The position numbers and the translations under genes were made by a program. Under the pieces are notes generated by a model. It worked only from the letters and a program-made list of their open reading frames with translations. It was not told where the DNA came from and did no database searches. From contig DASYZB010000151.1 of NCBI GenBank assembly GCA_035946615.1, positions 1 through 35,316 on the forward strand: a DNA stretch of 35,316 bases, written 5' to 3'. Below are positions 1 to 35,316 of this stretch, in pieces. How positions within the stretch are numbered: position 1 is the first letter of the stretch; the number at the start of each line of letters is the position of its first letter. Source of the DNA: Verrucomicrobiia bacterium. GTDB lineage: Bacteria > Verrucomicrobiota > Verrucomicrobiia > Limisphaerales > UBA8199.

Positions 1-46
1 CCGTGTGGGCTAACTCCCTGGGCCGTTAATTGAAATGGCTCCGATT

Positions 47-131
47 GCGCATATGGTGGAATTGGCAGACACGCTACTTTGAGGTGGTAGTGGGGCAACC
101 CGTGCAGGTTCAAGTCCTGCTATGCGCACCA
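47..131 (+). tRNA. tRNA-Leu (anticodon GAG), CCA encoded
   Basis: A class II tRNA with a long variable arm can be folded directly. The acceptor arms GCGCATA (47-53) and TATGCGC (121-127) pair perfectly, and discriminator A plus CCA follow at 128-131. The D-arm carries the leucine-type stretch TGGTGGAATTGGCAGAC. The anticodon stem 74-78/86-90 encloses loop TTGAGGT with anticodon GAG at 81-83. The variable arm TGGGGCAACCC and T-arm with GTTCAAGTC complete the fold. It reads CUC/CUU leucine codons. An integrase gene starts 65 bp downstream, so this tRNA is the likely chromosomal attachment site of the island. Confidence 0.97.
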
Positions 132-165
132 ACTAAAACAATGGGTTTAGCACTTCTTGCTTGCG

Positions 166-187
166 TTTCTGACAGATTTCTGACAGA
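166..187 (+). repeat. Tandem 11-bp direct repeat between tRNA and integrase
   Basis: Two head-to-tail perfect copies of TTTCTGACAGA (166-176 and 177-187) lie between the tRNA 3' end and the integrase start codon. Short direct repeats here are typical of integrase arm-binding sites in attL regions, but binding is inferred only. They could also bind a regulator of the integrase promoter. Confidence 0.6.
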
Positions 188-196
188 CTCGCGGGC

Positions 197-1642
197 ATGA
201 AGAATGAACCCGTTTTTCCACTCGAAATCACCAAAGGCGGCGCGGTCGTGCGCATCTTTCGGCAGGTCTCCAGCAAGAATTACGAAAGTTTCACGGTCGC
301 TTATTATCAGGACCAAGTGCGCAAGCGCGAGGTCCTGAGCGACTTCGCCCTGGCGAAGAAACGCGCCAAGAAGGTGGTCGCGGCGCTCTCCAAGGGCGAG
401 GTCGCAGCGGCTTCGCTCAAGCTGGAGGACCAGCGCGCTTACCTGAACGCCAAGCGGCTGCTCAAGCCAACCAAGGTCACGCTGGAGGCGGCCTGCCGCG
501 AGTATGCCGCGGCGGTGAAGTTGCTCGGCGGCGTGTCCATTCTGGCGGCGGCTCAGGAGTATGTGAAGCGGCACGGCGGGGGCAAGCCGTCGTTGAAAAC
601 GGTCCAGGAGGTCGTGACGGAGTTCATGGAGGCCAAGGAGGAGGGCCGCTCGACCCGGCTTCGCGGGAACGGCCGCAACGTGAGCGACAAGTATCTGTAT
701 CAGCTCCGGCTCAAGCTGGACGCGTTCGCCGGCCAGGTGAAGGGGCTTATCGGCAGCGTGACGGCGGAGGCCGTCAACGATTTCATTCACAAGCGGAAAG
801 GCGCGAGCGGCCGGACCAAGAACAATTACCTCCAGGCGCTCAACGTGCTTTTCGAGTTCGCCCGCAAGCAGGGTTATGTGACGCGGGACTTTGACCTGAT
901 GGACAAGGTTGAGTCAGCCGCCGAGGAGGATTTCGAGATCGAGATTTTCACGCCCCAGGAGTTCAAGCTGCTGTTGGGGCACTGCCCTGAGTCGCTGGTG
1001 CCGGTGCTCGCGATCGGTGCCTTGGCCGGGCTGCGGACGGCGGAGATCGAGCGGCTGGATTGGCGCGAGATCAATCTGGCAAGCAAGTTCATCGAGGTGA
1101 AGGCGAAGAAGGCCAAGACGCGGGCGCGGCGGCTGGTGCCGATTGTGCCGGCGCTGGCGGCCTGGCTCCAGTCCTACCGGGCAGACGACGAGGCGGACGG
1201 GCCTCCGACAGAGGGGCCGGTGTGGCCGCAGTCGTTGCCGTATCTGTTCGAGCTCCAGCGTGACGCGGCGAAAGAGGCCGGCGTGGATTGGAAGCATAAC
1301 GCGCTGCGGCACTCGTTCATTTCGTACCGGGTGGCGGAAATCAAGAACGTGGCCGAGGTGGCACTGGAAGCGGGCAACTCGCCCGAGATGATTTTCCAGC
1401 ATTACCGCGAGCTGGTGACGGGCGAGGCCGCCAAGGAATGGTTTGGCATCACCCCGGCGGTGATCGAGGCCGAGGCGAAGCAGATCAAGGAGGAGGCCGC
1501 CAGGCTGCGGGCGGCCAGGGCGGAAGCGGAGAAGGCCAAGGGCGGGAAGAAACGGGGGGCCAAGAAGGTCGGCGCTGTGCCTGGGGTGCCGGTGCCGGCG
1601 GAGACCAAGATTGTAGCATTTCCCGCGGAGGCGGCGGCATAG
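197..1642 (+). CDS. Tyrosine-type site-specific integrase
   Basis: A 481-residue tyrosine recombinase that should catalyse integration and excision of the island at the neighbouring tRNA-Leu. The N-terminal ~150 residues are a basic arm-binding region, about 155-235 is the SAM-like core-binding domain, and 250-415 is the catalytic domain. Catalytic residues visible are R280 in ALAGLRTAEIERLDW, H367 and R371 in HNALRHSF, and the nucleophile Y403 in EMIFQHYREL. The usual second histidine (LGHS in XerD) is asparagine here (AGNSPEM), as seen in many island integrases. The C-terminal 60 residues are an Ala/Lys/Glu-rich tail. ATG 197 is the first start after the tRNA. The next gene begins 9 bp after the stop with a good ribosome site, so the two are probably cotranscribed. 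The gene appears intact. Confidence 0.93.
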   Translation: MKNEPVFPLEITKGGAVVRIFRQVSSKNYESFTVAYYQDQVRKREVLSDFALAKKRAKKVVAALSKGEVAAASLKLEDQRAYLNAKRLLKPTKVTLEAACREYAAAVKLLGGVSILAAAQEYVKRHGGGKPSLKTVQEVVTEFMEAKEEGRSTRLRGNGRNVSDKYLYQLRLKLDAFAGQVKGLIGSVTAEAVNDFIHKRKGASGRTKNNYLQALNVLFEFARKQGYVTRDFDLMDKVESAAEEDFEIEIFTPQEFKLLLGHCPESLVPVLAIGALAGLRTAEIERLDWREINLASKFIEVKAKKAKTRARRLVPIVPALAAWLQSYRADDEADGPPTEGPVWPQSLPYLFELQRDAAKEAGVDWKHNALRHSFISYRVAEIKNVAEVALEAGNSPEMIFQHYRELVTGEAAKEWFGITPAVIEAEAKQIKEEAARLRAARAEAEKAKGGKKRGAKKVGAVPGVPVPAETKIVAFPAEAAA

Positions 1643-1651
1643 GGAGCGCGT

Positions 1652-2272
1652 ATGGCGAATCAAGTAGGCATGTCGGGTGCAGGTGCGGGACTTCCGGACA
1701 GGCAGCCGAAGATTTTCGAGCTGAAAATCCGCGATGATTTTTCGGACGATTTTCCTGCGGTGTGCCACGAAGCGGGCCACGCGCTGGCTTGGCTGAGCTG
1801 TGGAGGCAAGGTCAACGGCTTTGTGTTTGGGAGGAATGACGAAGGCCGACTTGGCGGGAAGACAGAGATTGGGTTTCCCCCTGGACGGGTGGCTGAGACC
1901 GAGGAAAACGCCCGGTTGTTCGCGGAGCGGTTGTTGGCGGGCGAGGCTGCTGTCCGATTGCTTCTCGGGGCCGGGCGGGACCTCATCTGTTCGTATGAGG
2001 TTGTCACGCACCCGAGGGGTGATGTTGGTATTATCATTGCCAGGCTAGATGAGTTTGTGCTGAAGCGTGGACTTAAGGGCAAGCTAGACATTAGGCAGGT
2101 GCTTGATCTGGCCAGCAAGGCGGCTAAGGACGGATGGTATGCGTGGGTGGGCGAGCGCCTTAAAGGGGCGCCGGCGGGTAGACGAAAACTGGGGTTCGAT
2201 CCGAGCGCTCGGGGAGTGGTTGCTGCCCCAGGTGCCGGCGAAGGGAAGCGGTCCAGTCCACCTGGAGGGTGA
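1652..2272 (+). CDS. M41-like metallopeptidase (HEAGH), probably frameshifted
   Basis: The 206-residue product contains HEAGHALAWL at 39-48, the zinc-binding HExxH of FtsH-like (M41) peptidases. Cargo proteins of this general kind occur on mobile elements. Its substrate is unknown and there is no AAA domain. Start ATG 1652 has AGGGAG at 1641-1646. Near residue 171 the frame appears broken. After ERLKG (about 2155-2168) the annotated frame becomes low-complexity and stops at 2272. The next frame continues as RRRVDENWGSIRALGEWLL and stays open to 2354, which resembles the C-terminus of M41 proteins. Removing one G from the AAAGGGG run at 2162-2168 would restore a protein of about 234 residues. 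Either the gene is decaying or this is a sequencing indel. The peptidase-like call rests on the single motif and general shape. Confidence 0.72.
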   Translation: MANQVGMSGAGAGLPDRQPKIFELKIRDDFSDDFPAVCHEAGHALAWLSCGGKVNGFVFGRNDEGRLGGKTEIGFPPGRVAETEENARLFAERLLAGEAAVRLLLGAGRDLICSYEVVTHPRGDVGIIIARLDEFVLKRGLKGKLDIRQVLDLASKAAKDGWYAWVGERLKGAPAGRRKLGFDPSARGVVAAPGAGEGKRSSPPGG

Positions 2273-2391
2273 GCCAGTCGCGGAGTTTCTTGGCGGTTTA
2301 GCGGTTCGCGCTGTCGGGGAGCCGCTGAGCATGGAAGAGGTCAAGGTGGGTTGAGTGCGCCTTGCGCGGTGAGCCTGCCCGGCTATAAGGG

Positions 2392-2413
2392 CTACGAGCT
2401 TAGCAGCTTGTAG
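2392..2413 (+). other. Hairpin in the 2355-2537 gap
   Basis: CTACGAGCT (2392-2400) and AGCTTGTAG (2405-2413) form a 9-bp stem with one G-T pair and a TAGC loop. No T-run follows, so it is not a classic intrinsic terminator. It follows the restored end of the metallopeptidase gene by about 40 bp and may be part of a structured transcript end. Confidence 0.4.
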
Positions 2414-2481
2414 GAGTCGCACAGCGGGAGCGCGGCGGGAACTTGCAAGGCGACCAGGGCAGGCGCGAAATTCCACCCTCA

Positions 2482-2507
2482 AAGCAACTGGACACATCCA
2501 GTTGCTT
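2482..2507 (+). repeat. Perfect 11-bp inverted repeat upstream of small basic protein
   Basis: AAGCAACTGGA (2482-2492), loop CACA, then TCCAGTTGCTT (2497-2507), with no mismatch. There is no T-run after it. It lies 30 bp before the proposed start of the small basic protein gene, so it could be an operator or an RNA hairpin affecting that gene. It is unrelated in sequence to the palindrome at 2726-2745. Confidence 0.6.
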
Positions 2508-2537
2508 AACCATAACGGGCTTCTCTGCGGAAGCCGT

Positions 2538-2723
2538 TTGTGGCATCAATCAAGCCTGGCGAAGAAAGAGAAGAACGCGGCGGCGGTGGCTTTGGGCCGG
2601 CTCGGCGGGCTGAAGGGCGGAAAGGCCCGGGCGGCGAAGCTGTCGGCGGCGGAGCGGAGAGCGAGCGCGCGGAAAGCTGCTGCGGCACGGTGGGCGGAGA
2701 AAAAGGGCGAAAAAAGTTCTTGA
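2538..2723 (+). CDS. Small basic KGG/ARW-motif protein
   Basis: About 61 residues, very rich in Ala, Lys and Arg. The body reads ALGRLGGLKGGKARAAKL, then ERRASARKAAAARW. I recognise this layout (GRxGGLKGGKARAAKLS followed by RxxxARKAAxARW) from many small bacterial proteins of unknown function. High charge suggests nucleic-acid binding, which is inference. The start is uncertain: no ATG is in frame, TTG 2538 follows GGAAG at 2529-2533, and the frame stays open upstream to TTG 2502. The coding frame is chosen because the family pattern appears only there; the overlapping +2 frame is Gly-rich filler. Confidence 0.62.
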   Translation: MWHQSSLAKKEKNAAAVALGRLGGLKGGKARAAKLSAAERRASARKAAAARWAEKKGEKSS

Positions 2724-2748
2724 GAATGCGTGAGCGGTCACGCATACT
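2720..2748 (+). promoter_or_regulatory. Promoter with palindromic operator in the spacer
   Basis: A -35-like TTGAGA (2720-2725) and a -10-like CATACT (2743-2748) are separated by exactly 17 bp. The palindrome ATGCGTGA-GCGG-TCACGCAT (2726-2745) fills the spacer and enters the -10 box. Transcription would begin at about 2755, which is the ATG of the next gene, and no Shine-Dalgarno sequence precedes that ATG. This fits a leaderless message repressed by a dimeric regulator sitting on the palindrome. The palindrome is certain; its promoter role is inferred. Confidence 0.5.
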
Positions 2749-2754
2749 GTTGAC

Positions 2755-3015
2755 ATGACGGGCACATTCCAGAGGTTTGAGGTCACTCACGGTTCGTTTG
2801 GGGAACAGCATACGACGATTGATGGCGTGGAGTACCTGACGTGGTTCGATCTGATGGACCTGAACTTGAAAGGGCTGGAGGCCGGAGCAGTGGTTGAGTA
2901 CGAGGCCCGCCCTGGGCCGACCCTCCTGTGCGACGCGCCGCAAGTGCGGAGCCGGCTGGCGTCGGCGCGGCTCGTCAGGGTTATTGGGCCGAGGGCGGAC
3001 GCATATGAAGTTTAA
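2755..3015 (+). CDS. Hypothetical protein, 86 aa
   Basis: I do not recognise the family. The product begins MTGTFQRFEVTHGSFGEQ and is acidic to neutral, with no membrane segment or cysteine cluster. Segments such as VVEYEARPGPTLL and SARLVRVIG alternate hydrophobic and polar residues, suggesting a small beta-rich fold. ATG 2755 lies directly after the proposed promoter and lacks a ribosome site, consistent with leaderless translation. The 3' end overlaps the next gene by 11 bp. This suggests the two are translated together and perhaps act together. Confidence 0.65.
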   Translation: MTGTFQRFEVTHGSFGEQHTTIDGVEYLTWFDLMDLNLKGLEAGAVVEYEARPGPTLLCDAPQVRSRLASARLVRVIGPRADAYEV

Positions 3016-3211
3016 CGTCGCTCACCAGGTCGAGGCCGGGGGCAGGGTTTTGTACGACGATGGCCGCCCGGGCCACCAAGGCGTCGAGGGGCTCGTGCTG
3101 GAAGTGGTGGACGGGCATGGGATGCTGGTCCAGTTCGATGACCGGGCTGATACGACTTACATCCTTTTCTCGGACCCGCGGTGGATGGACTTCGTTTCGG
3201 TGGCGGAGTAG
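3005..3211 (+). CDS. Hypothetical protein, 68 aa
   Basis: A 68-residue product starting MKFNVAHQVEAGGRVLYDDG. It looks like a compact beta-barrel: VLEVVDGHGMLVQFDD is followed by TTYILFSDPRWMDFV, reminiscent of KOW/Tudor-like small domains, but I cannot assign a family. ATG 3005 sits inside the 3' end of the preceding gene with GGGCGGA just upstream. A longer open stretch back to 2894 lies over the preceding gene and is rejected. The 11-bp overlap implies translational coupling. Confidence 0.62.
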   Translation: MKFNVAHQVEAGGRVLYDDGRPGHQGVEGLVLEVVDGHGMLVQFDDRADTTYILFSDPRWMDFVSVAE

Positions 3212-3266
3212 TGAGCGAGAGCCAGCCAGCCTGGTCTTTTTGGTTGTGCCGGGGTAGCATGCCGCA

Positions 3267-4079
3267 ATGGGCCAGGCATCGAGAGTCAGATGGACGCGCG
3301 AGCATTCTCTGATCGCGCTTAACCTCTACTGCAAATTGCCGTTTGGGCAGTTGTATAAAGGCAATGCCGTGATTAAGGAGGTTGCCAGCAGGATGGGGCG
3401 AACGGCGAGCAGCCTGTCGATGAAACTTTGCAACTTCGCTGCCCTGGACCCAGTGCAGCGGGCGCGCGGAATCAGGGGGCTCTCCGGCGCGACGAAGCAG
3501 GACCGGGAAATGTGGGCTGAGTTCCATGAACGGGTGGAGGTGCTCGCGCCTGAAAGCGAGGAATTGCTGCACAACCTTTTTACCGCTGATGATGCGAGCG
3601 AGCTGGACTTTTTGGAACGCGGCGGGGTTAGGGTCGAACGCGCGTGGGAGCGCAGCATTCCGAGCGGGCCTACTGAAGGCACGGCCACGGTCCGGGTGAG
3701 GCGAGGGCAGCAGTTCTTCCGGCAGGCGGTCCTCAGGTCTTACGGGGTGCGTTGCTGCATCACGGGCATTCCGGTGCCACGGTTGTTGGTCGCGAGCCAC
3801 ATCAAACCATGGCGGGATTTTCCTGGGGAACGCCTGAATCCACGGAACGGGCTCTGCCTGTCGAGCTTGCACGACGCTGCTTTTGATGCGGGTCTCATTA
3901 CTTTGGATGACGGGCTTAAGGTAGTTTTGAGCCGGAGGCTGCGGGATTATTTTCCGCAGTCGGTCCTAGAGCTGAACTTTGTCGGTTACGAGGGGAAGGA
4001 GATAAGGCGGCCGGAGAAGTTTGCGGAGCCAGACCCGCTGTTTCTAGAATACCATCGCGAGGTTGTTTTCGCGCGCTGA
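3267..4079 (+). CDS. HNH endonuclease (HNH_2 type)
   Basis: A 270-residue protein of a widespread HNH nuclease family often annotated as a restriction-like endonuclease. The N-terminal region has the typical WTREHSLIALNLYCKLPFGQ (9-28), then GRTASSLSMKL and NFAALDP (57-62). The C-terminal HNH domain has CCITG (163-167), ASHIKPW (176-182) with the metal/catalytic histidine H178, N191 and N194 in NPRNGLCL, and LHDAAFDAG (201-209). All family landmarks are present, so it appears functional. It should cut DNA, with specificity unknown and no cognate methylase in the window. It stands alone between a tiny gene pair and the PLD gene, within what looks like a degraded defence island. ATG 3267 is chosen because the conserved block begins at residue 9. 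Confidence 0.88.
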   Translation: MGQASRVRWTREHSLIALNLYCKLPFGQLYKGNAVIKEVASRMGRTASSLSMKLCNFAALDPVQRARGIRGLSGATKQDREMWAEFHERVEVLAPESEELLHNLFTADDASELDFLERGGVRVERAWERSIPSGPTEGTATVRVRRGQQFFRQAVLRSYGVRCCITGIPVPRLLVASHIKPWRDFPGERLNPRNGLCLSSLHDAAFDAGLITLDDGLKVVLSRRLRDYFPQSVLELNFVGYEGKEIRRPEKFAEPDPLFLEYHREVVFAR

Positions 4080-4352
4080 CGGGGTTTTGTACGCAAGCGG
4101 GCCAGGCCCGCGTCGGCGCTTTTGGATCGAGCCGGGATTATTTGCTTGTGCCGCAGGGGCTTTCGGCGTTATGACACTGGCCCTGAGCGCCTTCCGCTTC
4201 CGCGGTGTTTGGATGTGGCAGCCGGAGGACATATGGGGGGAGCTTCACGAGAATGGTTGGCAACAGGATCAGTATTGTGGCCAGCGGTGCCCTAACTAAC
4301 AACGTTCGCTACCACGGTTTACGCCAACAGGTCACGGCTACGCCGGATCTGG

Positions 4353-4766
4353 TTGGTGAGCCCATGGATTGGGGGAAAGACTTCTGGCAGTGACCCGATA
4401 GCGCACTTGGTCGAGGCCCTGCGGCGCTCTGACTGCCTCGTCAACGTCGTGACTCGGAAGCCGGTGACCGACTGGCATTACGAGGCGGTGCGTATCATGT
4501 GGGAGAATTTCCGGCCGACTCTGTACTACTGCCCCACCCTGCACAGCAAGCTGTACCTGGCCGAGTGTGACGGTTTCCGGTGTGCGGTGTTCGGGTCGCC
4601 GAATCTTACCGGGCGTGCGGACAACGAGAATCGAGAGCTGGCAATTGAATTTCGAACAACGGTGGAGAGTCGCGAGGATGACGTCGCCGCGATTATTACC
4701 CGGCTGGCAGAGTATGCCAGAGACCTGGCCGCCGAGGATGACGCTGAACTGATAGAAAAGCCGTAA
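4353..4766 (+). CDS. PLD-superfamily nuclease-like protein, N-terminus doubtful
   Basis: The 137-residue product carries one phospholipase-D-like motif: HSKLYLAECDGF followed by GSPNLTGRADNENRELAI. PLD-type nucleases need two HKD motifs and usually dimerise when only one is present. The first beta strand (IWLVSPWIGG) straddles the TTG start at 4353, and the frame is open upstream only to 4296 with no good start codon. In the +2 frame, ATG 4253 opens a stretch reading NRISIVASGALTNNVRY, ending at 4393, which resembles the missing N-terminus. A one-base indel between about 4320 and 4350 would join them. Stop TAA and the next gene's AAGGAG overlap, so it is cotranscribed with the ATPase. PLD plus ATPase is an arrangement found in several anti-phage systems. 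Confidence 0.68.
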   Translation: MVSPWIGGKTSGSDPIAHLVEALRRSDCLVNVVTRKPVTDWHYEAVRIMWENFRPTLYYCPTLHSKLYLAECDGFRCAVFGSPNLTGRADNENRELAIEFRTTVESREDDVAAIITRLAEYARDLAAEDDAELIEKP

Positions 4767-4775
4767 AGGAGACCT

Positions 4776-5459
4776 ATGCCGCTTACATTAGAAGACTGGT
4801 TCTGCATGAAGAACGGGAGGAGCAGCTTCCTCCCCCGAATTCCCGAGGACGCTGAACTGATATTCTGCCATGACCAGGTGCTCAACGGGGAGATTTTGGC
4901 CAGCATCGAGGCGACATTCGCCAAGGGCGAGCCGGTCAAGATGCTGGTTTACGGTGACTGGGGTGTCGGGAAGACACATTTGCTTTACCACATACAGTAT
5001 TGGCTGAAGCAGAAGGAAGCCGATTACCCGGTGACGCCGCTCATCATCGAGATTGGCGACCTGACCAAGGTGTCGCGCTTCGACGAGGTCGTGCGGCCGT
5101 TCCTAAACAAGCTTGGGCTGGAAACCATCATTCAGTTGATAAACGACTACCGGGGGGTGAAGCCCAACGTTACGCTGGCCTTGCGGGACGCGGGGGTTTC
5201 CAGCCAGGTGGCAGAGGCGTTTTCGAAGCTGCTCTTGGCGGCTCCGGGAAGCTCGCCGCCACCGGACGTGTTGAGGGCGTTCGAGTACCTGAAGGGCAAG
5301 AACGTTGGGAAGGCCGGAACCGGCTCGGGCCTATCGGACCCTCTCAACCAGAGCCAAGACCTTTTTGACGTTCTGAAGGCGCTGGGCGAGATGCACAGAG
5401 CGGTCAGGGGCGGCGGCTGTTGTTCGTGGCGGACGAGGCAGCGAAGCTGGAGGACGTGA
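4776..5459 (+). CDS. P-loop ATPase, N-terminal part (frameshifted)
   Basis: The product begins MPLTLEDWFCMKNGRSSFLP and has a Walker A motif GDWGVGKTH at 60-68, followed by YHIQYWL, typical of large STAND/AAA-like ATPases of defence islands (BREX- and Dpd-type ATPases look similar; I cannot say which). After GEMHRAV (about 5404) the frame becomes GGGCCSWRTRQRSW and stops at 5459. The -1 frame instead gives RRLLFVADEAAKLEDVSQ, a proper Walker B (LLFVADE). One base missing from AGGGGCGGCGG (5406-5416) explains it. Walker A and Walker B are therefore in different frames and neither fragment alone can hydrolyse ATP. Start ATG 4776 has AAGGAG at 4766-4771. Confidence 0.75.
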   Translation: MPLTLEDWFCMKNGRSSFLPRIPEDAELIFCHDQVLNGEILASIEATFAKGEPVKMLVYGDWGVGKTHLLYHIQYWLKQKEADYPVTPLIIEIGDLTKVSRFDEVVRPFLNKLGLETIIQLINDYRGVKPNVTLALRDAGVSSQVAEAFSKLLLAAPGSSPPPDVLRAFEYLKGKNVGKAGTGSGLSDPLNQSQDLFDVLKALGEMHRAVRGGGCCSWRTRQRSWRT

Positions 5460-6697
5460 GCCAGGACATGGCGACTGAGCAGCACTGGCTGACGGTGAAC
5501 AGGCTTGTGTTTGCAGACGAGAACAGGAGTTTCGGGTTCATCTATACCATCAGCGCCCGACGGACCGGCGATTTGCCTCGGGTGGTCTTCGAGGCGCAGA
5601 TCAGGAACAGGCTTGGGGACAACATCTTTGAGCTTAAGAACCTGGCGACGGCTGACGTGCAGACTTATCTGCGGAAGGTGGTGGATAACTTTGTGGACAA
5701 GCCGAAGGTTGAAGGACTGGTGGCCGCCGGCACGATTCCTGCCGCCTCTTACAACTGGGATGCGTTTCCGTTCACTGTTTCAGCGAAGGCCGAGTTTATT
5801 GACTACTTCAACCGAATCTCTGTGACCGAGCGAGAGATGTTCGAGCTCTATGTGATGCACCAGGCCATCGAGCATTACCGGGGCACGCCGTTGGAGCCGC
5901 GGTTGGAGCGGTTCTTCCGGCGGATGGCCGGTCAATTGGACAACGAGGAGCTGTTCACGCTGGAAGACCTTGGCGCAGTGCTGTCGTTCCGGCCCTCGGC
6001 GCCGGACGAGGCCGACGCCAAGCTGTTCGATCTGGTCACCCGGGCGGTGCGGGAGCGGCGGTGGCTGCGGTTCGACTACCGAAAGCCGGGGGAGAAGAAG
6101 CCCGAGCGGCGGCGGGTGCAGCCGTACCACGTGCTGGAGTACGGCGGGCGGTGGTACCTGCTGGCCTACGACCCGATGCGCCGCGACGTGCGGACTTTCG
6201 TGCTGGGCCGGATGCGCGAGGCGGTCATGGGCGAGGAACGATTCGAGCGGCCCAAGGATTTTGACGCGCGCAAGCATTTGGAGAGCAGCATCGGGGTGAT
6301 GGCCGGCAAGGGGGATTTCCAGGTGGTGGTCCAAATGGACGCCTGGTTGACGGACATTCTGCGCGGGCGGCGATGGCACCCGAGCCAGGTGGTGGAGGAG
6401 TTGCCTGGCGGCGGGTCGCAGTTGCGGCTGCGTCTGGGCGCATTGGAGGAGATCGTCCGGTCGTTTGAGGTGGGTGGCAGAGAACGGTTGATTGAGGTGA
6501 AGACCACTCGTTTCGGGGAGCTCACGCCTTTCTTCGCCTCGCGGAACGAGGTGGAGTTTTCTGACGAGCGCCGGGAACATTACCAGCTTTGCCGGGTGTT
6601 TGGTTTTCGGGAGGAGCCGCGGTTGTTTACTTTGGCGGGGTCATTGCGCAGCTCGTGCCAGCTTGAGCCGTTTAATTACTCGGCAGCGCCGAACTGA
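5420..6697 (+). CDS. Chimeric ORF: ATPase middle + WYL domain + DUF3883 tail
   Basis: One uninterrupted 425-codon frame joins pieces of three unrelated families. Residues 1 to about 132 continue the upstream ATPase: Walker B FVADEAAKL, then the sensor-like FIYTISARRTGDL. Residues about 133-345 are the C-terminal half of a WYL/PafC-type regulator: VTEREMFELYVMHQAIEHY, then RWLRFDYRKPGEKKPERR, VQPYHVLEYGGRWYLLAYD and a WCX-like end with RRWHPSQVVEELPGGG. Its N-terminal helix-turn-helix is absent. Residues about 346-425 match the end of DUF3883 proteins: ERLIEVKTTRFGELTPFF, SRNEVEFS and LAGSLRSSCQLEPFNYSA. TTG 5420 is only the first in-frame start; the real start is probably 4776 through a repaired frameshift. 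It is more likely a deletion product than a designed fusion, but intact frame across both joins leaves that open. Confidence 0.7.
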   Translation: MFVADEAAKLEDVSQDMATEQHWLTVNRLVFADENRSFGFIYTISARRTGDLPRVVFEAQIRNRLGDNIFELKNLATADVQTYLRKVVDNFVDKPKVEGLVAAGTIPAASYNWDAFPFTVSAKAEFIDYFNRISVTEREMFELYVMHQAIEHYRGTPLEPRLERFFRRMAGQLDNEELFTLEDLGAVLSFRPSAPDEADAKLFDLVTRAVRERRWLRFDYRKPGEKKPERRRVQPYHVLEYGGRWYLLAYDPMRRDVRTFVLGRMREAVMGEERFERPKDFDARKHLESSIGVMAGKGDFQVVVQMDAWLTDILRGRRWHPSQVVEELPGGGSQLRLRLGALEEIVRSFEVGGRERLIEVKTTRFGELTPFFASRNEVEFSDERREHYQLCRVFGFREEPRLFTLAGSLRSSCQLEPFNYSAAPN

Positions 6698-6736
6698 GTG
6701 CTCGTTTTTATCGTGATGCGGATGGACCTATCCGCC

Positions 6737-6765
6737 TTGACCTGGGGCGTCGGGATGACTATTAC
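6737..6765 (+). promoter_or_regulatory. Candidate sigma-70 promoter for fmdB-like gene
   Basis: TTGACC (6737-6742), a 17-bp spacer, and TATTAC (6760-6765). The predicted start, at about 6772, is only a few bases before ATG 6776, so the message would have almost no leader. This marks the start of chromosomal genes after the island remnant. Confidence 0.45.
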
Positions 6766-6775
6766 ATTACGGGCT

Positions 6776-7120
6776 ATGCCGACGTATGAGTATATCTGTG
6801 AAAAGTGCGGACACCAGTTCGAGAAGGTTCAATCCATTTCCGCGCCGGCATTGACTGAGTGCCCAAAGGATGCCTGCGCCCAAAAAAGGTGGGGCAAAGG
6901 CAAAGTCCGCCGTGCCATTAGCGGGGGCGGGGGGCTGTTGTTCAAAGGGAGCGGTTTTTACATCACAGATTACCGGAGCGAAAAATACAAAGAAGCGGCC
7001 AAGAAAGATTCAGCGACTGCGCTCACAAAGACAAAACCGGCCGCCAGCGGCGGCGACTCCAAACCGGCTGCGCCCAAGACCGATAGTTCCGCGCCCAAAC
7101 CATCACCAGCAAAGTCCTGA
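6776..7120 (+). CDS. FmdB-family zinc-ribbon protein
   Basis: A 114-residue protein starting MPTYEYICEKCGHQFEKVQS, the hallmark of the FmdB/CxxC_CXXC_SSSS family. Four cysteines, C8, C11, C29 and C34, can bind zinc. GGLLFKGSGFYITDYR follows, as in family members. The C-terminal 45 residues are a Lys/Ala/Pro/Ser-rich tail. FmdB was first described as a regulator of formamidase genes, but most members are of unknown role, so no specific function is claimed. ATG 6776 is chosen because MPTYEY is the conserved N-terminus; the frame is open upstream to 6698. The stop overlaps the next start (TGATG), so the two genes are translationally coupled. Confidence 0.9.
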   Translation: MPTYEYICEKCGHQFEKVQSISAPALTECPKDACAQKRWGKGKVRRAISGGGGLLFKGSGFYITDYRSEKYKEAAKKDSATALTKTKPAASGGDSKPAAPKTDSSAPKPSPAKS

Positions 7121-8517
7121 TGCCCTTTCCCACTGGCCGGATGCGCGCGCCAAACGCCGCGTTGCTGCGCAGCCTTTGCGCTTGGGGGCTTTACGCCCTG
7201 GTTCAGTTCACCGGCGCGCCAAGCCAAGGGCTGCCACAGGCCCTTTCGGCCTGGAGCGCCTCGGGCCAGTTTTTGATTCAGGAATTGGCAATCCCCTCTT
7301 CCATCGGAGCTGCGGGACTGGAATCCGATACCAACTTCGTCCGCCTGGAGCCGACACTCCTGGCCATTTCGTGCGAGCGGATTAAGCGGAACCTGTGGCG
7401 TGAACTCGGGGCGACCGACCCCTGGCGGGGCAGGATATTTCTAGCCATTTACCCCGCCCGCTCGGCGCAGGACCCGGTGACAATCACTTCCGAAAAGTTC
7501 CGGGACGGCTGGCAGTACCGGCTGGACTTGCCGAATGTGGTCGAGCGTTCGAGGTGTGTGCGGGGTGTGGTGCAGGCCCTTTTACTCGAGATGGCCAATC
7601 GCCGCGCGGAGCAGCACTCGGCGGAAATCCCACTTTGGCTCACAGAAGGAATGGCCCGGCAACTGCGTCTCTCGGCTGAGTCGGAAATTATTCTGCAGCC
7701 GCCCCGGGCGCGTCCCGGGGGGATGAGCCTGGCATCGACCTTTGTAGATGCCACGCGCAAGGACCCCCTCACACGGGCTCATGACGAATTGCGCTCCGGA
7801 CCTCTGTTAAGCTTTCAGGAATTGAGCTGGCCCTCGCCCGAGCAGGCCAGCGGCGCCGGGGCGGAACGATACTGCAGCAGCGCGCAATTATTTCTGAACG
7901 AGCTGCTGCGGTTGCCCGACGGCAAGGCCTGTTTGCGGGCTATGCTGGCCGAATTGCCCAGCCATTACAACTGGCAGTTCGCATTCCTCCACGCCTTCAA
8001 TCCCTGGTTCCAACGGCCTTTGGATGTGGAAAAATGGTGGACCCTCCACCTGGTGCATTTCACTGGACGCGAACTGGCCCAAACCTGGCCGATGGACGAG
8101 AGTTGGCAGAAACTGGACGAGATAATTCGTTCGCCCATAGAAGTGCGGGCTTCCACAAACGATCTGCCGCTGCACATCGATGTCCGGCTCCAAACAATCA
8201 TTGAGCAAGCAGCACCCGAGCGGCAAAAGCAGCTCCTGGCCGTCCGTATTCGGGCCTTGGAATTAACCCGGCCACGGCTGGCGCGGGAGCTAGTGCCGCT
8301 GGTGGACGATTATCAACGGGTGCTGGTGGCCTATCTCCAGAAAACCGAGCAACCGGGCTTCACCCTTCCTTTCAGAAGAAAGGCAGCCCGCCGGCAAATC
8401 GCTCAGGAAACCATCCGGCAACTGGATGATTTGGACGCAAAACGTTCCAACTTGCGCCCCGAAAGATTCTCTTACCCGGCAATTCAGGCCAATTCGCGAG
8501 GCGAGGCGAGGCCCTGA
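7120..8517 (+). CDS. Exported protein with degenerate peptidase-MA-like domain
   Basis: A 465-residue protein. Residues about 8-37 (RAPNAALLRSLCAWGLYALV) look like a signal sequence, so the protein is probably periplasmic or anchored. Around residues 150-190, VVQALLLEMANRR followed by IPLWLTEGMARQL has the spacing of peptidase-MA-like (gluzincin) domains, where HExxH is followed by PxWLxEGxA. Here the HExxH is replaced by ALLLEM, so the metal site is lost and the protein is probably not an active protease. The C-terminal third is helical and Arg-rich. The ATG overlaps the stop of the FmdB-like gene, which argues for a joint role. I know no characterised homologue. Confidence 0.75.
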   Translation: MPFPTGRMRAPNAALLRSLCAWGLYALVQFTGAPSQGLPQALSAWSASGQFLIQELAIPSSIGAAGLESDTNFVRLEPTLLAISCERIKRNLWRELGATDPWRGRIFLAIYPARSAQDPVTITSEKFRDGWQYRLDLPNVVERSRCVRGVVQALLLEMANRRAEQHSAEIPLWLTEGMARQLRLSAESEIILQPPRARPGGMSLASTFVDATRKDPLTRAHDELRSGPLLSFQELSWPSPEQASGAGAERYCSSAQLFLNELLRLPDGKACLRAMLAELPSHYNWQFAFLHAFNPWFQRPLDVEKWWTLHLVHFTGRELAQTWPMDESWQKLDEIIRSPIEVRASTNDLPLHIDVRLQTIIEQAAPERQKQLLAVRIRALELTRPRLARELVPLVDDYQRVLVAYLQKTEQPGFTLPFRRKAARRQIAQETIRQLDDLDAKRSNLRPERFSYPAIQANSRGEARP

Positions 8518-8580
8518 GCCGGAATCTAAGGCAATTGGTCTCTGGCGAGCACGCCCCTGCCACAAGTATGAGTCAGCTCA

Positions 8581-8676
8581 TGGAGTGCGGCGGCAAAGCG
8601 CAGCGACGACGGCGCTTTTGCCTGTACGCAGGCCAACCCCAAAGCGGCGTCGCGCTACGCTTGCCGCCGCACTCCA
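8581..8676. repeat. Dispersed palindromic repeat, copy 1
   Basis: A 96-bp imperfect palindrome. The outer 16 bp, TGGAGTGCGGCGGCAA (8581-8596) and TTGCCGCCGCACTCCA (8661-8676), are perfectly inverted. The inner arms around GGCGCTTTT and AAAGCGGCGTCGCGCT are also largely complementary, so a long hairpin can form. A second copy sits at 23738-23832 with the same outer ends and the same AAAAAG flank. This is a REP/MITE-like family. It does not encode protein. Confidence 0.85.
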
Positions 8677-8873
8677 AAAAGCGAGCCGTCCATGCGCTCG
8701 TGCCGAAGCCTTGGGCGGCGTCGGATGCGCCCGAGGCGTTTGCGCTCCAATTTCAATTGCGGCGCCACTATTACACCTGACGGGTAGAAGCCCCCAAAAC
8801 GTTTATCATCATCACAACAACTTGTTGCGCAGGTTATTGCGTTAATCGCAGACAGTCATATCAGGCGCTCGCC

Positions 8874-8901
8874 TTGACACTGTTTTGTTCAACCCTATAG
8901 T
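8874..8901 (+). promoter_or_regulatory. Strong sigma-70-type promoter for kamA
   Basis: TTGACA (8874-8879, perfect -35), a 16-bp spacer, and TATAGT (8896-8901, five of six). The start of transcription would be near 8908, leaving a short leader of about 17 bases with GGGG before ATG 8925. Confidence 0.75.
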
Positions 8902-8924
8902 GCGCTAATTGTTTTCGGGGAAAA

Positions 8925-10163
8925 ATGCACAACGATACTTCAGCGGAAAACAGCGAGGAACCGCCATCACACGAGCGGCTGGAGACCCTAAAGAATTTTC
9001 AACCAGCGGGACGAGGATTTTGGAGCGATGTTGCGGAAGCGGACTGGAATGACTGGCGCTGGCAGCTTAAGCACCGGGTTACAACAGTCGAGCAACTCCA
9101 GCGGCTGATGCCGACCTTAACGCCCGAAGAGTACGCGGGCACGGCTTTGGCCAATCAGAAGCTGGCGATGGCCATTACGCCCTACTTCTTTAACCTTATC
9201 GACGCAACGGACGAACAGTGCCCCATCCGCTCGCAGGTCATCCCGCGCATCGAGGAAACCCATACCGCTTCGTGGGAGATGAGCGACCCGTGCGGGGAAG
9301 ATGCGCACTCGCCAGTGCCTGGCCTGGTGCATCGGTATCCCGACAGGGTGCTGTTCCTCGTCACCGACCGGTGCGCTTCCTACTGCCGCTACTGCACGCG
9401 CTCGCGGCTGGTCAGCAACGCCAGTGGATATGATTTTCACCCCGAGTTTGACAGGCAGATTGATTATATCCGGCGCTCGCCCGCTATTCGCGACGTCCTG
9501 CTCAGCGGCGGGGACCCGCTGCTGTTCAGCGACGAAAAACTGGAGTTTCTTCTGGACCGTCTGCGGGCCATCCCGCATGTGGAATTCCTGCGTCTGGGCA
9601 CGCGAATTCCCATCTTCCTGCCGCAACGGATTACGCCGGAGCTCTGCGCGACATTGAAGAAATACCACCCGCTCTTTATCAGCATCCATTCCAATCACCC
9701 TCGGGAATTGACGACTGAGGCGCGGGTTGCCCTGGAACGGCTTGCCGACGCGGGCATTCCGCTGGGCAACCAATCGGTTCTGCTGCGAAACGTCAATGAC
9801 GACCCGCTGGTGATGAAGGCGCACGTGCAGAAACTGCTCATGTGCCGTGTGAAGCCCTACTACATCTACCAATGCGACCTCATTGCGGGTTCCTCGCATT
9901 TGCGCGCCGGCGTGCAGAAGGGCTTGGAGATCATGGAACAGCTTCGGGGGCATACGACCGGTTATGCGGTGCCGCAATTCGTCATCGACGCACCCGGTGG
10001 CGGTGGGAAGGTGCCCCTCAATCCTGAGTACATCCTCAGCCGGAACGCCCGGCGGGTTGTCATCCGCAATTACGAAGGCAAGGTCTTCGAGTACCCGGAG
10101 GTGGCCGAGCCGCCCGCCTCAAGCCCAGTCGCGCAGGAAATCGAAGAGGCCGAGATGGTCTAA
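8925..10163 (+). CDS. kamA: L-lysine 2,3-aminomutase (radical SAM, PLP)
   Basis: A 412-residue radical-SAM enzyme converting L-lysine to L-beta-lysine with PLP and S-adenosylmethionine. The 4Fe-4S cluster motif CASYCRYC gives C150, C154 and C157. SGGDPLLFSD (194-203) matches the family SAM-binding GGD site. The lysine-binding aspartates are present at D318 (CDLIAGSSHLR) and D355 (VIDAPGGGGK), and the PLP lysine is K362. These residues favour a true lysine 2,3-aminomutase over the shorter EF-P-modifying EpmB. Length is near that of clostridial KamA. It has its own near-consensus promoter and no lysine-degradation genes nearby. Beta-lysine could serve as a precursor for the osmolyte N-acetyl-beta-lysine or for EF-P modification, but no acetyltransferase or EpmA is in the window. 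Confidence 0.93.
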   Translation: MHNDTSAENSEEPPSHERLETLKNFQPAGRGFWSDVAEADWNDWRWQLKHRVTTVEQLQRLMPTLTPEEYAGTALANQKLAMAITPYFFNLIDATDEQCPIRSQVIPRIEETHTASWEMSDPCGEDAHSPVPGLVHRYPDRVLFLVTDRCASYCRYCTRSRLVSNASGYDFHPEFDRQIDYIRRSPAIRDVLLSGGDPLLFSDEKLEFLLDRLRAIPHVEFLRLGTRIPIFLPQRITPELCATLKKYHPLFISIHSNHPRELTTEARVALERLADAGIPLGNQSVLLRNVNDDPLVMKAHVQKLLMCRVKPYYIYQCDLIAGSSHLRAGVQKGLEIMEQLRGHTTGYAVPQFVIDAPGGGGKVPLNPEYILSRNARRVVIRNYEGKVFEYPEVAEPPASSPVAQEIEEAEMV

Positions 10164-10268
10164 GCGCTTCGCGCGGCCCAGAGCCGGTTCCAAGGTTCTG
10201 AACTTGAAGCTTTCCTCTGCCTTTAGGTTTGCTACCGTTTTTGCGCTGGATTAAGCGTCCGGCAACAT

Positions 10269-12494
10269 ATGGCAACCGAGGCTAAACACGTCTGGAAATT
10301 CTTCCGCGCGGGGGGCTTTGACCAGGTCCGTCTGGACAGCGGCGCGGACCTAATGGCGCTCGATCAACTCGATCAGAAGCTCTGGGTAGCGCTGGCCTGC
10401 CCGACTACTGGATTGGAGTTCGATTCCAAAACCCTTGCATTAATCGATAGCGACAACGATGGCCGAATCCGGCCTCCGGAACTCATTGCGGCGGTGAAAT
10501 GGGCCGGGCGATGTCTCAAAAACCCCAACGATTTGCTCCGGGGCGCAGGCGAGCTGCCCCTCGATGTGATTAACAACACAACGCCCGAAGGCAAGCAACT
10601 CCTGGCCTCGGCCAGGCATATCCTGGGTAATCTGGGCAAAAGCGATGCAACCTCGATCACGTTGGAGGACACCGCCGATACGGCGAAAATCTTTGTCCAA
10701 ACCAAATTCAATGGCGACGGCATTATTCCAGCGGAATCCGCAGAGGACATCGAGACCGGGTCCGTTATCAATGACATTATCACCTGTTTTGGAGCAGAAA
10801 CGGATCGCAGTGGCCGCCCAGGCATCGACCAGGCCAAGGCCGATCAATTTTTTGCCGAAGCCCAGGCCTATTCAGATTGGTGGAAGCAGGCTGAAACAAC
10901 CCCAGCCATCCTGCCGTTGGACGGAGCAACCGCCACCGCCGCTGCGACCTTCCTGGCGATCAAGGCGAAGGTCGAGGATTATTTCATCCGGTGCCGATTG
11001 GCCGCTTTTGACCCACGGGCGCTGAATGGCTTAAACCGGGAAGAGAAGGATTACGTGGCCCTTGGGGTCAAAGACCTAAGCGCCGCGTGGGGGGAAATAG
11101 CGGGCTTTCCGCTGGCGCAAGCCGCCCCGGGCAAGCCGCTGCCGCTCAAAGAAGGCTTGAACCCAGCCTGGGCGGACCTGGTTGGCCAATTCGATGCCGC
11201 GGTGGTCAAGCCGCTGCTCAATGGCAATGGTTTCATTACCCAAAATGACTGGGCAGCCATCTCACAGAAATTCGATGGATACCAACGTTGGCTGGCCGCC
11301 AAAGCAGGCGCCGGTGTCGAGAAACTCGGCCTTGAGCGTGTCCGAGCGGTGCTCGCCGGCAAAAGCAGGGACAGCATTAACGGGCTCATCGCGCGCGACA
11401 AGGCCCTTGAACCGGAAGCCACTGCTATTAATTCCGTTGAGCGGCTCATCCGTTACTACCGGGACCTGTACCGGTTGGTAAATAATTTCGTTTCATTCCG
11501 CGATTTTTACAGTCGCAAGGACAAGGCCATCTTTCAGGCCGGCACGCTCTTTCTGGATCAGCGAAGCTGTGATTTGTGCATCACGGTGTCGGATCCCGCC
11601 AAACATGCCGTCATGGCCGGCCTGTCGGGCACTTATCTGGCGTATTGCGATTGCGCTCGCAAAGGGACGAGCGAACAGACCCAGATCGTTGCTGCCTTTA
11701 GCGACGGGGATTCCGACAACCTCATGGTTGGGCGCAACGGCATCTTCTACGATCGCAAGGGCCGTGATTGGGACGCAACGATCAGCAAGATCGTCGATAA
11801 CCCAATCAGCATCCGGCAGGCCTTTTGGGCTCCGTATAAAAAAGCGGCGCGCATGGTCCAGGAACAGATTGCCAAGCGCGCGGCCAATGCCGACCAGACG
11901 GCGGCGGCCAAGTTGGCCCAGGCCGCCGCAAAAATTGAGCACGCGGCAAACCCGGCAACAACCGCCGATGCCTCTGTCCAGAGGAAAATAGACCCCGGCC
12001 TGGTGGCAGCAATGGGTGTTGGGGCGGCCGGAATCGGCGGCATGATTGGAGGCATTTTCAGTGGCTTTCTGAATTTGGGCTGGTTGATGCCTCTGGGTGT
12101 GATTGCCATTATCCTGATTATTTCAGGGCCATCCATGCTCCTGGCCTGGCTCAAGCTGCATAAGCGCAATCTGGGTCCAATCCTGGATGCCAACGGCTGG
12201 GCCGTAAACGCCAAAGCAAAGATCAACGTGCCTTTTGGCGCTTCGCTAACGCGTGTGGCTGCCCTCCCTCCAGACGCCAAACGCGACCTGGTCGATCCAT
12301 TCGCAGAAAAAAAGCGGCCCTGGGGATTTTATCTTTCGTGCGCAGTGGTGCTGCTGGGGGCGTTGGCCTATTGGCTGGGCGGTTGTGACAGGCTCCTGCC
12401 TGCTCGGGCCAAAAGCACTTCGGTTTTCGGAACCACTGCCCCGGCTTATGCCGCGCCTCAAACCAATACCCCGCCCACCATTCCCGCAAAATAA
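10269..12494 (+). CDS. Large EF-hand-containing membrane protein, unknown role
   Basis: A 741-residue protein. Residues 60-71 (DSDNDGRIRPPE) form a canonical EF-hand calcium loop after LALI. A second weaker calcium-like site lies near residues 177-189 (ETDRSGRPGID). The central region is soluble, with cysteine clusters at SCDLCITVSD and YCDCARKG. Two hydrophobic segments follow near 590-640 (GVGAAGIGGMIGGIFSGFL and LMPLGVIAIILIISG), then a third near 695-715 (YLSCAVVLLGALAYWLGGC). Most of the protein therefore lies on one side of the membrane before the anchor. I know the general type from Verrucomicrobia but no function. The gene has a 105-bp gap upstream, and 22 bp separate it from endonuclease III. 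Confidence 0.8.
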   Translation: MATEAKHVWKFFRAGGFDQVRLDSGADLMALDQLDQKLWVALACPTTGLEFDSKTLALIDSDNDGRIRPPELIAAVKWAGRCLKNPNDLLRGAGELPLDVINNTTPEGKQLLASARHILGNLGKSDATSITLEDTADTAKIFVQTKFNGDGIIPAESAEDIETGSVINDIITCFGAETDRSGRPGIDQAKADQFFAEAQAYSDWWKQAETTPAILPLDGATATAAATFLAIKAKVEDYFIRCRLAAFDPRALNGLNREEKDYVALGVKDLSAAWGEIAGFPLAQAAPGKPLPLKEGLNPAWADLVGQFDAAVVKPLLNGNGFITQNDWAAISQKFDGYQRWLAAKAGAGVEKLGLERVRAVLAGKSRDSINGLIARDKALEPEATAINSVERLIRYYRDLYRLVNNFVSFRDFYSRKDKAIFQAGTLFLDQRSCDLCITVSDPAKHAVMAGLSGTYLAYCDCARKGTSEQTQIVAAFSDGDSDNLMVGRNGIFYDRKGRDWDATISKIVDNPISIRQAFWAPYKKAARMVQEQIAKRAANADQTAAAKLAQAAAKIEHAANPATTADASVQRKIDPGLVAAMGVGAAGIGGMIGGIFSGFLNLGWLMPLGVIAIILIISGPSMLLAWLKLHKRNLGPILDANGWAVNAKAKINVPFGASLTRVAALPPDAKRDLVDPFAEKKRPWGFYLSCAVVLLGALAYWLGGCDRLLPARAKSTSVFGTTAPAYAAPQTNTPPTIPAK

Positions 12495-12516
12495 CTGCTG
12501 CTGAACCGTTGTCTGT

Positions 12517-13191
12517 ATGCCACGGGAATCCAAACAAGCCAAAATCGAGCGGGTCAAAAAGATCGTTGCGGGCCTTAAAGCGGCTTACCCCGAGGCGCAT
12601 TGTGAACTGAATCATTCCAACCCGCTCGAATTGCTGATCGCCACGATTCTCTCGGCCCAATGCACGGATAAACGGGTCAATCTCGTGACACCAACCCTCT
12701 TCGCGAAGTACCGGTCCGCAGCCGATTTCGCTCGCGCCTCAACGGCCGACCTTCAGGAGGCTATCAAAACAACCGGCTTTTTTCGCAACAAAGCCAAAAG
12801 CATCAAAACCGCCTGCCAGGCCCTGGTCGAGCGGCATGGCGGGCGCGTGCCCCGAACGATGGAGGACCTGACCGCTTTGGGCGGAGTGGGGCGCAAAACA
12901 GCCAATGTGGTTTTAGGCAATGCGTTCGGGATCAACTGCGGGGTGGTAGTCGATACTCATGTGGCACGGCTCTCCCAACGGCTGGGCCTCACCGGAGATG
13001 ACGGTCCGGAGAAAATCGAGCAAACCCTGATGGCCCTGGTCCCGCAGGACCTCTGGGCGCTATTCAGCCATTTGCTGATTTGGCATGGCCGGCGCCGTTG
13101 CTATGCGCGCAACCCGGATTGCTCCGGGTGCGAAATCAAAACGCTTTGCCCGAGAATTGGAGCGCGCAGGCCGGCGGCAGCGCTCGCATGA
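12517..13191 (+). CDS. nth: Endonuclease III (DNA glycosylase/AP lyase)
   Basis: A 224-residue base-excision-repair enzyme removing oxidised pyrimidines and cleaving at the AP site. It has the helix-hairpin-helix LGGVGRKTANVVLG (121-134) with catalytic lysine K127, and catalytic aspartate D146 in VVDTHVARL. The C-terminal 4Fe-4S cluster ligands are C195, C202, C205 and C211, in the exact C-x6-C-x2-C-x5-C spacing. LIATILSAQCTDKRVN at 40-55 is the family signature. Length is normal. The last codons overlap the next gene by four bases (ATGA). Confidence 0.97.
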   Translation: MPRESKQAKIERVKKIVAGLKAAYPEAHCELNHSNPLELLIATILSAQCTDKRVNLVTPTLFAKYRSAADFARASTADLQEAIKTTGFFRNKAKSIKTACQALVERHGGRVPRTMEDLTALGGVGRKTANVVLGNAFGINCGVVVDTHVARLSQRLGLTGDDGPEKIEQTLMALVPQDLWALFSHLLIWHGRRRCYARNPDCSGCEIKTLCPRIGARRPAAALA

Positions 13192-13877
13192 AGGCGGAGC
13201 GCTGGTTTTTGCTTGAATCAGGTGCCAGCCATTTCGCCTTCAACATGGCGCTCGACGAGGCCCTCCTTGAAGCCATGCCGCGCCTGGGAATTCCGGTGCT
13301 CCGCTTCTACTCCTGGAGCGAACCGGTCGCATCGTTTGGTTATTTCCAAAGGTACGTCGAAGTCGAACAATTCACACCCCTTCGCCCGCTGGTGCGACGG
13401 CCCACCGCAGGCGGAATCGTTCCCCATGATGCAGACTGGACTTATAGCCTTCTGTTTCCTCCCAATCATGCCTGGTATGGTTTGCCTGCCGTCGAAAGCT
13501 ATCGCAGCGTCCATGAATGGATTAAAAATGCCCTGGCCCGCCTTGATGTGGCGACTCAACTCGCCCCCTCCAGCAAAAAGGAGAGCCCAGGCCAATGCTT
13601 CATCGGGTACGAGCAATTTGATCTTCTTTGGAATGGCCGCAAAATAGCCGGAGCAGCCCAACGCCGCCGGCGGGATGGCTTGCTCATTCAGGGCTCGTTT
13701 CAACCCTCGGCTCTGCCTTTGAACCGGGCCGGATGGCGCCAGGCCATGCAGCGCGCAGGTGAAGACCGATTCGCTATCCAATGGAGCCTCTTGGAGCCGG
13801 ACGAGCGGCTGCTCCAACGCGCCGCAGAGCTGGCCAGCACAAAATACGGACGAGAGGATTACAACCGGAGGAGATAG
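13188..13877 (+). CDS. Lipoate-protein ligase / octanoyltransferase family protein
   Basis: A 229-residue member of the BPL/LplA/LipB fold, which attaches lipoate or octanoate to E2 and GcvH lysines. Seen are LRFYSWSEPVASFGYFQ (38-54), the substrate-binding RRPTAGGIVPHD (70-81), and NGRKIAGAAQRRRRDGLLIQG with the conserved lysine K152. A cysteine, C137 in GQCFIG, is at the position used as acyl-thioester nucleophile in LipM-type octanoyltransferases, so LipM-like activity is as likely as ligation of free lipoate. The N-terminal part has the MALDEALLE helix. ATG 13188 is chosen for its ATGA overlap with nth; in-frame sequence upstream lies over nth. Confidence 0.85.
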   Translation: MKAERWFLLESGASHFAFNMALDEALLEAMPRLGIPVLRFYSWSEPVASFGYFQRYVEVEQFTPLRPLVRRPTAGGIVPHDADWTYSLLFPPNHAWYGLPAVESYRSVHEWIKNALARLDVATQLAPSSKKESPGQCFIGYEQFDLLWNGRKIAGAAQRRRRDGLLIQGSFQPSALPLNRAGWRQAMQRAGEDRFAIQWSLLEPDERLLQRAAELASTKYGREDYNRRR

Positions 13878-13906
13878 GCAAATTGGAACCAGCAGTCGCG
13901 GTACGA

Positions 13907-13921
13907 CCGATTGCCAATCGG
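13907..13921. promoter_or_regulatory. 15-bp palindrome upstream of DAHP synthase
   Basis: CCGATTG-C-CAATCGG is a perfect inverted repeat with a one-base centre. It lies 30 bp after the lipoate ligase stop and 121 bp before the DAHP synthase start, so it is a candidate operator for the aromatic gene. No promoter boxes could be placed convincingly beside it. Confidence 0.35.
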
Positions 13922-14041
13922 CGATTCCGTGCCTACAAAGATTTGGAACTGACCTTGTCATTGGCCCTGCACTTGTGTGTGCCCGTTGTGGGCCGCGAGC
14001 TTTACTTTCTTTCCCTAATCGTTAACCCTCCTGTGCTCGAA

Positions 14042-15415
14042 ATGCAGATAGAAAGGGAAAACCCAAGCGGCCCTCAGGCGTGGACGCCCCAGTGCTGGCG
14101 GAGCAAGCCGGCGGCGCAGCAGCCGGTCTATCCCGACCTGGCCGCCTTGGAGCGCGTCTTGGCGCAGCTTTCGAGGCTGCCGCCCCTGGTGAGCAGTTGG
14201 GAGATCGAGAATTTGAAGCACCAACTGGCCGAGGCTGCGCACGGAGAGCGTTTTCTGCTCCAGGGCGGAGATTGTTCGGAGAACTTCCTGGACTGCGAAT
14301 CGGGGGCTATAGCGAGCAAGCTAAAAATCCTGCTGCAGATGAGCCTGGTTCTGGTGCAGGGAGGCAAAAAACGCGTGATTCGCCTGGGTCGTTTTGCGGG
14401 ACAGTATGCGAAGCCGCGTTCCGCTGAGACCGAGACGCGCTCCGGGGTAGCCCTGCCGAGCTATCGCGGAGACATGATTAACCGGGCCGGGTTCACGGCA
14501 AACGAGCGGGCGGCTGATCCTGAGTTGTTGCTGCGGGCGTATGAGCGGGCCGGGCTGACGGTGAACTTCATTCGCGCGCTCATTGAGGGCGGTTTCGCGG
14601 ACCTGCATCACCCGGAATATTGGGAATTGGGCTTTGTGGCCAACTCACCTCATGCGGCTGAATACACGCGGATGGTCGAGACCATTGGCGATTCGCTGCG
14701 GTTCATGGAGACCCTTACCGGGTATGTCCTGGCCGACATCAACCGCGTCGATTTTTTTACCAGCCATGAGGGCTTGCACCTGGCCTACGAACAAGCCCAA
14801 ACCCGCCAGGTGCCCCGCCGAACCGGTTGGTATAATCTCTCGACCCATTTCCCCTGGGTCGGCGAACGCACCCGCAGCCTCGAAGGCGCCCACATCGAAT
14901 ATTTTCGAGGGATTTCCAATCCGATCGGTGTGAAAATCGGGCCGTCTATAACTGCAGCCGAGATGTTGCAGTTGGCAGAGGTATTAAATCCGCAGAACGA
15001 GCCGGGCCGGCTGACGTTAATTCATCGGTTTGGCGCCGAGCACGTCGAGCGCTGCCTTCCGCCCCTGGCTGAGGCGGCGCTGCGCCAGGGCAAACAGGTG
15101 CTCTGGTGTTGCGACCCCATGCACGGCAACACCGAGACCACCCAGTCCGGAATTAAAACCCGGCGTTTCGAGAGAATCCTCAGCGAATTGGAGCAGTCCT
15201 TCCGGATTCTCAAAGCATGCGGCACGCAGCTTGGCGGCGTGCATTTTGAGCTGACCGGGGACAACGTCACGGAGTGCCTCGGCGGCGCCAGCGGTGTCAC
15301 CGAGGCTGACCTGGTCCGCAATTATCGCACCCAGCTTGATCCGCGTTTGAATTACGAGCAGGCCATGGAGATGGCCCTGCTCCTTGCCCGGCTCATGGCA
15401 AAAAGCAGCGTGTAG
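14042..15415 (+). CDS. 3-deoxy-7-phosphoheptulonate synthase, class II
   Basis: A 457-residue class II (plant/Mycobacterium-type) DAHP synthase, condensing phosphoenolpyruvate with erythrose 4-phosphate as first step of the shikimate pathway. Motifs seen: LLQGGDCSENF with metal ligand C78, RLGRFAGQYAKPRS, GDMINRAGF, DFFTSHEGLHLAYE, the PEP site GISNPIGVKIGPS, IHRFGAE, WCCDPMHGNTE and HFELTGDNVTECLGGA. Metal ligands Cys, His, Glu and Asp are all in place. ATG 14042 is chosen because AWTPQCWRSKPAAQQP, the family's conserved start, begins at residue 13. The frame is open upstream into the lipoate ligase gene without further similarity. No other aromatic genes are adjacent. Confidence 0.95.
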   Translation: MQIERENPSGPQAWTPQCWRSKPAAQQPVYPDLAALERVLAQLSRLPPLVSSWEIENLKHQLAEAAHGERFLLQGGDCSENFLDCESGAIASKLKILLQMSLVLVQGGKKRVIRLGRFAGQYAKPRSAETETRSGVALPSYRGDMINRAGFTANERAADPELLLRAYERAGLTVNFIRALIEGGFADLHHPEYWELGFVANSPHAAEYTRMVETIGDSLRFMETLTGYVLADINRVDFFTSHEGLHLAYEQAQTRQVPRRTGWYNLSTHFPWVGERTRSLEGAHIEYFRGISNPIGVKIGPSITAAEMLQLAEVLNPQNEPGRLTLIHRFGAEHVERCLPPLAEAALRQGKQVLWCCDPMHGNTETTQSGIKTRRFERILSELEQSFRILKACGTQLGGVHFELTGDNVTECLGGASGVTEADLVRNYRTQLDPRLNYEQAMEMALLLARLMAKSSV

Positions 15416-15422
15416 TCAAGGC

Positions 15423-15767
15423 TCAGCCTGGCGGCCATCCTAATTGCCGCCCGCCAATAATGTGACAATGCAAATGAGGCACCGCCTCACCGGCAGCCGG
15501 TCCGTTGTTAAACACCAACCGAAACCCGTCCTTCGTCAGACCAAGCTTGTCGGCGACCTCCGCTGCTTTGAGCAGGAGATAGCCCAAGACCGGTTGGTCT
15601 TCCGGTTTGGCCTCCGCAATCCGGGGGATCGGCTTTTTCGGGATAACCAGGACGTGCGTCGGGGCCTGGGGCTTGATGTCGCGAAACGCCAGCACTAAGT
15701 CGTCTTCATAAACAATAGCCGCCGGGATTTCGCGGGCGATAATCTTCTCGAAGAGGGTCTTGCTCAT
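15423..15767 (-). CDS. HIT (histidine triad) family hydrolase, Hint type
   Basis: A 114-residue protein starting MSKTLFEKIIAREIPAAIVY, a typical Hint start. The histidine triad HLHCHIIGG has H98, H100 and H102, and the partner segment GFRLVFNNGPAAGEAVPH is complete. Members hydrolyse nucleoside phosphoramidates such as AMP-lysine and aminoacyl adenylates. THVLVIPKKPIPRI is the conserved purine-binding strand. It converges with the DAHP synthase gene, leaving only 7 bp between stops, so no separate terminator is visible. The gene is monocistronic. Confidence 0.96.
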   Translation of the reverse strand: MSKTLFEKIIAREIPAAIVYEDDLVLAFRDIKPQAPTHVLVIPKKPIPRIAEAKPEDQPVLGYLLLKAAEVADKLGLTKDGFRLVFNNGPAAGEAVPHLHCHIIGGRQLGWPPG

Positions 15768-15949
15768 GGCGGCACAAAATTTCGTGCATCAGCGTCAAAA
15801 GTCAAACCAAAGGCCTCAGACCGCCGGGAGCCTTCGACGCATCGGGGCTAGCCAATCGTCCAGGATAAAACAAACCAGGAGAGCAATTTCCAGGTTTCGC
15901 GCGGGACTTTTGAAGACCAAATGAAGTCGGCTGCCGCGGTGGCGACAGA

Positions 15950-16813
15950 TTACTTCGAACCCGCATCAGAAGGGAATGCCGCGTCGATTTGCTTAAGGGT
16001 TGCAGATGCCGCTGTGCGCACGTCTTGATCCGGATCCTTTAAGGCCGCCGTGACAACCGGGAGGGAAGCTCTGCCCTTGACCCCAAATTGGCCGAGGGAA
16101 ATTAACACCAAGCTGCGATGTAGCGCATCATTGCTCGAAAAATCATTCATTAAGGCTGGCACCGCAAGTTCTGGCTTGGCATGAAGCTCTCCCAACGCAA
16201 TTACAGCATTATCCTGAACTATCCTGTTATTGTCGCTCAGACTCCCGATCAACGCGGGCACAACCACATCGAAGTCCTCCTGTTCCAACCCAAGCCCCAA
16301 GGCGGCTGAATCCCGAATCCGGTAGCACTGGTTTGTAAGCGCCGCCAACAGCACCGGGACCGCATCTGAACCGATCCCCGCCAGCGCTATTGCGCTAGTG
16401 ACCAAAGCGTTCGTGTGGAAGAGCAGGTTTTTGAGCACGGGTAAAGCTGGCTTGGCTTTGGGTCCCATTGCATAAAGAGCGCGAGAAGCTGCCATAGTCT
16501 GATACCACGGGTTTCCAAACGGGAGATTGACGAGGGACTGTTTACGGTTGATTTCCAGAATCGTCCTCTGCAAAGGGGGGCCTCCGGACTTCATGATCCC
16601 TAAGAGGACAGGAATTGCATTGGTCCCCATTGCACGAAACGCCACGAACGCCGGGTCGTTCGTATCACCGCTCCAACCTTCCATGTCCTTGAGCCAAGCG
16701 CTGAGTGGCCTGCCTTGATAGGTCACTTTCTTGGGCTGCAGGGTGTGCCATAGGGAAAGCCCGAGAACCATGAGAGGCAAAGCGAGCAGTAGCAGTGCTC
16801 GTTTTTTCCTCAT
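15950..16813 (-). CDS. Exported/anchored HEAT-repeat protein
   Basis: A 287-residue protein with a signal/anchor segment at residues 5-21 (RALLLLALPLMVLGLSL). YQGRPLSAWLKDME follows, a common start of such proteins in Verrucomicrobia and Planctomycetes. At least five helical HEAT/PBS-lyase-like repeats follow, such as AVPVLLAALTNQCYRIRDSA, VVVPALIGSLSDNNRIVQDN and SLPVVTAALKDPDQDVRTAA. They form a superhelical scaffold for protein binding. The partner is unknown. It lies alone between the HIT gene (182-bp gap) and the recombinase. Confidence 0.85.
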   Translation of the reverse strand: MRKKRALLLLALPLMVLGLSLWHTLQPKKVTYQGRPLSAWLKDMEGWSGDTNDPAFVAFRAMGTNAIPVLLGIMKSGGPPLQRTILEINRKQSLVNLPFGNPWYQTMAASRALYAMGPKAKPALPVLKNLLFHTNALVTSAIALAGIGSDAVPVLLAALTNQCYRIRDSAALGLGLEQEDFDVVVPALIGSLSDNNRIVQDNAVIALGELHAKPELAVPALMNDFSSNDALHRSLVLISLGQFGVKGRASLPVVTAALKDPDQDVRTAASATLKQIDAAFPSDAGSK

Positions 16814-16925
16814 GCTTTATCATAGCTCCCCTACGCTACTCCCGCGAGAGTTTCCAGCCTTCAAGCCATCGAATTGACTCGCCAACTTGGCAGGGTCGTG
16901 TCGCCGCCGCCAACCTGCACCCGCC

Positions 16926-17840
16926 TCACGCCCTGGGATGAAACTTCCGGTGGACTTCGCGCAAGCGGTTGCCGGCAACGTGCGTATAGACTTCGGTGGT
17001 GCTGATGTTGGAATGGCCCAGCAGTTCCTGGATGACGCGCAGGTCGGCCCCGTTCTCCAAGAGGTGGGTTGCAAAGCTATGGCGCAACATGTGCGGCGTG
17101 ACGTTCTTCGAGATACCGGCGCGGCGGGCTCGCTGCTTGATGCGCAGCCACAGAGTCACTTGGGCGAAGGGGGTGCCGCGTTTGGTCAGGAAGACGGCCG
17201 CCGGTGAGCGAGCAGTAACCAGTTGGGGACGGCCCGATTGAAGGAAACGTTGCAGCGCCGCCACGGCCGTGCGGCCCACAGGCACTACGCGTTCCTTATT
17301 GCCTTTGCCAATCACGTTAATGAATCCGGCATCCAGGTGGAGCTGTTCCAGTCGCAACCCGCGCAACTCCGCCAGGCGCAGCCCGGATGCATAAGCCAGT
17401 TCGAGAATCGCCTGATCGCACAGGCTCTGCGGAGTCTCCGGCGTCTCGGGCCGGAGAAGCCTCTCGATGTCGCGCCCATTGAGGGCTTTGGGCAATCGTT
17501 TCCAGCGCCGCGGCAAAGACAGGTTCTCGGCCAGGTTCGCCGGCAAAAGAGATTCTCTCTCCGCGAACCGATAAAACGCGCGGAGGGCGGCTATCTCGAG
17601 GTAAACACTCTCGCTGCTGAGCCGGCGTGGAGACTCCTTGCCATCCACCGTGCGCTCTCGCTCGTGTTGGAGAAAGCTCATCAGGTGCCGCAGTTCGACA
17701 GCATCCCAGCTTTTGAGCCCCTGGACGCTTGCCCAAACGAGGAACTTGTTCAGAAGCGCGGCATAGGTTCTCTGCGTATGCTCGGCCTTGCCGCGCTCGT
17801 GCCGGAGATGCTGGAGAAAATCTTCGACCAGATTCTGCAT
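16926..17840 (-). CDS. Tyrosine recombinase XerC/XerD family
   Basis: A 304-residue recombinase of normal Xer length, with core-binding domain 1-105 (FLQHLRHERGKAEHTQRTY) and catalytic domain 115-295. The full catalytic set is present: R155 (ASGLRLAEL), the beta-hairpin lysine in GKGNKERVVP (K179/K182), H250 and R253 (HMLRHSFATHLL), H276 (LLGHSNIST) and Y285 (EVYTHV). It would resolve chromosome dimers at dif. XerC and XerD cannot be separated by eye. Unlike the integrase at 197-1642 it is not next to a tRNA and has no cargo, so it is a housekeeping enzyme. Upstream 45 bp lies the permease stop. Confidence 0.93.
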   Translation of the reverse strand: MQNLVEDFLQHLRHERGKAEHTQRTYAALLNKFLVWASVQGLKSWDAVELRHLMSFLQHERERTVDGKESPRRLSSESVYLEIAALRAFYRFAERESLLPANLAENLSLPRRWKRLPKALNGRDIERLLRPETPETPQSLCDQAILELAYASGLRLAELRGLRLEQLHLDAGFINVIGKGNKERVVPVGRTAVAALQRFLQSGRPQLVTARSPAAVFLTKRGTPFAQVTLWLRIKQRARRAGISKNVTPHMLRHSFATHLLENGADLRVIQELLGHSNISTTEVYTHVAGNRLREVHRKFHPRA

Positions 17841-17884
17841 AAAGCCCCAGCCCTTTATGCGGTGATCGCAGCGCTAGTGCGAGC

Positions 17885-19357
17885 TCATTTCGCCGAGGCC
17901 GTCACCGGCTTGGCTGGCTCAGAGACCTGGGCTGAGAGCGGGATCACCTGTGACTGCAACCCCATCTTGGCACAGAGGAAATAGAGAATGGCCCCGACGA
18001 CAAACGCCAGCACGGGAGCCGCCGGGACATCGGGGAATGTCTCGGGTTTCCAGTCGTGGAGGTTTGGCAGGATTCCAACCAGGAAACCCAGCGCCCAGGA
18101 AATCCATCCCGCCGGGTTGAATCCGGCGCGCGGGCCCGTCCATTTCCCTTTTGAGAGTAAATAATCGACCAGCATGGCGCCGCAGATCGGGCCGAAAGAG
18201 GCGCCGATAATGACAAACACGGGGATGACCTCACCGGCCTTGCCCGTGACAGCCAGGATGATGCTGACGGCTGCCCCGATACCTACCGAGAGAAATGGAT
18301 TCACCTGCGGCAATGTCGTCTTGAAGCTGTTAGCAGCGATAAACGACGAGAAACAGGCCGGCGGAAACGCGGCCAACGCCAATAGGAACATGACCCACCT
18401 GGCCACATCCTTCCCCAAAACCACAGGGATTAAGTTAAACGAATCGAGGATAAAGCCCTTTTGCTCTGTGCCGGCTGCGATAGCTTTGGCACTCAGGTCC
18501 GGCGAGCCATAGACACCCGCCACCACCAGGATTGAAAGTCCGGCAGTCACCAGGATAGCCAAAGCTATGCCGAACAACCCGCCCATGCTCACGTCGCTTT
18601 TGTCGCGGCTGTTGGTGCCAAAATCCACGCCTGCGGCGCCGGCAGTGGCGAAGAACCCGACGACATAAGTTAGAATGGCCGCAATGACACCACCTGCCGC
18701 GAGCGGAGCAGGGGCAGTCAGGGCGAACGTTTTCTGGGCATCGATCAGCTTGCTGGGATCAAAGCTGCCTACGCTTCCTGCGGTCTTGGCAAAGAGCCAC
18801 AGCAACGTCAGCAACGGAATTAGCGGCAGGTAGGTCGCCACTTTGGCCACGTACTGGATTCCTTTCAGACCCACGAACGCAGCCAGAATGCCCCAAATCA
18901 CCATGAGGACCTTGGCGCTAACTGGAAGCACCGCGCTCAGCGCCATTGACGAGAAGTAAATATTCACCCCCAACCAGCCGAATTGCAATACACCCATGAG
19001 AAAACCTGGCATGATGAAACCGCCTTGGGCACCAAAGGTCGAGGTTCCCACGATGTAGAGCGGCAGGCCCGTCTTCATTCCAAACAAACCGGGCACGAGA
19101 TAGAAGAGAAAATGGCAGATAACGGCTGAGAGGAGCAAGCCCAGCAGAGCCACTCCCACACCTTGAGCAAGTGTGCCACCCAGAAAGCCTGCCTGGGTCG
19201 TGGTTGCCCCTTGCCAGAAGACAAACCAAAGGAAAATCCCGGCATACGTCGGGGCGGTATTCTTGTACCAGGGCGCCCGATTACCGGGCGGATTGGGTTT
19301 GGCGCTGGTGATGTAGGCTGGAAGCGGGCCAGCCGTGGGTGTCGTTTGATCGTTCAT
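17885..19357 (-). CDS. NCS1-family cytosine/purine permease
   Basis: A 490-residue integral membrane transporter with about 12 hydrophobic segments. The N-terminal NRAPWYKNTAPTYAGIFLWF is the typical NCS1 first helix approach, and FLGGTLAQGVGVALLGLLLS the second. The family imports cytosine, purines, hydantoins or thiamin precursors with sodium or protons. Closest in feel to CodB/cytosine permeases, but substrate residues cannot be judged by eye. No cytosine deaminase lies beside it. The upstream 520-bp gap gives room for regulation. Confidence 0.88.
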   Translation of the reverse strand: MNDQTTPTAGPLPAYITSAKPNPPGNRAPWYKNTAPTYAGIFLWFVFWQGATTTQAGFLGGTLAQGVGVALLGLLLSAVICHFLFYLVPGLFGMKTGLPLYIVGTSTFGAQGGFIMPGFLMGVLQFGWLGVNIYFSSMALSAVLPVSAKVLMVIWGILAAFVGLKGIQYVAKVATYLPLIPLLTLLWLFAKTAGSVGSFDPSKLIDAQKTFALTAPAPLAAGGVIAAILTYVVGFFATAGAAGVDFGTNSRDKSDVSMGGLFGIALAILVTAGLSILVVAGVYGSPDLSAKAIAAGTEQKGFILDSFNLIPVVLGKDVARWVMFLLALAAFPPACFSSFIAANSFKTTLPQVNPFLSVGIGAAVSIILAVTGKAGEVIPVFVIIGASFGPICGAMLVDYLLSKGKWTGPRAGFNPAGWISWALGFLVGILPNLHDWKPETFPDVPAAPVLAFVVGAILYFLCAKMGLQSQVIPLSAQVSEPAKPVTASAK

Positions 19358-19877
19358 ACGTGGGTTATTGCTACTGTCATTAAACCAAACAGGCGGGGGT
19401 CCAGCATTCGGCTTTGGCCTGACGACGCAGCCAACGGGTTTTGGCGGTCATCGTGCTGACGTTTGGTCAAGCTGCCTGTTGCCAGTGAGGTGCCAAGCAT
19501 TGGCCGGAGGATACTCCGGCAGGATGGGCTGCTGTCAACGGCAAAGTTCCTGGCATCCGGAATCTTGTCTGGAGGTCGATTCGCTTGGCTCTCCGCGTTA
19601 GGGACGGGTGCCCGGCCGCCAAGGAGGTGGGGATGGGGAATCCCGCTGAAGAAAACGACCGGACACCCAACCAAGCCAAGAGTAACAAAAGAGGACCCCT
19701 GGATGTCAAGCCTAAGTGAAAGGTAAAAGCAACAAGCCGCCGCTGCTGAATGCAGGAGACGACGTAAGGAGTCTGATCAGCAATTTCCAGAAAGCAAACG
19801 CGGCCAGCGCACACTCTTGATTAGAGACTCCTTACGTCGTCTCCTGCAAAGGTTTGGCACTGCTCTGACCCAGGCCA
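19358..19877. other. 520-bp intergenic region with two inverted repeats
   Basis: It separates the permease start from the stop of the anti-sigma-like gene, both on the minus strand. A 7-bp perfect hairpin, GCCGGAG-GATA-CTCCGGC, sits at 19503-19520, about 145 bp upstream of the permease start, and would lie in the permease leader if transcription starts beyond it. The long inverted repeat is at 19751-19848. I see no convincing gene; short open frames here lack family similarity. Confidence 0.55.
19751..19848. repeat. Perfect 24-bp inverted repeat with 50-nt loop
   Basis: The left arm 19751-19774 begins TGCAGGAGACGACGTAAGG. The right arm 19825-19848 ends CCTTACGTCGTCTCCTGCA. All 24 positions are complementary, and pairing continues imperfectly inward through CTGATCAG against CTAATCAAG. 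No target-site duplication is obvious outside the arms. It may be a MITE-like element, a dispersed hairpin, or a long-loop transcript-end structure after the sigma/anti-sigma operon. Confidence 0.85.
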
Positions 19878-20372
19878 TCAAGGCAGACTGGACAGCAGGC
19901 ACCGCGCTGTTCGATTGGCGTCTTGATTGAGCCGCTGCCATTCATCGGAAAGCGGTTCCAGCATCAGGGAGGGCGCGTTTTGGGCCATTTGCCCGCCGGC
20001 ATCCCAGGCCTCTGTCATCGGCTGCAGGGTCGCTGCAGCCCGGGGCGCAGCAGGATGAATCAGCCAAAACCCGGCCAGCAACACCGCCAGTGTCCCGGCC
20101 AATGCCATCGACGAGGTCCATGCGATGGATTTGAGTTCCGGCGGTTGTGCGCGAGCGGCAGCGCCCACGGCCCGCATAATAGAAGCATGCAGCGATGGCG
20201 CAGCATCCAGCCGTGGCCGTGCCATTTCGAGGGCGCGGCCCAGTCTTGATGCGCTTTGCACAAAATCGCGCAGGTCGGGGCTGCGGGCGATTTGCTCTTG
20301 GAGAGAAGGCGGCAACGGTTTGCCGGAATCCAAAGCATTCGAGATTTTGAATTTTGCCAGGAATCGTTTCAT
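19878..20372 (-). CDS. Putative membrane anti-sigma-like protein
   Basis: A 164-residue protein with a cytosolic N-terminus of about 80 residues, one transmembrane helix at about 84-106 (AWTSSMALAGTLAVLLAGFWL), and a short outer domain. Its ATG follows the sigma-factor stop by three bases. This topology and location are typical of anti-sigma factors, which hold an ECF sigma factor at the membrane until a signal arrives. No zinc-binding HxxxCxxC anti-sigma motif is seen, so the assignment rests on context. Confidence 0.65.
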   Translation of the reverse strand: MKRFLAKFKISNALDSGKPLPPSLQEQIARSPDLRDFVQSASRLGRALEMARPRLDAAPSLHASIMRAVGAAARAQPPELKSIAWTSSMALAGTLAVLLAGFWLIHPAAPRAAATLQPMTEAWDAGGQMAQNAPSLMLEPLSDEWQRLNQDANRTARCLLSSLP

Positions 20373-20375
20373 GGG

Positions 20376-21086
20376 CTAAGGCTTTAAATCCGTTCTAAAG
20401 TTCGCAGAAGAACAGAGCCAAAGCGGCCCTGATTCGCTATCGCGACCGCAAACGCCGGGGCGCTGTCCAACGCCGTCCAGTTGTGGGCAGGGATTGGGCC
20501 GGGGACCGGCGGGTTGTGAGGCCCAGTACGTATCAAGCAGGGTCCGAATATCCCCTTGGCGCGACAGGCCCTGGCGCGCGCGAAACAGGAGCACTTTCAC
20601 ATGCGTGCGGGTCTTTCGAAGAACTTGCGCAATTTCCGCGATGCTCAAATCTGCCGCGTATCTCAACCAAAGAGCCTGGAATTGCGCCGTGGACAGTCCG
20701 CGCCGGGCCAGGTCCCACAACGCTTCAACCTCCTCGCGGCGAGCCATCAATTCGGCGGGGTCCTTTAAGTCCGCCAACTCGGGCAGCGATTCATCGGCAC
20801 TCGGCCAGGCAGCGCGATGGTGGTCGATGGATTTGCGCCGGGCGATTGTGAAGAGCCACGCGGCAAAGGAGCGGCGGTCGTCATATCGGGCAATGGCCTG
20901 GAAGGCCTTCAGGAAGGTATCCTGAGTGATCTCGCGGGCCGCCATGGCATCGCCGCACAAACGGCTGACAAAAGCAAAAACCCGGTTCTCGTACCGCAAG
21001 ACCAGCTCCTCAAAAGCCTCCAGTGAGCCCGACCGGGTTTGGCGAGCAAGGTCCTGGTCGGATAGCGAATCAGGGGCGGGGTCCAT
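20376..21086 (-). CDS. ECF-type RNA polymerase sigma factor
   Basis: A 236-residue sigma-70-family factor. Region 2 is FEELVLRYENRVFAFVSRL with REITQDTFLKAFQAI (about 25-65) and the -10-reading FAAWLFTIARRKSIDHHR. Region 4 is LSIAEIAQVLRKTRTHVKVL (helix-turn-helix) followed by FRARQGL. There is no sigma region 1 or 3. The last 45 residues, Pro/Cys-rich, are beyond the usual ECF length (about 190) and may be an added tail. It is encoded directly before the anti-sigma-like gene, so both are one operon. The target genes cannot be told. Confidence 0.92.
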   Translation of the reverse strand: MDPAPDSLSDQDLARQTRSGSLEAFEELVLRYENRVFAFVSRLCGDAMAAREITQDTFLKAFQAIARYDDRRSFAAWLFTIARRKSIDHHRAAWPSADESLPELADLKDPAELMARREEVEALWDLARRGLSTAQFQALWLRYAADLSIAEIAQVLRKTRTHVKVLLFRARQGLSRQGDIRTLLDTYWASQPAGPRPNPCPQLDGVGQRPGVCGRDSESGPLWLCSSANFRTDLKP

Positions 21087-21127
21087 CGCAGTTCACATTA
21101 CATGACTTTGGCTGCTGGTCATCGAGT

Positions 21128-22111
21128 TTATTTTTGCTCGTTCTCTCGGGCTTTCTTCTTAGCCGCCTTTCGCTCGGCATCAGCCTTAATGATTTCGACA
21201 GTATCGGCCGCTGGCAGCCTCAGATGCAGGATGACACGGTTGCCCTCCTGTTTGAGCGAGAGGGCGTTGGCGAGTTTGGCCGATTCAGGCTTATTTTGCT
21301 GCAATTTCAACAACGCGATGAGGCCCTGGCCGATAGCTTCCATCTGGCCGGCGACTTGCTCGTTATTGGCTTCGAGGCTGAGCATCCCATTGACCTGGCC
21401 CTGGTTTTGCCCGAGCTGCAGCACGACTACCTTGGAAAGCTTGAGAACGGCTGCGCTCGGGTCCGCATTGGCGAAGTCCAGCTTGCGGGCGCCCGCTTCG
21501 AGAAAACTGTCATCATCGGCGGCCCCCAATTGGGCAAAGGCAGTTCTGGCCGACATATTGGCAGTTCGTCCATCAAGAACATCCAGCGCTTTGGCAACAG
21601 ACTCCTCTCGGCGGCCAAAGACAATCCGGCGCCCCTGGAGCGAGGCGTAAATACGAGGCTCTCCGCCCTCCTTCTTTTCCTTGTTCTCATCAATCCAGTT
21701 GTAAATGACGTGGCGCTTGTAGGTCGTGCTCTCAGACTGCTTAGCCGCCTTGGCCAGGGTCGTCAGCCGTTCGGCGTCGAAATCTGCATAGACGAGCAGG
21801 ATTCCATCTGCCGGCTCACCGCTGGACGAGTAAAGTGTCAGCCCGTGCAATTGGGTGCGCAGATCGAAGCTGAAAATCGATTGGAATGCGGCCAATTTAG
21901 CCTGTGCATCCGGCTGTTCCACTTGGGAAAGGATGAACTGGCCGATGGCTGTGGGCCTGAGCCGATCGCAATCGGCATGAACCACCCAGGCAGGGTCTGC
22001 GGCAACGTCCTTGAGTTGAAATGGGCTGCCCGAAGCAGCCAAGCACCCAAGTGCAGCCGACCCGGCGAAAAGGACCCAAACGGCTTTCGAAAAGGCACTC
22101 GCTCGGGCCAT
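21128..22111 (-). CDS. Exported hypothetical protein, 327 aa
   Basis: The product has a signal sequence (ASAFSKAVWVLFAGSAALGCL, about residues 4-24), then a mature domain of about 270 residues. It contains FQLKDVAADPAWVVHADCD, VVVLQLGQNQGQVNG and a Lys/Ala-rich end (ADAERKAAKKKARENEQK). I do not recognise the family. ATG 22111 is chosen because AGGA lies six bases upstream. The frame is open to GTG 22192, which would put 27 extra residues before the signal. It is 41 bp upstream of the sigma gene on the same strand and may be cotranscribed. Confidence 0.7.
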   Translation of the reverse strand: MARASAFSKAVWVLFAGSAALGCLAASGSPFQLKDVAADPAWVVHADCDRLRPTAIGQFILSQVEQPDAQAKLAAFQSIFSFDLRTQLHGLTLYSSSGEPADGILLVYADFDAERLTTLAKAAKQSESTTYKRHVIYNWIDENKEKKEGGEPRIYASLQGRRIVFGRREESVAKALDVLDGRTANMSARTAFAQLGAADDDSFLEAGARKLDFANADPSAAVLKLSKVVVLQLGQNQGQVNGMLSLEANNEQVAGQMEAIGQGLIALLKLQQNKPESAKLANALSLKQEGNRVILHLRLPAADTVEIIKADAERKAAKKKARENEQK

Positions 22112-22226
22112 CCTGTTTCCTGGTATCAAAGGAATCATTCTCATGGCTGTATGTTTTCCGCTATGCGACACGACCGTGTTGTGTTCAGTCACTTCAACAA
22201 GAGATACGCAGAACGGCGCGAAAAGG

Positions 22227-23081
22227 TTACAATTCAGCGCAAATCAGCCCGCGCACTGCCACAACAGCAATAAGGAAGCTCTGGGCCACCGTAACGGCTG
22301 CCGCGGCGCCGAGATGCTGTTTGAGGTCAGCGGTGACGAATAGCGTCTGGAACAGCATCCATACCAACAGCGGATGATAATCCGGCGCATCCGAAGCAGC
22401 CGGTCGTTTGTTAATGAGGAACGGTGTGACGCACACCAGAATGATGGCGGCGGCGACTGCCCAGCCCAGGCAGTTCACAAAGGCTGTCGTGTACCAGTCC
22501 ACGGGTAGCCCTGTTGGTTTCCAAACCCCGTACTCCTTGATTTGCCTCGCATACATATCGAGTGCGAGTTCCAGCAAGACGGCCAGCACAACCGTGCAGC
22601 CTAATACCCAGAATCCATAGACCCGGCTTTGGCGCCAGGGGCGAAACATCAACCGGCTCACGCCTCGGCCAGTGAGCAGAGCCACAATCCATATGAGCGG
22701 GATTGACCAGGGCAGGATGCCAAACAGGAGCGGCTCCGAACGATCTATGCAAGCGAGCGGGCCGAACGGCGCGCCGGTGAAAGCGCCGAGACTTTGTGCC
22801 ACCCCGCCCATCAGAGCAATCAGCAATGCTACAGCCAGGACATTCTGTGTGGGCAACTGGCGGGCCAGGCCACACAGCGTCGTAACGGCGCCTAAAACCA
22901 GGAGCAAGCCCTCCGGCCAGCCGCGCCCACTAAAGAAGGAAAAGGGGGCGCACAGGTTGCACCAGGCCAGCCCAAACTGTATCAGGAACAGCGCGAAAGA
23001 AGTCCGATGAATGGTCTGCGACCGACCCCCAAAGAGACTTTCGGGTTTTAGAGCAATTCGACACAGGGCCGCGCGGTCCAT
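22227..23081 (-). CDS. CruF/DUF422-like integral membrane protein
   Basis: A 284-residue membrane protein with about seven hydrophobic segments. Segments such as LACIDRSEPLLFGILPWSIP, GFWVLGCTVVLAVLLELALD, and GLPVDWYTTAFVNCLGW resemble the carotenoid-biosynthesis family typified by CruF (carotenoid 1',2'-hydratase). In that family an acidic residue lies within a membrane helix and a W-x-N-x-x-GW motif follows. No other carotenoid gene is in the window, so a pigment role is inference. Conserved acids here include D114 in CIDRSEP and E192/D195 in LELALDMYAR. A plain membrane protein of unknown function remains possible. Confidence 0.6.
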   Translation of the reverse strand: MDRAALCRIALKPESLFGGRSQTIHRTSFALFLIQFGLAWCNLCAPFSFFSGRGWPEGLLLVLGAVTTLCGLARQLPTQNVLAVALLIALMGGVAQSLGAFTGAPFGPLACIDRSEPLLFGILPWSIPLIWIVALLTGRGVSRLMFRPWRQSRVYGFWVLGCTVVLAVLLELALDMYARQIKEYGVWKPTGLPVDWYTTAFVNCLGWAVAAAIILVCVTPFLINKRPAASDAPDYHPLLVWMLFQTLFVTADLKQHLGAAAAVTVAQSFLIAVVAVRGLICAEL

Positions 23082-23278
23082 CCGGGCAATCTACCGGTTT
23101 GGGTCTGAAAATTCATTAGAATTTGAAGAGTCGAAACAACGACCTTGGCGCCTGATTAGCGTCCCCCTTGTATTCTACGGTCTGAAACAAATCCGTTATG
23201 CGAGGTTTCGGGGAGTGGTGAAATTGGCTTGTTTGGTGGCCCTGGACTTGCTCTTCTGGACGCAGCTTACAATTTTCT

Positions 23279-23704
23279 ATGACGCTTGAGCAGGCAACCA
23301 GCTTAATCAAAGGATGCGCCGAGCAGATGAACGCTCGGTACAAAAAAGTCGTTTTTGACGAATGGGCCATCATCTCGCTGGGCGAACGCAAGGGCCGCGT
23401 TTACGCCTATATCGGCCCTCGGAAAACCGGGTTTCAGAAGAATTTTCTGACCGATGCCGGCGCGCTCCGGGCGGGCTTGCTCGCTCGGGAGGGCAACGCC
23501 GGCGATTTCGAGTTCGCCCGCCACGGCATCGGCACCGGATTCGAATCCTTTATGATCCTTGGCGAAGGGTTGTTCCTGATTTGCAACAACACCGTCCAAT
23601 CTATGGACGGCATTACCCAGGACCCTCTCTGGCTTTCGGCCCAAGTCCCCTTTGCAGAACTAAGCGAACAGTTCCGAAGCGATCCGCTTGTGCTCAGCCA
23701 GTAG
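23279..23704 (+). CDS. Hypothetical protein, 141 aa
   Basis: The product starts MTLEQATSLIKGCAEQMNAR and has alternating strands and helices (KKVVFDEWAIISL, RVYAYIGPRKTGFQ, FESFMILGEGLFLICNN). The single-domain alpha/beta shape and charged helix at the start recall small roadblock-like or signalling modules, but I cannot name a family. No signal peptide or metal motif. It is transcribed away from the CruF-like gene. A palindromic repeat follows its stop by 34 bp. Confidence 0.7.
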   Translation: MTLEQATSLIKGCAEQMNARYKKVVFDEWAIISLGERKGRVYAYIGPRKTGFQKNFLTDAGALRAGLLAREGNAGDFEFARHGIGTGFESFMILGEGLFLICNNTVQSMDGITQDPLWLSAQVPFAELSEQFRSDPLVLSQ

Positions 23705-23737
23705 GTTTGACTGGGATGCGCGCCTGCCAGGCTCTTA

Positions 23738-23832
23738 TGGAGTGCCCCGGCAAAGCGCAACGGCAGTCGCGCTTTTGCCCGCCCGCGCCCAACTCCAAAG
23801 CGGCGTCGCGCTTCGCTTGCCACCGCACTCCA
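23738..23832. repeat. Dispersed palindromic repeat, copy 2
   Basis: A 95-bp imperfect palindrome related to 8581-8676. Ends are TGGAGTGC (23738-23745) and GCACTCCA (23825-23832). The inner GGCAAAGCGCAACGGC and AAAGCGGCGTCGCGCTTCGC pair broadly. The flank CTCCAAAAAG is shared with copy 1. Here it lies between a plus-strand stop and a minus-strand stop, and could act as a bidirectional terminator as well as a repeat. Confidence 0.85.
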
Positions 23833-23862
23833 AAAAGTGGAGCGTCCTCACCCCTCTTATTC

Positions 23863-25419
23863 TTACTGTCCCTTTCCGTTTTGAACGACCACGTAGTGCG
23901 TGCCACCGGGGCCGCCACCGGCTCCGGCGCTCCAGACCCGCAGCAGCACATGATTCCCCTTAACACTGTCACTGAGTTTGACCGCTTGCTCGGCGTTTTT
24001 CACCGGTTGGCGATTGATCTCGATAATCACATCGCCTTGGCGCAAGCCAGCCTCGGCGGAGGGCGAATCGGGTGCCACGCTTGTTATCAAGGCGCCGTGC
24101 AGCGAGCGGGGCAGGTCCAACTCGCGCCGCGCGGCCGCGTCGATGTCAGTCACCTCGACGCCGTCGAGGACATCCTGTTTTTGTTGCTCTTGCTTGCTTG
24201 GGACGCTGCTGCCACCCATGGCAGCAATGGCCTCCTGTGGCAACTGGCCCAAGGTAGCGGTTAAGCTCTTTTCAATCGGCTTGTGTCCGGGTTCACCACG
24301 AAGGACCTGCAGGTTGACGCGTGTTTCAGGAGGGGTTTGGGCTATGACAAGCTGTAGGTTGCGCGGGTCCCGTACCTTCTTCCCATTGACAGCGATAATC
24401 ACATCCCCGTCTTCAACACCTGCTTTGGCTGCCGGGCTGTTGGGCGAAACACCCCCAACCAGCACCCCGCGGCTATCCTCAGGCAGATTGAATTGCGTAG
24501 CCAAGTCGGGTGTCACCTCCTGGATGTTGATTCCCAGGTAGCCGCGAAGCACCTTGCCCGTCGTTATCAGCCGGTCCATCACGTAGCGAGCCATGTTCAC
24601 GGGCACAGCAAAACCCACGCCCTGAAATCCACCACTCCCGCTGAGAATCGCCGTATTGATTCCGATGAGCCGCCCTTCGGCATCAACCAGCGCCCCACCG
24701 GAGTTGCCTGGATTGATGGCCGCATCCGTTTGGATAAAGTCTTCATACCCCGTAATCCCAAATCCGCCGCGACCCAACCCGCTGACAATCCCCATGGTGA
24801 CGGTTTGACCTACATCGAAGGGATTACCGATGGCCAGGACCATGTCCCCCACTTCCAACTTATCGCTATCGGCAATCGTCACGGGGGCAAGATTCTTCCT
24901 CGGCTCGATTTTCAATACCGCGATGTCCGTTGGAGGATCGGTGCCGATGACTTTTGCGTCGATCTCCCTTTCACCATTGGGCAGGCCGACCTTAACGGAT
25001 TGTGCTCCCTCGACCACGTGGTTGGCCGTCAGGATGTAACCATCCGGCGAGACGATCACGCCCGAGCCGAGGCTTTCCTCTTTTCGGGTGCGTGGCAGGG
25101 CCTGCTGCTGGTCAGGTTCTCCAAAGAACCTGCGAAAGAACGGATCATTGAACAAAGGACTCCGCCCGGGCCGCTCGTGGACAATTGTGGTCGAGTAGAT
25201 GTTCACGACACTGGGAACGACTTTTTTGATAACCGGCGCAAAGCTGATGGGGGCTTTGGCATCGCGGTTGATGGGGGCTTCCTCGATGATCAGTTTGGGC
25301 TCTGGTTTGGCGGAAGCGGGGGCGGCCAGCGTGTGAAGCGGCGTGAACTCGAACGCGAGCAAGCCGGCGGCTAAAAGGGGGAGCAAGGGGAAAAGGACAT
25401 GTTTATAGATTGCTTTCAT
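23863..25419 (-). CDS. DegP/HtrA-type periplasmic serine protease
   Basis: A 518-residue protease/chaperone. Signal peptide MKAIYKHVLFPLLPLLAAGL is followed by the trypsin-like domain with catalytic H134 (TANHVVEG), D165 (TDIAVLKI) and S240 (INPGNSGGAL). Two PDZ domains follow: GYLGINIQEVTPDLATQF to about 380 and LITSVAPDSPSAEAGLRQGD near the C-terminus. It degrades or refolds misfolded envelope proteins. The frame is open 10 codons upstream to TTG 25449, but ATG 25419 is preferred because it begins the signal peptide. Same strand as Hsp20 upstream, with a GC-rich hairpin between, so both may respond to stress together. Confidence 0.95.
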   Translation of the reverse strand: MKAIYKHVLFPLLPLLAAGLLAFEFTPLHTLAAPASAKPEPKLIIEEAPINRDAKAPISFAPVIKKVVPSVVNIYSTTIVHERPGRSPLFNDPFFRRFFGEPDQQQALPRTRKEESLGSGVIVSPDGYILTANHVVEGAQSVKVGLPNGEREIDAKVIGTDPPTDIAVLKIEPRKNLAPVTIADSDKLEVGDMVLAIGNPFDVGQTVTMGIVSGLGRGGFGITGYEDFIQTDAAINPGNSGGALVDAEGRLIGINTAILSGSGGFQGVGFAVPVNMARYVMDRLITTGKVLRGYLGINIQEVTPDLATQFNLPEDSRGVLVGGVSPNSPAAKAGVEDGDVIIAVNGKKVRDPRNLQLVIAQTPPETRVNLQVLRGEPGHKPIEKSLTATLGQLPQEAIAAMGGSSVPSKQEQQKQDVLDGVEVTDIDAAARRELDLPRSLHGALITSVAPDSPSAEAGLRQGDVIIEINRQPVKNAEQAVKLSDSVKGNHVLLRVWSAGAGGGPGGTHYVVVQNGKGQ

Positions 25420-25465
25420 GGCTTTGTTGGGAGTAGGAGCGGATGGCAAGGACCTTCGGGGACAA

Positions 25466-25499
25466 TGCGGAGCGGCAGCGGCCTGGCTGCCGCTCCGCA
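25466..25499 (-). terminator. GC-rich hairpin between hsp20 and degP
   Basis: TGCGGAGCGGCAGC (25466-25479) and GCTGCCGCTCCGCA (25486-25499) form a perfect 14-bp stem with a six-base loop. It starts six bases after the hsp20 stop and 47 bp before the degP start (minus strand). No T-run follows, so it may protect the hsp20 message end or attenuate read-through rather than end transcription fully. Confidence 0.6.
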
Positions 25500-25504
25500 G
25501 TTGT

Positions 25505-25966
25505 TCATTGGACCTTCACTTCGATTTGTTTGGGTTTTGCCGATTCCGATTTGGGCATGTGGACCTGGAGCAGGCCCTCTTTGAACTCGGCGCGCACCTT
25601 CGAGGCGTCGGCACCCTCAGGCAGGCTGAAACTCCGGGTAAAACTGCCATACGACCGCTCAAGGCGATGATAGCGTTTCTGCTTTTGTTCCCGCTCGAAC
25701 TTGCGTTCGCCGTGGATCGTCAGCACCCCGTTCTCGACCGTCACCTGAACATCTTCCTTCTTGACCTCGGGCAGCTCGGCTTTCACGAGGAATTCCTTGT
25801 CATCCTCGATGATATCGACGGCCGGCGACCATTGCGCCAGTGGCCCCTCCTGTCCGCGCCGTTCCTGCGAGCGTCCAAAAAAGGACCCGAGCCGGTTTTG
25901 GAATTCACTCAATTCTCGGAAGGGATCCCAGTCCTTGAACGGGTCCCATTTTTGCAAACCATTCAT
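25505..25966 (-). CDS. Hsp20/alpha-crystallin small heat-shock protein
   Basis: A 153-residue holdase chaperone. The N-terminal DPFKDWDPFRELSEFQNRL is typical of bacterial Hsp20. The crystallin domain runs about 45-140, with AVDIIEDDKEFLVKAELPEV, ENGVLTIHGERKFE and YGSFTRSFSLPEGAD, and the end carries FKEGLLQVHMPK. It binds unfolding proteins under heat stress for later refolding. GGAAAGG lies before the ATG. DegP is next on the same strand. Confidence 0.96.
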   Translation of the reverse strand: MNGLQKWDPFKDWDPFRELSEFQNRLGSFFGRSQERRGQEGPLAQWSPAVDIIEDDKEFLVKAELPEVKKEDVQVTVENGVLTIHGERKFEREQKQKRYHRLERSYGSFTRSFSLPEGADASKVRAEFKEGLLQVHMPKSESAKPKQIEVKVQ

Positions 25967-26155
25967 AATCTATGACCTTTCCAGGCGGTATTGAATTTTA
26001 TGGTGGCGAATTGAGGTCCGCCAGCGTGCCTGTTCGGCACCCGGAGCGCGTTGAGGTGATCAGTCCACTCCGTCCCCGGTACTAATCTCTCATTGAAGAG
26101 GGCTTTGTCAAAGGCAGGGAAAACCCTCGAAATTGACGGAAAGACACGAGGCTCA

Positions 26156-26809
26156 ATGGGCGCTCGACAATTTCCCAGCGCCGGGCAACAATCCCTCGGG
26201 ATGGCCAGCAACGCGGATGCACCCTTGGATTTGCTCTGGAAAGAGTACAGCCTTGTCTTTCGTGATTTCGATGATTTGACCCTCGCCCGATGGATGGCCC
26301 AGACGCTTGGCCAATTCGCGGGGAAAACCTGGCGGCTGTCCCACCCTTTACTCGGGGCTTATCGCCTGGCCGCCCAAATGGCCCATGAGCGCCAGATTTG
26401 GCTGAAACGCCTCGCCAGCCCCCCCTCCGCCTATTCCGAATCCACCTGTTGTCGCGCCCCCACCTTGCCGCTGCTGACGCGCGACGTCCAGGAGGCCGGC
26501 CTGATTTGCCAGCATTGCAGCGAAACGCTCGTTCCATTTGAAGAACTCCCGGCCAGCCTAAAGACCGAACTCCAAGCTTGGGCCGCTCAATATGCCCCCA
26601 TCCATGCTGTCGCCCATTGGGAAGAGGCCCAACGCAAGGGCGCAGGCGATTATGAGCGGGCCTTCGAGCAGGCGGCGGCGCAAGCCGAGCAGTTGCTGGC
26701 CCACGCCGGGACGCAACTGGCGCCCAAGTTGCTCGAACTGTATCCGGCTATTGTCTGGGAAGACCAGGATGAATGCCTCGAAGTGCGCCCCGAGGATGTG
26801 GCATTGTAA
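26156..26809 (+). CDS. Hypothetical protein with possible zinc-binding cysteines
   Basis: A 217-residue cytosolic protein starting MGARQFPSAGQQSLG. It contains a helical region (LDLLWKEYSLVFRDFDDLTL, then RWMAQTLGQFAGKTW). STCCRAPTLPLL followed by GLICQHCSETLVPF could hold zinc through two cysteine pairs. The C-terminal half is helical and Ala/Gln/Glu-rich, with HAVAHWEEAQRKGAGDYERA. The family is unknown to me. ATG 26156 has GAGG at 26148-26151; TTG 26093 and ATG 26201 are alternatives. It converges with the hydroxylase gene. Confidence 0.68.
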   Translation: MGARQFPSAGQQSLGMASNADAPLDLLWKEYSLVFRDFDDLTLARWMAQTLGQFAGKTWRLSHPLLGAYRLAAQMAHERQIWLKRLASPPSAYSESTCCRAPTLPLLTRDVQEAGLICQHCSETLVPFEELPASLKTELQAWAAQYAPIHAVAHWEEAQRKGAGDYERAFEQAAAQAEQLLAHAGTQLAPKLLELYPAIVWEDQDECLEVRPEDVAL

Positions 26810-26827
26810 GGCCGAATAGACAACTCC

Positions 26828-28975
26828 TCAGGCGGTTTCCCATTCCGGCAAGCGAATGGGCATTTGGCGCACGCGGGGGCCGCCGGCATGGACTAAGCCG
26901 TTGGCGATGGCAGGAGCGATGGCAATGATGGGTGTCTCGCCCGCCCCAGCTGACTCGACCTCGGGCCGATCCACCAGGTGAATGTCCAATTGGGGCACAT
27001 CATCGAACCGGGGCACCTGGTACTCGCCGAAGGAGGCATTCAGAATCTGCCCGTTCTCGAATCGCATCTCCTCGCGCAAAGCCGGGCCCAAGCCCATGAG
27101 AATCGCCCCCTGCACCTGCGCATGCAAATTGATTGGGTTCACAATCGCGCCGCAATCATAGACCTGCGTCACCCGCCGGACCCGGATGCGTTTTCGATCG
27201 CGCTCCAGCTCGATCTCGGCGCACGCGGCGACGTAGCCGCCTTTGTCTATTCCGCAGGCCAGGCCGACGCCCACATTAGGAGTCTTCTTCGAGACGCATT
27301 CACTCCAGCCGAACCGCTGGGCGGCGGTTTCCAATACCGTGCGCAGGCGCGGATTTTCCAAGTGTTTGAGCCGGTAGGCGAGAGGATCGGCGCCGGCGAC
27401 TGCCGCCAGTTCGTCCATGAAACTTTCTCGCGCGAAGGTGTTGGCCGAGGCAGCAAGCGAGCGGTAAGAGCCCTGGCGCAACGGCGCATCAGAACCAACA
27501 AACCGGCAGTGGCTCTTCCCGGTCCGGTAAGGCGTTTCGAGGGCGGCGCCGCCGGAATTGATATTGATGAAATGCCAGGAAGTAAGAGAACCTTCCCCGT
27601 CCAGGCCGGCCTCAATCTCAATGACCGCCGCTGGACGAAAATAGGCCCAGGTAAACTCCTCCTCGCGGGTCCAGCGCAACAACACCGGGCGGCCCGCTGC
27701 TTGCGCCAATCGGGCGGCCTCGACGGTTGCCTCGCCGCTGTGTTTGCCGCCAAAGCCGCCTCCAAAATCTGGCGCCACCACGCGCACCTTTTCTTCCGGC
27801 ACATGAAACGCACGCGCCAATTCGTTCCGGCAGCCAAATGGATTCTGCGTTCCGGTCCAGACGGTCAGTTTCCCCTCGGCCCATTCGGCGAGCGCGGAAC
27901 GGGGTTCAAGGGGTGCATGCTGGATGTAAGCCGAATGAAAGCTCTGCCGCAGCACGTGTTTAGCCTCCGCCAGCTCTTGTTGAAAGGGGTTGGCCGGTAG
28001 GGGCTCATGAACGCCCGCTTTGAGCTGAGCGAATAAATCCTTGCTCGATGAGTGAGCCGTCCGCTCCCATTTGGCTGTTTTTGCGATGGCCTCCAAGGCA
28101 TCACTCGCGCGGGCCGAGGTGGGCGCAACGACCCCAACGAATTGATCATCCCGGACCGTTTGGACGCCTTCCAAGGCCTTGGCGGGGCCTGGATCGATCG
28201 AGACCAGCTTCGCCCCGTAGGCAGGAGCCCGGAGCACCTTTCCATAGAGCATCCCGGGCCTGGCAATGTCCGACGGGTACTTGTGCGCGCCAGTGACGAT
28301 CTCGCGTCCGTTTGGCCGGGGTGTTGAATGCCCGAGGGCTTTCCAACTCTGAGCGGGGTGCAGGGCGACATCGGGTGGAATCTTCTGCTCGAAGAGGTGC
28401 GCGGCATCCTCGCTTGCCGCAAGGTCAGCGTATGAAAGCGCCCGCCCAGTCGTGGTGTGGATTGCCTTCCCATCGCTGATGCTCACTGCATCGCGTTCGA
28501 CATTCCAGCGCTTAAGCGCCAACGCCATGAGCAACTCCCGCGCGGCGGCTGCGCCCCGGCGCACTGCAGGCACAGTCGAAGGCGTGCTGCGGCTGCCGGC
28601 TGTAATGCCGTCATCAGGCGCCACGCTGGTATCGGCCATGACCAATTCAATGGCGCTGGCCGGCACACATAATTCCTCCGCTGCGGCCAGCATTAACTCA
28701 GCCCGAGCCCCTTGGCCGGCCTCGACTTTGCCGGTGAAAACCGTAATGCCGCCATCTTTGGCAATGTGCACGCGCGCCGAAATGCTAATCGAACCCGCCC
28801 CGCCAAAGCCGCGCCGCTGCGCCAGGGCCGGGGAAGCGCCGGCGGCAACCAGCAATCCGGTGCTAATCACCTGAACAAACGCGCGCCGGTTCAGGCCGAA
28901 ATCATAGTTCATCCGCTCGATGGGCTCATCGTAAGCCTGCGCGTCCAGAGGATCGGTTGGGATTTGCTCTTTCAT
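26828..28975 (-). CDS. Molybdopterin subunit of IorB/xanthine-dehydrogenase family
   Basis: A 715-residue large subunit like isoquinoline 1-oxidoreductase IorB and related aldehyde oxidases. It hydroxylates an aromatic heterocycle or oxidises an aldehyde at a molybdenum cofactor. Near residues 29-45 a Tat leader NRRAFVQVISTGLLVAAG suggests export of the folded complex with its partner. Motifs: GKVEAGQGARAELMLAAAEE, DFGGGFGGKHSGE, a GxGE with catalytic glutamate (AGAGETPIIAIAPAIANG), and CGAIVNPINLHAQVQGAILMG. ATG 28975 follows the small-subunit stop by one base (TGACATG). The frame extends upstream to 29083 over the small subunit and is rejected. Confidence 0.92.
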   Translation of the reverse strand: MKEQIPTDPLDAQAYDEPIERMNYDFGLNRRAFVQVISTGLLVAAGASPALAQRRGFGGAGSISISARVHIAKDGGITVFTGKVEAGQGARAELMLAAAEELCVPASAIELVMADTSVAPDDGITAGSRSTPSTVPAVRRGAAAARELLMALALKRWNVERDAVSISDGKAIHTTTGRALSYADLAASEDAAHLFEQKIPPDVALHPAQSWKALGHSTPRPNGREIVTGAHKYPSDIARPGMLYGKVLRAPAYGAKLVSIDPGPAKALEGVQTVRDDQFVGVVAPTSARASDALEAIAKTAKWERTAHSSSKDLFAQLKAGVHEPLPANPFQQELAEAKHVLRQSFHSAYIQHAPLEPRSALAEWAEGKLTVWTGTQNPFGCRNELARAFHVPEEKVRVVAPDFGGGFGGKHSGEATVEAARLAQAAGRPVLLRWTREEEFTWAYFRPAAVIEIEAGLDGEGSLTSWHFININSGGAALETPYRTGKSHCRFVGSDAPLRQGSYRSLAASANTFARESFMDELAAVAGADPLAYRLKHLENPRLRTVLETAAQRFGWSECVSKKTPNVGVGLACGIDKGGYVAACAEIELERDRKRIRVRRVTQVYDCGAIVNPINLHAQVQGAILMGLGPALREEMRFENGQILNASFGEYQVPRFDDVPQLDIHLVDRPEVESAGAGETPIIAIAPAIANGLVHAGGPRVRQMPIRLPEWETA

Positions 28976-28976
28976 G

Positions 28977-29447
28977 TCATTTCCCGGTGTGGTTGACCGT
29001 GCGTCGAACGGCTGCAACAATAGTGGGGTAATTGGCGCATCGGCACAGATGCGATTGCATGCGCGCGATGATTTGACTCTCACTGGGGTTGGGATTCTCC
29101 TTTAAGAGCGCCATCACACCCAGAATCATGCCCGGCGTGCAGTAGCCGCATTGAAAAGCGCCCTCGGCCAGAAATGCCTCCTGCACCGGGTGAAGGTTGC
29201 CGCCAGTAGCCAGACCTTCAATGGTCAGAATGTTTTGGCCTTCGGCTTGGGCCACGGGTGTCAGGCAGGAGGGCACGCTTTTATCATTGAGCAGGACGGT
29301 GCAGGCTCGGCACTGGCCCTCGCCGCAGCCATATTTGGCGCCGGTCAATTGCAGGTCTTCGCGCAGCACGTCCAGCAATGGCCGCTCCGGGTCCGTCGTC
29401 ACGGTTCGTGACTGGCCATTGACCCTGAAACTTATTGTCTTGTCCAT
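28977..29447 (-). CDS. 2Fe-2S subunit of molybdenum hydroxylase (IorA/CoxS type)
   Basis: A 156-residue small subunit passing electrons from the molybdenum centre. The plant-ferredoxin-type cluster uses C41, C46, C49 and C61 (YGCGEGQCRACTVLL). The second cluster uses C100, C103, C135 and C137 (FQCGYCTPGMIL and HLCRCANYPTI). No FAD subunit is encoded nearby, as in IorAB, so electrons probably go to a cytochrome or another carrier. It has no Tat leader and would be carried by its partner. Its stop nearly touches the large-subunit start. Confidence 0.95.
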   Translation of the reverse strand: MDKTISFRVNGQSRTVTTDPERPLLDVLREDLQLTGAKYGCGEGQCRACTVLLNDKSVPSCLTPVAQAEGQNILTIEGLATGGNLHPVQEAFLAEGAFQCGYCTPGMILGVMALLKENPNPSESQIIARMQSHLCRCANYPTIVAAVRRTVNHTGK

Positions 29448-29493
29448 AGGCAGCCTTGATTCTCAGCGGACCCGGAATGAAAGAGATTCCATG

Positions 29494-29507
29494 ATGCGAG
29501 CTCGCAT
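29494..29507. promoter_or_regulatory. 14-bp perfect palindrome upstream of IorA-like gene
   Basis: ATGCGAG-CTCGCAT is exactly self-complementary and lies 47 bp before the IorA-like start. Its half site, ATGCG, resembles that of the island palindrome at 2726-2745 (ATGCGTGA), which may be chance. Candidate operator for the hydroxylase operon. Confidence 0.4.
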
Positions 29508-29558
29508 GATTTCTGTGCGGTAAAAGGGAGAGGGGCTTTTGTCATTTCCGGTTGGAGT

Positions 29559-29574
29559 TCCACAAAGCTGTGGA
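29559..29574. other. Short hairpin in divergent region
   Basis: TCCACA (29559-29564), loop AAGC, TGTGGA (29569-29574). Perfect 6-bp stem. No T-run and no gene ending here, so not a terminator. Possible regulator site; function unknown. Confidence 0.3.
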
Positions 29575-29692
29575 GCCCAAATCTATGAACCACAAAGGCA
29601 CAGAGATTCGCCATGAGCCCCACTATACCCCCGTGGCCGCTCAGGCTCAAGGCTTCAAAGTGCAAACCAACAAAGCAAGCAAACCAAACCGC

Positions 29693-29720
29693 TTGCGTTC
29701 GGGTGGACTGCGAACATAAT
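29693..29720 (+). promoter_or_regulatory. Candidate promoter of the ATP-grasp/alr operon
   Basis: TTGCGT (29693-29698), 16-bp spacer, CATAAT (29715-29720, five of six to the -10 consensus). The start would be near 29727, giving about 50 bases before ATG 29777. The -35 box is weak. Confidence 0.45.
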
Positions 29721-29776
29721 CGAGGCGTCATGCTGCACCCGAAAACGAGCGGCCCGGCACCCAAACCGATTGCGCG

Positions 29777-31051
29777 ATGAAACGCAAAGCTGCCTCCAGC
29801 TCGATCTCGGTCCTTGTCCTGGGTGTCGGCGCCTTCGCCCATAGCACGGCGCAGATTCTCAAAGACGATGGCGCAAGCGTCGCCACGTACCTCACCCGAA
29901 ACTACGCGCATTATCCTCCGTCACTCGCCGGCCCGGTGTTCAACCGAGACCAACTCCCATCGCCTTGTCCCGTTCTGAAGGAGAGAGGGGTCAACCTCGT
30001 GGTGCCGATGTCCATCGATTGGGCTCAGGCCCGCTGGTGCCAGGAATTGCTTGAATCAAACGTGCCCATTTTCTCTCCGCAGCGGGAGGCGATGAAAATC
30101 GAGCGAGACAGGGATTTTGCGCGGCGGCTTTGTCAGGATTTCAGGATTGCCTACCCCAAGGCGTACGTGGCCCGGAACCGATTGGAAGCCGAACAGGTGC
30201 TGGAAAAGCACCAGCTTGGCCTGGTTATCAAGAACCCGCTCTGCTCGCCCACCAGCCCCATCCATACGATTATCTGCGAGACACCTGCCGATACTCGTTC
30301 CTGGCTCGGGCACATCGATTATGCCGAGGGCGTTTTCCTGCAGGAATACCTCGGCCGCCGCGAAGCCGGCCACATCGCCCTGGTCAGCGGCGGTGAAATC
30401 TACTCTCTGGTCACCAATCAGGAGTACAAACGAGCCCATGCCGGCGATATGGGGATTATCGCCGGCGCGCCGCTAGGGGGATTAGTCGAGAAAGACCCCA
30501 CCGACCAGTATGGGCTCGCCCGCGAGTTGCTCCAGCCGCTGCGCCCCTGGTTGCGCGAAGTGAACTATCACGGCCCCATCCAGGTGACCGCCGTCCAGTC
30601 CAAAGGCAAATGGCACGTAATCGAATATAATATCCGCATTGGTGTGACCTCCGGCGCCATGCTCTTGCGGATGCTGGCCCATCCCGCGCAAACGTTGCTC
30701 GAAACCGCCCAAAACAAAGAGTTGAACCCCCAATTCATTCCCGGGCGCGAATTCGCGTGTTCCGTCACTCTGGCCGGCTATGGCTACCCTTACGTCCAAG
30801 TCCGGGGACCCTGTCTGCCTGTTGAAGTAAGTGAACCTTTGGATTGCGATATTTGGTGGAATGAGGTGGCGCCTGATAATAACGGGGGGTTGGTCGCCAC
30901 CGGCCATCGTATCGGCGATGTCGTCGCCTATGGGGCTTCTTTGAAAGATGCCATCGGGCGCGCGTACCAAAACATCATCAAAATTCGCAGCCTCAGCAGC
31001 TATTACCGGCCGGATATTGGGCGCAGCCTTTGGCCGCCGGGCAGCACCTGA
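29777..31051 (+). CDS. PurD-like ATP-grasp ligase
   Basis: A 424-residue ATP-grasp enzyme resembling phosphoribosylamine-glycine ligase. An N-terminal Rossmann-like part (SVLVLGVGAFAHSTAQIL, residues 10-27) is followed by FSPQREAMKIERDRDFARRL (PurD: lid and start of the grasp fold). The ATP-binding core is GLVIKNPLCS with FLQEYLGRREAGHIALVSGG. The end has VIEYNIRIGVTSGAMLLRM, where the catalytic metal-binding E/N pair (EYN) is kept. The typical GPNTGGMG loop of true PurD is altered (GDMGIIAGAPLG), and the gene sits with alanine racemase rather than purine genes. It may therefore ligate a different amine and carboxylate. It is followed 26 bp later by alr. Confidence 0.8.
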   Translation: MKRKAASSSISVLVLGVGAFAHSTAQILKDDGASVATYLTRNYAHYPPSLAGPVFNRDQLPSPCPVLKERGVNLVVPMSIDWAQARWCQELLESNVPIFSPQREAMKIERDRDFARRLCQDFRIAYPKAYVARNRLEAEQVLEKHQLGLVIKNPLCSPTSPIHTIICETPADTRSWLGHIDYAEGVFLQEYLGRREAGHIALVSGGEIYSLVTNQEYKRAHAGDMGIIAGAPLGGLVEKDPTDQYGLARELLQPLRPWLREVNYHGPIQVTAVQSKGKWHVIEYNIRIGVTSGAMLLRMLAHPAQTLLETAQNKELNPQFIPGREFACSVTLAGYGYPYVQVRGPCLPVEVSEPLDCDIWWNEVAPDNNGGLVATGHRIGDVVAYGASLKDAIGRAYQNIIKIRSLSSYYRPDIGRSLWPPGST

Positions 31052-31076
31052 CTGCGCAACAATCATGAGGATTTAA

Positions 31077-32324
31077 ATGAGCGATGCAACAGACGCCATT
31101 GTTCAACAGGCCCCCGCAACCAGTATTGCCTTTGCCCCCCAGGACCCCCAAACAGCGACCACTCCGCTCCCGGCGCAATCGCTCGCACCATCCCCCGCCG
31201 CACGCCCCGCCTGGATTGAAATTGACCTCAGCCAGCTTCGGCGGAATTTCCAGGCGATTAACCGGCACAAAGCGGCTGAGGTCCGCGTGCTCGGAGTGGT
31301 AAAGGACGAGGCCTATGGCCACGGCGCCTTGCCGGTGGCAAGAATAGCAATGGAATGCGGAGTGGACTTCTTCGGGCTGAGCACGCTCGATGAAGCCATC
31401 ATGCTGCGCCAGCACGGCATCCAAGCCCGGCTCCTCCTGCTGGGCGACCGCCATGAAGCCGAGCACCCCGATTGCATCCGGCATTCTTTGACCTGCTGCC
31501 TCAGTGAGCCCCGGGCAGTTGAGCACCTTGGCCGCCTGGCTGCCAACGCAGGCCGCCGGGTGCCCGTTCACATGAAGATCAACACAGGCATGAATCGCTA
31601 CGGCGTGTGTTGGGAGCAAGCCGCGTCGCTCGCGGCGCTCATTTGCTCGATGCCTGCCCTGCGGTTGGAGGGTGTCTTGAGCCACTTTGCGCAGTCCGAT
31701 GAGACCGACAAATCGTTCGCCAAACTGCAATTGGCCCGCTTCAATCTGGTCCTCGAAGAAATGGCGCAACGCGGCATCCCGGTCGAGCTGCGGCACCTGA
31801 GCAATAGCGGCGGGTTCCTTGATCTGCCGCAAGCGCACTTTGATATGGTGCGCGTGGGCATTCTACCGCTGGGTGTGTATCCATCAAGCGTTTGCCGCCG
31901 CCTTCCGGGTATCGAACCGGCGATGACCGTCAAGGCGCGCATCGCTGCCATTCAGGAATTGCAACCCGGTGATACCGTCGGCTATGGCATGCGCTATGCC
32001 GCCACCTCGCCGCGCCGGATTGCCGTCCTGCCCCTCGGTTATGGGGACGGTTTCCCACGCGTCCGCAATCAGGGTTGCGCGCTGGTCCATGGCCAAAGAG
32101 TGCCCATTGTCGGCGGTGTGGCCATGGACGCCCTCACGGTAGATATTACCGAGGCGCCCGAGGCTCAGTTGTGGGACGAAGCCGTGTTGATGGGCCGCCA
32201 GGGACAGGAAGAGATTTCGGTTCATGAACTGGCGAAATTGAAGAACTCGGTTTCTTATGATGTTCTGGCCGGCTGGCGAGCGCGGTTGCCTCGGATTTTC
32301 TTAAACCAAACTCCCCCCGCATGA
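31077..32324 (+). CDS. alr: Alanine racemase
   Basis: A 415-residue PLP enzyme producing D-alanine for peptidoglycan. PLP lysine K76 (VVKDEAYGHG; VKADAYGHG is usual), catalytic tyrosine Y303 (VGYGMRY), R314 (RRIAVLPLGYGDG), the carbamylated lysine K167 (MKINTGMNRYG) and M350 (GVAMDAL) are all present, so it should be active. The first 44 residues (Ala/Pro/Gln/Thr-rich) precede the usual start AWIEIDLSQL. They are an unstructured extension or a wrong start, but GAGG at 31066-31069 supports ATG 31077. The stop overlaps the next start by ATGA, and the ATP-grasp gene is 26 bp upstream. Confidence 0.95.
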   Translation: MSDATDAIVQQAPATSIAFAPQDPQTATTPLPAQSLAPSPAARPAWIEIDLSQLRRNFQAINRHKAAEVRVLGVVKDEAYGHGALPVARIAMECGVDFFGLSTLDEAIMLRQHGIQARLLLLGDRHEAEHPDCIRHSLTCCLSEPRAVEHLGRLAANAGRRVPVHMKINTGMNRYGVCWEQAASLAALICSMPALRLEGVLSHFAQSDETDKSFAKLQLARFNLVLEEMAQRGIPVELRHLSNSGGFLDLPQAHFDMVRVGILPLGVYPSSVCRRLPGIEPAMTVKARIAAIQELQPGDTVGYGMRYAATSPRRIAVLPLGYGDGFPRVRNQGCALVHGQRVPIVGGVAMDALTVDITEAPEAQLWDEAVLMGRQGQEEISVHELAKLKNSVSYDVLAGWRARLPRIFLNQTPPA

Positions 32325-33124
32325 AGCTCCTGTTTTCCGAAAGCAAAGAGGATTACAACCATTACATTTTCCCCTACGCCGTCTGGGCCTTTCCTGAGGC
32401 CGGAGAAACCCCCGCCGATTGTTTTCGGCACGGCTTCCTTCCTTCCTCGCGTAACCTCGAGCGCTTTTATCTCTGCCGTCAGGTCCGGGTTAATCTGCGA
32501 AAATTCCACCCATCCTCTGAAAACCGCCGTATTCTTCGAAAAGGCCAGGGGATTTCCTTCAACCTCATACCGCGCGCCCAATTTGATTACAGCCCCCGCC
32601 GCCGCGAGTTTTACAAAGGCTATGCCGACGAAAAGTTTGGCAAAAACGTCATGTCCTATGAGCGGTTGGATTCTCTGTTTGCGGGGAAAATCACCTCGCA
32701 CCTCCTCCTGTTCACCGACACCGCCTCCGAAGCGGAGGTGGGAACGGCGACGCTCTACCTGGAACCGGATGTGCTGGGCTATTACTACTACGCCTTCTAC
32801 GATTTGGCATACCAATCAAGGAATCTCGGTTTATTCATGATGACAACAGCCGTCGCGCTCCTGGCAGAACGCGGCTTCGATTTTCTGTACCTGGGCTCGT
32901 GCTATCTGCCCAATGCCCTATACAAAACCCAATTCACTGGAGCAGAATTCTTTAATGGAGTAAAATGGTCGGACAACCTCGATGAATTGAAATACCTCAT
33001 CGCACGAGGGCAACAGCAACAAACTCAACATCTGCTGGAAGACGAGGACTACCGCCACACCTTTTACGGCGGCCAAATGGCCCCGGCCCTCTCGGCCAGC
33101 CCGTTTAGGATTCAAACGAGTTAG
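32321..33124 (+). CDS. Arginyl/leucyl-tRNA-protein transferase-like protein
   Basis: A 267-residue protein resembling the ATE/Bpt family, which moves an aminoacyl group from tRNA to a protein N-terminus. ERFYLCRQVRVNLRKFHPSS (about residues 47-66), then RRILRKGQ, recall the ATE block before the GNAT-like fold. GLFMMTTAVALLAERGFDFL and YLGSCYLPNALYKTQFTG recall its C-terminal domain (YLGYWI..MAYKARF). True ATE proteins have an N-terminal Cys-rich region that is missing here, so it may use a different donor or acceptor. The ATGA overlap with alr shows tight coupling. Confidence 0.62.
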   Translation: MKLLFSESKEDYNHYIFPYAVWAFPEAGETPADCFRHGFLPSSRNLERFYLCRQVRVNLRKFHPSSENRRILRKGQGISFNLIPRAQFDYSPRRREFYKGYADEKFGKNVMSYERLDSLFAGKITSHLLLFTDTASEAEVGTATLYLEPDVLGYYYYAFYDLAYQSRNLGLFMMTTAVALLAERGFDFLYLGSCYLPNALYKTQFTGAEFFNGVKWSDNLDELKYLIARGQQQQTQHLLEDEDYRHTFYGGQMAPALSASPFRIQTS

Positions 33125-33167
33125 GGCTGGTCCTTAACGCCCGAGAATGCGCGAAGCGTCTTGGACT

Positions 33168-33185
33168 GCGGTAGCCCTCTACCGC
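33168..33185 (+). terminator. Hairpin after the ATP-grasp/alr operon
   Basis: GCGGTAG-CCCT-CTACCGC is a perfect 7-bp stem followed by TTT. It lies 44 bp after the last operon stop, between convergent genes. The surrounding GTCTTGGACTGCGG and CCGCTTTGGG look like a palindromic repeat I associate with Verrucomicrobia, but only one copy is in the window. Confidence 0.5.
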
Positions 33186-33260
33186 TTTGGGATGTCCTCC
33201 CGTTCTGACCCTCCCCCCAATTAAACGCCACTGGAGGTAGAGTGACCGGAAGGCCTTCCC

Positions 33261-34742
33261 CTACACCTGCTGGGGCACGACAAACGGCGGGCGGTACTTC
33301 CGCGTGAGCATTGCGTCGGCTTGCGCATTGTCCACAAACCGTTCCTTTTCAGCGTCAAACTTCAGAGGCAGGCCCAGTTTCAGGTTGTCCTGGGCGCAAT
33401 CAACGCCATTGGCCTCCAAATGGCCCGCCATCCGGTCGAATGCCTCGCTCAGGCTCTTATTGGATTGGAGCGCCTCGCGAATTTCCCCGGGTGCTTTTCG
33501 CGCCCCCAAGCGGTAGGAAATATTGCCGGTGTGGACCAACCCCGCCGTCAGATGGCCCTCGAGAATCTCCGCGTGCAGATGGCGCCTGTCCCGACTCCGA
33601 ATGGCCGCTATCCAGTTGCCATGATGGCTTTCAACCTCAGCCGGCGCAGTTCCCTTTCTCTTCCCATTGAACCGCGTGATCTCCTGGCCGGACTTGTCAA
33701 AAATAATTGCTTCGCTGTAACTGGGAACGACCACGTAGCCGCCTTCGCAGTCAATGACATTGCCGACGCTGACGCCCTTATACTTGTCCATCTTCCAGCC
33801 TTCGGTTTGCGACGCTTTGTTCACAGGCAGGCCGCGCACTTCGAAGAGCATCGGCGTTTGATACCCGTGGTACGCGATGAGCGTGTTGGGCGTCTCGGCG
33901 GAGTCCTTGTATCCCATGCGTCCCCCAACGGCCATCGAGAAGGGGGCGATGGTTTCCTCGCCAAGAAACCAGCGGCAGATATCGACCTGGTGCGGCCCTT
34001 GGTTGCCGAAATCTCCGTTCCCGTAAGGCCAGAACCAGTGCCAATCATAATGGACGGTGCCAAAACTGGTGTTGCGCCGCGGCGGCTCGTCCGGGGCCGG
34101 GCCGCACCAGAGGTTGTAATCGATATACTCCGGCACCTTTTGCGGTCCATCCACCAGGCCGATGCTCTTGCGCGCCTTGTAACAAAAACCTCGCGCCAAA
34201 ATTATTTTGCCCAGATGCCCGTCCCGCACGTATTGCACCCCTTCCCGGATTCCCACCGAGGACCTGCATTGCGTCCCATGCTGGACAATTCGATTGTACT
34301 TGCGCGCCGCCTCGACCATCTTGCGTCCCTCGGAAAGCTCATGGCTGGCCGGTTTTTCCACATACACATCTTTGCCGGCCTGGCAGGCCCAGATGGTTGC
34401 CAGGGCGTGCCAATGGTTGGGCACTGCAATCGAGACGGCATCAACTTCCTTGCTCTCGAGCAGCTTGCGCAGGTCGGTGTAAGTCGGGATATTGCCGCCC
34501 AAGCGTGTTGCCTCCGCATCCAGGACGTGGTGGTCCACGTCACATAACGCTACCAACCGCACCCCTTCGAGTTTCGAGAGCGAGTTGATATGACTTTTGC
34601 CCTGCCCATGAAAGCCAATCTGCGCGACGCGAATATCGCCATTGGCGCCGGCTGCCCGGCTCCAGGTTAAGGCGTCGAGGCCCAAAGCCGCTGCGCCAAA
34701 TGCGGTGCTCTTGAGGAAGGTCCTGCGTGTGAAGGTTTTCAT
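33261..34742 (-). CDS. Tat-exported Gfo/Idh/MocA-family oxidoreductase
   Basis: A 493-residue NAD(P)-dependent sugar-type dehydrogenase with Tat leader RRTFLKSTAFGAAALGLD. The Rossmann motif is DIRVAQIGFHGQGKSHI (35-51), the VEKPASH catalytic lysine motif follows (about 131-137), then GTQCRS, GNGDFGNQGPHQVDICRW and a substrate domain. Export of a family member with a leader is a common trait of Verrucomicrobia and Planctomycetes, where substrates are often polysaccharide-derived sugars. The exact sugar is unknown. It has its own promoter candidate upstream and converges with the ATP-grasp/alr operon. Confidence 0.92.
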   Translation of the reverse strand: MKTFTRRTFLKSTAFGAAALGLDALTWSRAAGANGDIRVAQIGFHGQGKSHINSLSKLEGVRLVALCDVDHHVLDAEATRLGGNIPTYTDLRKLLESKEVDAVSIAVPNHWHALATIWACQAGKDVYVEKPASHELSEGRKMVEAARKYNRIVQHGTQCRSSVGIREGVQYVRDGHLGKIILARGFCYKARKSIGLVDGPQKVPEYIDYNLWCGPAPDEPPRRNTSFGTVHYDWHWFWPYGNGDFGNQGPHQVDICRWFLGEETIAPFSMAVGGRMGYKDSAETPNTLIAYHGYQTPMLFEVRGLPVNKASQTEGWKMDKYKGVSVGNVIDCEGGYVVVPSYSEAIIFDKSGQEITRFNGKRKGTAPAEVESHHGNWIAAIRSRDRRHLHAEILEGHLTAGLVHTGNISYRLGARKAPGEIREALQSNKSLSEAFDRMAGHLEANGVDCAQDNLKLGLPLKFDAEKERFVDNAQADAMLTRKYRPPFVVPQQV

Positions 34743-34763
34743 AAGCTAAAGTCAGCTAGCCCA

Positions 34764-34792
34764 TTACTAGACCAAACCGATCTTTGTCTCAA
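34764..34792 (-). promoter_or_regulatory. Candidate promoter of the oxidoreductase
   Basis: On the minus strand, TTGAGA (34787-34792), 17-bp spacer and TAGTAA (34764-34769). Start of transcription would fall near 34757, about 15 bases before the ATG. The -10 is weak. Confidence 0.35.
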
Positions 34793-34903
34793 GGGATTTT
34801 TCGTAACAATTGTGTTGCGCCGGTACCGCTCTGCGCCAGCGCCCTAGCCCTTATAGCTTTTAGGGCGTGCCTTGAGTTTTCGCAAGGGGTTTTGATCGAG
34901 CGG

Positions 34904-35190
34904 TTATGGCTCAAGCCCTTCGATGCGTTGCGGAAAACTAGAACAGCGGGCTGAAGTCCCCGCAGTCTCCGGGGCTTCCTTGCGGAAGAATTCCATTCGC
35001 CCATTCCAATGGCAGAACCACAACTCCTCCGCGCCTGCCGCGAAATAAAGAGCTTTCTTCTCATGTAATTCGCGCCGGGTATTGCCCGGAGAGATTACTT
35101 CGATACAAATCTCGGGGCTTCAGCGAAACAAACCATCCGGCGTTGGCTCTGGCGGGCTTTTGAAATCCACGCCACACCCTGATCCGCACG
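34904..35190 (-). pseudogene. Uma2-family (DUF820) endonuclease remnant
   Basis: The minus strand reads SPPEPTPDGLFR, a TGA stop (35120-35122), then SPEICIEVISPGNTRRELHE, KKALYFAAGAEELWFCHWNG and ends SSFPQRIEGLEP before TAA (34904-34906). EICIEV and the following KK are the PD-(D/E)xK core of Uma2 nucleases. The natural N-terminus of about 90 residues was not found, and the stop is internal, so it is nonfunctional. The overlapping open frames at 34789-35064 and 35061-35294 are shadows. Uma2 genes are often multiplied in Cyanobacteria and Verrucomicrobia. Confidence 0.7.
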
Positions 35191-35316
35191 TAATTTTCTG
35201 AAAAGACGAAAAAACTGCTTCTAGGCGCATTTTTTCTGTTGACATGATATAGATAGTATGTCTGTATCACACGCATGTCTGCGCGCATACCCACTCAACA
35301 TAAGTCCCCCTTCGAA

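Follow-up and report, generated by a model that had tools for sequence, protein, structure and literature searches.

A known pairing of a racemase with an ATP-grasp ligase is RacD/Asl, in which a racemase gene lies next to that of a D-aspartate ligase and both serve cross-bridge synthesis; in Gram-positives, cross-bridge links are built by a racemase plus D-amino-acid ligase and by Fem transferases. A D-amino acid is likewise taken by PylC, the D-ornithine--L-lysine ligase of the pyrrolysine pathway, which joins it to L-lysine to give a free precursor. Two further families are relevant here: PurD, in which the GGREH and GPExPL motifs form the phosphoribosylamine site (an assignment of motif to substrate that is family knowledge), and the aminoacyl-tRNA-protein transferases ATE1/Bpt, whose conserved N-terminal cysteines form a metal or Fe-S site. 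ATP-grasp D-amino-acid ligases have a role in cross-bridges, and wall cross-links in general use ATP-grasp ligases for links through D-amino acids and tRNA-dependent GNAT enzymes for links through L-amino acids (PMC2922099). Lys305 of FemX and Lys329 of DhpH-C are the proposed catalytic residues of such transferases (PMC12945691).

The window analysed here, a stretch of 35,316 nucleotides from a bacterium of the class Verrucomicrobiia (order Limisphaerales), carries three adjoining genes at positions 29777-33124 of the forward strand. Gene A (29777..31051, +, 424 aa) encodes a PurD-derived ATP-grasp ligase, probably non-purine, gene B (31077..32324, +, 415 aa) an alanine racemase (Alr) of a distinct, trio-linked clade and gene C (32321..33124, +, 267 aa) a putative ATE1/FemX-like aminoacyl-tRNA transferase with a GNAT fold. 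The initial annotation had described the genes as packed, which holds for the ATGA overlap at the B/C junction, while the gap between A and B is 25 bp and not 26 bp; GAGGA precedes the ATG of gene B. Because the flanking genes (26828-29447 and 33261-34742) lie on the opposite strand, the operon consists of A, B and C only. A promoter scan gave no signal above chance, and a known RNA control element at the operon was rejected, as Rfam yielded no match in the window besides the tRNA at 47-128. Next to that tRNA gene comes an integrase-like ORF (197-1642), an arrangement with which integrated elements usually begin. The trio was also considered as a defence system and rejected as such, there being no PADLOC match.

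Gene A scored 98.2 bits against the purD model, below the equivalog threshold of 288, and matched GARS_A and GARS_C slightly above their cut-offs. Modelling of its structure, which had been proposed as a check, gave a PurD fold over the whole length of the chain (pLDDT 86, Z 36.3), followed by PylC and PurT at a Z of about 24. When the A family was aligned against nine PurD sequences, the PurD motifs GGREH, GPExPL, DGLAxGKGV and GDPE were all found to be lost and replaced by motifs that are themselves strongly conserved (PMSIDWA or PQSIDWA, NPLCxPxSPxHT, QEYK and GVTS). At the positions of GGREH and GPExPL the A homologues read GVG-A/S-F-A/T and P-M/Q-S-I-D/E-W-A, and at that of GDPE they read GVTS. 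The changed glycine loop to which the initial annotation had drawn attention is real: NPLCxPxSPxHT is nearly invariant in the family where PurD has DGLAAGKGV, and to judge from this glycine-free loop the usual ATP handling may possibly have been lost. What A shares with PurD, apart from the fold, are the Mg-binding Glu/Asn, the catalytic Arg, the ATP-site Lys and the Arg/Asp of YRxDIG in the C-domain (K152, E283, N285, R287, R378, R411 and D413 are kept, with K152, E283, N285 and R287 invariant). From this we infer that A would still ligate at the expense of ATP but act on new substrates. The idea that it might be the only PurD of its genome, which had been named beforehand as part of a refuting condition, was rejected, since a canonical PurD (400 bits) sits on another contig. 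Such coexistence is general, every one of the 21 genomes of the class with an A gene having at least one additional PurD-like match.

Gene B reached 342 bits against TIGR00492 (cut-off 168) and is thus a full alanine racemase, with the catalytic Lys76 and Tyr303 kept, as noted before, and invariant; compared with ordinary alanine racemases, it is atypical in the surroundings of its PLP lysine and of the MDQ motif. A branch with a support of 100/100 set the 44 trio-type racemases apart in a tree of 81 sequences. They are about 50-71% identical to B, as against 32-42% for other Alr sequences, among which are the second copies from Calditrichota genomes that also have the trio type. The residue after the PLP lysine is Asp (Asp77) in 44/44 trio-type racemases and Ala in 36/36 others, and trio-type enzymes further have Gly347 for Arg, Ala352 for Gln and Trp400 for Ile, which gives them a signature of KDxAYGHG plus GGxAMDA (the latter in nearly the whole clade) in place of the ordinary KAxAYGHG plus GRxxMDQ. 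Going by these residues, the substrate specificity of B may differ from that of ordinary Alr. Seven genomes of the same order that have no trio all carry an ordinary Alr with 31-36% identity and KADxYGHG, six of them with GRxTMDQ. This exchange of the Alr type together with A and C inside one order points more strongly than any other finding to a role of B in the module, as opposed to a chance position beside A and C. A second alr gene was looked for in the window's genome, which is 96% complete, and none was found; as the only Alr found, B probably provides D-Ala for general use there too, including for the wall, and it may stand in this operon simply as a housekeeping gene. Several Calditrichota genomes with the trio have a separate ordinary Alr besides, and in a closed genome from the window's class (G166) the trio is likewise accompanied by a second Alr. 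Six genomes of the class that are at least 93% complete (G026, G033, G150, G182, G115 and G200) have no recognisable Alr and would have to obtain D-Ala in some other way.

Conservation of the trio across Verrucomicrobiota had been set as a test, and A, B and C proved to be kept in this phylum and in Calditrichota/KSB1; that two phyla share all of them excludes chance ORFs. The genomes surveyed are mostly MAGs. Among 58 relatives scanned, the window's own genome included, 19 had a match to C, two of these being weak or partial, and a scan of GTDB genomes gave 175 C loci, of which 80 were kept, among them loci from Verrucomicrobiota, Calditrichota and KSB1; most of these 80 have the three genes in the order A-B-C. 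Where all three genes are present, they are collinear on one strand as A-B-C in 70 of 71 loci (drawn from 120 loci, some of which were counted twice through the use of two tools and some of which end at contig ends). Over 59 non-identical loci, the distances between pairs of sequences are correlated among A, B and C (r 0.82-0.90). A comparison of 20 neighbourhoods identified the trio as the sole widely shared gene set, with varying operon neighbours, and no exporter, regulator or resistance gene was found linked to it. The trio also occurs in two MAGs titled Akkermansia muciniphila (L132, L141), names that are apparently misassigned.

Of 188 Verrucomicrobiia genomes, 21 contained a relative of A scoring above 400 bits; 20 of the 21 belong to the same order as the window's genome. 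All 21 also have C, unlinked cases included (Fisher p 6e-27, phylogeny ignored), and C stands alone without A in just one of the 188 (G218). Within the order, 20 of 33 genomes have both A and C and 13 have neither, and inheritance of the trio inside it looks mostly vertical. Four genomes (G118, G160, G194 and G229) carry A on one contig and C on another. C was also found in 41 of 82 genomes from the phylum of a Calditrichota genome (G251), a sample that takes in KSB1. The trio is not strictly inseparable: C occurs without A in G218 and also in G234, G235, G239, G240, G242 and G243, some of the latter six perhaps being incomplete assemblies, and an A-C pair without an adjoining B occurs in a Calditrichota subgroup (L266, L272, L273, L279-L282). 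In a Calditrichota subgroup (L152, L159, L272, L273, L280 and L281), the A-C pair has a gene for a CPBP-protease-like membrane protein immediately upstream or close by, and in another locus a D-threonine-aldolase/D-serine-dehydratase-like gene (L131:6868-7974) directly follows a C that has neither A nor B beside it.

Another account of the operon, an accidental cluster of a spare PurD, a housekeeping Alr and a stray GNAT protein, could appeal to B being the only Alr found in the window's genome, but the co-occurrence of A and C, the collinearity in two phyla, the co-variation of the Alr clade and the loss of the PurD-specific motifs make it very hard to credit. Instead, the three genes probably constitute a dedicated module for non-ribosomal amide-bond (peptide) formation.

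Gene C scored 43.7 bits against the full-length arginyltransferase model (cut-off 170) and 23.8 against Pfam ATE_C (cut-off 25), with a borderline 25.0 in a six-frame search. An ATE_C match (E <= 0.01) was present in 22 of 28 homologues of C, and the window's genome has no ATE_C match besides C itself. Its predicted model (pLDDT 90.8) matched human ATE1 with Z 17.6 and an rmsd of 3.6 over 244 residues, that is, over the whole chain, followed by MprF, FemX and streptothricin-type aminoacyl-tRNA peptide synthases; a PDB profile search by sequence with the C family gave no match. The weak arginyltransferase matches and the ATE1/MprF/FemX fold agree with the earlier observation that the third gene resembles enzymes using aminoacyl-tRNA. 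No invariant Cys exists among the 28 homologues, so the metal or Fe-S site of ATE1 is absent. K202, which lies in the segment LYKTQF, is invariant and would correspond in position to Lys305 of FemX, judging by the offset between the ends of the aligned segments (214 to 317, 212 to 315). On this modelled correspondence, C probably keeps the FemX-type lysine.

With ATE1 as its closest fold over the whole chain, C could be a protein N-terminal aminoacyltransferase of the N-degron type, with A modifying the same proteins and B merely co-expressed, and the A-C pairs that occur without a neighbouring B would suit such an arrangement. We consider it improbable, given that C is devoid of the conserved Cys site and that the B clade co-varies with A and C; moreover, fold scores cannot separate protein acceptors from small-molecule acceptors for C. 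Four genomes with the trio (G018, G129, G165 and G224) have a further match, a weak one, which could represent an ordinary ATE/Bpt; C need not then replace ATE/Bpt there.

In the amide-forming module that we favour, B, a racemase of its own clade, would supply D-alanine. A would convert the carboxylate of an amino acid, D-Ala being the likeliest, into an acyl phosphate and couple it to an amine other than phosphoribosylamine. C has the fold of an aminoacyl-tRNA transferase and would transfer an amino acid from aminoacyl-tRNA onto the same molecule. The initial annotation had suggested that the three genes might together make or attach a D-alanine-containing product. Joint action of the three, one of them a transferase that uses tRNA, is well supported by co-occurrence and fold; D-alanine as a constituent of the product, or a place of the product in the envelope, we regard as no more than plausible. 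The chances are evenly balanced that A, B and C jointly represent a previously undescribed route to a D-alanine-containing peptide or envelope decoration in many Limisphaerales and Calditrichota. In line with the earlier statement, no characterised pathway of such composition was found in the literature searched. An earlier computational mention is possible; Iyer and colleagues are said to have surveyed ATP-grasp/GNAT amidoligases in 2009.

The lack of a linked exporter, regulator or resistance gene, together with the mostly vertical inheritance, makes a constitutive cell component, such as a decoration of the wall or of lipids or a peptide that stays inside the cell, likelier than a secreted antibiotic. 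We rate decoration of the envelope about as probable as a free peptide; their respective narrower versions, considered below, are specific forms of our best explanation, so that confidence in them is not mutually exclusive with confidence in it. Decoration of peptidoglycan or its precursor, in which the stem or cross-bridge would receive D-Ala together with an L-amino acid, is a possibility that we hold tentatively. An ATP-grasp ligase and a tRNA-dependent GNAT enzyme are the two tool kits of side-chain cross-linking (PMC2922099), the C fold resembles FemX, and a solitary C adjoins murB-like and murA-like genes on the opposite strand (L151:1260-3442). Wall precursors are probably made as well, since the window's genome encodes a normal Ddl (273.6 bits). 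However, mur or dcw genes are not linked to the trio in most loci, and the C fold is nearer to ATE1 than to FemX. A was considered as a replacement of Ddl as well, which the presence of that normal Ddl makes unnecessary in the window's genome.

Alternatively, the product of the trio could be a free small peptide metabolite, or a cofactor, formed in the cytoplasm, a specific proposal that we hold about as tentatively as the preceding one. PylC is the best fold of A outside PurD, the GNAT aminoacyl-tRNA enzymes PacB, DhpH and Orf11 assemble small peptides (PMC12945691), and no envelope genes are linked to the trio, but tailoring, export and resistance genes are missing too, and a distribution so wide and conserved is unusual for secondary metabolites.

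If the proposed joint function is correct, a purine-synthesis enzyme and a relative of the enzyme of protein arginylation have been recruited, with a dedicated source of a D-amino acid, into one small pathway that is widespread in environmental lineages of almost unknown biochemistry. Proteins that annotation would call PurD, Alr and arginyltransferase would thereby acquire a common role, and the sharp diagnostic residues in all three genes make their function directly testable.

PurD has the fold and catalytic residues of A, but in A the GGREH and GPExPL motifs, the glycine-rich loop and GDPE are replaced, and the canonical enzyme coexists with it. PylC, tied with PurT as the best fold after PurD (Z 24.2), is itself an amino-acid ligase that takes a D-amino acid, as A would by our proposal; its identity to A is 12%, and no pyrrolysine genes were seen adjoining A. 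C shares with ATE1/Bpt the fold over the full chain and the weak ATE_C match, yet it falls under the curated full-length cut-offs, has no conserved Cys and is found in a racemase-ligase operon. With FemX and the natural-product GNAT aminoacyl-tRNA transferases it has in common the GNAT fold, and its K202 may sit where their catalytic lysine does, whereas its Z-score to FemX is below that to ATE1, only about 160 of 267 residues are matched and the double-GNAT architecture of FemABX is absent from it. RacD/Asl, finally, is similar to the trio in that a racemase gene adjoins that of an ATP-grasp ligase; it differs in that its racemase belongs to another family and its ligase to another ATP-grasp subfamily, and the trio adds a tRNA-type transferase to the pair.
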